Assembly: GCF_030065545.1 (NCBI RefSeq)
Contig: NZ_JASJNC010000005.1
Span: forward strand, 1-64,000
Reading direction: 5' to 3'
DNA from: Marinicella marina
Lineage (GTDB): Bacteria > Pseudomonadota > Gammaproteobacteria > Xanthomonadales > Marinicellaceae
DNA: 64,000 nucleotides
Positions 1-64,000 of this stretch are shown here, piece by piece. Below the pieces are notes generated by a model that was not told the DNA's origin, made no database searches, and saw only the letters and a program-made list of their open reading frames with translations. The position numbers were made by a program, and so were the translations under genes. Position 1 is the first letter of the stretch. Each line of letters opens with the position of its first letter.

Positions 1-459
1 ATTGAGATCGTTGGTATTCGTGACACCACCACCACTACTTGTACTGGTGTAGAGATGTTCCGTAAGTTGTTGGATTCAGGTGAAGCCGGCGATAATGTGG
101 GTGTTTTGTTGCGTGGAACGAAAAGAGATGAAGTTGAGCGTGGACAAGTACTAGCAAAACCGGGTACAATCACGCCCCACACAAAATTCGAAGCTGAAGT
201 TTATGTGTTGAGTAAAGATGAAGGTGGTCGTCATACACCATTCTTCAAAGGTTACCGTCCACAGTTTTACTTCAGAACAACAGACGTGACTGGAGCTTGT
301 GAGTTACCTGAAGGTGTAGAAATGGTTATGCCTGGTGACAACATCAAGATGGTTGTTGAGTTGATTGCACCGATTGCGATGGATGAAGGTTTACGCTTCG
401 CTATTCGTGAAGGTGGCCGTACAGTAGGTGCGGGTGTAGTAGCAAAAATTATTGAATAA
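1..459 (+). CDS. tuf: Elongation factor Tu, C-terminal part (5' end outside window)
   Basis: The reading frame is open from the first base and ends at TAA 457-459, giving the last 152 residues of EF-Tu, the GTPase that brings aminoacyl-tRNA to the ribosome. The visible part covers the end of domain 2 and all of domain 3. It contains the family-typical stretches [33 protein letters not shown] and the C-terminal [12 protein letters not shown]. The GTP-binding domain lies outside the window. Position directly before rpsJ is the usual end of the str operon (rpsL-rpsG-fusA-tuf). An intrinsic-terminator-like hairpin follows before rpsJ. Confidence 0.98.
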
Positions 460-483
460 TTAAGTAGTAGTTAAATTTTTTGG

Positions 484-508
484 GCAGTGGCGAAAAGCCA
501 CTGCTTTT
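484..508 (+). terminator. Intrinsic terminator or attenuator between tuf and rpsJ
   Basis: GCAGTGGC (484-491) pairs perfectly with GCCACTGC (497-504) around a GAAAA loop and is followed by TTTT (505-508). The whole tuf-rpsJ spacer is only 67 bases and shows no clear promoter after the hairpin. It may therefore be a leaky terminator or an attenuator at the head of the S10 operon rather than a full stop. Confidence 0.75.
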
Positions 509-526
509 AATTAGAGGCAAATTAAC

Positions 527-838
527 ATGGCTGGTCAAAAAATCAGAATAAGACTTAAAGCGTTCGATCATAAATTAATTGATCAATCAGCTGGCAGAAT
601 CGTCGATACGGCAAAAAGAACTGGCGCACAAGTGCGCGGTCCCATTCCTTTACCAACTAAGAAGGAGCGTTACACTGTATTGATTTCTCCACACGTAAAC
701 AAAGACGCAAGGGATCAATATGAGATTCGTACTCATAAACGATTGGTAGATATTGTAGACCCCAACGATAAAACAGTTGATGCATTGATGAAACTGGACT
801 TATCAGCGGGCGTAGATGTTCAAATTCAATTGAACTAA
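527..838 (+). CDS. rpsJ: 30S ribosomal protein S10 (transcription factor NusE)
   Basis: 103 residues, the normal S10 length. The start [17 protein letters not shown] and the segment [16 protein letters not shown] are diagnostic. S10 sits in the 30S head and, as NusE, also joins antitermination complexes with NusB. A GAGG Shine-Dalgarno lies about 10 bases before the ATG. It is first in the S10 operon and only a few bases precede rplC, so cotranscription is expected. Confidence 0.98.
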
Positions 839-848
839 GGAGTTGAAG

Positions 849-1469
849 ATGTCATTAGGTATTATTGGAAAAAAAGTAGGCATGACACGCGTTTTCAACG
901 ACAAAGGCGAGTCAGTACCAGTCACTGTTATCAACGTTGAGCCGAATGTCGTGGCTCAAGTCAAAACAGCAGCAACCGACGGTTACAATGCCATTCAGGT
1001 CACCACTGGAAATCGCAAGGCTTCAAAAGTCAATGCGCCAGCAGCTGGTCACTATAAGAAAGCAGGCGTTGAAGCCGGTTCAATCACTCGTGAATTCAGA
1101 ACAGATCAAGAATTCAAAGCAGGTGATACTTTAGAAATCAACATGTTTGAAGACGGTCAAAAAGTCCGTGTTACAGGTACTTCTAAAGGTAAAGGTTTTC
1201 AAGGCGTTATCAAACGTTATAACTTCCACATGCAAGACGCCACACACGGTAACTCACTGTCACACAGGGCCCCTGGTTCGATTGGACAGTGTCAAACACC
1301 GGGTCGCGTTTTCAAAGGTAAGAAAATGTCAGGTCACATGGGTGATGAGCGCGTAACTACCAAAAATTTGGAAGTAGTAAGGGTTGATCAAGAAAATAAT
1401 TTGATATTGGTCAAAGGTGCAGTACCTGGTGCTAAAACCAGTACAGTCATCGTTAGGCCTTTGGCTTAA
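849..1469 (+). CDS. rplC: 50S ribosomal protein L3
   Basis: 206 residues from the ATG at 849. That start is chosen over an in-frame TTG at 843 because AAGGAG (837-842) sits six bases upstream. The protein begins [15 protein letters not shown] and carries the L3 loop [15 protein letters not shown] and [14 protein letters not shown] that reaches toward the peptidyl transferase centre. L3 is an early 50S assembly protein. It is the second gene of the S10 operon. Confidence 0.98.
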
Positions 1470-1489
1470 TCAGATAGCGGAGAAATATT

Positions 1490-2095
1490 GTGGAATTGAC
1501 AGTATCAGGAAAAAAACAAAAAGTCGAAGTTTCAGACGCAGTGTTTGATAGAGACTACTCTGAAGCCTTGGTTCACCAAGTTGTGACTTCATACATGGCC
1601 ACTGGTCGTGCTGGCACAAAAGCGCAGAAGAATCGCTCGGCAGTGAGTGGTGGTGGCGCCAAACCTTGGAAACAGAAAGGAACAGGTCGTGCCAGAGCAG
1701 GTACTTCACGCAGCCCGATTTGGGTTGGCGGTGGTAAAACTTTTGCAGCACAGCCAAGAGACTTTACTAAAAAGGTCAACACCAAAATGTATCGTGCTGC
1801 GATGCAAACCATTCTGTCTGAGCTGAACCGCACAGACCGTTTAGTAGTGGTTGCTGATTTGGATACCAAAAACGGCAAAACCAAAGAAGCCATTGAGATG
1901 TTGAATAAGCATGGTGTAACCAAAGGATGTTTGGTTGCTGCAGAGCCTTCAGAAAATTTAATGCGTTCAACCAGTAACTTACCTTACGTGTTCGTCACCA
2001 ATGCACACGGCTTAGACCCTGTTTCATTGGTATACGCTGACAAAGTGGTAATGACAGTTGATGCAGTGAAACAAGTAGAGGAGTGGTTGTCATGA
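1490..2095 (+). CDS. rplD: 50S ribosomal protein L4
   Basis: 201 residues with a GTG start at 1490, preceded by GGAG with a seven-base gap. Signatures are EALVHQVVTSYMATGRAGT, the extended-loop motif KPWKQKGTGRARAG, and the C-terminal DKVVMTVDAVKQVEEWL. L4 lines the exit tunnel. In Escherichia coli it also represses the S10 operon through the mRNA leader; whether that happens here is unknown. The stop overlaps the rplW start (ATGA). Confidence 0.98.
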   Translation: MELTVSGKKQKVEVSDAVFDRDYSEALVHQVVTSYMATGRAGTKAQKNRSAVSGGGAKPWKQKGTGRARAGTSRSPIWVGGGKTFAAQPRDFTKKVNTKMYRAAMQTILSELNRTDRLVVVADLDTKNGKTKEAIEMLNKHGVTKGCLVAAEPSENLMRSTSNLPYVFVTNAHGLDPVSLVYADKVVMTVDAVKQVEEWLS

Positions 2096-2391
2096 GTTTA
2101 AACAATCTATACACAACTATTTTGGCCCCGGTGATTTCAGAGAAATCTAACCGCGTTGGTGAATTGGCCAATCAATATGTTTTTAAAGTTGCCAAAACGG
2201 CGAACAAAGCAGAAATTAAAACAGCCATTGAAAAGCTTTTCAAAGTAAATGTCGAAAATGTTTCTGTGATGAATGTGAAAGGTAAAACCAAAAGCTTCAG
2301 AATGAAACCAGGCAAAAGACCAGATTGGAAAAAAGCATACGTGCGCATCCAGGCTGACCAAATGATTGATTTCGGTACCAAAGCTGAGTAA
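2092..2391 (+). CDS. rplW: 50S ribosomal protein L23
   Basis: 99 residues from the ATG at 2092, which overlaps the rplD stop as ATGA. GAGGAG lies eight bases upstream, so the in-frame GTG at 2083 is not needed. The protein reads [15 protein letters not shown], then [14 protein letters not shown] and the basic loop [23 protein letters not shown]23 sits at the tunnel exit and docks trigger factor and the signal recognition particle. Confidence 0.97.
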
Positions 2392-2405
2392 CTAGGAGAA
2401 TTATC

Positions 2406-3233
2406 ATGGCATTAACAGTACATAAACCAACTTCTCCAGGTCAACGCGGTAAAGTCACAGTTAAAAGAACTGGTCTTTACAAAGGCAGACCTGAGGCCAG
2501 CTTGACTGAAAAGAAATCAAAAACTGGCGGTAGAAATAATTACGGTCGCATCACCACTCGTCACAGAGGCGGTGGGCACAAACAGAAATACAGAATCATT
2601 GACTTTAAACGCAACAAAGATGATATCGAAGCAACTGTAGATCGTATTGAATACGATCCTAACAGAAGCGCGTACATTGCTTTGTTGAAATATGTCGATG
2701 GTGAAAAAAGATATATCATTGCACCAAAAGACTTAGAGCCAGGCATGAAAGTCATGTCAGGTACTTCGGTTGCGATCAAAGTGGGTAACACTTTACCGTT
2801 GGATAATATTCCAGTCGGTACTGTTGTTCACAATGTTGAGATGAAACCTGGTAAAGGCGGGCAGATTGCTCGCGCTGCTGGTACATCAGCTCGACTGGTT
2901 GCGAAAGAAGGCGTATACGCTACTTTGCGTTTACGTTCTGGTGAAATGAGAAAAATACCAGCCAAATGTCGTGCGACATTAGGCACGGTATCAAAAAGTG
3001 AGCATAACCTTGAGAAAATCGGTAAAGCCGGTGCCACTCGTTGGAGAGGCATCAGACCAACGGTTCGAGGTGTTGCCATGAATCCAGTTGACCACCCGCA
3101 TGGCGGTGGTGAAGGAAGGACCTCTGGTGGTCGTCACCCTGTAACTCCATGGGGTGTGCCTACCAAAGGACATAAAACGCGTAAGAACAAACGTACTGAT
3201 AAGTTCATTGTTCGTCGCAGAAACAAAAAATAA
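2406..3233 (+). CDS. rplB: 50S ribosomal protein L2
   Basis: 275 residues, normal for L2. It contains the N-terminal basic segment [19 protein letters not shown], the RNA-binding OB/SH3-like core and the C-terminal hallmark [20 protein letters not shown], which includes the conserved histidine near the peptidyl transferase centre. It ends in a lysine/arginine-rich tail. AGGAG lies seven bases before the ATG. The gene lies in the usual place between rplW and rpsS. Confidence 0.99.
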
Positions 3234-3244
3234 GGTAGTTATAT

Positions 3245-3517
3245 ATGCCAAGATCACTCAAAAAAGGCCCCTTTGTTGACATCTCATTGATGAAAGCAGT
3301 TGATAAGGCCGTAAAAGAGAACAGCAAGCGACCAATCAAAACATGGTCAAGAAGATCTATGATTCTTCCTGATATGGTTGGTTTAACGTTGGCTGTTCAT
3401 AATGGTAAACAACACATCCCAGTATTGATTTCTGAAGAAATGGTTGGTCACAAGTTAGGTGAGTTTTCACCGACCAGAACTTTCAGATCTCACGTTGCTG
3501 ACAAGAAGGCGAGGTAA
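3245..3517 (+). CDS. rpsS: 30S ribosomal protein S19
   Basis: 90 residues, starting [18 protein letters not shown] and containing the 16S-binding stretch [16 protein letters not shown] and the C-terminal [15 protein letters not shown]19 lies in the 30S head near the A-site finger. The gap to rplB is 11 bases and to rplV two bases, so it is read as one transcript. Confidence 0.98.
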
Positions 3518-3519
3518 TT

Positions 3520-3855
3520 ATGGAAATTGTAGCTAAATTAAAAAGAGCCAACATTTCTGCCCAAAAAGTTCGTCTGGTCGCTGATCAAATCAGAGGCATG
3601 AATGTTGAGCAAGCTGAACAGTTGTTGACTTTTAGTCCTAAGAAAGCCGCGCACATCGTTAAGAAAGCGTTGATGTCAGCCGTGGCCAATGCCGAGCACA
3701 ACAATGGCATGGATGTTGATGAGTTATTCGTCAGCACCATCTATGTTGATGAAGGCCCGACTCTGAAAAGAGGACGCGCCAGAGCCAAAGGCAGAGGCAC
3801 ACGTATTTTAAAAAGAACCAGCCACATCACTGTGAAAGTGGCTGAAGCATCGTAA
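3520..3855 (+). CDS. rplV: 50S ribosomal protein L22
   Basis: 111 residues. The N-terminal [21 protein letters not shown] and the beta-hairpin region [20 protein letters not shown] are typical. The hairpin lines the nascent-chain tunnel and is a known site of macrolide-resistance changes in other bacteria; the hairpin here looks intact. GAGG precedes the ATG. It lies between rpsS and rpsC in standard order. Confidence 0.98.
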
Positions 3856-3865
3856 AGGCAGAATT

Positions 3866-4555
3866 ATGGGTCAAAAAGTACATCCAATAGGTATCAGATT
3901 AGGCATTTCAAAACAGCATAATTCAAAATGGTACGCAGAAAAAGATCAATTTGCTGATCAATTGGTTAAAGACATTAAAGTCAGAGAATATTTGCACAAG
4001 CACTTAAAGCATGCATCTATCAGCAAAATTGAAATTGAAAGACCGGCAAAAAATGCCCGCATCACCATTCACACTGCCAGACCTGGTATTGTGATTGGTA
4101 AAAAAGGTGAAGACATTGAAAAGTTGAAGAACACTTTATCTAAGATGATGGGTTTGCCAACACACGTCAGTGTCAATGAAATCAGAAAGCCTGAATTAGA
4201 CGCGCGTTTGGTGGCCGAAGGTATCGCTTCACAATTGGAGCGAAGAATCATGTTCAGACGTGCCATGAAACGTGCAGTTTCAAGTGCCATGAGATTAGGC
4301 GCATTGGGTATTCGTGTGGCTGTTGCCGGACGTTTAAACGGTGCAGAGATTGCTCGCACAGAATGGTATCGCGAAGGACAAGTTCCGTTGCATACATTGC
4401 GTGCTGACATTGATTATTCAACTGCGAAAGCCTACACCACATATGGTGTGATTGGCATCAAGGTTTGGATTTATAAAGGTGAAGTATTCGATTTAGAAAA
4501 CTACACTGCTGAATCTGATAAGAAAACCAGCAAAAAAGGTCGGGGTAAAAAATAA
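3866..4555 (+). CDS. rpsC: 30S ribosomal protein S3
   Basis: 229 residues, starting [20 protein letters not shown]-binding domain is visible with its GKKG loop at residues 78-81. The C-terminal domain contains [20 protein letters not shown] and ends in a basic tail. S3 forms part of the mRNA entry channel and helicase of the 30S. The stop and the rplP start overlap by one base (TAATG), which suggests translational coupling. Confidence 0.98.
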
Positions 4556-4968
4556 TGTTACAGCCGAAAAGAACTAAATACAGAAAACAACAGAAAGGCC
4601 GCAACCGCGGGTTAGCACATGGTGGTAACAAAGTGAGTTTCGGTGATTTTGGATTGAAAGCAACCACTCGTGGTTTGTTGACTGCGCGTCAAATTGAAGC
4701 AGGTCGTCGAGCTATTACCAGGCACGTAAAACGTGGCGGTAAATTGTGGATTCGCGTGTTCCCTGATAAGCCTATCACAGCCAAGCCAATTGAGGTAAGG
4801 ATGGGTAAAGGTAAAGGTAACATCGATCATTGGGCAGCTGCCATTAAACCAGGTCGTGTGATCTATGAAATCCAAGGGGTTTCTGAAGAAATGGCCAGAG
4901 CAGCTTTTGAAAAGGCAGGTGCAAAATTTCCTGTACAAACAACATTCGTTAAACGCGTGGTGATGTGA
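4555..4968 (+). CDS. rplP: 50S ribosomal protein L16
   Basis: 137 residues with [19 protein letters not shown] at the start and the conserved arginine-rich segment [17 protein letters not shown]. The segment around [19 protein letters not shown] follows. L16 organises the A-site tRNA region of the 50S. It overlaps rpsC by one base and the rpmC start by one base, so all three are probably coupled. Confidence 0.98.
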
Positions 4969-5156
4969 TGCAAGCTAAAGAATTAAGAAACAAAGACCTT
5001 GCTGAGTTGCAGGAAGAGTTAAATAAATTATTACAACAGCAATTTGATTTGCGAATGGCTCGTGGTAATGGTCAATTAACTAAATTACATTTGATGCGTG
5101 ATGTTCGCAGAAACATTGCTCGTGTCAGAACTGTTATGAACCAAGTGAAAGGATAA
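4968..5156 (+). CDS. rpmC: 50S ribosomal protein L29
   Basis: 62 residues from the ATG at 4968, which shares one base with the rplP TGA. An in-frame GTG at 4965 would add one residue, but the family starts with M-x-AKEL, which fits the ATG. The motif [14 protein letters not shown] followed by a basic helix is the L29 signature. L29 lies at the tunnel exit beside L23. Confidence 0.95.
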
Positions 5157-5160
5157 TGTC

Positions 5161-5421
5161 ATGACTACAGAAACTAAAGTACAAAGAACCAAAAGCGGTG
5201 TGGTCACCAGTGACAAAATGAATCAGACTGTGACTGTGATGATTGAAAGAAAAATCAAACATCCGTTGTATGGTAAATACATCAAAAAGTCTACCAAGAT
5301 TCATGCACATGATCCTGATAACAAGTGTCAACAAGGCGACGTGGTAAAAATCGTCGAATGTCGACCCATTTCTAAGACCAAGTCTTGGAAAGTGGTCGAG
5401 ATTGTTGAAACCAACAAATAA
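5161..5421 (+). CDS. rpsQ: 30S ribosomal protein S17
   Basis: 86 residues with an OB-fold pattern: [20 protein letters not shown], then [18 protein letters not shown] and the C-terminal [18 protein letters not shown]17 is a primary 16S binder. In Escherichia coli it ends the S10 operon, but here only 12 bases separate it from rplN with no terminator, so the S10 and spc groups look fused. Confidence 0.98.
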
Positions 5422-5433
5422 GAGGTACTGACA

Positions 5434-5802
5434 ATGATACAAATGCAAAGTAGATTAGCAGCAGCCGATAACTCAGGAGCCAAAGAAGTCCAGTGTATTA
5501 AAGTACTGGGTGGTTCCAAGCGTCGTTATGCTGGTATCGGAGACATCATTAAAGTCTCTGTCAAACAAGCCATACCTCGTGGCAAGGTTAAAAAAGGCGA
5601 AGTATACAACGCTGTTATTGTAAGAACGAGAAAAGGTGTCAGAAGATCTGATGGTTCTTTGATTCGTTTTGATGGTAATGCAGTGGTTATGCTGAATTCA
5701 AAACTGGAACCTATCGGAACCCGTATTTTTGGCCCTGTGACTCGTGAATTAAGAGCTGGTAAGTTCATGAAGATTATTTCATTGGCTCCAGAAGTATTAT
5801 AA
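5434..5802 (+). CDS. rplN: 50S ribosomal protein L14
   Basis: 122 residues, the standard length. The start [20 protein letters not shown] and the stretch [19 protein letters not shown] are diagnostic, as is FGPVTRELR near the end. L14 forms an intersubunit bridge and is the docking site for ribosome silencing factor RsfS. It opens the spc group but has no separate promoter that I can see. Confidence 0.98.
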
Positions 5803-5812
5803 GGAAACGACT

Positions 5813-6127
5813 ATGCAAAGAATTAAACAAGGTGACGAAGTAATCGTTATTGCTGGACGCTCAAAAGGTCAACGCGGCAATGTACTGAAAGTAATGCAGG
5901 ACGGTCGTTTGTTGGTCAACAACGTGAATACAGTTAAGAAACATGTTAAGCCCAACCCTCAGATTGAGGAAAAAGGCGGCATCAAGACACAAGAAGCACC
6001 GATTGATGCTTCCAATGTCATGCTGTATAACCCTGCCTCTGGTAAAGGTGAACGAGTTGGTTTTAAAGTAGAAAACGGTCGCAAGATTCGTGTCTTTAAA
6101 TCCAATGGCGAAGCAGTAGACGCTTGA
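5813..6127 (+). CDS. rplX: 50S ribosomal protein L24
   Basis: 104 residues. A KOW motif is visible at the start ([21 protein letters not shown]), followed by [21 protein letters not shown]24 initiates 50S assembly by binding the 5' part of 23S rRNA. AAGGA lies before the ATG. Order rplN-rplX-rplE is canonical. Confidence 0.97.
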
Positions 6128-6137
6128 GAGAATTATT

Positions 6138-6680
6138 ATGGCTAGATTAGAAAAATATTATAAAGACGAAGTGGTTCCAAAGCTGATGGAAACTGGAAAG
6201 TTTGCCAACGTTATGGACGTGCCGAAAATCACAAAAATTACCTTAAACATGGGTGTTGGTGAAGCAGTTGGAAACAAGAAAATCCTTCAACATGCTACCT
6301 CAGACATGGCGCAAATTGCTGGTCAAAAACCAGTGATTACCAAAGCCAAGAAATCTGTTGCGGGTTTTAAAATCCGTGAAGAATGGCCGATTGGTTGTAA
6401 GGTAACTCTCAGACGCAAGAAAATGTATGAGTTTTTAGACCGTTTGGTGAATGTTTCATTACCACGTGTAAGAGATTTCCGCGGTTTGAATCCTAAATCA
6501 TTTGATGGCCGTGGTAATTACTCCATGGGTGTTAAAGAACAAATCATTTTCCCTGAAATTGAATACGATAAAATCGACGAATTGCGTGGTTTGGATATTT
6601 GTATCACAACCACAGCTAAAAGTGACGAGGAAGCTCGCATGTTGTTGGATCAATTCGATTTCCCATTCAAAGGTAGGTAA
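6138..6680 (+). CDS. rplE: 50S ribosomal protein L5
   Basis: 180 residues. The motifs [37 protein letters not shown] and [20 protein letters not shown] are those of L5, which binds 5S rRNA and contacts the P-site tRNA. Normal length and no frame disturbance. The spacing to rpsN is five bases. Confidence 0.98.
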
Positions 6681-6685
6681 TAGAT

Positions 6686-6991
6686 ATGGCTAAAGAATCA
6701 ATGGTCCAAAGAGACCTGAAAAGAAAAAGAATTGTAGAAAAATACGCCGAAAAGCGTGCTGCTATCAAAAAAATCATTGCCGATCCAAATACTACATTTG
6801 AAGAGATGATGGAAGCTCAAGAAGCCTTGCAGAAGTTGCCGAGAAATGCCTCGCCTTCAAGAATGCGCAAACGTTGTCAGATTTCGGGTAGACCTCGAGG
6901 TTATTACAATAAGTTTGGTTTGAGTAAAACAAAATTCCGTGAAGCTGCCATGCGTGGTGACATTCCTGGCTTGAAAAAAGCCAGCTGGTAA
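6686..6991 (+). CDS. rpsN: 30S ribosomal protein S14, long zinc-free form
   Basis: 101 residues, the long type used by most proteobacteria. The C-terminal half [20 protein letters not shown] carries only one cysteine in the place where zinc-dependent S14 has CxxC pairs, so this is the C-minus form. It ends PGLKKASW as expected. It lies between rplE and rpsH in standard order. Confidence 0.98.
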
Positions 6992-7005
6992 AGAGAGTAA
7001 AGATT

Positions 7006-7401
7006 ATGAGTTTAAGTGATCCAATTTCAGACATGATTTGTAGCATTAAAAATGCACAAGCGGTCAACAAAGAAAGTACTGTCACACCTGCTTCTAAAGT
7101 TAAGAAAGGTATTTTGTCAGTATTACAACAGGAAGGTTACATCCGATCTTTTGAAGTGATTGAAAAGGATTCACATCCTTTTATTAAAATCAACATCAAG
7201 TATTACAGGAATCAACCTGTGATTGAGATGATCAAAAGAGTCAGTAAACCTGGTTTAAGACAATACCGTGGTAAAGATGATTTACCGCGTGTTGATGCCG
7301 GTTTCGGTACAGCCATTGTCTCAACATCTCAAGGCATCATGACCGATAAGTCAGCTCGCGCTGCACAAATCGGTGGCGAATTGCTTTGCGTCGTTAAGTA
7401 A
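7006..7401 (+). CDS. rpsH: 30S ribosomal protein S8
   Basis: 131 residues. It starts MSLSDPISDMICSIKNAQ and ends with the S8 signature ISTSQGIMTDKSAR in variant form (IVSTSQGIMTDKSARAAQIGG). In Escherichia coli S8 represses the spc operon by binding near rplE; I cannot confirm that site here by eye. AGAG-type ribosome binding sites precede both this gene and rplF. Confidence 0.97.
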   Translation: MSLSDPISDMICSIKNAQAVNKESTVTPASKVKKGILSVLQQEGYIRSFEVIEKDSHPFIKINIKYYRNQPVIEMIKRVSKPGLRQYRGKDDLPRVDAGFGTAIVSTSQGIMTDKSARAAQIGGELLCVVK

Positions 7402-7414
7402 TCGGGAGAGCAAC

Positions 7415-7939
7415 ATGTCAAGAATTGCAAAACAACCCATCGCTTTAGATTCAAAGGTTAAATTTGAAGTTAAAGACAATGTGGTAACAGTAAAAGGCCC
7501 TAAAGGTGAGTTATCTATGAACTTACATGAGTCTGTTACTGTAGAACAAAATGACGGTGAATTAAACGTGTCAGCCAGTGATGAAATGATTTACATGGCA
7601 GGTACCATGCGTTCATTAATCAATAACATGGTTGAAGGTGTTACCAATGGCTTTAATAAAAAGCTGCAATTGGTCGGCGTTGGTTACCGTGTGGCTATGA
7701 AAGGTAAAGACTTGGATTTAAACTTAGGTTTTTCCCATCCTGTCATCTATCCAGCACGTGAAGGCATCACTTTTGAAACCCCTACACAAACTGAGATTGT
7801 TGTTAATGGTGTGGACAAACAAGTTGTTGGACAAGTTGCAGCTGAAATCAGAGCAATCAGACCACCTGAGCCTTACAAAGGTAAAGGTGTTAAGTATGCT
7901 GATGAAAGGTTGTACAGAAAAGAGGCTAAGAAAGCGTAA
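7415..7939 (+). CDS. rplF: 50S ribosomal protein L6
   Basis: 174 residues from the ATG at 7415, chosen because GGGAG lies a few bases upstream and the family begins MSRIAK-P. An open frame extends 14 codons upstream into rpsH and is not coding. The C-terminal signature RPPEPYKGKGVKYADE is intact. L6 sits near the factor-binding site of the 50S. Confidence 0.97.
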   Translation: MSRIAKQPIALDSKVKFEVKDNVVTVKGPKGELSMNLHESVTVEQNDGELNVSASDEMIYMAGTMRSLINNMVEGVTNGFNKKLQLVGVGYRVAMKGKDLDLNLGFSHPVIYPAREGITFETPTQTEIVVNGVDKQVVGQVAAEIRAIRPPEPYKGKGVKYADERLYRKEAKKA

Positions 7940-7957
7940 CGCTTCTTTGAGAATACT

Positions 7958-8314
7958 ATGCATAAGAAAAATACACAAAGAATTAAGAAAGCAACCAGAA
8001 CCAGAGCAAAATTGCGTGAATTGGGTGTACCTGCTTTGTCAGTACATAAAACCAGTCAGCATTTATATGCACAAATTTTTTCAGGTGACGGTAAATCAAC
8101 TTTGGCTGCAGTTTCAACCAAAGAAAAAGGTTTGATTGCTGACGGTGCCTCTCGCACCAACATCGACGCTGCAAAAGCCGTTGGTAAAGCAATTGCTGAA
8201 AAAGCCAAAAAAGCAGGTATAGAATCTGTTGGGTTTGATAGATCAGGTTATATCTATCATGGAAAAATCAAAGCTTTGGCTGACGCTGCGCGTGAAGCTG
8301 GTTTGAAATTCTGA
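7958..8314 (+). CDS. rplR: 50S ribosomal protein L18
   Basis: 118 residues with the basic N-terminus [16 protein letters not shown], the 5S-rRNA-binding core and the C-terminal [21 protein letters not shown]18 joins L5 in the 5S rRNA particle. The Shine-Dalgarno here is weak. Order rplF-rplR-rpsE is canonical. Confidence 0.97.
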
Positions 8315-8334
8315 TAATGAATAAGAGAAGTAAT

Positions 8335-8841
8335 ATGGCAGATAAAGATCAAGGCGATAACTTATTAGAGCGTTTAGTTACAGTTAATCGTGTGGCTAAA
8401 GTAGTCAAAGGTGGTAGACAATTCGGTTTTGCAGCACTGACTGTGGTTGGTGACGGTAAAGGCAAAATTGGATTCGGATACGGCAAAGCAAAAGAAGTTC
8501 CTGTGGCAATTCAAAAAGCCATGGATCAAGCGCGTCGTAACACCACTGATGTTAACCTGAAAGGCAACACTTTGTGGCATGCGACCAAAGCAAAACACTC
8601 TGGTTCACGCGTTTACATGCAACCTGCATCTGAAGGTACTGGCGTAATTGCTGGTGGTGCGATGCGTGCGGTATTCGATGTGGTCGGTGTGGAGAACGTT
8701 TTGGCGAAATCACAAGGTTCTAACAACCCAATTAATTTGGTCAGAGCAACCATCAAAGGTTTGCAACAAATGACTTCACCTGAAAGTATTGCTGCTAAGC
8801 GTGGCAAGACTCCTGAAGAGGTAATGGAAAATCATGGCTAA
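8335..8841 (+). CDS. rpsE: 30S ribosomal protein S5
   Basis: 168 residues from the ATG at 8335, preferred over an in-frame ATG at 8317 because AGAGAAG lies just before it and the length fits the family. The double-stranded RNA-binding part reads [40 protein letters not shown]. The C-terminal half includes [17 protein letters not shown]5 contributes to decoding fidelity. Confidence 0.97.
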
Positions 8842-9034
8842 AGCAAAGAAAGTTGGTCAAGTTAAAGTGACACAAATCAAAAGTACCAACAAATCATTGG
8901 CCAATCATAAGGCCTGTGTCAGAGGTTTAGGTATCAGAAAGATGCACCAATCACGTGTGGTTGATGCAACTCCTGAAAACCTGGGAATGATTAATGCAGC
9001 TATTCACTTGTTAAAAGTGGAAGAAGTTAAATAA
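8834..9034 (+). CDS. rpmD: 50S ribosomal protein L30
   Basis: 66 residues with the L30 pattern [32 protein letters not shown] split over the first two thirds, ending in a short acidic helix. It overlaps the end of rpsE by eight bases, consistent with coupled translation. Slightly longer than the 59-residue Escherichia coli protein because of the N-terminal MAKAKKVGQ. Confidence 0.96.
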
Positions 9035-9049
9035 GCATAGGTGAATACT

Positions 9050-9481
9050 ATGAAATTAAATTCAATTAAACCTGCAGATGGCGCCACCAAAGCCGGCAAA
9101 AGAGTTGGCCGTGGTATCGGATCTGGTTCAGGAAAGACATGTGGTCGTGGCCACAAAGGTCAAAAATCACGTTCAGGTGGTTTTCATAAAGTGGGATTTG
9201 AAGGTGGACAATTGCCTATCTTTAAAAGATTGCCTAAATTCGGTTTTACATCACAAATTGCTGACTCGCGTGCAGAGTTGTGTTTGTACCACTTGAACGC
9301 AATCAATGCCACTGACATTGATGTGGCCTACCTGATTGAAAACGGTCTGGTTAAAAGAGGTGTTACCAAAGTTAAAGTGATAAACACAGGCAGCATCGAA
9401 AAAGCTGTTAACTTGAAAGGATTACACGTGACTAAGGGTGCTCAAGCAGCCATTGAAAAAGCAGGCGGAAAAGTAGAATAA
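9050..9481 (+). CDS. rplO: 50S ribosomal protein L15
   Basis: 143 residues from the ATG at 9050, chosen over a GTG at 9041 that itself forms part of the AGGTGA ribosome binding site. The N-terminal glycine/basic arm ([20 protein letters not shown], then GQKSRSGG) threads into 23S rRNA. The C-terminal globular part ends [14 protein letters not shown]. It lies directly before secY, as in most bacteria. Confidence 0.97.
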
Positions 9482-9482
9482 T

Positions 9483-10841
9483 ATGTCAAGCAGGCAAGAA
9501 CAAGTAGAGAAACTACTCGGAAATAAGAAGGGCTTAAGCGAACTTAAAAGCCGAATTTTATTTGTCATTGGTGCTTTGATTATTTACCGAATGGGTACAT
9601 TTCTACCTGTTCCTGGGGTCAACCCACAAGCAATGACTGCTTTGTTGGATCAAAACTCAGGCGGCTTACTTGACATGTTTAACATGTTCTCAGGTGGTGC
9701 TTTGGGTCGTTACTCTATATTTGCATTGGGTGTGATGCCGTACATCACAGCATCCATCATCATGCAAATCTTGGGTCACACTGTTCCAGCGCTTCGTGAA
9801 TTGAAGAAAGAAGGTGAAACGGGTCGTCGCAAGACCACTCAGTACACCCGCTACTTCACCATTATCTTAGCTGTGGTTCAGTCATTCAGTATCACTTCAG
9901 CCTTACAAGGCTTTAATGCTGCTGGTGGTGTACCAGTTGTGCCAAATCCAGGTTTCGGCTTCTTATTCACTGCGACAGTTTCGTTAACTGGCGGTACCAT
10001 GTTTCTGATGTGGTTGGGTGAACAAATCACTGAGCGTGGTATTGGTAATGGTATTTCATTGATTATTTTCGCTGGTATTGTGGTGGGTTTGCCCAGTGCA
10101 ATTGTATCGGTTTTCCAACTGGTAGGTGAAGGACAACTCAATGCCATGTGGGCGCTGTTGTTATTGGTATTGGCTTTGGCCTTGACCGCATTCATTGTAT
10201 TTGTTGAGCGTGGTCAAAGACGCATCACCATGCAGTTTGCACGTCGAGGCGGCAGACAAGCTACTCAAGCACAAACTTCATACTTACCATTGAAAGTTAA
10301 TATGTCTGGTGTGATTCCAGTTATTTTCGCCTCATCACTGGTTCTTTTTCCTGGCACCATAGCCAGTTTCTTAGGACAAAGTGAAGGTTTTGAATGGTTG
10401 ACTGATTTGTCACAACAACTGCAGCCTGGAAATACCTTGTACATGATTTTCTTTGGTGTGTTGATTGTGGGGTTCGCATTCTTCTATACGGCATTAACAT
10501 TCAATGCCGATGAAACAGCGGATAACCTCAAGCGTCAAAGTGCTGTGATTCCAGGAATCAGACCAGGTAAACAAACTTCAGCTTATTTAGATGGGGTATT
10601 AACTCGTGTAACATTCTGGGGTGCTTTGTACCTGTTGGGTGTGAGTTTATTGCCTGATTTCATCAGAACATTTGTTGAAGTGCCATTCGCTATCGGTGGA
10701 ACAGGTTTGCTGATTGTAGTTGTTGTTGCTATGGATTTCATGGCGCAATTACAAAACCACTTGGTATCACAACAGTACGATTCAGTGCTGAAGAAAAGTA
10801 ATATTAAGAATTACCGTCGATCGAATAAGATTCGTCGGTAA
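9483..10841 (+). CDS. secY: Preprotein translocase subunit SecY
   Basis: 452 residues of an integral inner-membrane protein with about ten hydrophobic segments. Motifs include FLPVPGVNP in the early loop, LGVMPYITASIIMQ, and the cytoplasmic loop ERGQRRITMQFARR in the middle. It ends in a basic tail. SecY is the channel of the SecYEG translocon for protein export and membrane insertion. The ATG is one base after the rplO stop. After the gene, rpmJ is not found; a structured leader for rpsM follows. Confidence 0.98.
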   Translation: MSSRQEQVEKLLGNKKGLSELKSRILFVIGALIIYRMGTFLPVPGVNPQAMTALLDQNSGGLLDMFNMFSGGALGRYSIFALGVMPYITASIIMQILGHTVPALRELKKEGETGRRKTTQYTRYFTIILAVVQSFSITSALQGFNAAGGVPVVPNPGFGFLFTATVSLTGGTMFLMWLGEQITERGIGNGISLIIFAGIVVGLPSAIVSVFQLVGEGQLNAMWALLLLVLALALTAFIVFVERGQRRITMQFARRGGRQATQAQTSYLPLKVNMSGVIPVIFASSLVLFPGTIASFLGQSEGFEWLTDLSQQLQPGNTLYMIFFGVLIVGFAFFYTALTFNADETADNLKRQSAVIPGIRPGKQTSAYLDGVLTRVTFWGALYLLGVSLLPDFIRTFVEVPFAIGGTGLLIVVVVAMDFMAQLQNHLVSQQYDSVLKKSNIKNYRRSNKIRR

Positions 10842-10862
10842 AAATACACATCAATACAAGCG

Positions 10863-10888
10863 TGCCATTGTTTGAAAAAATGATGGCA
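10863..10888 (+). terminator. Hairpin after secY, possible weak terminator
   Basis: TGCCATTGTTT (10863-10873) pairs with AAATGATGGCA (10878-10888), with two G-U pairs, around a GAAA tetraloop. The T-rich run comes only after TTGCTG (10889-10894), so termination may be weak. The stem could equally protect the 3' end of the secY message. Confidence 0.45.
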
Positions 10889-10904
10889 TTGCTGTTTTTA
10901 TTGA

Positions 10905-10912
10905 TATATAAT
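10905..10912 (+). promoter_or_regulatory. Candidate promoter -10 for the rpsM operon
   Basis: TATATAAT at 10905-10912 contains a full TATAAT (10907-10912) and a TGA just before it, resembling an extended -10. No good -35 is seen at 16-18 bases upstream; TTGCTG at 10889 is too close. A start near 10919 would give a leader of about 150 bases before rpsM. Confidence 0.4.
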
Positions 10913-10976
10913 TTGCGCCCTTTCGTTGGGATACCCTGATAAATATACATTTGTTAGGCATCTCTGAGGGGCAAAG

Positions 10977-11054
10977 ATGAAAGGTGATTCACCTTTTTTT
11001 TGTAATATAAAAAGTAAATGTTCAATCGCATTGATTGAGCGGCTGCTTTTTTGA
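10977..11054 (+). CDS. Candidate leader peptide (25 codons) in the rpmJ position
   Basis: ATG at 10977 opens 25 codons ending at TGA 11052-11054. A good Shine-Dalgarno (GAGGGG, 10965-10970) lies six bases upstream. The peptide begins MKGDSPFFCNIKSKC and has no convincing match to L36, although rpmJ normally occupies this place. Codons 2-7 coincide with the terminator stem at 10980-11001, so a ribosome starting here would cover that stem. It may be a regulatory leader reading frame, a decayed rpmJ, or chance. Direct sequence shows only the frame, the ribosome site and the overlap. Confidence 0.4.
   Translation: MKGDSPFFCNIKSKCSIALIERLLF
10980..11001 (+). terminator. Intrinsic terminator or attenuator in the rpsM leader
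   Basis: AAAGGTG (10980-10986) pairs perfectly with CACCTTT (10990-10996) around ATT, followed by a run of T to 11001. It lies downstream of the candidate -10 at 10907 and about 70 bases before rpsM, which makes it look like an attenuator for the rpsM operon. It could instead simply end the secY transcript. Confidence 0.75.
11021..11039 (+). promoter_or_regulatory. Hairpin just before the rpsM ribosome site
   Basis: TTCAATC (11021-11027) pairs with GATTGAG (11033-11039), with one G-U pair, around GCATT. The alpha operon leader of Escherichia coli folds into a pseudoknot bound by S4; this hairpin sits in the corresponding stretch, but homology is not shown. Confidence 0.35.
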
Positions 11055-11071
11055 GGATTCAGGAGTAAAAA

Positions 11072-11428
11072 ATGGCTCGTATTGCGGGTGTAAATATACC
11101 AGTGCATAAGCATGCTTGGATTGGCCTGACCAGTATTTATGGTATTGGCCGTACCAGAGCATATGAAATATGCGAAAGTGCAGGCGTTGATCCAGCTCAC
11201 AAAGTTGGGCAGTTGGATGAAGACGCATTAGATAAGCTTCGTGCAGAAGTGGCAAAATTTGATGTTGAAGGTGATCTCCGCAGAGAAATCGCTATGGACA
11301 TCAAAAGATTAATGGATTTGGGCTGTTATCGCGGTTTGAGACACAGAAGAGGTTTACCTGTTCGTGGCCAAAAGACTAAAAATAACGCACGTACCAGAAA
11401 AGGTCCGAAAAAACCAATTAAACGTTAA
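11072..11428 (+). CDS. rpsM: 30S ribosomal protein S13
   Basis: 118 residues, with [19 protein letters not shown] at the start and the C-terminal [28 protein letters not shown] pattern. S13 contacts tRNAs from the 30S head. CAGGAG (11060-11065) is its ribosome binding site. It opens the alpha operon rpsM-rpsK-rpsD-rpoA-rplQ and follows a 230-base leader with a terminator-like stem. Confidence 0.98.
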
Positions 11429-11473
11429 TTGATCCATTGAATATCATTAGCGATATCAGATTAGAGAATTGTA

Positions 11474-11860
11474 ATGGCAAGACCACAAAAAACTAAAAAG
11501 AAAAATAAAAGAACTGTTGTTGACGGCATCGCACACGTACATGCGTCTTTCAACAATACCATCATCACGATCACTGACAGACAAGGTAATGGTTTGTCGT
11601 GGGCAACGGCTGGTGGGTCTGGATTTAGAGGTTCAAGAAAAAGTACCCCATTTGCTGCACAGGTAGCTGCTGATAGAGCAGGCCAGGTAGCTAAGGAATA
11701 CGGTATGAAAAACATTGAAGTTCGAATTAAAGGTCCAGGTCCAGGCAGAGAATCATCTGTTAGAGCATTAAACGCCTTAGGTTTTCGTGTAACTAACATC
11801 ATTGATATTACACCAATTCCTCACAATGGTTGTAGACCACCGAAAAAACGTAGGGTGTAA
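11474..11860 (+). CDS. rpsK: 30S ribosomal protein S11
   Basis: 128 residues. Key stretches are [37 protein letters not shown] and the C-terminal [18 protein letters not shown]11 lies on the 30S platform near the E site. The asparagine of PHNGCR is the one found as isoaspartate in Escherichia coli S11. The gap of 45 bases after rpsM is somewhat larger than others in the operon. Confidence 0.98.
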
Positions 11861-11871
11861 GGAGATATAAA

Positions 11872-12501
11872 ATGGCAAGATATTTAGGTCCAAAATGTAA
11901 ATTAGCACGTCGTGAAGGCGTCGATTTAATGACTAAAAGTCCAGCTCGTGCAATGGAGACCAAGTGTAAACTTGATGTGGCTCCTGGTCAGCACGGTTTA
12001 GCTGGCAAAAGAAACAAACCTTCTGATTACGCTTTGCAGTTGCGCGAAAAACAAAAAGTTCGCAGAACTTATGGTGTTTTAGAGAAGCAGTTCGTTAACT
12101 ACTACAAAAAAGCAGCCAAGCAAAAGGGCGCTACAGGTGAAAACTTGTTGAAATTGCTGGAATCACGTTTAGATAACGTGGTTTACCGCATGGGTTTTGC
12201 AGTAACCAGAAATGAAGCACGTCAATTGGTGAGTCACAAATCTATTTTGGTTAATGGTTCTGTTTGTAACATTCCTTCATACCAAGTTAAAGCAGGTGAC
12301 GAAGTTGAAGTGCGTGAAAAGTCTAAAAAACAATTACGTATCAAACAGGCATTAGAGTTATGGGGCGAGATGAATTTATTCGCTGATTGGGTTACAGTCG
12401 ATGCAGGTAAAATGGCAGGTCAGTTCAAAGCTGTTCCAAGCCGTGAAGATTTACCAGCAGACATCAACGAAAATCTGATTGTAGAGCTTTACTCTAAATA
12501 A
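11872..12501 (+). CDS. rpsD: 30S ribosomal protein S4
   Basis: 209 residues. It starts [19 protein letters not shown], contains [24 protein letters not shown], and has an S4 RNA-binding domain around [33 protein letters not shown]4 is a primary 16S binder and, in Escherichia coli, the autoregulator of the alpha operon. GGAGAT precedes the ATG. Confidence 0.98.
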
Positions 12502-12526
12502 TAAACCCTAACCAGAGAGATATAAC

Positions 12527-13522
12527 ATGTCTGATATATTAGCTAAATTACTTCGCCCACGTGTGGTTGAAGTAGATGAACGCTCTGATTACAGCGCTAA
12601 AATAATCATTGAACCTCTTGAAAGGGGTTTTGGACATACACTGGGTAATGCATTCCGTCGAATCTTGTTGTCTTCAATTCCTGGCTGTGCCGTGACTGAA
12701 GTCAATATTGATGATGTACAACACGAATTTTCAACCCTTGAAGGGGTGCGAGAAGACGTGGTTGAAATTCTTTTGAATTTGAAAACATTGTCATTCATGA
12801 TGCCAGATCGTGATGAAGCTGAGTTGTCAATCAGTGCCAAAGGTGGCACAGTAACAGCTGCCGATATTCAATTACCTGATGGTGTTGAAGTGGCCAATCC
12901 AGAGCAAGTCATTTGTAATTTGGATAAAACGGCTTCAATCAACATGCGCATGACGGTTGAGAAAGGTGTTGGTTATGAACCTTCTACCAATCGCATGAAT
13001 CCAGAAGAGTCACGTCCCATTGGACAATTGGTACTCGATGCCAGTTTTTGTCCGGTTAAACGTGTGGCTTATGATGTTGAAAACGCTCGTTTGAACCAAA
13101 AAACTAATTTGGATAAACTGATTTTGGACATCGAAACCGATGGTTCAATATCAGCTGAAGATGCGGTACGTACTGCAGCCAGAATTTTGGTTGAGCAAAT
13201 GGCTATATTCATTGACTTCAAGATTGAAACCACTGTTGAAGAAACTGAAGAAGTCGAAAAATTAAATCCTATTTTATTGAAACCGATTGACGAATTAGAA
13301 TTAACCGTTCGTTCAGCAAACTGCTTGAAAGCAGAGAATATTCAATACATAGGTGATTTGATTCAAAGAACTGAAGTTGAGCTGTTGAAGACGCCTAACT
13401 TAGGTAAAAAATCATTGAATGAAATCAAAGGTGTACTTTCAGAGATGGGATTGACTCTGGGTGTGCGTTTAGAAAATTGGCCTCCAGCAGCGATTCGTAC
13501 TGCTGAGCGTCTTATCGGATAA
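12527..13522 (+). CDS. rpoA: RNA polymerase alpha subunit
   Basis: 331 residues. The N-terminal assembly domain contains [20 protein letters not shown] and the C-terminal domain (about 250-331) contains [20 protein letters not shown] and ENWPP. The latter domain binds UP elements and activators. AGAGAGATAT-like purines precede the ATG. It follows rpsD by 25 bases and precedes rplQ in the canonical alpha operon. Confidence 0.99.
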
Positions 13523-13533
13523 GGGGCAATATC

Positions 13534-13932
13534 ATGCGTCATAGAAAATCAGGTAGAAAACTAAATAGAACTTCATCACACAGAAAAGCGATGTTTAAAA
13601 ACATGTCGGTATCTCTGTTTGACCATGAATTGATCAAAACAACTGTTCCAAAAGCAAAAGAATTGCGTAAAGTGGCTGAAAAATTAATCACTTTGGCTAA
13701 AGTTGATTCTGTAGCGAACAGACGTTTGGCCTTTTCTCGTCTCAGAGACAAAGAAATCGTTAATAAATTATTCACCGAGTTAGGCCCTCGTTATGTAGAG
13801 CGTCCAGGTGGGTACTTACGAATCTTAAAGTGTGGTTTCCGAACTGGAGACAACGCGCCTATGGCTTACGTTGAATTGGTTGATCGTCCAATCAAGTCAG
13901 CTGCTGTAGAGGTTACTGAAGATTCAGAATAA
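13534..13932 (+). CDS. rplQ: 50S ribosomal protein L17
   Basis: 132 residues. The N-terminus [20 protein letters not shown] and the core [13 protein letters not shown] are typical, as is [27 protein letters not shown]17 lies near the tunnel exit. It is the last gene of the ribosomal block and is followed by a strong intrinsic terminator. Confidence 0.98.
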
Positions 13933-13951
13933 AAACTTTTATAAAGTTTCT

Positions 13952-13981
13952 AAAACCCGGCTATATGCCGGGTTTTTTTTT
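13952..13981 (+). terminator. Strong intrinsic terminator after rplQ
   Basis: AAAACCCGGC (13952-13961) pairs with GCCGGGTTTT (13967-13976) around TATAT, followed by a T run through 13981. This ends the ribosomal protein supercluster. Confidence 0.95.
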
Positions 13982-14076
13982 GTTAAAAAACAAATTATTT
14001 TACGAATAAATGGTGTATTGCATGGTCTATATTTGTTAATCTATCCATTTTTATCAACTAAAATAGCAGATGTTCG

Positions 14077-14772
14077 ATGAATAAATACCAGCAAAAAGCC
14101 CAAATCGCTTATATGATTGTTTTGGCATTGATGTTGATCCCACTCTTTGGGTCTTTATTGCCTGATCCAATCGGTTCTCATGCTGCGATATATATGCCAC
14201 CGTTTAGCTTGACTGGATTCATTTTGGTGGTCATAGTCTATGTCATATTACTGAGTGTTATTGCTTTTGGTCAGCCATACAGATTCTTCACTCTGATGCC
14301 TGCTATCGGCTGTGCTTCTTTACTCATCTATGCGTTACATGTCGAATATGTGGATTTCCTCATGCCGTGTAACTTGTGCATCTTGCAACGTGTGGTATTC
14401 GTAGTGATTGGTGTCTTATATTTATTGGCCAGCTTAAAACCGGCAAAACACATTGGTAGGTTGATATCGGGTGTATTGATTTTGCTGGCCAGTGGGGTTG
14501 GAATCGGGATCGCAGGTCGACACGTTTGGTTACAAAATTTACCGCCTGAATTGGTGCCTGACTGTGGCCCAAGTTTACAAATGATGCTCGAGGATTCAAG
14601 CATCTGGCATGCTGTCTCATCTGTGCTGTCAGCCTCTGGTAGTTGTGCTGAAATAAAATGGGAGCATTGGGGCTTGAGTATGCCTACATGGACTTTGATT
14701 TGTTTCATTATCATTTTTATATACACAGTACTTTGGATGATTGTTAAAGTACAACCTACACAACAACAATAA
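14077..14772 (+). CDS. dsbB: DsbB-like disulfide bond formation membrane protein with N-terminal extension
   Basis: 231 residues. The DsbB active-site pairs are present: C98-x-x-C101 in MPCNLCILQR and C163/C190 in the second periplasmic loop (VPDCGPSL and ASGSCAEIKWEHWGL). Their spacings closely match the Escherichia coli pairs C41/C44 and C104/C130. DsbB reoxidises DsbA and passes electrons to quinone in the inner membrane. About 57 extra N-terminal residues precede the region matching the Escherichia coli protein, adding at least one hydrophobic segment. No clear Shine-Dalgarno is seen at the ATG. A partner dsbA is not in the window. Confidence 0.85.
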   Translation: MNKYQQKAQIAYMIVLALMLIPLFGSLLPDPIGSHAAIYMPPFSLTGFILVVIVYVILLSVIAFGQPYRFFTLMPAIGCASLLIYALHVEYVDFLMPCNLCILQRVVFVVIGVLYLLASLKPAKHIGRLISGVLILLASGVGIGIAGRHVWLQNLPPELVPDCGPSLQMMLEDSSIWHAVSSVLSASGSCAEIKWEHWGLSMPTWTLICFIIIFIYTVLWMIVKVQPTQQQ

Positions 14773-14785
14773 ATACCCACTAATT

Positions 14786-16147
14786 ATGAAAACTTTAAAC
14801 AGAACAGAACAACATCAGCCTTGGAATTTAGAAAGCTGGAAAAATAAAGCGATCAGACAACAAGCCACTTACCCTGATCAACAACACTTGAATCAGACCT
14901 TAGATAAGTTGGCATCTTTGCCGCCCTTAGTCACTTCATGGGAAATCAAACGATTAAAGAAATACCTGGCTGAAGTTTCACGCGGTGAACGCTTTTTGGT
15001 TCAAGGCGGTGATTGTGCTGAGAGTTTTGCTGATTGTAATTCATCGATTATCTCAAATCGCCTCAAAGTATTGATACAAATGAGCCTGGTGTTAATCCAT
15101 GGTTGTCAAATCCCTGTGGTTAGGGTGGGGCGCTTTGCTGGCCAATACGCCAAGCCCAGGTCGGCCGATTTAGAAACCCGTGATGGAGTGAGTTTACCTT
15201 CTTTTCGTGGTGATATAGTCAACCAGAATGAATTCACTGAAGCAGCCCGCATTCCTAATCCTGATAAAATGCTAGAGGCTTATCATCACTCTGCCATGAC
15301 CATGAATTTTATTCGTGCATTGGTTGCAGGTGGTTTTGCTGACATCAGACACCCTGAGTACTGGAACATTGATTGGGTCAAGCATTCAAAGAGTGCTGAA
15401 AAATTCAGTAATTTAGTGGCTCAAATTAAAGAATCGGTTAACTTTGCTGAGGTATTGGTTGGCACCAAGGTGCATAACCTTTCCAGTGTCGAATTCTTTT
15501 CAGCACATGAAGCGCTGCACTTGCACTTTGAACAAGCGATGACACGCACTGTGCCCAGAGCAGAGGGTTACTTTAACTTAGGCGCGCATTTTCCTTGGAT
15601 TGGCCTCAGAACCAATCAAATTGACAGCGCCCATGTAGAATTGATGCGTGGCATCGAAAATCCAGTAGGGGTAAAAATTGGTACCGAAACCGATGACGAT
15701 CATTTGATTGATTTGTGTCGCACTTTGAACCCAGATAATGAGCCTGGCAAAGTCACCCTGATACACCGTTTTGGTGCTAAGAACATTGAGGATAACCTGC
15801 CTCGTTTGATTGCAACGGCCAAAAAAGCTGATTTGGATGTGATTTGGTGTGCTGATCCGATGCATGGTAACACCGAAGCCACTTCTAATGGCTACAAAAC
15901 CCGCCGTTTTGAAAACATCAGCAAAGAAATCGAGCTGTCATTTAAAGTTCATAAAGAAAACGGTTCACACCTTGGCGGTGTTCATTTAGAACTGACCGGT
16001 GAGAATGTCACTGAATGTCTGGGTGGTGCACGTTCACTACAAGAAGCCGATTTGAGTAAAGCCTATACCACACAGGTGGATCCAAGGTTGAACTACGAAC
16101 AAGCCTTAGAACTGGCTTTTTCTATCAAGGATTTTTATCACCAATAA
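14786..16147 (+). CDS. Class II 3-deoxy-D-arabino-heptulosonate-7-phosphate (DAHP) synthase
   Basis: 453 residues from the ATG at 14786; an open frame upstream reaches into dsbB and is not used. The enzyme condenses phosphoenolpyruvate and erythrose 4-phosphate, the first step to aromatic amino acids. Class II (plant/actinobacterial type) features are the metal-ligand cysteine C77 in FLVQGGDCAESFADC, the stretch PVVRVGRFAGQYAKPRS, and the C-terminal metal-site region WCADPMHGNT and GGVHLELTGENVTECLGG. It is unrelated in sequence to AroF/G/H. Placed before trpE, it can feed chorismate to anthranilate synthesis. A terminator follows. Confidence 0.95.
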   Translation: MKTLNRTEQHQPWNLESWKNKAIRQQATYPDQQHLNQTLDKLASLPPLVTSWEIKRLKKYLAEVSRGERFLVQGGDCAESFADCNSSIISNRLKVLIQMSLVLIHGCQIPVVRVGRFAGQYAKPRSADLETRDGVSLPSFRGDIVNQNEFTEAARIPNPDKMLEAYHHSAMTMNFIRALVAGGFADIRHPEYWNIDWVKHSKSAEKFSNLVAQIKESVNFAEVLVGTKVHNLSSVEFFSAHEALHLHFEQAMTRTVPRAEGYFNLGAHFPWIGLRTNQIDSAHVELMRGIENPVGVKIGTETDDDHLIDLCRTLNPDNEPGKVTLIHRFGAKNIEDNLPRLIATAKKADLDVIWCADPMHGNTEATSNGYKTRRFENISKEIELSFKVHKENGSHLGGVHLELTGENVTECLGGARSLQEADLSKAYTTQVDPRLNYEQALELAFSIKDFYHQ

Positions 16148-16174
16148 CAATTTCGTAAAAAGCGTATCATGATG

Positions 16175-16201
16175 AAGCCATACTTTTGTATGGCTTTTTC
16201 T
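16175..16201 (+). terminator. Intrinsic terminator after DAHP synthase
   Basis: AAGCCATAC (16175-16183) pairs perfectly with GTATGGCTT (16188-16196) around TTTT, followed by more T. Between here and 16344 there is no gene; a further small stem (CTGAGG/CCTCAG near 16319-16333) has no T run. Confidence 0.85.
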
Positions 16202-16344
16202 TTGAAAAAATACAATGAAAAATTATTATTGTTGGAAATATAAATAACAGATGCTTTTTCAGATGAAAGTGAGTGGTATCGGACTTAGCGCGGGCTGTTG
16301 GAGATACGTTCGACGCATCTGAGGCGCCCTCAGAATGTCGTTTT

Positions 16345-16689
16345 TTACTTCAAAGCATTGAAAGCATCTAACTGTTCTTGAGTGGCCGCTTTTTGGTATT
16401 TCTCTTTCCACTCTTTGGGGTCCATTTTGTAGACCACTTTCTTAGCTGCATCAAGGTCTAAGTCTTCGCCCAATTCTTGGGCTTCAGCCGCCATCCATTT
16501 GGATAAGCAGTTGCGGCAAAACTTAGCGAGGATCATCAAGTCGATGTTCTGTACTTCTTTGTGGTTATCTAAATGGTCAATCAGGCGGTCTAAGACGCGG
16601 GCTTTGATGAGGGTTTCATTGTCGAATGTTTTATCACCTTGGTTGTCTTTATTCATGGTTTGAATCATTGTCTTGTGTTGTGAGGCCAT
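16345..16689 (-). CDS. DUF1244 family small protein
   Basis: 114 residues at the first ATG; in-frame ATGs at 16668 and 16656 would give shorter products and no start has a clear Shine-Dalgarno. The core VQNIDLMILAKFCRNCLSKW, with a CxxC pair, and the later VVYKMDPKEWKEKYQ match the DUF1244 family found in alpha- and gammaproteobacteria. Function is unknown. The protein is soluble and acidic/basic mixed, with no signal peptide. It stands alone on the minus strand between DAHP synthase and a glutathione transferase gene. Confidence 0.8.
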   Translation of the reverse strand: MASQHKTMIQTMNKDNQGDKTFDNETLIKARVLDRLIDHLDNHKEVQNIDLMILAKFCRNCLSKWMAAEAQELGEDLDLDAAKKVVYKMDPKEWKEKYQKAATQEQLDAFNALK

Positions 16690-16792
16690 ATAGTAACATC
16701 AGTTTGATTATTCTGTTATCTGATTTAATGACTTCACTGAGATGATGCTGAGAAGGTGTTAAACTGTCATTTTTGAAATTCAATTGATTGAT

Positions 16793-17467
16793 ATGATTAC
16801 AGTTCATCACTTAAATAACTCCCGCTCACAACGCATCCTTTGGTTACTCGAAGAATTGGGTGTGGATTATGAAATCAAGCGCTATGAGCGAGATGCTGAA
16901 ACTCAATTGGCACCGAAAGAATTACAAGACGTACACCCTTTGGGCAAATCGCCAGTGGTTACTGACGGTGATCAGGTTTTGGCTGAGTCAGGTGCTATCA
17001 TTGATTATTTGGGATACAAATACGGCGATGGCAAGTGGGTGCCGCGGCGCAACAGCAAAAAGTATCAACCTTATGTCTATTGGTCACATTATGCCGAGGG
17101 CTCTTTGATGTCACCACTGCTACTTAAATTGGTGTTTGATAAGGTCAAAGAAAGTCCTATGCCATTTTTTGTCAAACCGATCGCCAAAGCCATTGCCAAT
17201 AAAGTGATGTCTTCGTTCGTCACGCCGAATATCATCAGGCATTTCAAATACGTGGAAGCGCACTTGGCTGAAAATACTTATTTTGCGGGCAAGGACATCA
17301 CGGGTGCAGACATACAAATGTCATTTCCCTTGGAAGCCAGTGTAGCCAAAGGCGCCATCACTGAACAGTCGCACCCAAACATTTATCGATATGTGCGGGC
17401 GTTTCAAGACCGTCCGGCCTACCAACGCGCTTTGGAGCAGGGTGGTGAATATGATTATGTCGACTGA
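16793..17467 (+). CDS. Glutathione S-transferase family protein
   Basis: 224 residues from ATG 16793 (an in-frame TTG at 16784 is less likely). The N-terminal thioredoxin-like half reads ITVHHLNNSRSQRILWLLEELG, with the conserved glutathione-site segment HPLGKSPVV followed by LAESGAIIDYL, which holds the ES pair binding the gamma-glutamyl group. The C-terminal helical half contains the N-capping-box-like FAGKDITGADIQMSFPLE. It is a cytosolic transferase of unknown substrate. It lies upstream of trpE but with no obvious functional link. Confidence 0.9.
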   Translation: MITVHHLNNSRSQRILWLLEELGVDYEIKRYERDAETQLAPKELQDVHPLGKSPVVTDGDQVLAESGAIIDYLGYKYGDGKWVPRRNSKKYQPYVYWSHYAEGSLMSPLLLKLVFDKVKESPMPFFVKPIAKAIANKVMSSFVTPNIIRHFKYVEAHLAENTYFAGKDITGADIQMSFPLEASVAKGAITEQSHPNIYRYVRAFQDRPAYQRALEQGGEYDYVD

Positions 17468-17533
17468 TGGTGGTTTGCTTCTTGGCTTTCTTGTAAACTA
17501 GTCAACCTTTAAGCGTCATCAGGTTAAACAATC

Positions 17534-19018
17534 ATGACTCAATGTCTCTCGAAACAAGCTTTTGAGCAGTTAGCTGCGGAAAAACACAACCGCATTCCAC
17601 TGTATCGTTGTATCTCTGCAGATTTAGACACGCCGCTCAGTGCTTGGCTTAAACTGGCTAATGGTGAGCACACCTTTTTACTTGAGTCAGTTGAGGGTGG
17701 TGCACGTTGGGGGCGTTATTCAATCATTGGACTTTCAGCAGATTTTAGGTTTCAAGTACACGGCAATCGATTTCAAGAGTTTTCATTCGATACTTTGGTT
17801 GATGAATATGAAGTTGATGATGTGTTACAACAGATTGAGGACATCAAAGCCCGTTACAGTGTGCCTGAGATAGATGAACTGCCAGGCTTCAATGGTGGCC
17901 TGGTTGGTTATTTGGGTTATGAGATTATTGAACAAATTGAACACAAGCTCAAAGGACTGGCACCAGAGGATCGGCTACACATTCCAGATGTCAACATGAT
18001 GCTGGCCGAGGAGTTGGCGGTGTTTGATAATTTGGCTGGTAAAGTGTGGTTGATTGTGCATGTCGATCCGAATGAAGAGCTGGCTTATGAGAAGGGCAAA
18101 AAGCGTCTTGATAATCTAACCCATCGTTTGCGTTCAGGCAGTACTGGTTATGCCGAGATGATTAATCAGAACAGCATTGATTCCACGGATTTCAAAACTG
18201 GCTTCACACGGGATGAGTTCGATGTGGCCATAGCCAAATGTAAAGACTATATTGAGTCGGGTGACATCATGCAGGTGGTGTTATCACAGCGCATTTCAAC
18301 TCAGTTCAATGCCAGGCCACTGGACGTGTATCGCGCATTGCGGGCATCCAACCCATCACCCTATATGTACTTTATGGATTTTGGTGACTATCAAGTGGTT
18401 GGTTCATCGCCTGAAGTATTGGTCAGACGGGTGGGTGAGGAAGTCACCTTAAGGCCCATTGCTGGTACCCGCCCTCGCGGCAAAACGCCAGCAGAGGATA
18501 GGGCCTATGAAGTTGATTTGTTGAATGATCCAAAAGAGATTGCTGAGCATTTGATGTTGATCGATTTGGGCCGCAATGATGTCGGTCGCATTGCTGAAAT
18601 TGGCACAGTTGAGCTGAAGGATAAGATGATCATCGAGCACTATTCTCACGTGATGCACATTGTTTCAGAAATCAGAGGCCAACTACAAGCCGGTAAATCC
18701 AATGCCGATATCATCAAAGCTGTATTCCCAGCGGGCACTTTATCAGGTGCTGCCAAGGTCCGAGCTATGGAAGTGATTGCTGAACTGGAGAAGGTCAAAC
18801 GCAATGTATACGCCGGTGCCGTAGGTTATTGGGGCTGGCACGGTGACATGGACATGGCGATTGCCATCAGAACAGCAGTGATTAAAGACCAACAATTGCA
18901 TGTCCAGGCCGGCGCCGGTATTGTGGCTGACAGCACCGCTGAAAATGAATGGCAAGAAATTATGAATAAATCCAAAGCCGTTTTTCGTGCGGTTGAGCAA
19001 GCAGCCAAAGGATTTTGA
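17534..19018 (+). CDS. trpE: Anthranilate synthase component I
   Basis: 494 residues. The enzyme converts chorismate and ammonia (from TrpG) to anthranilate. The tryptophan feedback site LLES is at residues 49-52. The chorismate-binding domain shows PSPYMYFMDFGDYQVVGSSP, RPIAGTRPRG, DLGRNDVGRI, PAGTLSGAAKVRAME and YAGAVGYWGWHGDMD. No leader peptide rich in tryptophan codons is present in the 66 bases before the ATG, so classical attenuation is unlikely from here. Its partner trpG is more than 3 kb away, behind a TonB receptor gene. Confidence 0.98.
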   Translation: MTQCLSKQAFEQLAAEKHNRIPLYRCISADLDTPLSAWLKLANGEHTFLLESVEGGARWGRYSIIGLSADFRFQVHGNRFQEFSFDTLVDEYEVDDVLQQIEDIKARYSVPEIDELPGFNGGLVGYLGYEIIEQIEHKLKGLAPEDRLHIPDVNMMLAEELAVFDNLAGKVWLIVHVDPNEELAYEKGKKRLDNLTHRLRSGSTGYAEMINQNSIDSTDFKTGFTRDEFDVAIAKCKDYIESGDIMQVVLSQRISTQFNARPLDVYRALRASNPSPYMYFMDFGDYQVVGSSPEVLVRRVGEEVTLRPIAGTRPRGKTPAEDRAYEVDLLNDPKEIAEHLMLIDLGRNDVGRIAEIGTVELKDKMIIEHYSHVMHIVSEIRGQLQAGKSNADIIKAVFPAGTLSGAAKVRAMEVIAELEKVKRNVYAGAVGYWGWHGDMDMAIAIRTAVIKDQQLHVQAGAGIVADSTAENEWQEIMNKSKAVFRAVEQAAKGF

Positions 19019-19219
19019 CCTAAGCAAATAAAACATCCGCTTTTTTTGGCATTATTTATGGCCGCATATCGCCATGTATTTGCTGTTCAACTGTGGTTTT
19101 ACTGGTCTTGTTCATCCGGTCACTTGATTCATGTACGAAACAGGCTCAATATATTTGTTCATTATTGAATTGTATTTATCCTCGTTTTAACCTATATTTA
19201 CAACCGTCTCTGACTCAGA

Positions 19220-19237
19220 TGGCCATTCAAATGGCCA
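19220..19237. promoter_or_regulatory. Perfect palindrome upstream of the TonB receptor
   Basis: TGGCCATT (19220-19227) and AATGGCCA (19230-19237) form a perfect 8-base inverted repeat with a CA spacer, 63 bases before the receptor ATG. The form and place suit a dimeric repressor or activator site. The remainder of the 282-base gap is AT-rich without a further gene. Confidence 0.4.
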
Positions 19238-19300
19238 AATATCTATTGTCTACTGAGATTAAAAAAACTATTAAAAATCAATATATTTAGAGGGTAAATT

Positions 19301-22171
19301 ATGAAAAAACCATCCATTCGGAACGGGTTATACTCGGCGCTGTGCCTGAGTTTAGCCGGTGTTGTAACTACACCAACTGCCTTGGCCCAAGATGACTCTG
19401 TGGAAGAGTTGGGAAAAGTGCAGGTCACGGGTTCCAGAATCAGACAGTCACAGATTGAAGGCATTGAAGCCACCCAAACACTCAGTCGTGAAGACATTGA
19501 TCGAGCAGGCTTAACCTCAGTGGGTGACATCCTTCAACAGCTGACCCAATCAGGCTCAGCCTTGAACACCCGTTTCAACTCCAGCGGTAACTTCGGCTTT
19601 CCTGCCAATGGTGGCGGTGTGGGTGCAGGTGCCACCCAAGTTGATATGCGTCATCTGGATCCAGGTCGGGTCTTGGTACTGGTTGATGGCTTGCGTTGGG
19701 TCGCGGGCAGTTCAGGTTCAGGTGTCAGTAATGCCGTTGATTTGAACACCATTCCTGTGGGCATCATTGAACGCGTTGAAATCCTTAAAGATGGTGCTTC
19801 AGCCATTTATGGTGCTGATGCCATTGCCGGTGTGGTGAACATCATAACCAAGAAAAGCCAACAAGGTGTCGAGCTGCGTGCTTATGCCGGTGCTTTTGAT
19901 GAGGGTGATGGAGAAACAGGTAGTTTTGAGGCCACTTTTGGTGCTGATACCGACAAAATAAGCATGTTGGTGAATGTCGGTTACACCGATCAAAAAGAAG
20001 TCTCTGCTGCTGATCGTTTTTTGTCACGCTTTCCGGTGCCTTTCACAGGTGTTACGCGTGGTAGTTCGGGTACACCGCAAGGCCGATTCTTGTTGAATGA
20101 CATCAATGGTACTACAATTGATTGTACGCTGAATGCGGGTGTGGTCGGTCCAATCAACTATGACCCCAACTCACCTTGTAATGGTGATGATTACAACACT
20201 TGGGATGATGGTGACCGTTTTAACTTTTCACCGTTTAATTATTATGTCACGCCATCTAAACGGGCCAACATATTCGCTCAAGTCAATGTCGAGTTAACCC
20301 CGGATGTGACTTGGAACGTTAAAGGTGCTTATAACAACCGCAAATCAACCAATCAAGCCGCACCCGAGCCAATATTTATTGGACCGTTTGCAGAGGCTGG
20401 CGCCATTGCTGATAACATTGTCATATCTTCCACCAACCCATACAACCCATTTGGTGTTGATGTGTTTGGTGATGGTTTTGGTTTCATTGGTCGCCGACCT
20501 CTTGAGGCTGGGCCGCGGGTGTTCAATCAAAATGTGGATACCACTTATTTGTCTTCTACTTTGGAGGGCTCATTCACAGCCGCTGATCGCAATTGGTTTT
20601 GGGATGTCAGTGGGGTATATGGCAAAAATGAAGCCTCTCAACGCAAAACCGGCGCATTGAATATTGCACGGATTGCTACGGCTTTGGGCCCTGTCGATGT
20701 GTGTAACAACACCCCAGGCTGTGTGCCATTGAATATATTTGGTGGACAAGGCAATGGAGAAGGTACCATTACATCCGATATGCTCAACTACATATCTTTC
20801 ATTCAATCAGATAACTCAGAACAAGAGCTGACAGATTTTTCTGCAAATATCAGTGGTGACTTGTTTGAGTTGCCAGCAGGTCCTTTGTCGGTGGCAGTGG
20901 GTTATGAGTATCGCAAAAAGTCAGGCTTCTTCCAACCTGATCCGATTGTGGTTGCGGGTGAAAGTAATGGCGTGCCAGCCAGCCCAACGGCCGGTGAATT
21001 CAGTGTTGATGAATTTTATGCTGAATTTTTGGTTCCCGTTTTGGCTGACCGCCAATTCGCTGAAAAACTGGATTTTTCATTGGCTTTTAGAAGCTCTGAT
21101 TACAGCACTTCAGGCTCTGATACCACCGGTAAGTTTGGTTTTCAATACATGCCAACTTCGAGTTTGTTGATTCGTGGTACTTTTGCGGAAGGTTTACGTG
21201 CCCCCTCAATTGGTGAGTTGTTTGGCAGCCAAGCCAGGTTTGATGCACAACTCAATGACCCGTGTAACTCAGTTGAGAGACCAGACCCTAACAACCCAGG
21301 CCAAACTATACTGGTCGCACCGGATTCGCCGGGCTGTGCTGGTGTTCCTGATGGTTATCGACAACTCAACCCACAAATCTCAACCATAACTGGTGGTAAC
21401 CCAAACTTAAAACCAGAAGAGGCTGAGACCTTCACTTTGGGTTTTGTTTACTCGCCCCAATGGGCAGAAGATACTGCTTGGGCTAACTCACTTGATTTTG
21501 AAGTGACCTATTATGACATTGAAATCGAGGGCGCGATTCAAGCTGTTGATGCTCAATTCATTTTGGATCAATGTGCCGCCGATGCTGGTAGTCCACTGTG
21601 TGATAATTTCAGCCGTGATTCATTTGGTAATGTTCAGGACTTCAGTAACCAATTGACCAACATTGGTTTGATTGAAACCTCTGGTGTTGATTTCAATGTT
21701 GATTGGACTTCGCCACAATATAACTGGGGTTTTATTCAAGCTCAATGGAACAATTCATTTGTTAATGAGTTTACCGAGGATGGCAGGGACTTAGATGGTA
21801 TAGAGTTCAGTGATTCAGGTATCCCTGACTGGAATTCTAACCTATTTACCACTGTGAACTATGGTGATTGGAAATTCATCTGGGGTACTCGTTACATCAA
21901 CAGGTTGACAGAAACTTGTGCTGGTTTCTTGATTGGTCAAGGTCTGTGTTCAGATGAAGCAGCTGGAACCAATAAGTTAGGTGGCACCACCTACCATGAC
22001 TTGCAGGTGATTTTCCCTGAGTGGAATAACATCCAATTTGAAGCAGGTGTCAATAACATAACTGACAAACGACCACCGACCTGTTTCAGCTGTTCACTGA
22101 ACGGTTACGACCCTTCTAATTACGATGGTGAAGGGCAATTTGGCTATGTCAGGGCCACGGTTGATTTCTGA
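19301..22171 (+). CDS. TonB-dependent outer-membrane receptor
   Basis: 956 residues, with a signal peptide (hydrophobic core around 8-28, likely cleavage after ALA at 29) and a plug domain that begins [16 protein letters not shown] and contains [11 protein letters not shown] and [20 protein letters not shown]. The barrel includes the conserved [19 protein letters not shown] and [15 protein letters not shown], and ends with [10 protein letters not shown], the aromatic terminus needed by the Bam machinery. Such receptors take up siderophores, vitamins, sugars or peptides using TonB energy; the substrate here is not readable. AGAGGG lies six bases before the ATG. It separates trpE from trpGDC and has its own terminator. 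Confidence 0.96.
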
Positions 22172-22203
22172 ATCAATTAACTGTCCCACAATGGTATGAA
22201 AAT

Positions 22204-22228
22204 AAACGGTCTCTTGGAGGCCGTTTTT
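22204..22228 (+). terminator. Intrinsic terminator after the TonB receptor
   Basis: AAACGGTCTC (22204-22213) pairs with GAGGCCGTTT (22217-22226), with one G-U pair, around TTG, followed by TT. It implies that trpG needs its own promoter. Confidence 0.85.
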
Positions 22229-22231
22229 CAT

Positions 22232-22259
22232 TTAATCGCATACAAAAGTTATGTACAAT
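22232..22259 (+). promoter_or_regulatory. Candidate promoter for trpGDC-mtnN
   Basis: TTAATC (22232-22237) and TACAAT (22254-22259), spaced 16 bases, lie between the receptor terminator and the trpG ATG at 22284. The -35 match is poor and the -10 is fair. The space allows only a short leader, so no attenuator is apparent. Confidence 0.4.
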
Positions 22260-22283
22260 GCCTGATTTGACCGGATTCAGCCG

Positions 22284-22865
22284 ATGTTGTTGATGTTAGA
22301 TAACTATGATTCTTTTACCTATAATTTGGTCCAGTATTTTGGTGAATTGGATTGTGAAGTAAAAGTTTTTCGCAACGATGAAATCACTGTAGCTGAAGCA
22401 TTGGCGCTGAAGCCGAAACATGTGGTTATTTCACCTGGACCAAGAAACCCAGACAAAGCCGGTATCTCAATGCAACTGATTGAAGCTTGTGCGGGGAAAA
22501 TTCCTTTACTTGGCGTGTGTCTGGGTCACCAATCCATCGGACAAATATTTGGTGGAGAAGTGATTCGGGCCAAAACCATCATGCACGGTAAAATCTCTGC
22601 CGTACACCATAACAACAACGATGTATTCACGGGTTTGGATAACCCTTTCAATGCCACCCGATACCATTCACTGGTGGTTGCTAAGGACAGTTTACCTGAT
22701 TGTTTAGAAATCACTGCCTGGACTGAAACAGAGGGTGGTGAATTTGATGAAATCATGGGTTTCAGACACAAAGAATACGCCATCAGTGGTGTGCAATTCC
22801 ATCCTGAGAGCATTTTGACCGAATTCGGACATCAGATGCTGCAAAACTTTTTAGACCAAAAATAA
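22284..22865 (+). CDS. trpG: Anthranilate synthase component II, glutamine amidotransferase
   Basis: 193 residues of a class I glutamine amidotransferase that supplies ammonia to TrpE. The catalytic triad is visible: C79 in [12 protein letters not shown], and H173 and E175 in QFHPES. The segment [14 protein letters not shown] is at the start. It could also serve para-aminobenzoate synthesis (PabA); position next to trpD supports the trp role, but dual use is common. trpD follows after two bases. Confidence 0.96.
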
Positions 22866-22867
22866 TC

Positions 22868-23902
22868 ATGAATAAAACACCCATACAAAATGCGCTGGAC
22901 CTGTTAGGCGAGCGTCAAGAATTACCCGCTGGAACTATGCATGCTGTGATGAATCAAATCATGGATGGCGAAGCCACACCAGCCCAAATTGGCGGACTAC
23001 TGATGGCATTGAAACTCAATGGCGAAACCACAGCACAAATCACTGAAGCAGCAACCGTGATGCGCCAAAGGGCGATCAAAGTTGAAGTCGATAAAACCCA
23101 CTTGATAGATACCTGTGGCACCGGTGGTGATGGCGTTGGTATATTTAATGTCTCAACGGCAGTTGCTTTCATAGCGGCCAGTGCCGGCTGTCGCGTGGCC
23201 AAACATGGTAACCGCTCGGTCTCTTCATCTACTGGCTCTGCGGATGTGCTGGAGGCAGCTGGCTTTAACTTGAGTTTGAATGCGCAGCAAGTGGCTGAAT
23301 GCATCAATCAATTCAATATTGGCTTTTTGTTTGCGCCGGCACACCACGGTGCCACCAAATATGCAGTGGGTCCTCGAAAGGAACTGGCTGTGCGCACCAT
23401 GTTTAATTTGTTGGGACCATTGACTAACCCGGCTGATACACCCTTTCAGGTGATGGGTATTTTTGACAAAAGGTGGGTGACTACCGCCGCAGAAGTGCTC
23501 AAAGAACTGGGTTCAAAACATGTGATGGTGGTGCATTCAGCCGATGGCATGGATGAAATTTCGTTGGCGGCGCCTACCCATGTAGCAGAATTAAAAGATG
23601 GACAAATCACTGAATATGACATCAATCCAGAGCAGTTTGGTCTCAAACTACAACCGGTCGATTCACTGGTGGTGGCTGAGGCCAATGAAAGTTTGGCTTT
23701 GATCAAACAAGCCTTAACCGGTCATCCAGGCCCTGCAGCTGATATTTTGGCTTTGAATGCCGGTGCTGCCATTTATGTCGCTGGTCAAGCAGAGGATATG
23801 ATCCGTGGCGTGAAAAAAGCACAACAAATCATGCAGGCTGGAACGGCTTGGCAATTACTGCAGGATTTATCTACTTACACCCAAAAGCAGGTCCTGGCAT
23901 GA
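22868..23902 (+). CDS. trpD: Anthranilate phosphoribosyltransferase
   Basis: 344 residues. The enzyme transfers phosphoribose from PRPP to anthranilate. The PRPP loop DTCGTGGDG lies at residues 81-89, followed by FNVSTAVAFIAAS, KHGNRSVSSSTGSADVLEA and the RTMFNLLGPLTNPA segment. It overlaps trpC by four bases (ATGA), showing translational coupling. Confidence 0.97.
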   Translation: MNKTPIQNALDLLGERQELPAGTMHAVMNQIMDGEATPAQIGGLLMALKLNGETTAQITEAATVMRQRAIKVEVDKTHLIDTCGTGGDGVGIFNVSTAVAFIAASAGCRVAKHGNRSVSSSTGSADVLEAAGFNLSLNAQQVAECINQFNIGFLFAPAHHGATKYAVGPRKELAVRTMFNLLGPLTNPADTPFQVMGIFDKRWVTTAAEVLKELGSKHVMVVHSADGMDEISLAAPTHVAELKDGQITEYDINPEQFGLKLQPVDSLVVAEANESLALIKQALTGHPGPAADILALNAGAAIYVAGQAEDMIRGVKKAQQIMQAGTAWQLLQDLSTYTQKQVLA

Positions 23903-24702
23903 GTAACATCCTTGATCAAATCATCGCCACCAAACACGACGAGGTGGCAGCGGGGAAGACGCAACAAAGTATCAGCGATTTTCGCAAAGCCATAGAGAAG
24001 CAAACATCATGCAGGGGCTTTTACCATGCGATAGAGAATCAATTGATCAAAGGTGAAACTGCGGTAATTGCAGAGGTGAAAAAAGCCTCGCCTTCCAAAG
24101 GCATCATCAGGGCTGATTTTGATCCTGTGGCCATCGCACAATCCTATTTAAAAGGTGGCGCCACCTGTTTATCGGTGTTGACAGACCAACAATACTTCAA
24201 AGGCTCCAATGACTATTTACTTGCTGTTAGGCAGGAAGTGGGCTTGCCGGTGTTGCGCAAGGATTTTATGGTTGACGCTTGGCAAATTTATCAGTCCCGC
24301 GCTTTGGGTGCAGATTGTGTGCTGTTGATAGTTGCTTGTTTGGATGATGAGAAACTGCATGAGTTGCATGACTTGGCCATTGATCTTGGCATGGATGTGC
24401 TTGTCGAGGTGCACGATGAGGTTGAAATGCAGCGTGCTTTGAACACGCCAGCCAGGCTGATTGGTATCAACAACAGAAACTTAAAAACATTTGAAACCAG
24501 TTTAACCACCAGTGAAGCTTTGGTCCAGATGGTTGATGAGGACCGCATCGTGGTCAGTGAGAGTGGTATCCATTTTAGCCCCGACATCGAATTCCTTCAG
24601 CAGCATGATATAAACACTTATTTAATCGGCGAATCGTTCATGCGACATGCCGATCCAGGTATCCAATTAAAGCGCTTGATGAATGGTGAAGTTAGTCCAT
24701 GA
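23899..24702 (+). CDS. trpC: Indole-3-glycerol phosphate synthase
   Basis: 267 residues from ATG 23899, whose ATGA overlaps the trpD stop; a longer frame from 23848 is within trpD. The TIM-barrel synthase motifs are AEVKKASPSKGIIR, VLRKDFMVDAWQIYQSRALGAD and LIGINNRNLKTFE. It is monofunctional, with no TrpF domain fused. trpF, trpB and trpA are not in the window, as in lineages with split trp genes. The stop overlaps the mtnN start by four bases. Confidence 0.97.
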   Translation: MSNILDQIIATKHDEVAAGKTQQSISDFRKAIEKQTSCRGFYHAIENQLIKGETAVIAEVKKASPSKGIIRADFDPVAIAQSYLKGGATCLSVLTDQQYFKGSNDYLLAVRQEVGLPVLRKDFMVDAWQIYQSRALGADCVLLIVACLDDEKLHELHDLAIDLGMDVLVEVHDEVEMQRALNTPARLIGINNRNLKTFETSLTTSEALVQMVDEDRIVVSESGIHFSPDIEFLQQHDINTYLIGESFMRHADPGIQLKRLMNGEVSP

Positions 24703-25391
24703 AAATTGGCATCATCGCTGCCATGCACCAAGAGTGTGAGTTTTTCAGGCAGCTGATACAAGCGCCCGTTCACAGCCGTTATTTAGATATCAAGATAACC
24801 CATGGTCAATATGCTGGTCACCCAGTGTGTTTGTTAGAATCAGGCATTGGTAAAGTCAATGCCACGATAGCAGCTGAATGGGTCATCAGGGAATTTGCCG
24901 CTGATTTAATCATTAATACCGGTTCAGCTGGCGGCATCAAAGCCGGTGTGGCTGTGGGTGACTTTGTTTTTGCTGAAAAGGTGTGCCACCATGATGTGGA
25001 TGTCAGCCCGATAGGTTTTAAATTTGGTGAGTTGCCTCGATTACCGGTTTATTACCCGATTAAAAAGAAATGGCTTGAACGCTTGGATCAATTGGCCAAC
25101 CTATTAGGCGACAAGCACCACATTGGAACCATCGCCACAGGCGAGTCTTTCATTTATCAAAACCCACAAGTTGATCTGATCAAACAGCGTTTTCCTGAAG
25201 TGTTGGCTTGTGAAATGGAAGCAGCAGCCGTGGCTCAAGTGTGTCACTTGCATGAAATCGATTACATGGTCATTCGCAATTTATCTGATATCGCTGGTCA
25301 AGACGCTCAAATAAATTTCAATCAATACATCCAGCAAGCCGGGCAAAAGTCCACAGAACTGGTTTTAGCCTTAATCGATTCAATCAGTTAA
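24699..25391 (+). CDS. mtnN: 5'-methylthioadenosine/S-adenosylhomocysteine nucleosidase
   Basis: 230 residues. It hydrolyses methylthioadenosine and S-adenosylhomocysteine, recycling methyl-cycle by-products and providing the AI-2 precursor where LuxS exists. Motifs: MKIGIIAAMHQE, LLESGIGKVNATIAAEW, the EMEAAAVAQVC nucleoside site and IRNLSDIAGQDA with the catalytic aspartate. The ATGA overlap with trpC suggests it is carried on the trp message. It meets the minus-strand lipoprotein gene with an 8-base overlap. Confidence 0.94.
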   Translation: MKIGIIAAMHQECEFFRQLIQAPVHSRYLDIKITHGQYAGHPVCLLESGIGKVNATIAAEWVIREFAADLIINTGSAGGIKAGVAVGDFVFAEKVCHHDVDVSPIGFKFGELPRLPVYYPIKKKWLERLDQLANLLGDKHHIGTIATGESFIYQNPQVDLIKQRFPEVLACEMEAAAVAQVCHLHEIDYMVIRNLSDIAGQDAQINFNQYIQQAGQKSTELVLALIDSIS

Positions 25392-25779
25392 GGTTAGCTT
25401 TCTCGTACAACTCTTTGTAACGTTCTACGTAGTAGATGTCCAACTGAGAAACGGCACCTTGGGTGCGTTGTTGACAGTAGCCATTCTTAGTGCAGCGCCA
25501 CCGTTCTGAGCCAGCAGCCGTGGTGATATCGAACAAGTAATCGAAACTCAAATCAGCCAAGGCATCATCGGCCTCTGTGCGTTCGAAGAACATGGCCGAA
25601 AATTCTTTCAGTTCATCTGGGTTTTTGGTATCAATCACCGTGGTAAACCGTTCATCAAAAGCTTTGAAATGGGTCAGTTTTGGATAATCTGAGCCACAAG
25701 CACTGAGTAATGAAATGATTAGCAGCAAGGCGGCAATTTTGAATGGTTTTCTTTTTGAGGGTTTTTTTTCTTTGGACAT
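25384..25779 (-). CDS. Small lipoprotein of unknown function
   Basis: 131 residues. A lysine-rich start is followed by a hydrophobic segment and a lipobox LLSAC with the lipidated cysteine at residue 28; glycine at +2 does not retain it in the inner membrane, so outer-membrane sorting is expected. The mature part contains two more cysteines in WRCTKNGYCQQ, perhaps a disulfide. I recognise no family. It converges with mtnN, overlapping by eight bases. Confidence 0.7.
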   Translation of the reverse strand: MSKEKKPSKRKPFKIAALLLIISLLSACGSDYPKLTHFKAFDERFTTVIDTKNPDELKEFSAMFFERTEADDALADLSFDYLFDITTAAGSERWRCTKNGYCQQRTQGAVSQLDIYYVERYKELYEKANLN

Positions 25780-25974
25780 AACACACCTAAATTATAATTA
25801 TGATTTAAGCTGACGGGTCAAGTCATGACACCCAAAGTTCAGAATGTGACATGTGGCCCCCCAGCAAACACGCATAACTAATATAACATATTCATTACAG
25901 CTGCACAATTCTGTACTCTTTCTCTGTGAAAATACTGGCTTGTAGTTTGAATTCAATTAAATCACAATAGAGGC

Positions 25975-27198
25975 ATGAATAAAGTGACAAGATTTGCCAC
26001 CAATTTGAAAAATTTCTGTTTTGAGGTGATGCGGCGTTATCGCGACGATGAGACATCCCTGGCTGCCAGTTCGCTGGCATACACGGCATTGCTCTCAATG
26101 GTGCCATTCATGTCGGTATTGGTGACGGTGTTCTCAGCGATGCCACTATTTGAAGACGCTTCACAACAACTGCAAGATTTTATTTTTGAAAACTTTGTAC
26201 CGACCACCGGTGCCACCATCCAACAATATATTCTGGGCTTTGTGGATAAAGCCCGTGGTTTAACGGTGACCATGTTTCTGGCGGTGTTTGTGACCTCCAT
26301 TCTGATGATGAATACCATGGAGAAGGCTTTGAATCGTATTTTTGATTCCACATCAACCAGACGAATCAGAACCAAGCTGACCATGTATTGGGCTGTTCTG
26401 ACCATGGGTCCACTGCTTGTGGGTGGCGGCATTGCCTTGTCATCGGTGCTGTTTGAGAACTCAGCCTTTGCGCCAGTAAAAAACTTCATCGTAAGTGCAT
26501 TACCAGTGATGGCTTCTATGTTGGCGTTTTTCTTGATTTATTTGATAGTGCCTAACCGCAAAGTGAAATGGAAGCATGCATTGATGGGTGCCATATTTGC
26601 CGCGGTTTGTTTTGAGCTGGCCAAGAAAGGCTTTGCTTTGTATGTGACATCAATCCCAAGTTACCAAAAAGTTTATGGTGCTTTGGCCACCATTCCTTTG
26701 TTTTTGATATGGATGTTTTTATCTTGGAACATCATCCTTTTAGGTGGCACCATCACATCCACATTGGAAACCTCGCGCTGGCGTTTACACGTACAAAAAT
26801 ACAACAGCAACCAGCGCCTGTTGGTGGTGATGGAAATACTTAATATATTGCGTCGGGCTAATTTTGCAGGGAAAACTGTCAGCTATGCCGAGTTAAGCGG
26901 TCTGTTGTATTTCGTACCAGATAATGAATTGAACCAACAGCTTGAATGGTTGACTGAACGTCACTATATCACCACCAGTAACTCAGGTGATTACTTGTTG
27001 CGGCATGATTTAAACACTTTGGACTTTAAAACCCTGTACCGCAATGGCCATTTTAAAATCCCAGTGAAAGCCGCTACTAACTTCAGTCAGTATCAGCCTT
27101 TGTTGGACCAATACTGGCAACCCGTGGAGTCAATGTTGAAGCATTCCATTGACGAAGTATTTGAATTAATTGATAACAACACAGATGATGATAAATAA
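25975..27198 (+). CDS. YihY/UPF0761 family inner-membrane protein
   Basis: 407 residues with about six hydrophobic segments. The family pattern is clear: DDETSLAASSLAYTALLSMVP near the start, MNTMEKALNRIFD, VPNRKVKWKHALMGAIFAA and YGALATIPLFLIWMFLSW. The last 130 residues are soluble and look like a winged-helix-type domain often seen at the end of this family. It was once misnamed RNase BN. Function is unknown. The last codons overlap the next gene. Confidence 0.9.
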   Translation: MNKVTRFATNLKNFCFEVMRRYRDDETSLAASSLAYTALLSMVPFMSVLVTVFSAMPLFEDASQQLQDFIFENFVPTTGATIQQYILGFVDKARGLTVTMFLAVFVTSILMMNTMEKALNRIFDSTSTRRIRTKLTMYWAVLTMGPLLVGGGIALSSVLFENSAFAPVKNFIVSALPVMASMLAFFLIYLIVPNRKVKWKHALMGAIFAAVCFELAKKGFALYVTSIPSYQKVYGALATIPLFLIWMFLSWNIILLGGTITSTLETSRWRLHVQKYNSNQRLLVVMEILNILRRANFAGKTVSYAELSGLLYFVPDNELNQQLEWLTERHYITTSNSGDYLLRHDLNTLDFKTLYRNGHFKIPVKAATNFSQYQPLLDQYWQPVESMLKHSIDEVFELIDNNTDDDK

Positions 27199-27763
27199 AA
27201 GCCTCACTTTGACCCTAATGAGTTTGCTGTTGGTGGCATGTTCTGACCAAGCTACTGACAACTCTCCAGTAGAACCAGTCAAACCCAGCGAACAAACCAC
27301 AGCCACTGTAGCACCCGAAACGGCTGCTGTGGCAGAGCAAGCTGAAAATGATAACGGTATTGTTGCGCCGCTTGAATTCAACCTCACCGACTTAGATGGC
27401 AACACAATCAAAGCTTCAGACTATCGCGGCAAGTGGTTGGTGATTAATTACTGGGCGACTTGGTGTGCGCCTTGTCGTGATGAGATGCCTGAGTTGGTAC
27501 AATTCCAAAAGGAAAATGCCGACACCGTGCAAGTGGTGGGCATTGCGTTTGAAGATGCCACCATTGACAAGTTAAAAAGTTTCGCCAAAGACTTTAATAT
27601 CAATTATCCGCTGTTAACCATCGATGTCTACAACCCGCCTGAATTTGCTCAAGAGGGCGGCTTGGGTTTGCCCACTACGATCGTTTATAACGCGACTGGC
27701 ATGCGTCATAAAAAACACATGGGGCCGATTGATGCCGAAGGGCTGTTAGAAATGGTGCAATAA
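27185..27763 (+). CDS. TlpA-like thioredoxin-fold lipoprotein
   Basis: 192 residues from ATG 27185 (27188 equally possible), overlapping the YihY gene end by 14 bases. A lipobox LLVAC gives a lipidated cysteine at residue 19, followed by a Thr/Pro/Glu-rich linker of about 45 residues. The thioredoxin-like domain carries WATWCAPCRDEMPEL with C94 and C97 and a cis-proline region GLGLPTTIV. It is probably a periplasm-facing disulfide reductase of the TlpA/ResA kind, anchored to a membrane. Partner proteins for cytochrome c assembly are not nearby. Confidence 0.9.
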   Translation: MMINKSLTLTLMSLLLVACSDQATDNSPVEPVKPSEQTTATVAPETAAVAEQAENDNGIVAPLEFNLTDLDGNTIKASDYRGKWLVINYWATWCAPCRDEMPELVQFQKENADTVQVVGIAFEDATIDKLKSFAKDFNINYPLLTIDVYNPPEFAQEGGLGLPTTIVYNATGMRHKKHMGPIDAEGLLEMVQ

Positions 27764-27838
27764 CAGCATTCACTGCTTCTCAACCAAGTGGCATCGCTTG
27801 GGATTGTGGTTCAGGAGTTTGAATCAACTGATGACAAG

Positions 27839-28741
27839 ATGAATAAAACTCAAGCTGTCGTAAAATCAATCAGATTGCCTTTTCTTATTCTGACACCTGT
27901 TTGTGTTTTTCTGGGCTCAAGCTTGGCATTCGCTGAACAAGCGAACTTAGATTCATGGCGGTTGTTTTTTGTTCTGCTTGGGGCCATGTCTGCTCACATC
28001 AGTGTGAACACCTTGAATGAATACTTTGATTTCAGATCCGGGCTGGATCTGCAAACTCATCGAACTCCATTCAGTGGCGGCAGTGGAGGCATCCCAAGCA
28101 ACCCCAAATCCCATAAGATGGTTTTGTTAGTGGGTGTGTTTGCTTTAATGGTCAGTGCCTTTGTCGGCGTGTTTTTTGTCTGGCAGATCGGTGCAAAGAT
28201 GCTATTTATTGGTCTGCCAGGGCTGATCTTAATAGTTGCATACACAGAGTGGATTAACCGGCGGCCTTGGTTGTGTTTGATTGCGCCTGGTTTGGGTTTT
28301 GGCTTACTCATGGTCTCAGGTACCTATGTGGTTTTGGCTGAAAATTTTATCAGCATTCCTTGGTTGGCGGCTTTGGTACCGTTTTTTCTGATTAATAATT
28401 TATTGTTACTCAATCAATACCCTGACATCGAGGCTGATGCCGCCATAGGGCGAAAAAACTTGCCCATCTGGTTTGGCATTGCTTTCAGTAATTGGATCTA
28501 TGCCTTATACATTTTGTTAACAGCCGCTGTTATCTTGATTGGCGTTCATACTGAACAATTCTCCAGCTTGGCTTGGTTGGTGCTGCTGCCCTTGTTGCTG
28601 GCTATTTATGCCTGGTTTGGTGCTCGCAAACACAGAGAACAGATTGGTAAACATCCCCAGTATTTAGCGGCCAACACCTTATGCGCCATCACTGCCCCTT
28701 TGTTATTAGGTGTTTCATTCATTGGGTTTGCTGGGCAATGA
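27839..28741 (+). CDS. UbiA-family prenyltransferase
   Basis: 300 residues from ATG 27839 (a frame opens at 27788 but includes unlikely sequence). Around eight hydrophobic segments. The two aspartate-rich motifs of the UbiA superfamily are seen as NTLNEYFDFRSGLDLQT and NQYPDIEADAAIGRKNLP. The overall form resembles MenA-like enzymes, but the aromatic acceptor cannot be told, and no other quinone genes are adjacent. It may follow the thioredoxin gene on one transcript after a 75-base gap. Confidence 0.85.
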   Translation: MNKTQAVVKSIRLPFLILTPVCVFLGSSLAFAEQANLDSWRLFFVLLGAMSAHISVNTLNEYFDFRSGLDLQTHRTPFSGGSGGIPSNPKSHKMVLLVGVFALMVSAFVGVFFVWQIGAKMLFIGLPGLILIVAYTEWINRRPWLCLIAPGLGFGLLMVSGTYVVLAENFISIPWLAALVPFFLINNLLLLNQYPDIEADAAIGRKNLPIWFGIAFSNWIYALYILLTAAVILIGVHTEQFSSLAWLVLLPLLLAIYAWFGARKHREQIGKHPQYLAANTLCAITAPLLLGVSFIGFAGQ

Positions 28742-28766
28742 CTTGAATGAGGTACATGGTTAATAA

Positions 28767-29132
<366 letters not shown>

Positions 29133-29205
29133 GGCAAGGCTGTTTCGCCCAGTAAGAAGCGGTGTGATAGAATCAATATCAATGATAATAAAATAAGGGG
29201 GTTTT

Positions 29206-30441
29206 ATGTCTTCAACTGATATTTCAGATGCTCAGTTAATGCCAACTGTAAAGCAACGTTTTGATATTCTTGATGCACTGAGGGGCTTTGCGCTGTTTGG
29301 TATTTGTTTGGCCAATATTGCTGTGTTCAGCGGCTGGGTTACGGTTCCCGCTGCAGTGAAAGAAAACATCGCTTATGCTGATTATTATGATTTTTTTATT
29401 GCCATGGCGATAGATGGGCGTTTTTACACCATCTTCAGTTTCCTCTTTGGTATGGGTTTTGCCCTACAGCTGGAACGATTGACCCAAGCCACTGGCAAAA
29501 CCAGCATTTATCTGCGCCGCTTATTTTTCCTGTTACTGATTGGTCTGGGCCATATCTTTTTGCTTTGGTCGGGTGATATTTTGGCCTTGTATGCCGTGAT
29601 GGGTTTTTGTTTGTTTTTGTTGCGGGGTTTGAAGGACAGAGCTGTTTTGGTGCTTGCTATGTTGTTGTTGCTGTTGCCGATGCTGGGTTATGCGCTGTTT
29701 TGGCAGTTAGGACTTGATCCTGATGCAGGTTTTTATGAACGCAGCAGCAGGGCGTTGGGAGGCGATGGCTCATTACCCTATTTCTTTCAAGGTTTTGCAT
29801 TGAACCAAAGCACCACTACATGGAGCGTTTTTTATGACACCCAAATGGGGCTGTCTCATTTCCGCGTGGGCTACCTGATAGAAAGTTGGCGCATTCCAAA
29901 AGTCTTGGGCATCATGCTGATAGGCATGTGGGCCGGACGACAGCTTATGCAAGGACAGTTGGTTGAAAACACTGGGCTACAGAAACGCACGCTCATTATA
30001 GGCATGATTGTTGGTATTCCAGCAAGTATCTGGTTATGGAGCCTCGGTGGTTTAAGTATTTTTAGTGCGCACAGCATGACTGGCTTTTTGTCTGTGTTGG
30101 CTTATACCTTGGGAGTTTTCCCAATGGCATTTGCTTACGTGGCTGCTTTTGCCTTACTGTGGCACAAAGCACCGCAAGTTCTTAGCGTGTTTGCTGCCCC
30201 GGGCCGCATGGCCTTAACTAACTATCTGAGCCAAACCATCATTTGTATTGTCATCTTCTATGGTCTTGGTTTTGGGTTGGGAATTAAATATGCACCATTT
30301 ATATTGATTGCTATCACATTGACCATCATTGCTTTGCAAACAGTCTTTTCAAAATGGTGGCTGAATCGATTCAAGTTTGGCCCAGCCGAATGGGTTTGGC
30401 GGTGTTTAACCTATGGTAAAAGGTTGCCGATCAGTCGATAA
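29206..30441 (+). CDS. DUF418/YeiB-type membrane protein
   Basis: 411 residues with ten or so hydrophobic segments. The start RFDILDALRGFALFGICLANI and FLFGMGFALQLERL are typical of this family, as is the C-terminal DUF418 portion with AAPGRMALTNYLSQTIICIVIF and the terminal FGPAEWVWRCLTYGK. Related to acyltransferase_3-like membrane proteins; role unknown. AAGGGGG precedes the ATG. It ends just before the REP-like cluster. Confidence 0.9.
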   Translation: MSSTDISDAQLMPTVKQRFDILDALRGFALFGICLANIAVFSGWVTVPAAVKENIAYADYYDFFIAMAIDGRFYTIFSFLFGMGFALQLERLTQATGKTSIYLRRLFFLLLIGLGHIFLLWSGDILALYAVMGFCLFLLRGLKDRAVLVLAMLLLLLPMLGYALFWQLGLDPDAGFYERSSRALGGDGSLPYFFQGFALNQSTTTWSVFYDTQMGLSHFRVGYLIESWRIPKVLGIMLIGMWAGRQLMQGQLVENTGLQKRTLIIGMIVGIPASIWLWSLGGLSIFSAHSMTGFLSVLAYTLGVFPMAFAYVAAFALLWHKAPQVLSVFAAPGRMALTNYLSQTIICIVIFYGLGFGLGIKYAPFILIAITLTIIALQTVFSKWWLNRFKFGPAEWVWRCLTYGKRLPISR

Positions 30442-30462
30442 TTATTTGAATTGATTTAAATT

Positions 30463-30484
30463 TGTAGGGTGGGCTCTGCCCACC
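30463..30484 (+). repeat. REP-like palindrome, copy 1
   Basis: A GTAG tetranucleotide followed by GGTGGGCTCTGCCCACC, an imperfect hairpin. GTAG plus palindrome is the form of REP elements mobilised by RAYT transposases. The same form recurs at 30554 and, inverted, at 30668. Confidence 0.75.
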
Positions 30485-30553
30485 AAAAAGATGTCTGATG
30501 ATTGTGATGGCTGAAATTATTTCAATTTAAGATCTAAGCAGATTTAATAGTCA

Positions 30554-30575
30554 TGTAGGATGGGTTCTGCCCATC
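30554..30575 (+). repeat. REP-like palindrome, copy 2
   Basis: GTAG followed by GATGGGTTCTGCCCATC. Same unit as copy 1 with compensated changes that keep the stem (GGTGGG/CCCACC becomes GATGGG/CCCATC). Confidence 0.75.
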
Positions 30576-30667
30576 ATCGAATAGCCTATCAAGCTATAAA
30601 TGAGCAAGTTGAGCATCCTTTTATTGAGAAACTGAAAACTCCAACTCTGTTTAAAGTTCATCGTCAT

Positions 30668-30689
30668 GATGGGCGGAGCCCATCCTACA
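30668..30689 (-). repeat. REP-like palindrome, copy 3 (inverted)
   Basis: On the minus strand it reads GTAG then GATGGGCTCCGCCCATC. Inverted to copy 2 about 90 bases away, so the pair resembles a BIME-type arrangement. It lies in the space between the convergent ends of the DUF418 gene and queG. Confidence 0.75.
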
Positions 30690-30709
30690 ATACTTCTTTC
30701 ATGTAGGTG

Positions 30710-31768
30710 TTAATCAACCAGCCGATCCAAAGCCCACTCAATATGCTCTTTAACCAGATCACTGGCTGAATCTAATTTATCCTCCAATGCCTGAATGATT
30801 TCATCTGTCGCTTCTGCATTGCCCAGTCCCACGGCCAGGTTCCTTTGCCAGGCTTCATATCCAATTCTTCTAATGGGTGAGCCTTCGGTTTTAGATAAAA
30901 ACTCGGTTTCGCTCCAGTTGAACAGTTCCAATAACTCGATGTCATCCAATTGGTGTCTGGGTTGGAAATCTTGTTCTTTGGTGTTGTGGGTGAACTTGTT
31001 CCATGGGCAGACCACTTGGCAGTCATCACAGCCATAAATGCGGTTACCCATGGCAGCACGAAACTCAAGCGGTATGGGGCCTTTGTTTTCGATGGTGAGG
31101 TAGGAAATGCAACGCTTGGCATCGACTTGAAAAGGTGCCACGATGGCATCAGTGGGGCAGTCTTGGATGCACTGGGTGCATGAGCCGCAGTGGAAACTTT
31201 GTTTGCTATCTGGTTCCAATGGTAAATCGGTGTAAATTTCTCCGAGGAAAAAATAAGAGCCGGTTTTTGAGTTGAGTAAGTTGCTGTGTTTACCAATCCA
31301 GCCCAAACCGGCTTTTTCAGCTATGGCCTTTTCCATCACCGGCGCCGAATCGGTGAACACCCGGTGACCAAACTCACCAATTTCAGCAGTGATTTTTTGC
31401 GCCAGTTTTTTTAATTTGTTGCGGATGACTTTGTGGTAATCACGACCCAGGGCATAGCGTGAGATGGCGGCTTTGTTGTGTTGTTCAGTCAGCTTTTCAT
31501 AGGGTTTTAGGCCAGCTGGCATGTAATCCAGGCGCACTGAAATGATGCTTAAGGTGTCAGGCACCAGCGCTTCAGGGCGGTATCGTTTTTCACCGTGCCG
31601 CGCCATGTAGGACATGTCGCCGTGGTATTGTTTTTTCAGCCAATCATTCAAATGTTGGCCGGCTTCAGATAAGTTGATGTCACTGATGCCTGCTTGTTGA
31701 AACCCCAGTTTAATGGCCCAATTTTTTATTTGTTTTTTGAGCTTCGAGTAATCAAGGTTCTGTTGCAT
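30710..31768 (-). CDS. queG: Epoxyqueuosine reductase
   Basis: 352 residues. It makes the last step to queuosine in tRNA with cobalamin and two [4Fe-4S] clusters. Visible are RYALGRDYHKVIRNKL, the catalytic-aspartate segment VFTDSAPVMEKAIAEKAGLGW, the first cluster motif CGSCTQCIQDCP and the second set CISYLTIENKG with YGCDDCQVVCPWN. A C-terminal HEAT-like part follows. It is divergent from nnr-tsaE-amiB, the same synteny as in Escherichia coli. Confidence 0.96.
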   Translation of the reverse strand: MQQNLDYSKLKKQIKNWAIKLGFQQAGISDINLSEAGQHLNDWLKKQYHGDMSYMARHGEKRYRPEALVPDTLSIISVRLDYMPAGLKPYEKLTEQHNKAAISRYALGRDYHKVIRNKLKKLAQKITAEIGEFGHRVFTDSAPVMEKAIAEKAGLGWIGKHSNLLNSKTGSYFFLGEIYTDLPLEPDSKQSFHCGSCTQCIQDCPTDAIVAPFQVDAKRCISYLTIENKGPIPLEFRAAMGNRIYGCDDCQVVCPWNKFTHNTKEQDFQPRHQLDDIELLELFNWSETEFLSKTEGSPIRRIGYEAWQRNLAVGLGNAEATDEIIQALEDKLDSASDLVKEHIEWALDRLVD

Positions 31769-31816
31769 GCCACCAGCTGTTAAAATGATTCTATGAAGTG
31801 AACATTATAGACCACA

Positions 31817-33298
31817 ATGCGGGTATCGAAGACCATGATTAAACTATACAGAAACGACAAAACCAAACAAATTGATCAACTGGCAGCAGATTATTTGGGC
31901 GTTAACTCCTTTGAGTTGATGCAACTGGCTGGCGCTGCGGTGTATGCACACCTCAAAGACGACCCGCATGTGCTGGTTATCACTGGCCCGGGGAATAACG
32001 GCGGTGATGGTTTTGTGGTGGCGGAACTGGCGCGGCAGCAAGGCCAAGTGGTTCACGTGTTGGCGCTGCATCCACCTGAGAAACTCACCGGTGATGCGCG
32101 TCAAGCGGCCAAACTCTACCAAGGTGAGGTGTTGACTATGGCCGATGCAGAGCGCATCAAGCAGCTGAGTTTTGATGTGATTGTTGATGCCATTTTTGGA
32201 ACTGGTTTAACTCGAACTGTGGGCGGTACTTATGCCGATGTGATTCAATGGGTTAACCAGCAGTCCTGTTCCAAGCTTGCGATTGATATACCCAGTGGTT
32301 TGAATGGCAGCAGTGGTCAAATCGAAGGGGTGGCGGTGCGGGCTGACAAGACCGTTGCCATTCTGGCCAATAACACCGGTCTTTACACCCAGGATGGCAG
32401 CGACTGTTGTGGTGAGGTTTGTTTCGAGTCGTTGCATGTGCCTGAGGCGGCGTATCAAACAGTGCTTCACAGTGGCGAGTTGTTGCATGAAAATGCATTG
32501 AAAGCATTGACTAACAGGGCCAACAACAGCCACAAAGGCGACTTTGGACATGTTTTGACGGCGGGCGGGCAAGCCGGCATGTTAGGGGCAGTTTTATTGG
32601 CCGGTCGCGCGGTGTTAAAAGCAGGTGCTGGTTCTACCACGGTCATCACTGATGCATCACACGCCCATATGCTGCCCCTGCATGCACCTGAATTGATGAG
32701 TGTGGCTTATGACAGCGTCGCTTGTGTTGGTGGTCTGGCGCCAGAGCAAATCAATCGAGCATCGGTGCTGTTGTGTGGCATGGGTTTGGGTCAGTCTCAA
32801 TGGTCAAAACAACTGTTCAAAAGCTGTTTGCAGTCCAAGTTAGCTTTGGTGTTGGATGCCGATGGCTTGAACTTGTTGGCCCAAGCTGCCAGTGTGCCAA
32901 AACAATTGGCTGTGATAACACCGCATCCTGGCGAGGCAGCGAACTTGTTGCAATGTTCAACCCAAGACATCCAAAACAACCGCTGGCAAGCAGTGCAGGA
33001 CTTGGCCAAAAAATACCAGTGTGTGGCGGTGCTGAAAGGTTCAGGCACCTTGATTGCAGATGGTGAAGCCACTTGGTGTTGTCCTTATGGCAATGCCAAT
33101 CTGGCCACAGCTGGATCGGGTGACGTGCTGGCGGGTATGGTGGCCGGGTTGATGGCCCAGGGCTACGAGGCCAAGCAAGCAGCACGACTGGCGGTGTTGT
33201 GGCATGCCATTGGTGGCGGGCGCAGTGTTTATGGCATGACTTTAACCGCTTCTGAACTGTTGAATTCTTTGCACTTGGTCATAAATAGTGAAACATGA
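31817..33298 (+). CDS. nnr: Bifunctional NAD(P)H-hydrate epimerase / ADP-dependent dehydratase
   Basis: 493 residues if the first ATG is used; ATG at 31835 is an alternative and neither has a clear Shine-Dalgarno. The N-terminal epimerase (YjeF_N) domain shows VITGPGNNGGDGFVVAE (residues 54-70). The C-terminal kinase-like dehydratase domain shows VITPHPGEAANLLQ and NLATAGSGDVLAGMVAGLM. Together they repair damaged NADH/NADPH hydrates. The stop overlaps the tsaE start (ATGA). Confidence 0.96.
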   Translation: MRVSKTMIKLYRNDKTKQIDQLAADYLGVNSFELMQLAGAAVYAHLKDDPHVLVITGPGNNGGDGFVVAELARQQGQVVHVLALHPPEKLTGDARQAAKLYQGEVLTMADAERIKQLSFDVIVDAIFGTGLTRTVGGTYADVIQWVNQQSCSKLAIDIPSGLNGSSGQIEGVAVRADKTVAILANNTGLYTQDGSDCCGEVCFESLHVPEAAYQTVLHSGELLHENALKALTNRANNSHKGDFGHVLTAGGQAGMLGAVLLAGRAVLKAGAGSTTVITDASHAHMLPLHAPELMSVAYDSVACVGGLAPEQINRASVLLCGMGLGQSQWSKQLFKSCLQSKLALVLDADGLNLLAQAASVPKQLAVITPHPGEAANLLQCSTQDIQNNRWQAVQDLAKKYQCVAVLKGSGTLIADGEATWCCPYGNANLATAGSGDVLAGMVAGLMAQGYEAKQAARLAVLWHAIGGGRSVYGMTLTASELLNSLHLVINSET

Positions 33299-33723
33299 AA
33301 AATACCACTGTTCATGAAGTCAAGAACCTGTCGCAGTTACGAGATGTGGCCACAGCATTCAAGTCATCCCTAAAGCCAGGCGCTGTGATTTATTTAGCCG
33401 GTGATTTGGGTGCTGGTAAAACCACATTCACACAAAACCTGTTAGCCGCTTGTGGTGTTAAGGAGCACGTAAAAAGCCCCACTTATAATTTGTATGAAAC
33501 ATACCAAGGCAGTGATTTGGGCTTTGTTCATATGGACTTGTATCGTTTAACCGACCCGGAAGAGCTTTATTTTTTGGGCATTGAGGACTTGATTGATGGT
33601 CAGCAAGTGTTACTGGTTGAGTGGCCTGATAAAGGTGCAGGCGTGATGCCAAAGGCAGATTGGATGCTGTTGTTTGAAGCACAAAATCTTAACCGAACCT
33701 TAACAATAACATCAGAAAAATAG
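33295..33723 (+). CDS. tsaE: tRNA threonylcarbamoyladenosine biosynthesis ATPase
   Basis: 142 residues. The Walker A motif GDLGAGKTT lies at residues 36-44, followed by SPTYNLYETY, HMDLYRL and VEWPDKG, all typical of TsaE. It drives the TsaBD complex in t6A formation in tRNAs that read ANN codons. It overlaps nnr by four bases and precedes amiB, as in many gammaproteobacteria. Confidence 0.96.
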   Translation: MKNTTVHEVKNLSQLRDVATAFKSSLKPGAVIYLAGDLGAGKTTFTQNLLAACGVKEHVKSPTYNLYETYQGSDLGFVHMDLYRLTDPEELYFLGIEDLIDGQQVLLVEWPDKGAGVMPKADWMLLFEAQNLNRTLTITSEK

Positions 33724-33806
33724 CCTATCTTGTTGATTTTGTGTAAAAAAGCTTGATAAGACTGGCGCTTTTCAATAAAATTCAAGGGAATCTTGTTTTG
33801 AGTGTC

Positions 33807-35090
33807 ATGAAAAAATCTATCCTAACAGCCTTAGTTTTATTGTTTTGTAGCCAAGTTTTGGCCACAAACATCGAGGGCATGCGGGTGTGGACCGGCCCAG
33901 ATCACACCCGAGCTGTGTTTGATTTGAGTGAGCAGGCTGACTATAAATTATTTGAATTACAAAATCCGCCCAGGGTGGTGATTGATTTGGATGATTCTAA
34001 ATTGACCTCGTCATTGGCCATAAAAAACAATAAGGACATTAAAAAGGTCAGATTCAGCACCGATAAAAATCGCGTGCGCATTGTGCTGGATTTACAGGAT
34101 GATTTGAAATCCAAAAGTTTTTTGCTGAAACCCACGGGTAAATACGGTCATCGCTTGGTGGTGGATTTACGCAATGAGGTGAAGGCACCGATTAAAACGC
34201 TGGCAGAAGTGACCAAGCCCAATCGCGATGTGATTGTGGCGATTGATGCTGGGCACGGTGGCGAAGATCCAGGAGCCATTGGTCCTTCTGGGGTGTATGA
34301 AAAGCATGTGGTGTTGAATATTGCCAATGAATTGGCGAAGAAAATTGATGCGCAAAAAGGCATGCAAGCCTTCGTGGTGCGCACCGGAGATTATTACCTC
34401 AAGCACCGCAAGCGCTTTGAAAAAGCCCGCCAGAAAGGTGCCGATTTGTTTGTTTCGATTCACGCCGATGCCTTCCACAGTCCAAAAGTGAATGGTGCCA
34501 GTGTCTATATCTTGAACCAACGTGGCGCATCCTCTGAGGCAGCCAAGTGGTTGGCTGCCTCTGAAAACAAATCTGACCAAATCGGCGGCGTGGTGATTGA
34601 AGACAAGAAAGATGTGTTGTCACAGGTTTTGTACGACCTCTCTCAAAACGCGGCGCTGGAAGAAAGCCACAAAGCTGCCAAGGCGGTCAAAGCTTCATTG
34701 AAACATGAAATAAAGCTACACGGCCAAGGTTTTGGTCAAGCCAACTTTCTGGTGTTGAAGTCGCCTGATGTGCCTTCTATGTTGGTAGAAACCGGATACA
34801 TCAGTAACCCCGGTGATGAACGCAAACTACAAGACCCGAAACATGTCGATAAGTTGACCCGTCAAATCACCCAAGGGATTCGCAACTATTTTTACCAAAG
34901 TCCACCGCCCAATACCTGGATAGCAGCACAGGCCGGTAACAGAAAGGCGCAAAAGCACATCGTTCAAACCGGCGATACTTTAAGTGAAATTGCTACCAGA
35001 AACGGTATTTCCATGTCTGAATTGAAATCCATCAACAACAAATCAAGTAACCGATTGATGGTTGGTGAAGTGCTTTACTTACCCAACTGA
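33807..35090 (+). CDS. amiB: N-acetylmuramoyl-L-alanine amidase (AMIN, Amidase_3, LysM)
   Basis: 427 residues from ATG 33807; upstream in-frame sequence from 33753 is not needed since MKKSILTALVLLFCSQVLA is a normal signal peptide. Domains in order: AMIN (about 22-130), zinc amidase (about 150-365) with IAIDAGHGGEDPGAIGPSG, SIHADAF and the catalytic-glutamate segment VETGYISNP, and a C-terminal LysM (HIVQTGDTLSEIATRNGIS). It splits septal peptidoglycan in the periplasm. Its place after tsaE supports the AmiB name. mutL, usual next in Escherichia coli, is absent here. Confidence 0.95.
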   Translation: MKKSILTALVLLFCSQVLATNIEGMRVWTGPDHTRAVFDLSEQADYKLFELQNPPRVVIDLDDSKLTSSLAIKNNKDIKKVRFSTDKNRVRIVLDLQDDLKSKSFLLKPTGKYGHRLVVDLRNEVKAPIKTLAEVTKPNRDVIVAIDAGHGGEDPGAIGPSGVYEKHVVLNIANELAKKIDAQKGMQAFVVRTGDYYLKHRKRFEKARQKGADLFVSIHADAFHSPKVNGASVYILNQRGASSEAAKWLAASENKSDQIGGVVIEDKKDVLSQVLYDLSQNAALEESHKAAKAVKASLKHEIKLHGQGFGQANFLVLKSPDVPSMLVETGYISNPGDERKLQDPKHVDKLTRQITQGIRNYFYQSPPPNTWIAAQAGNRKAQKHIVQTGDTLSEIATRNGISMSELKSINNKSSNRLMVGEVLYLPN

Positions 35091-35106
35091 TATTCATGCC
35101 ACTGTT

Positions 35107-35583
35107 TCACATGCCTTGTTTGGCCAGTGTCTGGTGGATTTGATTGATTTGCATCACAGCTGCTGAACCATACCAAGGGATTAACTCCATTTTCAGTCGG
35201 CCGGCCTTGATGGCTGGGTCTGTTTTTGTTAACTCTGCTGCTTCCTCAACTGTCGTGACATTAAAAATATAAATGCCTTGCATGCCTTGCTCATTGGCGG
35301 CAAAAGGACCGGCCAAGACCAAATCACCATTTTCAGCCATGCGACCGATGTTCGCCATGTGGGCTTTTTGTAATTCAGCGGCCTCCTGCTTTGATTGATT
35401 ACGATTTGGGCCGGCTTTTAAAAATGCCATGACATACATTTTCATGCCGTATTCATCGGCACCTAACTCAGTGGCTAATTGTTCATTGAATGCGGGTGAA
35501 GAATTGGTGTTTTTTTCTGCAGCGACGTTGGTAGTTAGACCCAATAAAGCCATGCTGCTGATGATCAATGCTCGATGTATCAT
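35107..35583 (-). CDS. Secreted YCII-domain-like protein
   Basis: 158 residues from the ATG at 35583, chosen because AGGAAAC lies just upstream and a good signal peptide follows (MIHRALIISSMALLGLTTNVAA). The mature part has a ferredoxin-like YCII pattern: MKMYVMAFLKAGPNR, HMANIGRMAENGDLVLAGPF, QGIYIFNVTTVEEAAELTKTDPAIKAGRL. YCII proteins are often cytosolic, so the exported form is a variant. Function unknown. It converges with amiB. Confidence 0.8.
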   Translation of the reverse strand: MIHRALIISSMALLGLTTNVAAEKNTNSSPAFNEQLATELGADEYGMKMYVMAFLKAGPNRNQSKQEAAELQKAHMANIGRMAENGDLVLAGPFAANEQGMQGIYIFNVTTVEEAAELTKTDPAIKAGRLKMELIPWYGSAAVMQINQIHQTLAKQGM

Positions 35584-35712
35584 GATGTTTCCTGGTGTAA
35601 ATAAAAGCATACATTATCACAGACTGTTGCTTTGTTTAACTCACGAAGCGTCTTTTACTTTGTCACTGGGTTTCAAGTGCCATCTTATCAACCATAAACC
35701 ATGACTTTTGTG

Positions 35713-35741
35713 GCATGTAATTGCATGCACATTGGTATAAA
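35713..35741 (+). promoter_or_regulatory. Palindrome and candidate -10 upstream of the M16 peptidase
   Basis: GCATGTAATTGCATGC (35713-35728) is an inverted repeat with GCATG/CATGC arms, and TATAAA follows at 35736-35741, about 95 bases before the peptidase ATG. The arrangement suits an operator over the -35 region. No strong -35 hexamer is seen. Confidence 0.3.
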
Positions 35742-35833
35742 TTACGCTATCCCATGACAACCTCAGAATGATTCACATTGTTTTGATAAGTTTTGTGGTG
35801 GAATGTTTATTATTTTTGATAAGAGGAAAACCT

Positions 35834-38581
35834 ATGCGATTTAAGAACGCGGTTCGATGCTTGACGGCTATGCTGGTCATGTCATTGTCATTCAATGCTT
35901 TGGCAAAATTACCCAAGGGCATTGAGAAAGTCACTGAAGTTGAGGGTATCACAGAATACCGCATGGACAACGGTTTACAAATTTTGTTGTTTCCAGATCA
36001 ATCTCAAGAAACCCAAACAGTGAACATCACCTATCATGTCGGTTCAAAACATGAAAACTACGGTGAAACTGGGATGGCTCACTTGTTGGAGCACTTGGTA
36101 TTCAAGGGCACACCAACCCATCCAAATATCACCAAAGAACTGACTGACCGTGGCGCTGAGCCAAATGGCACCACTTGGACCGATCGAACCAATTACTTTG
36201 AAACCTTGGCCGCCTCGGATGATAATTTAGAATGGGCCATCGGTTTAGAAGCAGATCGCATGATCAACTCTTTCATTTCGAAAGAAGACTTGGATTCTGA
36301 AATGACTGTGGTACGGAACGAACTTGAGAATGGCGACAACAACCCCATCAGGGTGTTGTTACAACGCATGGGTTCGATTGCATATGATTGGCATAATTAT
36401 GGTAAAAGTACCATTGGTGCCCGTGCTGATTTGGAAAATGTAGACATTTCTAACCTGCAAGCTTTTTACCGCAAGTATTACCAACCAGACAACGCCACTT
36501 TGATTGTGGCCGGTAAAATTGATGTGGATAAAACCCTCGCTTTAATTGATAAACACTTTGGTCCGATTCCAAAGCCAGAGCGGGTCTTGCCTGAATTATA
36601 TACTGAAGAGCCGATTCAAGACGGCGAGCGTTCAGTAACGGTGCGCCGCGCTGGTGATGTTCAAGTGGTCGGTGTGATGTACAAAGCACCTGCTGGCTCG
36701 GATGAAATGTTTCCAGCGGTAAATGTGTTGTCGCAAGTCATGGCACACCCAACCACAGGTCGTTTGAATGAAAAGGTGGTTAAGAAAGGTTTGGCAGCCG
36801 GTTCATTCGGTTTCAATTTCCAATGGGCAGAGCCAGGCGTGATGAATTACATGATACAAGTGGCCAAAGACAAAGACCTTATGGCAGCAAAAGACGCCTT
36901 CTTAGAAACTTTAGAAAATGTCGATGAGAATCCAGTGACAGAAGCTGAGGTAAAAGCAGCAAAAGCCAACTTGATTAAACAGTTTGAACTGTCATTCAAC
37001 TCATCAGAAGGTATTGCTCTGGCACTCAGTGAATGGGTTGGAATGGGTGACTGGCGTTTGATGTTCCGAAACCGCGATTTAACCGAAGCTGTGACAGTTG
37101 AACAAGTTCAACAAGCAGCCGAAGAATACATGGTCAATGATAACCGCACTTTGGGTCTGTTCATTCCTGAAACTGATTTTGATCGTGCTGATTCGATTAA
37201 AAGGTATTCAGTGGCTGAAGTCAAAGCCAAAGTGGCCGACTACCAAGGCCGCGAAGCAGTGGCACAAGGTGAAGATTTTGATCCTTCCTTTGAAAACATC
37301 GATGCCCGCACAAAGCGCGTTGAGTTACCTAATAACGCTGAATTGGTTCATGTTAACAAGGAAACCCGTGGTGATTCTGTGGTGATGAATATGCGCCTTG
37401 ATTTAGGTAATGAAGAGGCTTTATATAACAAATCAACATTGGGTTTATTGGCGGCTCGGATGTTGGACCGCGGTACTGAGAATTTGAATCGCAATGAGTT
37501 GAAAGCAAAATTCGATGAACTCAAAGCCAATGTCGGTGTTTCAGGTTCTGCAACAGGTGCTAACATCAGTGTCAGAACCACTCGTGAGAACTTGCCGGCG
37601 GTGATTGAGTTGCTTGATGAAGTATTGAAAAAGCCAGCTTTTGATGCCGAAGAACTAGAGGTATTGAAGCAAGAGATTATTGTCGGTCTGGAGCAACAAA
37701 AACAACAGCCTACCACTCAAGTTTTCAGAACTTTGGGTCAACATTTGGACCCTTATGAGCCAGGTCACCCAAGGTACCAAATGGACATCGATGATCAAAT
37801 AGCCGAAATCAAGGCAGCCAAATTGAAAGACATCAAAGCGTTCCATAAAAAGTTCTATGGTGGTCAAGATGCCGACATCAGTATTGTTGGCGATTTTGAC
37901 GAAGATGTGGTTACAGCTGAAGTTGAGTCGGTATTGAAAGGCTGGGAAAGTGATGTTGAATACCAGCGTGTGCCAGCGTCTTATGCGGTGGTAGACAGCA
38001 TCAACCGTTTCATCGACACGCCGGATAAATCTGGCGCTGCTTTCGGTGCCATGATGCGCATGCCAATCAGTGATGACCACCCTGATTATCCTGCCTTGTT
38101 TATGGCCAACCAAATGTTTGGTGGTGGTTTCATCAGCAGCCGTTTGGCCAATCGTTTGCGTCAGCAAGATGGTTTAAGTTACGGTGCTGGATCTTTCTTT
38201 AATGCTTCATCACAAGACGAAGTGGCTACTTTTGGTGCTTATGCCATATGTGCACCAGAGAACTTAGTCAGGGTTGAGCAAGGCTTTAAAGAAGAATTGC
38301 AGAAAGTATTGGATGAGGGTTTCACTCAGCAAGAGTTGGACGATGCGCGCAACGGTGTGTTACAAAATAACCGCATAGATCGCGCCAAAGACAACCGTTT
38401 GGCGAGTCAATTGGCCAGTTATATTGATTTGGACCGCACCCAAGAGTGGAACAAGAATTATGAACAAGCCATCCAAGACTTGACCATTTTACAGGTCAAT
38501 ATGGCGTTCAATAAATACGTCGATATGGACAGTTTTTCTATCATCACCGCCGGTGATGCTGCGAAAGCCAAAGGCGAATAA
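35834..38581 (+). CDS. Secreted M16 family zinc peptidase (pitrilysin type)
   Basis: 915 residues from ATG 35834, preceded by AGAGGAAA; the frame upstream to 35768 is not part of the gene. A signal peptide of about 24 residues ends at NALA. The inverted zinc motif HLLEH lies at residues 83-87, with the distal ligand at E163 in RNELE, 76 residues later as usual. The second half repeats the fold without the HxxEH motif, as in two-domain M16 peptidases. Probably a periplasmic peptide-degrading enzyme. A terminator follows. Confidence 0.93.
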   Translation: MRFKNAVRCLTAMLVMSLSFNALAKLPKGIEKVTEVEGITEYRMDNGLQILLFPDQSQETQTVNITYHVGSKHENYGETGMAHLLEHLVFKGTPTHPNITKELTDRGAEPNGTTWTDRTNYFETLAASDDNLEWAIGLEADRMINSFISKEDLDSEMTVVRNELENGDNNPIRVLLQRMGSIAYDWHNYGKSTIGARADLENVDISNLQAFYRKYYQPDNATLIVAGKIDVDKTLALIDKHFGPIPKPERVLPELYTEEPIQDGERSVTVRRAGDVQVVGVMYKAPAGSDEMFPAVNVLSQVMAHPTTGRLNEKVVKKGLAAGSFGFNFQWAEPGVMNYMIQVAKDKDLMAAKDAFLETLENVDENPVTEAEVKAAKANLIKQFELSFNSSEGIALALSEWVGMGDWRLMFRNRDLTEAVTVEQVQQAAEEYMVNDNRTLGLFIPETDFDRADSIKRYSVAEVKAKVADYQGREAVAQGEDFDPSFENIDARTKRVELPNNAELVHVNKETRGDSVVMNMRLDLGNEEALYNKSTLGLLAARMLDRGTENLNRNELKAKFDELKANVGVSGSATGANISVRTTRENLPAVIELLDEVLKKPAFDAEELEVLKQEIIVGLEQQKQQPTTQVFRTLGQHLDPYEPGHPRYQMDIDDQIAEIKAAKLKDIKAFHKKFYGGQDADISIVGDFDEDVVTAEVESVLKGWESDVEYQRVPASYAVVDSINRFIDTPDKSGAAFGAMMRMPISDDHPDYPALFMANQMFGGGFISSRLANRLRQQDGLSYGAGSFFNASSQDEVATFGAYAICAPENLVRVEQGFKEELQKVLDEGFTQQELDDARNGVLQNNRIDRAKDNRLASQLASYIDLDRTQEWNKNYEQAIQDLTILQVNMAFNKYVDMDSFSIITAGDAAKAKGE

Positions 38582-38603
38582 TTCTATTTACATAAAATGA
38601 CTC

Positions 38604-38631
38604 AGGCCGAACATAGAGTTCGGCCTTTTTT
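38604..38631 (+). terminator. Intrinsic terminator after the M16 peptidase
   Basis: AGGCCGAAC (38604-38612) pairs with GTTCGGCCT (38618-38626) around ATAGA, followed by T to 38631. Confidence 0.95.
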
Positions 38632-38682
38632 GTGCCCGTGAGTTTTTTGTTACAATCGCTTGTTTTAATAAGAGGGATTGGT

Positions 38683-40089
38683 ATGCATTCAAGCAAAATA
38701 ATGTGGCTGTTGTTGTTAGTGAGTCATTTTACGCAGGCTCACCAAGCAGATGGTTCGTTGTACAGTGACGATTTTTTAAAGCAAACAAAAGCATTGCGTG
38801 ATAGGGCGCTGGATGATGATTTGGCTTACCGCATCACTGAATCGTTAACCACCGAGGTGGGGGCCAGGTTGGCTGGTAGCCCAGGCGATGCCAAAGCTGT
38901 GGCTTGGGCGCAAGAAAAGTTCAAAGAATTAGGCTTCGATCGAGTGGTTATTGAACCGGTGAAGTTGACGCGCTGGACTCGTGGCGAGGAAACTGCCGCA
39001 GTCATTGCGCCTTACCCACATCAATTGGCGGTTACTGCACTGGGTCGCACATTGCCGACGCCTGAATCAGGTCTGACCGGAGAACTCATCCATTTCAATA
39101 CATTGGCAGAATTAGAAGCTGCAGAGCCCTCTGAGGTAAAAGGCAAGATCACCTTTATCAGTAACCGCATGGAGCGTCATCAAGACGGTTCTGGGTATGG
39201 TAAGGCGGTGGGTGCCAGAAGCAAAACGGCTCAGGTCACAGCTGCCAAGGGCGGCATCGCTGCCATCATTCGCTCCATAGGTACAGATGATAACCGCACA
39301 CCGCACACTGGTGCTGCTCAATATGATGAGGCCATAGCTTCGGTGCCAGCAGGTGCGGTATCAAATCCAGATGCCGATTTGTTGGTTAACATGCTCAAGC
39401 GTGACCAGCCGGTGGTTCTTAACTTAAAATTAACCTCACATTGGGACGGTGAATACACCTCGCATAATGTGATTGGTGACATGCTTGGCACTTCACAAAA
39501 AGAACAGTTCATAGTGATCGGTTGTCATTTAGATTCTTGGGATTTAGGTACTGGGGCCATCGATGATGCATCAGGCTGTGGTATCACTATGGCTGCGGCT
39601 AAGTTGATCAATGAGCACATCGGGCCATTGAAAAAGACCATCAGGGTGGTATTATGGGCCAATGAAGAATATGGTTTGTCAGGCGCTAAGGCTTATCATC
39701 AGGCTCAAAAAAACAATTTAACCAATCATATTTTGGGTGGAGAGTCAGATTTTGGTGCCGGTGAAATCTATGCGCTGGGAACCCGCGTGGCGGCAGAGTC
39801 GATGCCTATAATCAATCAAATGATGACATTGCTCAGGCCTTTAGGTATTAAATACAGCAACAACCAAAGCAGCTCAGGTGCTGACCTGATTCCTCTGCGT
39901 CAAGCCGGTATGGCTGTTTTCAGTTTGCGTCAAGACGGGACGGATTATTTTGATTACCATCACACTGCCAATGACACCCTAGATAAAATTGATCCAAAGG
40001 CACTGGCACAAAACGTGGCAGCTTGGGTTGTGGTCACTGCTATGGCAGCTAACACCGAACATGATTTTGGTTTTGGCTTAAAAGAATAA
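38683..40089 (+). CDS. Secreted M28 family aminopeptidase/carboxypeptidase
   Basis: 468 residues from ATG 38683, with AGAGGGA about seven bases upstream; a signal peptide ends near TQAHQ. After a protease-associated-like region, the dinuclear zinc site is visible: CHLDSWDLGTGAIDDASG (His and bridging Asp), WANEEYGLSGA (catalytic Glu-Glu), ESDFGAGE (Asp) and DYHHTANDTLDKI (His). Family members remove amino acids or dipeptides from peptides in the periplasm or outside. With the neighbouring M16 peptidase it may form a peptide-salvage pair. No membrane anchor is seen. Confidence 0.92.
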   Translation: MHSSKIMWLLLLVSHFTQAHQADGSLYSDDFLKQTKALRDRALDDDLAYRITESLTTEVGARLAGSPGDAKAVAWAQEKFKELGFDRVVIEPVKLTRWTRGEETAAVIAPYPHQLAVTALGRTLPTPESGLTGELIHFNTLAELEAAEPSEVKGKITFISNRMERHQDGSGYGKAVGARSKTAQVTAAKGGIAAIIRSIGTDDNRTPHTGAAQYDEAIASVPAGAVSNPDADLLVNMLKRDQPVVLNLKLTSHWDGEYTSHNVIGDMLGTSQKEQFIVIGCHLDSWDLGTGAIDDASGCGITMAAAKLINEHIGPLKKTIRVVLWANEEYGLSGAKAYHQAQKNNLTNHILGGESDFGAGEIYALGTRVAAESMPIINQMMTLLRPLGIKYSNNQSSSGADLIPLRQAGMAVFSLRQDGTDYFDYHHTANDTLDKIDPKALAQNVAAWVVVTAMAANTEHDFGFGLKE

Positions 40090-40094
40090 ATAAA

Positions 40095-40122
40095 AAAAGC
40101 CTGGGATTAACCAGGCTTTTTT
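40095..40122. terminator. Bidirectional terminator between convergent genes
   Basis: AAAAGCCTGG (40095-40104) pairs with CCAGGCTTTT (40111-40120) around GATTAA. T-runs are present on both strands, so it can end the M28 gene and the convergent repeat-protein gene. Confidence 0.92.
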
Positions 40123-40145
40123 GCTTTACTTCAGGCCCTTTGGCT

Positions 40146-43100
40146 TCAGGCCTGTTGCCTCCTCAATGCTTTGAGCCCAACGGTACCCAGTAACAGGGTC
40201 AACATCAGCATGAACCAAAAGCCCAAGGTTGGAACCCTTGCGACCATGCCAAATACTTGGGTCACTTCAACATCGGTATCAAAATCAGGTCCAGTTTCAT
40301 CAGACACTGCTTGACCAGTATTGTTGATCACTTGATTGTTGACATCTTGTTGAGTAACGACATAAGTACCCACCAATGTACAGTCTTCTCCAACCAGTAA
40401 CACGGCACAAGTGGTAGAACTTGGTGTGATTATGTTGTCCTGCACAAGCACATTGTTCAAGGTTACGTTACCTGTATTAGTGGCCACAACAGTGTAAGTC
40501 AATGTATCGCCCAGTGTTACATCACCAGAAGCGTCTTCGTCGGCATTGCTACTGAGTGTTTTATCGATGGTTAAAGCGGGAGCTGGGTTTAAATCGACTG
40601 TGATGTCATCATCAACCGGTGGTGTTTCATCAGAATCAGCACTGCCTGTGTTATTGATTTCACCATTGTCTAAATCAGACTGCTGCACCACATATGTCCC
40701 CATTAAGACACAGGTTTGACCTGGGTTCAGAGTAGGGCAGGTATTGCTGTTAGGTGTGATAAGACTGTCTGTAACCACCACATTATTCAGTACAGAATTA
40801 CCCGTATTGGTGGCTGTAATGGTAAAAGTCAGGGTGTCATTTAAACTGATGGTACCCGATGCATCTTCATCCGCATTGGCGGTGAATGATTTACTGACTG
40901 TTAAATCTGGCTCTGCGATGACTGGAGTAACTACAGTATCTGAATCAGGACCGGTTTCATCAGAGTCGCCTGTACCAATGTTAGTAACACTGCCGGTCAA
41001 AACATCAGCAGCAGTCACTTGGTAAGTACCTATCAGAGTACATGTGGCTCCCAGCGCAACATTGGCACAAGGTGTTGTACCGCCAGTTGGGGTAATCAGG
41101 TTGTCAGTCACAACCACATTAGACAGTGGAATGTTACCGGTGTTGGTGACGGTGATGGTATACGTTAAAGTATCGCCTTCGGTGACGGTGGTGCTGGTAT
41201 CTTCATCGACATTGCTGGTCAAGGCTTTGTCAGTAGACAAGGCAGGTGAGCCAACAATCGGCGTGATCAAGGTGTCATCATCAGGTCCGGTTTCATCAGA
41301 ATCCCCTGTACCCACATTGGTGATGGTGCCAGTGGTGACATCACCCGCAGTGACTTGGTACGTGCCCACCAGAGTACAAGTGGCACCGACCGCAACGCTG
41401 GCACAAGGAGTGGTGCCGCCGGTTGGGGTAATCAGGTTATCAGTCACTACCACATTGCTTAAAGGTATGTTGCCTGAGTTGGTTACCGTGATGGTATAGG
41501 TCAGGGTATCACCTTCTGTGATGGTGGTGCTGGCATCCTCATCGGCATTACTGGTTAAGGCTTTGCTGGTGGTGAGACCAGGGGTGCCGACCACTGGTGT
41601 GATTTCAGTGTCATCAACAGGGCCGGTTTCATCAGAATCCCCTGTACCCACATTGGTGATGGTGCCGGTGGTGACATCACCCGCCGTGACTTGATAGGTA
41701 CCCACTAAGCTACAAGTGCCACCGACTGCCACACTGGCACAAGGTGTTGTACCGCCAGTTGGGGTAATCAGGTTGTCAGTCACAACCACATTAGACAGTG
41801 GAATGTTACCGGTGTTGGTGACGGTGATGGTATACGTTAAAGTATCGCCTTCGGTGACGGTGGTGCTGGTATCTTCATCGGCATTGCTGGTCAAGGCTTT
41901 GTCAGTAGACAAGGCAGGTGAGCCAACAATCGGCGTGATCAAGGTGTCATCATCAGGTCCGGTTTCATCAGAATCCCCTGTACCCACATTAGTAATGGTG
42001 CCAGTGGTAACATCGCCCGCAGTGACTTGGTACGTGCCCACCAGAGTACAAGTGGCGCCGACCGCAACGCTGGCACAAGGAGTGGTGCCGCCGGTTGGGG
42101 TGATCAGGTTATCAGTCACTACCACATTGCTTAAAGGTATGTTACCTGAGTTGGTTACCGTGATGGTATAGGTCAGGGTATCACCTTCTGTGATGGTGGT
42201 GCTGGTATCCTCATCGGCATTACTGGTTAAGGCTTTGCTGGTGGTGAGACCTGGAGTCCCCACTACTGTGACTATTTCGGTATCATCAACCGGAGGAGTT
42301 TCATCAGAATCGCCGGTGCCGGTGTTGGTGATGCTGCCTGTGGTGACATCGCCAGCAGTAACCACGTAGGTTCCTGTTAACACACAAGTGGCACCCACAG
42401 CTACGGTGGGGCAGGTGTTGCTGTTGGGAGTGATCAGGCTGTCGGTGACCACCACATTGGTCAATGGGATATTACCCGTATTGGTCACGGTGACGGTGTA
42501 TGTCAGGGTATCACCTTCAGTGACGGTGGTGCTGGTATCTTCATCGGCATTACCAGTCAAGGCTTTGACTGTGTTCAGTGCCGGTGAACCATTCACCGGA
42601 GTGATGACGGTGTCATCATCTGGCGGTGTTTCATTGGAGTTACCGGTGCCGGTGTTGGTGATGCTGCCAGTGGTAACATCGCCTGCAGTGACCACATAGG
42701 TTCCTGTTAACACACAAGTGGCACCCACGGCTACGGTTGGGCAGGTGTTGCTGTTGGGCGTGATCAGGCTGTCGGTGACCACCACATTGGTCAGTGGTAC
42801 GTTACCGGTGTTGGTGACGGTGACAGTGTATGTCAGGGTGTCACCTTCGGTTACTGTGGTGCTGCCGTCTTCATCGGCATTACCAGTCAAGGCTTTGACT
42901 GTACTCAGCGCAGGTGAACCAACCACTGGAGTGATTTCTACATCATCAACCGGTGGTGTTTCATTGGAGTTACCGGTGCCGGTGTTGGTGATGCTGCCAG
43001 TGGTAACATCGCCAGCAGTAACCACGTAGGTTCCTGTTAACACACAAGTGGCACCCACGGCTACGGTTGGGCAGGTGTTGCTGTTGGGCGTGATCAAGCT

Positions 43101-45143
43101 GTCAGTGACCACCACATTGGTCAGTGGTACGTTACCGGTGTTGGTGACGGTGACGGTGTATGTCAGGGTATCACCTTCAGTTACTGTGGTGCTGCCGTCT
43201 TCATCGGCATTACCAGTCAAGGCTTTGACTGTACTCAGTGCAGGTGAACCAACCACTGGAGTGATTTCCACATCATCAACCGGTGGTGTTTCATTGGAGT
43301 TACCGGTGCCGGTGTTGGTGATGCTACCGGTAGTGACGTCACCTGCGGTGACCACATAGGTACCAGTCAACACACAAGTGGCGCCGACGGCTACGGTGGG
43401 GCAGGTGTTGCTGTTGGGTGTTATCAAGTTGTCAGTAACCACCACATTGGTCAAAGGAAAATCACCTGTGTTAGTGACGGTGACAGTAAAGGTCAGGGTA
43501 TCGCCTTCGGTGACGCTGCTGCTGCCATCTTCATCGGCATTACCAGTCAAGGCTTTGACCGTGCTTAATGAATTAATGGCTCGACATACAGGCAAATTCG
43601 TTACAGCAGTAGTGATTTCATTGGGCTGCCCTGAACCACCGATAGTGGCACCGTTGGCAAGAAACTCTGTGACTGCACTGGACTGACTGATGCCGTTGGC
43701 CCCGCCCAGGGCGGTTCTGCTGGGAGTGCCGGTAGTGATAGAAATGACACCGCCGCCACCGCCGCCGCCAGGGCCTTCATTTTCATTGCCAATCGGTAAC
43801 TGATCGCCGCCTTTACCGCCGTTGGCTTGCAGCGTTAAGCTGGCTGCAACCGAGTTGGCTGAAACCAAGATGGTACCGCCGGCACCACCGCCACCAGGAG
43901 CGTCGTTGTTACCGCCGCCGGCTGTATTTAAACCGGCTTGGCCGTTACTACGGATGCTGCCATTGCCGCTTAAAGTGTCAGTGATGATATATACCAAGCC
44001 GCCACCGATACCGCCGGCACCAGCTTGGCTGTTGTTACCGTCACCGGCACCACCGCCGCCACCAAAAAACAGACGTCCAACGCCGTCAAATGGGACTGGA
44101 CGACCACCAAGTCCGCCTCTCTCGCGGCGACTGTTGCCGCCCCAGGCAGCATTGCCTGGTGGTACTGTTAATGCGTTCTGATTGGAGCTGCCATATGTGT
44201 AACCACCTCTGCCACCGCCTGATGAAGTTGTTGAGGCATTTAAATTAGGGTTGGGATCTAAGTCCCAAGCTGTGCTCCATCCAGCTGGTGTTGTGTCAGG
44301 ATTACCTTGGCCAAACCAAGCCAAGCCGTTGTTGCCGTTGGCACCGCCACCACCGCCACCGTTATGGGCATTACCGCCACCACCACCATTGGCTGGTGCG
44401 CCGCGACCAAATCTGCCGCCATTGGCATTGTAAACTGCTTGGAAGCCTAAAATACTCTCACCTTTTTCAGCACCATTTTCGGGTGCGGCCCCTCTGAACA
44501 AGGGCACATCAGTGCCAGCTCCGGTGGTCTGATTCTCAATCACACCACCTCTGAAGCCGCGAGATGAAGCATTAATCACACCGTTCAAAGCAAGTGTGCT
44601 GTTGACATCAATGGCGACCACACCACCGTTGGTGCCATTCCAAGCATTGGTGACGATTGAGCCAGCTGCTGTGACGGTCAAATTTTCAAACTGTGGTACT
44701 CGTATGACTTGAGTTAAACCAATGTCATAGCTATAAATCAAACTGTTGCCATTACATAACAGCCCATTGTCGGCAACCACGATGTCGTTGCCACTGACTG
44801 AAATGACTTCATAAAGTTCATAACGACCTGAGTTACCCAAATTAAATGCGCCATATGTGGCGGTATTAGAATTGTCGCTGTAAGTGGCTCCTTGGGCTTG
44901 ATACAACATAATCAAATCGCCAGGTGACAAATTGGTGTCGGTATAGATTGTGCCACTGACATCATTCAGATTATTGATGTTGTTGACAGATAAGGTAACG
45001 CCACCAGCCGTATTTACTGCCGTTAAATTGGCAAAATAATTGACTGTGGTTGGGACTGATGCGGTGAAATCACCGTCTTTCCCTTTGATCGCCAAAACAT
45101 TGAAGGCTGTTAACAACAGCAAAAACGCACACACTTTTTTCAT
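40146..45143 (-). CDS. Large secreted repeat protein with glycine-rich half and IPTL-CTERM-like tail
   Basis: 1665 residues. A signal peptide (about 1-18) leads. Residues around 230-480 are glycine- and asparagine-rich with many GGGGG runs. Ten tandem domains of about 110-112 residues (525-1632) follow, each with (A/T)LT-N-DED-S, EGDTLTYTVTVTNTGN, PLTNVVVTDSLITP and two cysteines around CP(x)VAVGATC; they belong to the DUF11/DUF7507 type of Ig-like surface repeats. The C-terminus has VPTLGFWFMLMLTLLLGTVGL then LRRQQ: an IPTL-CTERM-like sorting signal with hydrophobic helix and basic end. Likely exported, processed and displayed on the cell surface or released. It is a single-gene unit. Confidence 0.88.
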   Translation of the reverse strand: MKKVCAFLLLLTAFNVLAIKGKDGDFTASVPTTVNYFANLTAVNTAGGVTLSVNNINNLNDVSGTIYTDTNLSPGDLIMLYQAQGATYSDNSNTATYGAFNLGNSGRYELYEVISVSGNDIVVADNGLLCNGNSLIYSYDIGLTQVIRVPQFENLTVTAAGSIVTNAWNGTNGGVVAIDVNSTLALNGVINASSRGFRGGVIENQTTGAGTDVPLFRGAAPENGAEKGESILGFQAVYNANGGRFGRGAPANGGGGGNAHNGGGGGGANGNNGLAWFGQGNPDTTPAGWSTAWDLDPNPNLNASTTSSGGGRGGYTYGSSNQNALTVPPGNAAWGGNSRRERGGLGGRPVPFDGVGRLFFGGGGGAGDGNNSQAGAGGIGGGLVYIITDTLSGNGSIRSNGQAGLNTAGGGNNDAPGGGGAGGTILVSANSVAASLTLQANGGKGGDQLPIGNENEGPGGGGGGGVISITTGTPSRTALGGANGISQSSAVTEFLANGATIGGSGQPNEITTAVTNLPVCRAINSLSTVKALTGNADEDGSSSVTEGDTLTFTVTVTNTGDFPLTNVVVTDNLITPNSNTCPTVAVGATCVLTGTYVVTAGDVTTGSITNTGTGNSNETPPVDDVEITPVVGSPALSTVKALTGNADEDGSTTVTEGDTLTYTVTVTNTGNVPLTNVVVTDSLITPNSNTCPTVAVGATCVLTGTYVVTAGDVTTGSITNTGTGNSNETPPVDDVEITPVVGSPALSTVKALTGNADEDGSTTVTEGDTLTYTVTVTNTGNVPLTNVVVTDSLITPNSNTCPTVAVGATCVLTGTYVVTAGDVTTGSITNTGTGNSNETPPDDDTVITPVNGSPALNTVKALTGNADEDTSTTVTEGDTLTYTVTVTNTGNIPLTNVVVTDSLITPNSNTCPTVAVGATCVLTGTYVVTAGDVTTGSITNTGTGDSDETPPVDDTEIVTVVGTPGLTTSKALTSNADEDTSTTITEGDTLTYTITVTNSGNIPLSNVVVTDNLITPTGGTTPCASVAVGATCTLVGTYQVTAGDVTTGTITNVGTGDSDETGPDDDTLITPIVGSPALSTDKALTSNADEDTSTTVTEGDTLTYTITVTNTGNIPLSNVVVTDNLITPTGGTTPCASVAVGGTCSLVGTYQVTAGDVTTGTITNVGTGDSDETGPVDDTEITPVVGTPGLTTSKALTSNADEDASTTITEGDTLTYTITVTNSGNIPLSNVVVTDNLITPTGGTTPCASVAVGATCTLVGTYQVTAGDVTTGTITNVGTGDSDETGPDDDTLITPIVGSPALSTDKALTSNVDEDTSTTVTEGDTLTYTITVTNTGNIPLSNVVVTDNLITPTGGTTPCANVALGATCTLIGTYQVTAADVLTGSVTNIGTGDSDETGPDSDTVVTPVIAEPDLTVSKSFTANADEDASGTISLNDTLTFTITATNTGNSVLNNVVVTDSLITPNSNTCPTLNPGQTCVLMGTYVVQQSDLDNGEINNTGSADSDETPPVDDDITVDLNPAPALTIDKTLSSNADEDASGDVTLGDTLTYTVVATNTGNVTLNNVLVQDNIITPSSTTCAVLLVGEDCTLVGTYVVTQQDVNNQVINNTGQAVSDETGPDFDTDVEVTQVFGMVARVPTLGFWFMLMLTLLLGTVGLKALRRQQA
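40248..43571 (-). repeat. Ten tandem coding repeats (330-336 bp units)
   Basis: Units 1-4 (43571 down to about 42250) are 330 bp and end NETPP or DETPP. Units 5-8 are 336 bp and carry TPTGGTTPC and DETGP. Units 9-10 are more diverged. Units 5+6 and 7+8 form a 672-bp higher-order dimer: 41068-41318 and 41740-41990 differ at about one base by eye. The pattern shows recent unequal exchange. Confidence 0.9.
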
Positions 45144-45384
45144 TTTTAATTCTCTCAGGTTTAGTTTTATTTTTTGTTATGAGCTTCCCCGCAGATATTA
45201 TAAATAATTAATTTGTGATTTGTGGGGATCTTTGTCACTTTTGGCGCTTAAGTTGACACTGTTTTACAAAAAAACAGGTGTTTAATCTGTGTTGTTGAAA
45301 AGTGCTGCAGAGTGACTTTTGCCATGCGACATTTTGTGACACATTTGATACAATCTTGTGTATTATTTTTTGAGGAGAAAGCGT
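45144..45384. promoter_or_regulatory. Divergent promoter region, repeat protein / SPFH gene
   Basis: A 241-base AT-rich space between two divergent genes. It contains separated arms TCCCCGCA (about 45185) and TGTGGGGA (about 45222) and an imperfect stem ACACTGTTTT with AAAACAGGTGT (about 45255-45281). No convincing -35/-10 pair could be fixed by eye. No gene is seen in it. Confidence 0.35.
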
Positions 45385-46275
45385 ATGTCAGAGAAGATAT
45401 CTATGACTAAATTCATACCATTGATATTTATCATTGTGCTGTTGTTAATAGGTTCCAGGTTTTGGGTCAGCGTACCTGCTGGTCATGTGGCCGTGGCGAC
45501 TTTGTTTGGAGAAGTTCAGACGGTCACTTATAAGGAAGGTTTGAACATTCCTGTGAATCCTTTGTTGAAGTTTCACCTGTTCGATGTGCGGGAAAAAACC
45601 CACAAAGAAACCGCTCAGGTGCCTTCACAAGATCAGTTACAAACCAAAATCGATGTTTCAGTTCAGTACCGTTTGAATGGTGATATGGCCAATAACATAT
45701 TGAAAGACACCGGTAACATCGACAGTATGATTACCGTGCAGTTGGTGCCCAAGTTGCGTTCCTTGTTGCGTGAACAAGGTAAGTCAATCAAACGTGCTGA
45801 AGACTTTTTTCTAGAAGAAACCCAAGAACAACTGCAAACTGGCTTGACTGTCGGACTGTCTGAATATTTGGAGCCTAAGGGTATTAATGTTTCGGCTGTT
45901 TTGATTCGCGATATATCCTTGCCACCATTCATTACCCGCGCGATTGAGGCGAAGAAAGAGCGTGAACAAGAAGTTGAAAAACAAAAAGCTGAATTAGAGC
46001 GCTACAAGACCGAACAACAACAGCTCATTGCCCAAGCAGAAGCACAAAAGCAAGCAGCGGCTCAACAAGCAGAAAAACGCCGTTTATTGGCTGACGCTCA
46101 GGCTTATGAAATTGAGAAGATCAATGAAGCCATTGGTAGTAACCCCAACTATGTCAAACTACAAGCACTGGAAGCTTTGAAGAGTATTTCAAAGGATCCG
46201 GCTTCAAAAATCTATTTCATTGACAGTGATTCGCCACAACCCTTGCCACTGATGCACATGTCAGAGGATAAATAA
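45385..46275 (+). CDS. SPFH/prohibitin-like membrane protein
   Basis: 296 residues from ATG 45385, with GAGGAG seven bases upstream. One N-terminal hydrophobic segment (about 8-26) is followed by a band-7 domain beginning WVSVPAGHVAVATLFGEVQ and an alpha-helical coiled coil rich in Glu, Gln, Lys and Ala (about 190-245). The C-terminal part contains YVKLQALEALKSIS. It is nearest to HflC/prohibitin, but there is no hflK partner, and the ends differ. SPFH proteins form oligomeric rings at membranes and guard proteases or lipid domains. A strong hairpin follows the gene. Confidence 0.9.
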   Translation: MSEKISMTKFIPLIFIIVLLLIGSRFWVSVPAGHVAVATLFGEVQTVTYKEGLNIPVNPLLKFHLFDVREKTHKETAQVPSQDQLQTKIDVSVQYRLNGDMANNILKDTGNIDSMITVQLVPKLRSLLREQGKSIKRAEDFFLEETQEQLQTGLTVGLSEYLEPKGINVSAVLIRDISLPPFITRAIEAKKEREQEVEKQKAELERYKTEQQQLIAQAEAQKQAAAQQAEKRRLLADAQAYEIEKINEAIGSNPNYVKLQALEALKSISKDPASKIYFIDSDSPQPLPLMHMSEDK

Positions 46276-46287
46276 AAACCACTCCAT

Positions 46288-46312
46288 CAGCGGGCAATGA
46301 CCTTGCCCGCTG
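46288..46312 (+). other. Perfect 10-bp stem-loop between SPFH and PH-domain genes
   Basis: CAGCGGGCAA (46288-46297) pairs perfectly with TTGCCCGCTG (46303-46312) around TGACC. There is no T run after it, so it may be an inefficient terminator or an RNA 3'-end protector rather than a full stop. Confidence 0.5.
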
Positions 46313-46331
46313 CTTATACAGAATACATGCC

Positions 46332-46811
46332 ATGCAAACATTTGAATCCAAAGCTTTGGAACAGGATTACCTTAAGATTGTTCGTTTCAGCTGGTTATTG
46401 ACCACGCTATTGATGGCCTCTGGTCCAACCATTTTATTCAGTGCCATCTTCGAGTTGAAATGGTACTTCAGTGTTATAACTTATCTGGCCAGTTATTTAC
46501 TGCTGTATGGATTGATTCATTGGTACACCATTCACTGGTTCAAGGCATATCGTTATAGTTTGAATGAGGCGGGATTAAAAATTCATAAAGGGGTGTTTTG
46601 GCAACAGCAAAACATGGTGCCACGCAACCGCGTACAACATGTTGACATCACCACTGGACCGCTTGAACGGCGCTATGATTTGGGTAAATTAGTGGTACAC
46701 ACAGCTGGCACCCGCAATGCCACCATAACCCTTCCTGGCTTAATGCATCAGCATGCCGCAGACCTGCGCCAAGAGTTAATCAACACCAACTCTTCAGAAG
46801 ATACGGTTTGA
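46332..46811 (+). CDS. Bacterial PH-domain membrane protein, YdbS type
   Basis: 159 residues. Two hydrophobic segments (about 22-75) precede a bPH2 domain with the family hallmark YSLNEAGLKIHKGVFWQQQNMVPRNRVQHVDITTGPLERRYDLG. Function is not known in detail; YdbS/YdbT-type proteins are inner-membrane PH-domain proteins that occur as neighbours. The next gene starts three bases after its stop, so coupling is likely. Confidence 0.9.
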   Translation: MQTFESKALEQDYLKIVRFSWLLTTLLMASGPTILFSAIFELKWYFSVITYLASYLLLYGLIHWYTIHWFKAYRYSLNEAGLKIHKGVFWQQQNMVPRNRVQHVDITTGPLERRYDLGKLVVHTAGTRNATITLPGLMHQHAADLRQELINTNSSEDTV

Positions 46812-46813
46812 GC

Positions 46814-48301
46814 ATGGACCTGAAAACTGCAGGGTATCGGTTACATAATGTATCACCTTTGTTCTTATTCATAGAGGCGATTAAGAAAAGTGTGCTACCT
46901 TTGTTGATTGGCATCGTTGGTACCAGTGGTGATAAACAAGATTTTATCATCATAGCCATAGCGGCTTTTGCTTCGGTTGTTACCATTATTCAGTTTTGGT
47001 TTTATCACTATTGGTTAGAAGATGATCGCTTGGTGGTGAAAGAGGGTATTTTATTCAAATCCCTGAGACAAGTGCCTTACGAGCGCATCCAAAACGTCAA
47101 TGTTGAGAAGAATGTGTTACACCGGTTGTTGAACGTAGCAACCTTACAAATAGAGTCTGCCTCAGGAGTCAAGCCAGAAGCGGTCATCAGGGTTATTTCA
47201 AATGACCAGGTCTCCTATATCCAACGCATCATTAAGCAGCGTGGCCAGGTGCCAGTTGAAGGTGTTGAGGATGAATCAGCACTGGAAGAAGAACTTGATT
47301 CTGACCCATCTGTTTTGTACCAAATGAACAACCAAGATGTGACCACTTATGGCTTTATATCGCACAAAGCCTTGGTGCCGATTGGGATTGTGGGTTCTAT
47401 TTTGTCGCAGAATGACTTCTATCGCGCAAAATTCATTAATTTCATGCAAAAATTTGTTGGTGACTTGCACGTTGAGCGGTGGGAGTTGGCCCAATGGGTG
47501 ATATACAGTTTGGGTTTTTCATTGTTGATGTTGGTGACCATTTGGCTGTCCTCGATTGCATTGGCCTTTTTAAAACTTTACCAATTCAAATTATCACATG
47601 TTGATAAAAACTTGAATGCAGAGATGGGTTTGTTAACCAAAATCACGGCCAACATTCCAGTTAAACGCATCCAGCTGATAAAAATCAAGCATTCCCCTTT
47701 GCATCGGTATTTCAAACGCGTCAGCATCAAAATGGAAACGGCAGGCGGCGTCACGGAACAAAGTGGCATTCTGATGAACTGGATTGCTCCGTTGATTTCA
47801 CGATCCAAAGCACAAAACTTGGTCAGTCAAATTCAACCAGAAGTTGATTGGAATGACATTAATTGGCAACCATTAGAGGCGCGCGCTTGGAAGCGGGTGT
47901 TCAAAAGGGTGATGTTTTTTCTGTTACTGGCCACCACACCCTTGATTTATTTTTATCACCAATGGGGGTTGTTATTGTTGCTGTTAACCCCGTTGGTTTA
48001 TATTTATGCCAAAGCCTATGTGAATAAAGCAGGCTATGCCATCAATGCGGAAATCATTGCTTATCGCCATGGCGTCATGTTCCATACGCTGAGTGTGGTT
48101 AAAACCGCTAAGATTCAAAACATATCATACATGCAAACACCTTTTGATCGCCGCAATGGCATGGCCAGGTTCACTGTGGATACGGCAGGTTCAAACCCTG
48201 TGGTACAAGACATCAACGTACACTACCTTGATACAGCGAAAGTTAAGGCTTTGATGGGCGAGTTATCAGAACGTGTCAGTCGGGCTAAATTTGTCTGGTA
48301 G
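46814..48301 (+). CDS. Bacterial PH-domain membrane protein, YdbT type
   Basis: 495 residues from ATG 46814 (an in-frame TTG at 46808 overlaps the previous gene). Three bPH2 domains alternate with hydrophobic pairs: DDRLVVKEGILFKSLRQVPYERIQNV, then LNAEMGLLTKITANIPVKRIQLIKI, and a third with IAYRHGVMFHTLSVVKTAKIQNI. This is the YdbT layout. It is the second gene of the YdbS/YdbT pair. It converges with algC over a 99-base spacer carrying two stems. Confidence 0.9.
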   Translation: MDLKTAGYRLHNVSPLFLFIEAIKKSVLPLLIGIVGTSGDKQDFIIIAIAAFASVVTIIQFWFYHYWLEDDRLVVKEGILFKSLRQVPYERIQNVNVEKNVLHRLLNVATLQIESASGVKPEAVIRVISNDQVSYIQRIIKQRGQVPVEGVEDESALEEELDSDPSVLYQMNNQDVTTYGFISHKALVPIGIVGSILSQNDFYRAKFINFMQKFVGDLHVERWELAQWVIYSLGFSLLMLVTIWLSSIALAFLKLYQFKLSHVDKNLNAEMGLLTKITANIPVKRIQLIKIKHSPLHRYFKRVSIKMETAGGVTEQSGILMNWIAPLISRSKAQNLVSQIQPEVDWNDINWQPLEARAWKRVFKRVMFFLLLATTPLIYFYHQWGLLLLLLTPLVYIYAKAYVNKAGYAINAEIIAYRHGVMFHTLSVVKTAKIQNISYMQTPFDRRNGMARFTVDTAGSNPVVQDINVHYLDTAKVKALMGELSERVSRAKFVW

Positions 48302-48307
48302 CCATTG

Positions 48308-48371
48308 AGAACCCAATCGACTGGGCTTGATTGAGTTCTTGGTATCCAGCAGAGGTTATATTCTGCTGGAT
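48308..48371. other. Two inverted repeats in a convergent spacer
   Basis: AGAACCCAATC (48308-48318) faces GATTGAGTTCT (48329-48339), with one mismatch. ATCCAGCAGA (48344-48353) faces TCTGCTGGAT (48362-48371) perfectly. No T-run follows either. They may act together as transcript ends between the YdbT-type gene and algC. Confidence 0.45.
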
Positions 48372-48400
48372 GTGGAATTTATCGGTGATTGAGGATGGTT

Positions 48401-50809
48401 TTAAAAAGGTAAATCTAAATTTTCATCGACCGCCAGTAACTGGGTTCTGAATTCTTCTTGGATGCGCTCCAATGTCTCTTCATTATCAGCATCAAACCTG
48501 ATGACCAAACAGGGTGTGGTGTTAGAACATCGAACCAAGCCCCAGCCTTGTGCAAAATCAGCACGAATACCATCTATGGTAGTGATTTTGGCATCAGGAA
48601 AGGTCGCTTTATCGACAAAATCTTCCATGAACTTATAATGCTCACCTTCTTTCATGTGAACTTTGAGTTCTGGTGTGTTGACACTGTTGGGCAGGGTTAA
48701 GAATACTTCTTCTGGTGTATCTTCCTCTTGATCAAGTATCTCTAATAATCTGGCAGCGGCATAGATGCCATCATCAAAACCAAACCAACGTTCATTGAAG
48801 AAAAAGTGACCGCTCATTTCACCGGCCAAAGCGGCATTGGTCTCTTTTAACTTGGCTTTCATGAACGAGTGTCCTGTTTTCCACATGATGGGCATACCGC
48901 CATGTTTGACGATAGACTTAGGTAGGTGGCCAGTACACTTAACATCAAAAATAATGCTGGAGCCGGGTTGGCGACTCAATACATCTTTGGCAAACAACAT
49001 CAACAACCTGTCGGGGTTGATGATTTCACCAGTTTTAGTAACCACACCCAGCCGATCACCGTCACCATCAAAAGCGATACCGATATCAGCATCTACCGAT
49101 TTCAGTGTGCTGATTAAATCCTGTAGGTTTTCTGGTACACTTGGGTCTGGGTGATGATTAGGAAAGGTGCCATCCACTTCACAATGCAATGGAATGACAT
49201 TACAGCCGATTTCTTCTAATACTTCTGGACCAATTATGCCGGGTATGCCGTTGCCACAATCAACCACCACAGTGGGTTCATTCTCTAGTTGAATCTCAGA
49301 GCTGATGTAGTCAATGTAATCATCGGCGATATCCAGCTCTTGCACTGTGCCTTCACCATTGATGAGGTCTCCGCTAGCAATCATGTCGTATAAATTGGTG
49401 ATGAGCTTACCCGCTAAAGTTTCACCATCAAGCATGATCTTTAAGCCGTTGTAATTGGCTGGGTTGTGGCTGCCAGTCAACATCACCCCTGAACCAGTTT
49501 CCAGGTGATGGGTAGAAAAGTAGAGTACCCCAGTAGGTACGGCACCGATATTGATCACATCACAACCACTTTTACTGATGCCTTTGATCAGCGCTTCCAA
49601 TAAGCTTGGCCCCGAAATGCGACCATCTCTGGCTACCACAATGGACTTCCTGCCTCTGTTGAGGTTTTCAGAACCAATGGCATGACCGATTTTCTCAACT
49701 GCATCGGTGGTTAAAGTCTCGTCAACTATGCCCCTTATATCATAGGCTTTGAAGATTGATTTATCAGGTAAGGCATCTTTGTCTACCAGTTGTGAAGCTT
49801 TTTTACCGCCAGTCTCTGCAGACTGATTATCAGTGATTTGTGGTGCTTTGTCTGATTTTTGTACATTGGATGAATGCACATAAACATGCTCTTCTTCTTT
49901 TAAGCTCTTGGCATGTTTCAATTCTTCAATTCTTTGTTGTCTTTTGATGTAAGTCAGTACAGTCAAAATCAAACCTGCCAGAAAGGCCACCGCACTGCTA
50001 AAGAAACTTAACTTGAACAACCCTGAATAAGAATTCTCTACGGCATAATTGACATAGAAGTTTGAATTAGGTACACGAGTTTGTTGGTTGCTTTTGGTCG
50101 AGTTGGGATCTAATGTGCCCCACTTTTGTAAGACCACATTGCTCCATGTGCCTGATTTTTGCACCAATGTTAATTCACTGTTGTCAAACTCTAAATACTG
50201 TGGTTTAACAATCACATCAACGGGGTAACTGACCACCACGTAAGCGGTCTCGGGTTTTTGTATGTAAACGTAATTAAGGTATTGGTCATCTTGACCATAA
50301 AGGTGAATTTCAGGTAATTGCTCTTGTTGTGTTTCACTGGTGAGTTTGAGCATGTCAAGGGTGGCGAAATTGATGCCGGGAAATGCTGTTTCTGGAACTA
50401 TTTTATCGACTGGCTCAGTGACACGAACCACGCGAAGGGTGTTGGGAACCTGACTCTCGATTAACTCAACAATGTTGTTTGCATCTGGGTTAGCGGCAAC
50501 TATTTCACCCGCCAGTGCACCGACTTCTTGAGTCCGCTGTTCGACCGACCGAGCCAACTCCTCGCTTTGCTGTTTCAAGTCAGACAACGCATAAGATTCC
50601 ATGATGTTGTTTTTCAGAATATAACCGAACAGCAAAGTGGCGAGCGTTGAAAACACAAAAAGTGGCGTCCACAACATTTCATCACCCAGTTTGAACTGGT
50701 CTTTTTTGGCTTTTTCAGCCGCCTCTTTTTGATTATTTTCCTCAGATGGCTTTTCATCTTTGGAAGTTTTCTTGTTATTTATTTTGTTTAATAATTCTTT
50801 AAAATCCAT
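48401..50809 (-). CDS. algC: Phosphomannomutase/phosphoglucomutase with N-terminal membrane-anchored domain
   Basis: 802 residues. Residues 351-802 are a complete AlgC-type enzyme: the phosphoserine loop TGSHNPANYNG with Ser447, the metal loop DGDGDR at 581-586 and the sugar-binding GEMSGHFFF at 663. It interconverts hexose 1- and 6-phosphates for surface polysaccharide. Residues 1-350 are an extra part: a charged cytosolic start, one membrane segment (47-65), an extracytoplasmic domain (about 70-265), a second membrane segment (267-288) and a charged linker. The layout is like a sensor module. Long forms are known in Pseudomonas and Xanthomonas relatives. The start overlaps the dut stop (TAATG). 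Confidence 0.92.
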   Translation of the reverse strand: MDFKELLNKINNKKTSKDEKPSEENNQKEAAEKAKKDQFKLGDEMLWTPLFVFSTLATLLFGYILKNNIMESYALSDLKQQSEELARSVEQRTQEVGALAGEIVAANPDANNIVELIESQVPNTLRVVRVTEPVDKIVPETAFPGINFATLDMLKLTSETQQEQLPEIHLYGQDDQYLNYVYIQKPETAYVVVSYPVDVIVKPQYLEFDNSELTLVQKSGTWSNVVLQKWGTLDPNSTKSNQQTRVPNSNFYVNYAVENSYSGLFKLSFFSSAVAFLAGLILTVLTYIKRQQRIEELKHAKSLKEEEHVYVHSSNVQKSDKAPQITDNQSAETGGKKASQLVDKDALPDKSIFKAYDIRGIVDETLTTDAVEKIGHAIGSENLNRGRKSIVVARDGRISGPSLLEALIKGISKSGCDVINIGAVPTGVLYFSTHHLETGSGVMLTGSHNPANYNGLKIMLDGETLAGKLITNLYDMIASGDLINGEGTVQELDIADDYIDYISSEIQLENEPTVVVDCGNGIPGIIGPEVLEEIGCNVIPLHCEVDGTFPNHHPDPSVPENLQDLISTLKSVDADIGIAFDGDGDRLGVVTKTGEIINPDRLLMLFAKDVLSRQPGSSIIFDVKCTGHLPKSIVKHGGMPIMWKTGHSFMKAKLKETNAALAGEMSGHFFFNERWFGFDDGIYAAARLLEILDQEEDTPEEVFLTLPNSVNTPELKVHMKEGEHYKFMEDFVDKATFPDAKITTIDGIRADFAQGWGLVRCSNTTPCLVIRFDADNEETLERIQEEFRTQLLAVDENLDLPF

Positions 50810-51264
50810 TATTTAATTCCGGTGTGTCCAAAACCACCTTCGCCGCGATCTGAAACATTAAAATCCTCCACCAAATTATAAGACACTTGAGTCACTGGAA
50901 CAAAAACCAGTTGTGCCAATCTGGCACCACGTTCCATGGTGAAGGGATGCGGTGAGCGATTCCAACACGAAACATAAAGTTGTCCTTGGTAATCTGAGTC
51001 AATTAGACCCACTAAATTACCCAATACTATACCATGTTTATGCCCCATCCCGGAACGCGGTAGAATCACAGCTGCCAACTGAGGGTCTTTGATGTGTATG
51101 GCAATGCCTGTTGGAATCAGTTCCGTAGCGCCTGATTGAATCACTGAATCTGAACTCAGGTTGGCCCTTAGGTCCATGCCAGCAGCACCACCAGTGCCGT
51201 ACTCAGGCAAACCAAACTCAGCCACAAAAGCAGCATCCATAATTTTTAAGTCAATTGATTTCAT
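50809..51264 (-). CDS. dut: Deoxyuridine 5'-triphosphate nucleotidohydrolase
   Basis: 151 residues. The five dUTPase motifs are visible: [45 protein letters not shown] and [10 protein letters not shown] at the C-terminus. It hydrolyses dUTP to dUMP, keeping uracil out of DNA. dut next to algC recalls the coaBC-dut-algC order of pseudomonads; coaBC is not upstream here, where radC diverges instead. Confidence 0.97.
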
Positions 51265-51411
51265 CTGGCCCCAATCTTTTTTAATGGTAAATTTTAAACC
51301 AGCTTAATTAAAATCTCCAATGTTATGCTTTCCTACATCAAAGTAGGAATTATTTGATGGTCTCAGTGCGAATGAATTATCTAGAATAACCATTATTTGT
51401 CACATATATTA

Positions 51412-52083
51412 ATGAATTTTTTAGTTGATAAACACACCATGCCAAGAGAGAAACTCGTAGAACTGGGTGCTGAGGCCCTATCAGATGCGGAATTGTTGGC
51501 TATTTTTCTGCGGGTTGGTGTTCGCGGTAAAAGCGCTATTGAGTTAGCAGCTGAGATGCTGACTCACTTTGGCAGTGTGTCAGAAATTCTTAAAGCTGAG
51601 TTACATGATTTTTCTGAACTCAAAGGATTGGGCTTGGCCAAATATGCACAATTACAAGCTGCCAGTGAGTTGGTCAAACGCACCATCAACCAGGGCTTCG
51701 ATGGCCAAACATGTTTCAGTGAACCTGAGGTGGTAGATCGGTTTTTAAGGGCTAACTTTGTTTGTAAAGGGCACGAGAGTTTTGCTGCATTGTTCCTTAA
51801 CAGTAAAAATCATTTGTTAAAATTCGAGTTTTTATTCAATGGCAGCATCAACTCAGCCCAAGTATATCCCAGAACAGTGGCTCAGTATTGTTTGCGTTAC
51901 AACGCAGCAGCCGTTATTTTTGCTCACAACCACCCTTCAGGTGATACCACACCCAGCGCTTCAGACATTAATTTAACCCAACAACTTAAAACAACCTTGG
52001 CACTGATAGATGTCAAAGTTTTGGATCATTTCGTGGTCGGTCACAACCAAACCTTTTCGATGGCAGTCAATCAAATGATATGA
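51412..52083 (+). CDS. radC: RadC-like JAB/MPN domain protein (UPF0758)
   Basis: 223 residues from ATG 51412. A helix-hairpin-helix-like start (PREKLVELGAEALSDAELLAIFLRVG) is followed by a JAB metallo-domain with HNHPSGDTTPSASD, the metal-binding H-x-H...D motif. Despite the name, a DNA repair role is disputed. In Escherichia coli it often lies near coaBC/dut; here it is divergent from dut with 147 bases between. Confidence 0.95.
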   Translation: MNFLVDKHTMPREKLVELGAEALSDAELLAIFLRVGVRGKSAIELAAEMLTHFGSVSEILKAELHDFSELKGLGLAKYAQLQAASELVKRTINQGFDGQTCFSEPEVVDRFLRANFVCKGHESFAALFLNSKNHLLKFEFLFNGSINSAQVYPRTVAQYCLRYNAAAVIFAHNHPSGDTTPSASDINLTQQLKTTLALIDVKVLDHFVVGHNQTFSMAVNQMI

Positions 52084-52135
52084 ATTAAGGTGATTATTTG
52101 ATATGCTATGAGTCAATGAATCATTAACACGATGG

Positions 52136-52678
52136 ATGTTTTTTCAAAATAGATTAAATCCAGTTGCCCGGGCTGAAAAATACATAGAAAAAGGTAATTA
52201 TAAAAAAGCCATGAAGATTTTGGCTTCTACCTTTAAAAAATACCCCAATAGCCTTGATTTAGCTCGGTTGCGTTTCGAGTACGGGAAATACATCCCCTTC
52301 GACGACTACCACCATCAAGCAGCCATAGATTATTTCACGTTACAGATGCAATTTGATGTTTCCGGTGAGAAAATTCACAGTGATTTCGTCAAATACATGA
52401 CGACTACCCAAGGGCGTATTCAACTAGATGATGAAACTTTGGTCAAACTTTCTGTGGTTTTTGCGGCCAATGGCTTTGAAAACAATGCCGTTTACATCAT
52501 CAATTCAATGATCAGAAAAGAATGTGAATTACCTGGGTTTGTCGATGCTTTGGTGGCCATCATAAATTACCTTGAAGAGAAGGGCGCTGATAAGAAAACT
52601 GCCAGCTATAAAAATTACCTAAAATGGCACTACCCCGACCATGAAATGACCGAGTACATTTTAAGTAAAAAAAGTTAA
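52136..52678 (+). CDS. TPR-like protein of unknown function
   Basis: 180 residues, no signal peptide or membrane segment. The first third (AEKYIEKGNYKKAMKILAST then FKKYPNSLDLARLRFEYGKY) looks like tetratricopeptide helices; the rest is helical and not recognised. It follows radC by 52 bases and may share its transcript. A short stem lies after it. Confidence 0.65.
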   Translation: MFFQNRLNPVARAEKYIEKGNYKKAMKILASTFKKYPNSLDLARLRFEYGKYIPFDDYHHQAAIDYFTLQMQFDVSGEKIHSDFVKYMTTTQGRIQLDDETLVKLSVVFAANGFENNAVYIINSMIRKECELPGFVDALVAIINYLEEKGADKKTASYKNYLKWHYPDHEMTEYILSKKS

Positions 52679-52707
52679 ACCCATCTCATCCTATAGCACT
52701 GTCAATA

Positions 52708-52727
52708 AGCCTTAATTCAAGGCTGTT
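52708..52727. terminator. Weak stem between TPR-like gene and dxs
   Basis: AGCCTT (52708-52713) pairs with AAGGCT (52719-52724) around AATTC, with short T stretches on both sides. It may end both convergent genes, but the stem is short. Confidence 0.35.
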
Positions 52728-52810
52728 TCAATCTATTCTGATCAAGCAACATCAACCCATTGGTTAACAAACTGCTAGCAATCAAGACACAGAATTGTTC
52801 GGTTGGTTAT

Positions 52811-54697
52811 TTAGATTGAATACACTTTGCTGTTGGTTTTTTGGCCAATGAATGACTTGATTCGTTTTAGCATCTGCTCAACATCCAGCCCAGCTTCTTG
52901 TAACAACTCCTCACGCGTGCCGTGATCCTGGAAGCTGTCAGGCAGGCCCAGGTTAAGCACTGAAGCTGTGATATTCATTTCATGCAAAGCTTCATTCACA
53001 GCGCTGCCTGCGCCACCCTGAATGACATTGTCCTCGATGGTCACAATGTGATTATGGGTACGTGCTAATTTTTCAATCATTGATTTGTCAAGCGGTTTGA
53101 TAAAACGCATATTGACCAAACTGGCATCTAATTCTTGTGCCACGGCCCGTGCTTCAGTTAACAAGGCACCAAAACTCAGTATTGCAACATTTTTATCGCC
53201 CTTTCTGACTTGGTCCGCCTTGCCAATCGGTAAGGTTTGCATTTTTGGTAGGATTGCAGCACCTGGCCCTTTGCCTCTCGGATATCGAACAGCTGCGGGC
53301 CCATTGTGTTGGTGGCCAGTATAGAGCATTTGGCGACATTCATTTTCGTCAGAAGGAGCCATCAATACCATGTTTGGCACGCAGCGCAAGTATGAAATGT
53401 CTAAGTTACCGGCGTGGGTGGCACCATCAGGGCCCACAACACCACTGCGGTCAATGGCAAAAAGTACGTTTAAATTTTGTATGGCTACATCGTGAACCAG
53501 TTGGTCATAGGCGCGTTGTAAAAATGTTGAGTAAATAGCAACCACCGGTTTAATGCCTTCACATGCCATGCCGGCAGCCAGGGTCACCGCATGCTGTTCA
53601 GCAATGCCCACATCAAAATACCTTTTGGGGAACAGTTGTGAAAATTCAACCAAACCAGAACCTTCGCGCATGGCTGGGGTGATGGCTACCAGTTGATTAT
53701 CGATGCGAGCCATGTCACACAGCCATTGACCGAAAACTTCAGTGTAGGTTGGTGTGGAGGGTTTGGCTTTGTTTTGGATGCCTTCGGCAGGATTAAATTT
53801 TCCGACTGCATGGTACTTAATCGGATCTTCTTCTGCGGGCTTGTAGCCTTTGCCTTTCTTAGTGATGATATGTAAAAGTTTGGGGCCTTTGATTTCTTTG
53901 GCCACTTCGAGTTTCTCTACCAGCTGGCCTACATCGTGACCATCTATCGGTCCCAAATGATGAAAGCCCAATTCTTCAAACAGGGTATTAGGTACAAACA
54001 TGCCTTTGGTGTGCTCCTCCCATCTGGACATGAACTTCCATAACCAGGAGCCACGACGCATGATGCGTTTGGATTTTTCACGCATGCGGTTGTAGGTTCT
54101 GCCGCTGACTATTTTTATCAGCATCCTGGATAATGCGCCTACATTGGGTGAAATTGACATTTCGTTTTCATTCAAAACCACCAACATATTGGTGTCCAAT
54201 TCACCGCCGTGATTCAATGCTTCGTATGCCATTCCAGCAGTCATGGCGCCATCGCCAATCACCGCCACCACATCACGTTCTGTGCCTGCAATTTGGCTGC
54301 CTAAAGACATCCCCAGAGCGGCACCGATAGAAGTCGATGAATGTCCTACGCCAAAGGTGTCATATTCGCTCTCAGTGCGTTTGGGGAAGGGGGCCAAACC
54401 GGCTTTTTGTTTGATGGTTGTGAGTTGTTCTTTGCGGCCCGTCAATATTTTATGGGGATAGGCTTGGTGGCCAACGTCCCAAACTATCCTGTCGTGGGGT
54501 GTATTAAAAACGTAGTGCAATGCCACGGTCAGCTCTACAGTACCCAAGCCAGAACCAAAATGGCCGCCGCATTTAGCAATTTCATCGATCAGAAACTCAC
54601 GCACTTCATCGGCGGCTTGAGGTAATTGATTCTTGTTCAATTTTCTTAAATCAGCCGGGATGTTTATGTTATCGAGTAATGGGTATTGTTTATTCAT
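52811..54697 (-). CDS. dxs: 1-deoxy-D-xylulose-5-phosphate synthase
   Basis: 628 residues. It joins pyruvate and glyceraldehyde 3-phosphate, the first step of the MEP isoprenoid route, with thiamine diphosphate. Motifs: [21 protein letters not shown] in shorter form ([18 protein letters not shown]), the ThDP site [31 protein letters not shown], the pyrimidine-side [17 protein letters not shown], and [15 protein letters not shown]. The start lies 21 bases after the gpmA stop, so the two are probably cotranscribed. ispA is not adjacent. Confidence 0.98.
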
Positions 54698-54718
54698 GGT
54701 TTCAACCGTTTGGGCTTT

Positions 54719-55465
54719 TCAGTGTGCTTTGCCTTGTTTGGCGACAGCCTCCATGGCTGCGTTCAAAGCATCTTGGTCACCCAAGTAGTAGCTTTTGATT
54801 GGTTTTAAATCATCATCTAATTCATACACCAATGGCACACCTGTTGGGATATTAAGTTTTAATATTTCTTCTTCAGATACATCATCCAAATATTGTACCA
54901 ATGAACGCAGCGAATTGCCGTGAGCAGCAATGATTAATCGCTTACCGGCTTTTAGGTCAGGCACAATGTGTTCATGCCAATAGGGCAACACGCGTTCGAC
55001 AGTGTCTTTTAGGCACTCACCCAGTGGGATTTGACTTTTGTCCAAGTCTTTATAGCGTCTGTCAGATGCAATGTTGCGCTCGTCATTCCAGTCTAGTTTT
55101 GGCGGCGGGGTGGCATAGCTGCGGCGCCAAATGTGTACCTGCTCATCCCCGTATTTAGCTGCGGTTTCGGCTTTGTTCAGGCCTTGGAGGGCACCATAAT
55201 GGCGTTCATTCAAACGCCAGCTGCGTTTAACCGGCAACCAACTCTGGTCCATCACATCAGCAGCGATGTTATATGTCTTGATGGCTCGCTTCAGCACAGA
55301 TGTATAGGCTTGGTCAAACTCAAAGCCAGCATCCATCAATAAACGGCCAGCTGATTCTGCTTGGGCAATGCCATTTTCAGTTAAATCAACATCTTTCCAA
55401 CCAGTAAAACGGTTGGCAAGGTTCCATTCACTCTCGCCGTGTCTGAGCAACACCAATTTAATCAT
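54719..55465 (-). CDS. gpmA: 2,3-bisphosphoglycerate-dependent phosphoglycerate mutase
   Basis: 248 residues. The phosphohistidine motif is [18 protein letters not shown] (His9), followed by [17 protein letters not shown] and the second catalytic segment [15 protein letters not shown]. It interconverts 3- and 2-phosphoglycerate in glycolysis. It is upstream of dxs on the minus strand; both use or deliver central three-carbon metabolites. Confidence 0.97.
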
Positions 55466-55606
55466 AAGCTTATCAGGTAATAAATACTGTCAATTATACC
55501 ATGCTTGTCTATATTTTCTTACCAGCAAGTCAGAATTATGCGACTGAAAAGCGGTTGTATTGAACCTAGAATGTTATTTTAATTATTCAGTGACAGGGCT
55601 TTGAAT

Positions 55607-55777
55607 ATGAATCAAATTGAATTAAAAAAAGTGATGAAGGAAATCGAGTTAATCATCAATCAACTCGCCGAATGCCAATATTGTAAACAAGGCATTGATT
55701 ATGAGAGTAAAAAACTGTTGAGTGATTTGTTTAAACTAAAAATAGAGCAGGCTTGTCGGATCAAAAAAGCCAGTTAA
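55607..55777 (+). CDS. Small 56-residue CxxC protein
   Basis: ATG 55607 opens 56 codons ending at TAA 55775-55777. AGGG lies nine bases upstream. The product is a basic helical protein with a CQYC pair in the middle (LAECQYCKQGIDYES) and a third cysteine near the end. I recognise no family. It is divergent from gpmA and its last 17 bases overlap the convergent SLC13 gene. Its coding nature rests on the ribosome site, clean frame and regular amphipathic pattern. Confidence 0.5.
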   Translation: MNQIELKKVMKEIELIINQLAECQYCKQGIDYESKKLLSDLFKLKIEQACRIKKAS

Positions 55778-57599
55778 TCATCGGTAAAGACACGGCCAAA
55801 AAAATCAAAGTCATGAGACTACCCACTTTAATGAAATCACCCACACTGTAGCCGCCTGGTCCCATAATCAGGGCAGATACTTGGTGGGTTGGTAAGATGA
55901 AGGCATTAGAAGTTGAAATCGCCACTATCAAGGCATAAACCACTGGATTGCCGCCGGTTTCCAGCGCAATATTAATGGCCAAAGGCACCAACAACACAGT
56001 GGCACCTACATTTGACATAACCAGTGAGAATAAGGTTGCCAGTACAGCAATCGCCAGTTGGTAGATGATTTGTGGTACGTTACCCAAATGGTAAATCACA
56101 TTTTGAGCAATCCACGCAGCGGCTCCAGTATGCTCCATGGCATAGCCCAAGGGAATCAAACAAGCCAACAGAAAAACTGTTTTCCAGCTCACAGCACGAT
56201 AAGCCTCATCCATATTGAGCACACCAAATACCACCATGCCTATGGCGCCAGTGAGTAATGACAATGAGAGCTTTAAGTCGGTAAATATGACTAAGAAAAT
56301 ACTGAGAGAGAAAAACAGCAAGGCAAAAGGAATTTTTTGTGGCCTTTGTGGTTCCGCAGGCACATCACTGACCAGCGCCACATTTCTTGAGCGCCCCAAG
56401 CCCATTTGATCGGTCCAGCGTCCATGGATGATAAACGTGTCACCCAACTGCAGTTCTAGGTCATACATGGCCTCGCCGGTGTAAATTCGATTGTTTCTGG
56501 AAACAGCTAAGATGGTGATGGCATATTCTTTTCTGAAATGAAATTCAGATAACTTAACACCCAAGTAGCGAGAGCCAGGTACCACCACTGCCTCAGATGT
56601 GCCCGAGATTGATGGGTTGAAGTCCAGCTTGAAGTGCTTCAGTTTAGGCAGCGTAGTTAAATTAAACTCTTCCGCAAAATCTTCGATTTGTTGTTTGCTG
56701 CCCATGACGCCCAACACTGCACCATTCCAAATGAAGCGGGTTCTGGGAGGCGAGATGGTTGATTCATTTTCACTGAACAAAGCGACAATGTTGGGAATAT
56801 GAGGGTCAAACTCCAGCTCATAGATCATCTTACCAACCAGCGGAGAGTCTTTATTAACGATCATTTCAGTGATGGTCTTATCAATGCCGTAATTGTCACG
56901 GAAGTAGGAGTCAGATTTGTGGTTATTGACGTGGTTGACCGCTTTGTCTTTGGGTAATAGAAATCGTCCAATCAGTAAAAAATACAACACCCCACTGGTC
57001 AACAAAGCCAGTCCTATTGGGGTGGTCGAAAACAAATCAAAAGATGGCATGGTCTCAGCGCCTGGCGGCAGTGAGCGGTTGGAAGTTTCAATCAAATCAT
57101 TGAGTAAAATCAGTGGTGATGATCCTACCATGGTGACGGTGCCGCCTAAAATGGCACAAAAACCCATGGGCATCAATAGGCGTGAAATGGGTAATTCAGC
57201 AGCGCTGGAAATTTTACTCATGACCGGTAAAAACAACGCGGTCGCGCCAACATTCTGCATGAAGCCAGATATGCCACCAACTGTGGTAGAAACAATCGGC
57301 ATCACGGTTGTTTCAGTCTTGCCACCAATTTTGAGGATCACATTGGCCACGGCGGTCATGACCCCAGTGCGATCAAGTCCAGCACCCAGAATCATCACCG
57401 CAATAATAGCGATTACCGCATTAGAAGCGAAGCCATCAAATAAATGCGTGTCTGGCACCAAGCCGGATAAGCCCAACATAACCAATATCAGTAATGCCGC
57501 CACATCAATCCTGATAACCTCAGTAACAAACATTAAAATGGTATAGGCCAATATGGCAAATACCATCAACATCTCATTAGTGAGTGGCAGCATTTCCAT
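55761..57599 (-). CDS. SLC13/DASS-type transporter with TrkA-C domains
   Basis: 612 residues. Two groups of hydrophobic segments flank a central soluble region (about 215-410) that reads like two RCK_C/TrkA-C domains (SPLVGKMIYELEFDP and VVVPGSRYLGVKLSEFHFRKEY with LQLGDTFIIHG). Transport motifs include LLNDLIETSNR after VGSSPLILL, MQNVGATALFLPVM and MSNVGATVLLVPLA, the family's SNT/SNV-like repeats. The substrate (sulfate, dicarboxylate or other anion with sodium) is not clear. Its start overlaps the trmB stop by one base. Confidence 0.9.
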   Translation of the reverse strand: MEMLPLTNEMLMVFAILAYTILMFVTEVIRIDVAALLILVMLGLSGLVPDTHLFDGFASNAVIAIIAVMILGAGLDRTGVMTAVANVILKIGGKTETTVMPIVSTTVGGISGFMQNVGATALFLPVMSKISSAAELPISRLLMPMGFCAILGGTVTMVGSSPLILLNDLIETSNRSLPPGAETMPSFDLFSTTPIGLALLTSGVLYFLLIGRFLLPKDKAVNHVNNHKSDSYFRDNYGIDKTITEMIVNKDSPLVGKMIYELEFDPHIPNIVALFSENESTISPPRTRFIWNGAVLGVMGSKQQIEDFAEEFNLTTLPKLKHFKLDFNPSISGTSEAVVVPGSRYLGVKLSEFHFRKEYAITILAVSRNNRIYTGEAMYDLELQLGDTFIIHGRWTDQMGLGRSRNVALVSDVPAEPQRPQKIPFALLFFSLSIFLVIFTDLKLSLSLLTGAIGMVVFGVLNMDEAYRAVSWKTVFLLACLIPLGYAMEHTGAAAWIAQNVIYHLGNVPQIIYQLAIAVLATLFSLVMSNVGATVLLVPLAINIALETGGNPVVYALIVAISTSNAFILPTHQVSALIMGPGGYSVGDFIKVGSLMTLIFLAVSLPMINWLF

Positions 57600-58282
57600 T
57601 ATTTTTTGGTCATGATGAGGTCATAGGAGCCGTGTTCTAATTTTTGCCCACGTCGTTCGAACTTGGTGACGGGTCGCCATTCGGGCCTGCTGGCAAAGCC
57701 GTTGTTGCTTTCTTGGTTTTTAAGCCAAGTATTGGCTGCCAGTAATTCTTGAACCTCTAAGGCATAAGGGTGCCAGTCCGAAGCATAGTGGAGGCGTCCA
57801 CCTGTTTGTAGTTTGGTTTGGATTAAGTCAAGGAATTCTTGGTTCATGATGCGTCTTTTGTGGTGGCGTTTTTTGTGCCACGGATCGGGAAAGTACACAT
57901 GAATCGCAGCCAATGATTCATCGGCGATGAATAAGTTGAGCATATCTACGGCATCGTTGCGAATGATGCGTACGTTTGTTAACCCCAGCTCTTTGATGAC
58001 CATCAACAAGTGTCCCACACCAGGCAAGTGCACTTCGATACCGAGAAAATTAATCTCGGGGTGTTGTTGTGCGGCATGAATGATGGATTCACCGTTGCCA
58101 AAACCAATGTCTAACCACACGGGGTTGTTGTTGCCGTAAAGTTTTTCAAAATCAATGGTTTGATCTGGGTCAAAGGCATAGATGGGCATCAGTTCTTCGA
58201 CTGCTTTTTTTTGCCCTGTGGTCATTTTCCCTTTGCGCAAAACAAAGCTGCGAATTTGTCTGTCGGTTGGTTCGAATTTCAT
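57599..58282 (-). CDS. trmB: tRNA (guanine-N7-)-methyltransferase
   Basis: 227 residues. It methylates G46 in tRNA using S-adenosylmethionine. Motifs: VWLDIGFGNGESIIHAA, NFLGIEVHLPGVG, NVRIIRNDAVDML, and the TrmB hallmark VYFPDPWHKKRHHKRRI, with the C-terminal TKFERRGQKLEHG. TAATG coupling with the downstream transporter gene. Confidence 0.96.
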   Translation of the reverse strand: MKFEPTDRQIRSFVLRKGKMTTGQKKAVEELMPIYAFDPDQTIDFEKLYGNNNPVWLDIGFGNGESIIHAAQQHPEINFLGIEVHLPGVGHLLMVIKELGLTNVRIIRNDAVDMLNLFIADESLAAIHVYFPDPWHKKRHHKRRIMNQEFLDLIQTKLQTGGRLHYASDWHPYALEVQELLAANTWLKNQESNNGFASRPEWRPVTKFERRGQKLEHGSYDLIMTKK

Positions 58283-58357
58283 GCTTGGCCATTGATCTCA
58301 ATGCTGCTATTTTACCGAAAATCAGGCCATGATGACCACCACTTTGTTAATCAGCCT

Positions 58358-58948
58358 TCAGATTATCGGGCTGGGTACCAATGTTTGGTATTTCTCAACG
58401 GGGCCCTCAGCAGTGAAATCAGTGAGCTTCAGTGTGTTCAAGTCAAGCACATGGTCGTGGGGGTAGGGGTTTTTATCGTAATAAGTTTGCTCGCCACATT
58501 TGATGATTTGTATCAGTTTGGCCTCTACCAATTGTGCAATGACAGCCTCTGCGTCTTGTGTCCAGGGTGTTTGTTGTTGCGAAAAAAGCAATAGCGTGTC
58601 ATGGCAAGGATGTTGTGGTGTCATTCTGATAAACAACAGCATGTCAGCCATTTCATTGTGTCCGGCCAGGTCTATGGCTTCAAGGTCTTGAATGATTTGG
58701 AATTGATGCAGGCAACGCTGATGATGAAAACTCGCTTGCATCAACGCATATTGGGCCAATTGTTTTTCTATGATGAACGATTGGCTGGAAGTGCAACGGG
58801 CCAGGTTTTGTTGTAACTGCATGAACAGGTGTTTGGCCATGGGGCCCATCCAACTTCTGAAATTACGGGCTTTGTCGGTGTGGTTAAGTTGTAAGCAAAA
58901 CTCATGGGTGTTTTGGAAGTTACAGTCAATATGTAGTGTCCAGGTCAT
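58358..58948 (-). CDS. Fur-like protein with an unrecognised N-terminal part (tentative)
   Basis: 196 residues. Residues about 100-170 follow the Fur-family layout: a helix-turn-helix-like stretch, then AEAVIAQLVEAKLIQIIKCG, a wing with EQTYYDKNPYPHDHV and LKLTDF, comparable to the HHDHLIC...VIEF region of Fur. The key metal site is partly kept (His-x-His) but the usual CxxC is missing. The first 95 residues (MTWTLHIDCNFQNTHEFC onward) are not recognised. A Fur-box palindrome lies 36 bases before its start. It could be a diverged metal or other regulator; family assignment is tentative. Confidence 0.45.
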   Translation of the reverse strand: MTWTLHIDCNFQNTHEFCLQLNHTDKARNFRSWMGPMAKHLFMQLQQNLARCTSSQSFIIEKQLAQYALMQASFHHQRCLHQFQIIQDLEAIDLAGHNEMADMLLFIRMTPQHPCHDTLLLFSQQQTPWTQDAEAVIAQLVEAKLIQIIKCGEQTYYDKNPYPHDHVLDLNTLKLTDFTAEGPVEKYQTLVPSPII

Positions 58949-58983
58949 GATAATACATTGTTGAAAAATTAATCTTAAATATA

Positions 58984-58996
58984 AATGATAATCATT
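58984..58996. promoter_or_regulatory. Fur-box-like palindrome in a divergent promoter
   Basis: AATGATAATCATT is a perfect 6-1-6 inverted repeat and contains the whole core ATGATAATCAT of the Fur consensus. By eye, 14 of 19 consensus positions match. It lies between the Fur-like gene (minus) and the MarR-hut operon (plus). Iron-dependent binding is inference. Confidence 0.6.
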
Positions 58997-59071
58997 CGCA
59001 TTACAAATAAAACTTTGAAATATTTTGACTTGATATGCAGATTCAGAGAAAATAGCAAGCTATTGCGCAAC

Positions 59072-59593
59072 ATGTTACCTAAATTGACAAAGAACAACAA
59101 AAAATATCAATTAAATGAATCTTTTATTGGCAAACAAGCCGATGACTTGGGGCAATTAATCAGTGAACAAATCAGGCCACTGTATGACTCTTTGGGCATA
59201 GTGGTGCCGGTAAAATCTTGTTCAATCATCCATGCGCTAAACGAGGTTAAACAAGCCTCGGTCACAGAAATTGCGCGGTCATTGAAGCAGTCACATCAAT
59301 TGGTTAAACAGAAACTGCCGAGGTTACAAAAACTGGGCTTAATCACCGCCAGTTCTGACCCAAGTGACAAGCGTAAAACAGATTATCAACTGACTTCGAT
59401 GGGTCAAGACCAGGCGTTGTTGTTGAAACAACATTCCTTAGCAGCAGTTTACGAACAATTATCTCAAGAAGTTGGGGCAGACCTGTTTAAGGTGCTGACG
59501 GCCGCCATTGACGGCTTAAAAAACAAAGATTTAATGACCCGATTCAAACAACAACTACCTAATCATAGAAACAGCGAGACAACACATGAATGA
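59072..59593 (+). CDS. MarR-type regulator, likely for the hut operon
   Basis: 173 residues from ATG 59072. A frame opens at 58985 but its first codons are inside the Fur-box palindrome, so the later ATG is preferred. The winged helix-turn-helix is seen in [20 protein letters not shown] with [27 protein letters not shown], the MarR wing DPSDKR. It overlaps hutU by eight bases, so it is part of that operon. In other bacteria hut is usually run by HutC (GntR) or HutP; here a MarR protein seems to fill the place. Confidence 0.8.
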
Positions 59594-61259
59594 TCGAATC
59601 ATCAAAGCACCGACAGGCACTGAACTTAATACCCAATCATGGCTCATTGAGGCGCCATTGAGGATGTTGATGAATAATTTAGACCCTGATGTGGCAGAGC
59701 GCCCGGAAGATTTAGTGGTTTATGGCGGCATTGGTAAAGCAGCTCGAAACTGGGCTTGTTTTGATGGCATGGTGGATGCGCTTAAAAGGCTGAATGAAGA
59801 CGAAACTTTGCTGGTTCAGTCGGGTAAACCAGTGGGTGTATTTAAGACCCACATTGATGCGCCCAGGGTGTTGATTGCTAATTCAAATTTGGTGCCTAAA
59901 TGGGCCAATTGGGACCATTTCAACGAACTGGATAAAAAGGGTTTGATGATGTACGGTCAAATGACCGCAGGATCATGGATTTATATTGGCTCGCAAGGCA
60001 TTGTGCAAGGCACTTATGAAACCTTTGTAGAGGCTGGTCGCCAACACTTCAGTGGTGATACCAATGGCAAGTGGATCCTTACTGGTGGTTTGGGTGGCAT
60101 GGGTGGTGCGCAGCCCTTGGCAGCCACCATGGCGGGCTATTGTATGATTGCGGTGGAGTGCGATGAAACCCGAATTGATTTCAGGATGAAAACGGGCTAT
60201 GTCGATAAAAAAGCACAATCTATCGATGAAGCAATGAAACTGCTGAATGAAGCATTAGAATCAGGCCAGGCGATATCGATTGGCTTACTGGGTAATGCCG
60301 CAGATGTTTTTGCGCAAATGTATAAAAACGGCGTGCGCCCTGACTTGGTGACTGACCAAACCTCAGCACATGATCCAGTCAATGGCTACTTGCCGCAAGG
60401 ATGGAACGTCAGTCAATGGCGCCAAGAAGCCAAAACCAACCCAAAAAGAGTGGCTGCTGCTGCCAGAAAATCAATGGCAGTGCAGGTTCAGGCGATGCTC
60501 GATTTTCATGCATTGGGCATACCCACAGTTGATTATGGTAACAACATCCGCCAAGAGGCCTTTGATGAAGGGTTGGAAAATGCTTTTGATTTCCCAGGGT
60601 TTGTACCAGCGTATGTCAGACCTTTGTTCTGTCGTGGTGTGGGGCCATTTCGCTGGGCTGCCTTATCTGGTGATCCTGAAGACATCTATAAAACTGATGC
60701 CAAAGTCAAAGAGCTGATACCTGATGACCCTCATTTGCATAATTGGTTAGACATGGCTCGTGAACGCATACACTTTCAAGGACTGCCTGCGCGCATTTGT
60801 TGGGTCGGATTGGGCTTGCGACACAAATTGGGTTTGGCTTTTAACGAAATGGTTAAAACAGGTGAGCTCAAGGCACCAGTGGTGATTGGTCGTGATCACT
60901 TGGACTCAGGCTCCGTGGCTTCTCCCAACCGCGAGACAGAAAGCATGCTGGATGGCTCAGATGCCGTTTCGGATTGGCCGCTACTGAATGCCATGTTAAA
61001 TGTAGCTGGTGGGGCCACTTGGGTGTCACTGCACCATGGTGGCGGAGTGGGCATGGGCTACTCTCAACATTCAGGTGTGGTGATTTGTTGTGACGGCACC
61101 GATGCTGCTGCTAAACGAATCGAAAGGGTGTTATGGAATGACCCTGCCACTGGCGTCATGCGTCATGCCGATGCCGGTTATGACATCGCCAAAACATGTG
61201 CCAAGGAACATGCATTGAATTTACCGATGATCAATAAGACATGGGAGCAGCAATCATGA
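59586..61259 (+). CDS. hutU: Urocanate hydratase
   Basis: 557 residues, normal for the family. It hydrates urocanate to imidazolonepropionate with tightly bound NAD+ as electrophile. Motifs: [59 protein letters not shown] and [15 protein letters not shown]. Start overlaps the MarR gene and stop overlaps the hutH start by four bases (ATGA). Confidence 0.98.
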
Positions 61260-62782
61260 TTTTTACCATCAGCAATAAGGGCTTTACTCTGCAAGAGCTG
61301 CGCGAAATTTGGCAAAATCCGGTCGAGATCAAGGTCGATGACCACATGATGCAAGGCGTGATTCGCTCGCGCCAGACCATTGAACAGGTGGCGGCATCGG
61401 ATGAGACTGTGTACGGCGTCAACACAGGTTTTGGGCTGTTGGCCAATGTACAAATAGCCAAAGATGAGTTAGACACCTTACAACGAAATTTAGTGATTTC
61501 TCATGCCACTGGGGTTGGAAAGCCGATTGATATTGGCACCACCCGATTGATTATGGCACTGAAAGCCATGAGTCTTGCTCAAGGATATTCTGGCATTCAC
61601 CCGAACACGCTGAAACTTTTAACAGACATGATCAAACACGAGATTTATCCGATCATTCCGGAGAAAGGTTCGGTTGGTGCCTCTGGTGACTTGGCTCCAT
61701 TGGCGCATTTATCGGCTGCCATGATTGGTATGGGTGAGGTTTATTTTCAAGGTGGTGTGGTTGCTGCCATGGATGCATTGAATGCAGTGGGTTTATCGCC
61801 GATAAAATTGGGCCCCAAAGAGGGTTTGGCATTGTTGAACGGTACCCAGGTTTCGACCGCCTTGGCATTGAAAGGTTTGTTTCTTACTGAGAACTGCTTC
61901 TCCGCTGCGATTTTATCTGGTGCCTTATCGGTGGATGCAGCGAAAGGCTCCTTGTCGCCTTTTGATGAGCGCATTCACCAGGCCAGAAGGCAGGTGGGTC
62001 AAATACAAGTGGCGCGGGCCATACGTGGGTTGCTGAAAGACAGTGAAATCGTGGTATCACATGAGGATTGTGATCGGGTACAGGACCCATATTGTCTGCG
62101 TTGTCAGCCACAGGTGATGGGTGCGGTGTTAGATACCATCAATTATGTCGCTGATAAACTATTAATAGAAGCCAACGCTGCCACTGATAATCCATTGGTT
62201 TTTGCAGAACAAGGAGATGTCTTATCGGGTGGTAACTTTCATGCCGAACCAGTGGCACTGGTGGCAGATTTCTTGGGCATTGGTTTGACCGACATGACCA
62301 ACATGTCTGAGCGCCGCATGGCGATGCTGATTGACCCGGCCTTGAGTCGCTTACCGGCCTTTTTGGTGCCTGATTCAGGGGTCAATTCTGGTTTTATGAT
62401 TGCGCATGTGACAGCGGCGGCTTTGGCCTCAGAAAATAAAACCCTGGCTCATCCGGCCAGTGTTGATACCATTCCCACATCAGCCAATCAAGAAGATCAC
62501 GTCAGTATGGCCACTTTTGCTGGAAGGAAGTTAACCGATATGGCAGAAAATTCTGCTGCGGTTATCGGTATAGAAATGATGGGTGCTTGTCAAAGTATTG
62601 ATTTTCATCGAGATTTAAAAACTTCAGAGGCACTTTTTGCGGTGTATCAAAAAGTCAGAGAGGACGTGGCTTTCTTGGACAAAGACCGGATGTTTGCACC
62701 GGACATCAACCACATGCAGCAGTTGGTTTTATCAGGTGCATTGAATCAATTTATGCCGGCTTTATGTCCCTCTTTGAGTTAA
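61256..62782 (+). CDS. hutH: Histidine ammonia-lyase
   Basis: 508 residues from ATG 61256. It removes ammonia from histidine to give urocanate. The electrophilic MIO group forms from A142-S143-G144 in [16 protein letters not shown], at the same numbering as in Pseudomonas putida. [25 protein letters not shown] and [15 protein letters not shown] are further marks. It overlaps hutG by 19 bases. Confidence 0.98.
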
Positions 62783-63540
62783 GACAAGAGACATCGCCCT
62801 TGGTGATCAGTGTGCCGCACGATGGTGCTCAAATACCCGACGATATTGCAGCACTGATGAATCCGGCGGTGATGGGCTCAACTGACCGAGATTTATTGAT
62901 CAACGAGGTGTTTGAATTTGAGGGGTTTAAATATTCAAAAATCAAAGCCAACTATGCACGCCATGTGATTGATTTGAATCGTCCGGCCAGTGGTGAGGCT
63001 TTGTATCATAACCAAGCAGAAACCGAGCTATGTCCTACCAGTACATTTGATTTTCAACCGATTTACAAACCAGGGCTTGAGCCTGATACTGAAGCTGTCA
63101 AATACCGCATAGAAAATTACTGGCAGCCTTATCATAACCAGTTAAAAAAGTTGATTGATCAAGCCCAACAGGCCTATGGTTTTTGTTTGTTGCTTGATGC
63201 GCACAGCATTGATGATGAAGTGCCGAGGTTTTTTGATGGTCGCTTGCCAGACATCAATGTGGGTTCCAACGCAGGCAACTCTTGTGGCGCAGCCATTGAG
63301 TCGCTTTTGATGCATCAATTGGCGACCCAAGAACATTACAGTTACATCAATAATGGCCGATTCAAGGGTGGTTTTATCACTCGCCATTACGGCCAACCAG
63401 AAAGAGGTGTGCATGCCATTCAGTTGGAGCATGCCAAAAGTGCCTACCTGCATAAGAGCCAGTTCAGTGGTAATAAAACCCACAAATTACGTCAATTCTG
63501 GCAAGATTTGATAGCGGTGCTGTTAAAAAGCCTGAATTAA
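62764..63540 (+). CDS. hutG: N-formylglutamate deformylase
   Basis: 258 residues of the FGase family (not the arginase-like formiminoglutamase). Motifs: VISVPHDGAQIPDDI, HVIDLNRPASGEALY, LLLDAHSI and FKGGFITRHYGQPERGVHAIQLE, with metal-binding residues in the HDG, DAHS and QLE segments. It ends the five-step histidine route that passes via formylglutamate, giving glutamate and formate. hutI and a formiminoglutamate deiminase (hutF), needed for this route, are not in the window. Confidence 0.94.
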   Translation: MSLFELRQETSPLVISVPHDGAQIPDDIAALMNPAVMGSTDRDLLINEVFEFEGFKYSKIKANYARHVIDLNRPASGEALYHNQAETELCPTSTFDFQPIYKPGLEPDTEAVKYRIENYWQPYHNQLKKLIDQAQQAYGFCLLLDAHSIDDEVPRFFDGRLPDINVGSNAGNSCGAAIESLLMHQLATQEHYSYINNGRFKGGFITRHYGQPERGVHAIQLEHAKSAYLHKSQFSGNKTHKLRQFWQDLIAVLLKSLN

Positions 63541-63639
63541 TGTTAACTACATAGCAAAAAGCAGAAAGTGGTGTAACAATGCATGCAAAAGCATTTAGAA
63601 TGTTTAACCAATGAAATTAAAGACATTCTGGTGAAAACA

Positions 63640-64000
63640 ATGAACACATTAAAATCAATGCTGTGCTTATCGACCCTCATTTTAATGACTGCAGCGATGG
63701 CTGCTGAGGATTCAGTTGAAGGTGTTTTGATCTTTGAGTATGGGGACACTTTTGATGCCACCCAAGCCCCGCATCAAAACTTTTACTTACAAACTGAAAA
63801 AGCAATCATCAAACTGGATGCCAGCGCGGCTTTCAAATCACGCCTGCCGATTGACGCTTGGTCTGGTAAACGTGTTTCTGTTAAATTCAAAAACCAATTG
63901 GCCACAAATCTGGGTCGTTCAATCCAAGCCATTGAATTGATAGAAGGAGAGGCTATGCGTGGCGGTGGTATTTCAGGGCCACAAAAATGGGTGTCTTTTT
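63640..64000 (+). CDS. Secreted protein of unknown function (3' end outside window)
   Basis: ATG 63640 begins an open frame that runs off the window; a GTG at 63631 is in frame. The first 25 residues (MNTLKSMLCLSTLILMTAAM) are a signal peptide with likely cleavage after MAA. The mature start DSVEGVLIFEYGDTFD and the beta-rich stretch after it are not recognised; a glycine cluster (RGGGISG) appears near the edge. Too short to assign. Confidence 0.7.
   Translation, partial: MNTLKSMLCLSTLILMTAAMAAEDSVEGVLIFEYGDTFDATQAPHQNFYLQTEKAIIKLDASAAFKSRLPIDAWSGKRVSVKFKNQLATNLGRSIQAIELIEGEAMRGGGISGPQKWVSF

Follow-up and report, generated by a model that had tools for sequence, protein, structure and literature searches.

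Organization of the locus

The window, by which we mean the entire 64-kb stretch of Marinicella marina DNA that was analysed, carries toward its end a group of hut genes headed by a gene for a MarR-family regulator, and on the opposite strand, facing the latter, a gene for a 196-residue protein that is referred to here as the left gene. The features of this region are the following:

58358..58948, minus strand: left gene, 196 aa; Fur/Irr/PerR-like C-terminal part (residues ~82-192) after an N-terminal domain (~1-84)
58697..58948, minus strand: N-terminal domain of the left gene product; beta-beta-beta-alpha-beta-alpha in the model, with no confident solved relative found
58978..59006, minus strand: putative sigma-70 promoter of the left gene; TTGTAA at 59006-59001, 17-nt spacer, TATATT at 58983-58978
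58981..59005, no strand: predicted Fur box; core AATGATAATCATT at 58984-58996, extended sequence AATGATAATCATTCGCATT at 58984-59002; conserved upstream of left-gene relatives
59025..59053, plus strand: putative MarR-hut promoter; TTGACT, 17 nt, GAAAAT (consensus scan)
59058..59079, no strand: putative MarR operator AGCTATTGCGCAACATGTTACC; TTGCG[CAT]AA conserved; overlaps the likely MarR start codon
59072..59593, plus strand: MarR-family regulator; start uncertain, ATG 59072 or TTG 59084
59586..61259, plus strand: hutU, urocanate hydratase; TIGR01228, 947.4 bits against a cut-off of 375
61241..62782, plus strand: hutH, histidine ammonia-lyase; TIGR01225, 679.8 bits against a cut-off of 539.15 (region searched 61259-62782)
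62764..63540, plus strand: hutG-like N-formylglutamate amidohydrolase; PF05013; TIGR02017, 254.4 bits, below the cut-off of 278.75

The right-hand protein is assigned to the MarR family by Pfam (PF12802, 32.7 bits against a cut-off of 27; PF01047, 25.0 bits against 24.6). The 202-aa open reading frame listed for it opens at an ATG (58985) that falls inside the palindrome; similarity of the protein to its relatives begins at ~59072 or later, and the intergenic region therefore spans ~58949-59071. Here the core of the predicted Fur box fills the spacer between the -35 and -10 hexamers of the putative left-gene promoter, a candidate scoring 9/12 in the consensus scan; the region holds five such hexamer pairs against 3.6 in shuffled sequences, and an excess over the shuffles is thus not clear. 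In the 16 left-gene matches described below, the core has promoter-like flanks in a roughly constant place, the best fixed spacing giving only a mean of 7.5/12 (range 4-10).

The palindrome as a candidate Fur box

A palindrome with the core of a Fur box was the starting point of the original prediction, and it holds up: the 13-mer AATGATAATCATT lies on the plus strand within the interval first flagged, matches the general consensus at 14 of 19 positions and is conserved in relatives. It is the only exact copy in the 64 kb, against a mean of 0.01 in dinucleotide shuffles. With up to two mismatches the 13-mer becomes uninformative, because the six occurrences in the window (shuffle mean 3.5) are equalled in 14 of 100 shuffles. 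For longer matches we used GATAATGATAATCATTATC, which we take to be the 19-bp Fur consensus; the palindrome has the top score of the window, and both matches of 14/19 fall at this place. Elsewhere in the 3.46-Mb genome the extended sequence AATGATAATCATTCGCATT does not recur, the six other sites found being each three positions off. A search of the whole genome with the general consensus at up to three mismatches returned two sites, one of which overlaps the box of feoAB, and the window palindrome is not among them. By the general consensus, the window site is only a moderate match; it is among the two weakest of 16 left-gene boxes, the relatives ranging from 14 to 18. Moreover, 12 of 300 random upstream regions, generated from the same sequence with a first-order chain, also reach 14, so that the site taken alone is weak and its conservation decides. 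It takes the top rank in the genome solely with patterns drawn from the site itself or from its family, so that this rank is circular.

Phyletic distribution of the box, the left gene and the MarR-hut genes

Of the 33 genomes of the family, 15 gave matches to the left protein, 16 in all (one in each genome and one paralogue), and 23 gave matches to the MarR protein; the two genes are divergent neighbours beside hut in nine genomes. A Fur-like box of at least 14/19 is present within 300 nt upstream of all 16 left-gene matches, and for 13 of these the observed score was reached by none of 300 random upstream regions. All 16 boxes contain the core AATGRTWATCATT, with a T at -4 in each of them and a G at -3 in 14. 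The loss of the palindrome from close relatives, which had been named beforehand as a result that would speak against it, is thus not what the left-gene relatives display. In an alignment of five of the nine divergent loci, 20 consecutive columns over the box are invariant and a second conserved island covers the MarR palindrome; the DNA that separates them is less conserved.

The box also accompanies the left gene when this gene lies elsewhere. In three genomes (G019, G028 and G022) the left gene is on a contig separate from MarR-hut and retains the box, and the MarR-hut loci of the same genomes have none (that of G028 with only 85 nt of upstream DNA). The left-gene paralogue of G010 likewise has the box and is away from MarR-hut. 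In G005 (L051 9296-9466) hemP precedes the left gene, and the Fur box stands ahead of hemP at 283 nt from the left gene (core to start). Conversely, among 22 MarR loci, the nine beside a left gene score 14-17 upstream, and the 13 others score 10-13, so that a box of at least 14/19 occurs in 0 of the 13. These 22 were taken from 26 MarR matches by omitting the weakest four (L046-L049; E 7e-11 to 2e-6); the 13 include two with just 85 nt (L028) and 101 nt (L040) of upstream DNA and one that is not beside hut (L045). The contig start in L028 (positions 1-33; G028:C112) resembles what we take to be a sequencing-library adapter, and the MarR upstream region there is therefore cut short. As the box accompanies the left gene and not the MarR gene alone, the palindrome is best read as a predicted Fur operator of the left gene and not as a hut switch.

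On the hut side there are a separate promoter-like site and a conserved MarR-type palindrome, both distinct from the predicted Fur box. The motif TTGCG[CAT]AA precedes MarR in 20 of the 22 loci (8/9 with the left gene and 12/13 without it), and TTGAC[AT] is found upstream of MarR in 17 (8/9 and 9/13, respectively). Eight loci have a hut -35 candidate, at 28, 27, 27, 38, 26, 59, 35 and 44 nt from the core of the box; in G003 no such candidate was found. A different arrangement is seen in four genomes (G002, G005, G018 and G013; L050, L051, L052 and L120), where hutU, named in these cases by eye, directly faces a Fur-boxed iron gene, and where no MarR match was found, between the two or elsewhere in the genome, at the cut-off used.

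The Fur complement and similar boxes in the genome

At an E-value threshold of 0.01, the genome has a single match to the Pfam FUR model (PF01475), which is an E. coli-type Fur (148.5 bits against an NCBIfam Fur cut-off of 146); the same search found no Zur-type gene. Across the family a PF01475 match is present in 31 of the 33 genomes, with exactly one in 28. The canonical Fur of this organism (L123 8283-8681) is itself devoid of the CxxC structural zinc motif (HHDHMVDVDSGKVMEF). A pattern built from the left-gene boxes detects similar sites in the genome ahead of feoA-feoB (by 16 nt), bfd (by 40 nt) and the gene for a TonB-dependent receptor (by 44 nt). Further matches (L005, L007, L154, L156 and L158) are located within or next to genes that have no obvious role in iron metabolism, and the reversed control pattern gives three matches in the genome. 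The predicted layout resembles that of Fur regulon promoters in Gammaproteobacteria, in sharing the TGATAATCATT core and the placement of the box in a predicted -35/-10 spacer, but differs from them in that the gene predicted to be controlled belongs to an unnamed family beside hut. The open-licence PubMed Central literature on Fur in Marinicella yielded nothing on this box or on the left protein.

The left protein as a divergent relative of the Fur superfamily

The original prediction ascribed to the left open reading frame a Fur-like wing and a His-x-His motif, and both are found in it. In direct searches with standard models, Pfam gives no match in the left protein; PF01475 is not matched by the window protein at E-values up to 1, and it is reached by only two of the 16 family members (best E 0.072). 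Among the NCBIfam models, at E of 0.1 or better, 13 of the 16 members match the PerR model, 8 Irr, 7 PerRB and 4 IrrA, all far below the respective cut-offs. The window protein scores 18.2 bits against a cut-off of 180 and 13.5 against 170 with the Irr/PerR-type models, the latter pair being that of the Irr equivalog, whose cut-off is not passed.

A profile of the left family matches proteins in 130 of 369 genomes of the class, with a best non-own E-value of 2.1e-11, mostly over profile positions ~80-189. Aligned by hhalign with a profile of 26 Fur/Irr-type proteins, themselves picked by their match to the left-family profile and hence not a random sample of Fur proteins, it yields a probability of 98.77 (E 1.1e-16). 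For this comparator set, loci were taken for 29 non-own matches, of which 27 were entered with the Fur of this organism; retaining proteins of 110-190 aa left 26 (25 from the class-search loci and the own Fur), four of which are named against NCBIfam. A profile search of the PDB matched the Leptospira PerR at E 0.0012. The predicted structure of the left protein has a mean pLDDT of 90.8, and its residues ~82-192 can be superposed on Mur, Fur, PerR and Zur chains, Z falling from 10.8 to 9.0 over the first 14 rows, against Z 8.2 and 7.9 for chains from outside the Fur family; Foldseek returned nothing at E 0.001 or better for the model (best E 0.01, probability 1.00). By these profile and model comparisons, the C-terminal half of the left protein is Fur/Irr/PerR-like. 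With the Irr/PerR branch (NCBIfam NF045677, NF045678 and NF052545) it shares the order of the winged-helix elements and the FYDxN...HxH...D site; it differs from that branch in having no AT[VI]Y helix, a shorter C-terminal part and ~84 additional N-terminal residues.

Full-length members of the family were recovered from 13 contig loci labelled as Marinicella or as metagenome-assembled genomes of Gammaproteobacteria, Lysobacterales and Alcanivoracaceae. Among the searches made, the full-length family was found only in Marinicella-type genomes; these searches comprised a contig scan with one peptide pattern, in which 13 of 28 stretches were confirmed, and the class searches of 369 genomes, and members in other kinds of genome may have escaped them. 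In the open-licence PubMed Central literature we found no description of the left protein and none of Fur-family proteins without a dimerisation domain.

Retention of the metal site and divergence of the recognition helix

The residues H113, D158, H164, H166 and D177, which correspond to the regulatory metal ligands of PerR (presumably H37, D85, H91, H93 and D104 in that protein), are present in all 15 orthologues. Of these five the paralogue (L023) retains D158 alone; it was excluded from the column identities given below. The AT[VI]Y motif of the recognition helix has the opposite distribution, being present in 26 of 26 comparators and in 0 of 16 helices of the left family (the one T[VI]Y counted in the family is in the tail of L023, outside the helix). 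Column identity in the recognition helix is 0.41 in the left family against 0.91 in the comparators, to be read beside the figures of 0.36-0.47 for other parts of the left protein, which are about as variable as the helix, and 0.67 for the whole domain of the comparators; the wing and metal loop of the left family reach 0.79. The winged-helix part carries a net negative charge in 13 of 15 orthologues, as against 11 of 26 comparators over a segment of about the same length. A structural zinc CxxC after D158 occurs in 0 of 16 members, which is not decisive because the canonical Fur of the organism is likewise without it.

This pattern suggests selection for metal or haem binding in the left protein, with little for the classical mode of DNA reading; it is compatible with DNA binding of some other kind. 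In Irr, an HxH pair is reported to be a haem site (PMC7762939), and this motif is the one haem-related feature of Irr seen in the left protein.

The N-terminal domain

Modelled alone, the N-terminal domain (~84 residues) has a pLDDT of 84.6. Structure searches with it returned no confident relative (Foldseek best E 0.69; VIA-align best Z 3.2), a result that does not show the predicted fold to be new. The NMR entry 2k7i of Agrobacterium ATU0232, presumably of the UPF0339 family, was not adopted as a relative (Z 2.9, rmsd 7.0). The idea of a HemP-Fur fusion was also discarded: the strands look HemP-like by eye, yet hhalign detects no sequence homology between HemP/HmuP and this domain, giving 0.13% with all 16 members and 0.35% with four divergent ones, and column shuffles did as well in 4 of 60 and 2 of 60 cases, respectively (the HemP set consisted of 22 fragments in 35 loci, found by pattern). 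A 405-aa protein of G085 (L160 1216-2433), which we take to be RoxA-like, matches the N-terminal profile around WFGRFA at E 5.8e-6 (9e-6 with another search size). A match of this strength occurs in one of 368 non-own genomes, two more at E of about 0.01 contain stop codons, and we treat the similarity as probably due to chance.

Gene neighbourhoods and the relation to HemP

Beyond the location of the box within a predicted promoter, the neighbours of the left gene are of an iron or haem type in some relatives. In G019 and G028 (L053 and L054), which represent a second genus, genes for a porin and an FMN-binding protein lie downstream of the left gene, as does one for a PepSY-type membrane protein in G028. 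These neighbours fit iron or redox uptake and might form an iron/redox cassette. The paralogue of G010 (L056 9495-10094) adjoins genes for a TonB-dependent receptor, an oxidoreductase, a CREG/DUF2470 protein and a FecCD-type permease. With genes of the haem/iron uptake type adjacent to it, this paralogue has kept its Fur box despite the loss of four ligands.

In G013 the position that the left gene has in the window, opposite a hutU-like gene, is taken by hemP (L120 9893-10087), which has a Fur box of 14/19; neither the left gene nor MarR was found in that genome. In several species, then, an iron or haem gene sits across from hut, though not always the same one. As a Fur-boxed gene in this hut-facing slot, the haem-uptake regulator HemP/HmuP of G013 is comparable to the left gene. 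HemP/HmuP are described as small helper proteins that bind haem and may work together with Irr or Fur (PMC9131926). Among the 33 genomes hemP was found in five, the left gene in 15 and both in one, numbers that are too few to claim mutual exclusion of the two.

Functional interpretation and alternatives

From the sequence, its conservation and the homologies we infer the following mechanism. When iron is plentiful, Fur-Fe(II) would cover the -35/-10 spacer of the left-gene promoter and keep the gene silent; upon iron shortage the gene would come on, probably along with feoAB, bfd and the TonB-dependent receptor gene, which have similar boxes. The hut operon would fire from its own promoter, whose -35 element is predicted 28 nt past the box core, and the MarR-family protein would control it by way of the ATTGCGCAA palindrome, which lies where the MarR gene itself begins. 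A probable origin of the left protein is the Irr/PerR side of the superfamily; it appears to have retained the regulatory His/Asp site while losing the recognition residues, shortening the dimerisation part and adding the N-terminal domain. It might bind Fe(II) or haem and then counteract Fur or adjust iron and haem genes. To this reading as a whole, a Fur operator in the left promoter, a hut operon run by MarR and a left protein that is an iron- or haem-responsive derivative of Irr/PerR, we assign a probability of about 0.8.

The joint control of hut through the same box was part of the original prediction, and Fur could in principle repress or activate MarR-hut from upstream while serving the left gene as well. 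The intergenic region is short and shared, the hut -35 candidate is 26-28 nt from the core in four of eight loci, and in the four genomes noted above hutU directly faces a Fur-boxed iron gene with no intervening MarR. However, the spacing to the hut -35 candidate drifts between 26 and 59 nt, the box stays with the left gene at places away from hut, a box of at least 14/19 is missing from all 13 MarR loci that are not adjacent to that gene, and hut has a conserved palindrome of its own; we therefore regard joint control as unlikely. The suggestion of zinc-dependent control of histidine use through Zur fares worse. A zinc-limitation study of Klebsiella (PMC7874612) reportedly mentions the hut operon (ten times), and such links may exist elsewhere, but the sole FUR-family gene detected in this genome at E 0.01 is Fur, and the box has the form of a Fur box and sits in the predicted left promoter, so that this explanation is highly improbable. 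As to a chance AT-rich repeat, the 19-mer score is indeed equalled by some random upstream regions and the general consensus at three mismatches misses the site; against this stands a box in every one of the left-gene upstream regions with much less conserved flanks, and we consider coincidence to be practically negligible. Of the earlier proposal, the Fur-box-like site and the Fur-like character of the left protein are supported, and a hut or zinc switch is unlikely.

The left protein could also be a regulator that binds DNA in the ordinary way by means of an altered recognition helix, perhaps one that regulates its own gene through the palindrome. The winged helix is intact in the predicted model, and members of the Fur family often bind near their own gene. 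Yet the helix varies among relatives that have the core of the palindrome in common, which disfavours the left protein as its reader, and the prevalent negative charge of the winged-helix part likewise counts against such a regulator; this alternative is doubtful, if worth keeping in mind. Most likely, the left protein is responsive to iron or haem and either acts on another regulator, first and foremost Fur, or recognizes DNA with a novel specificity. A parallel in the proposed role is provided by Fpa (YlaN) of Staphylococcus aureus, an Fe(II)-binding antagonist of Fur (PMC11559061); the likeness is confined to the proposed relief of Fur repression by an iron-binding protein. The more specific proposal, namely that an Irr/PerR-type scaffold was turned into a Fur-repressed metal or haem sensor that has given up canonical DNA reading and either feeds back on Fur or assumes the part of HemP in haem use, whose hut-facing slot it occupies, is offered tentatively.

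While the Fur box itself is ordinary, the gene that it is predicted to control encodes an unusual member of the Fur superfamily: its metal site is made of invariant residues, its DNA-reading helix has drifted, and it matches no Fur-family model of Pfam or NCBIfam above the cut-off. In Marinicella this protein is likely to be a Fur-repressed, iron- or haem-responsive regulator or an antagonist of Fur, a role that is directly testable in cultured species of the genus. If the left protein does modulate Fur or haem uptake, it would illustrate how a metalloregulator may become a non-DNA-binding sensor.
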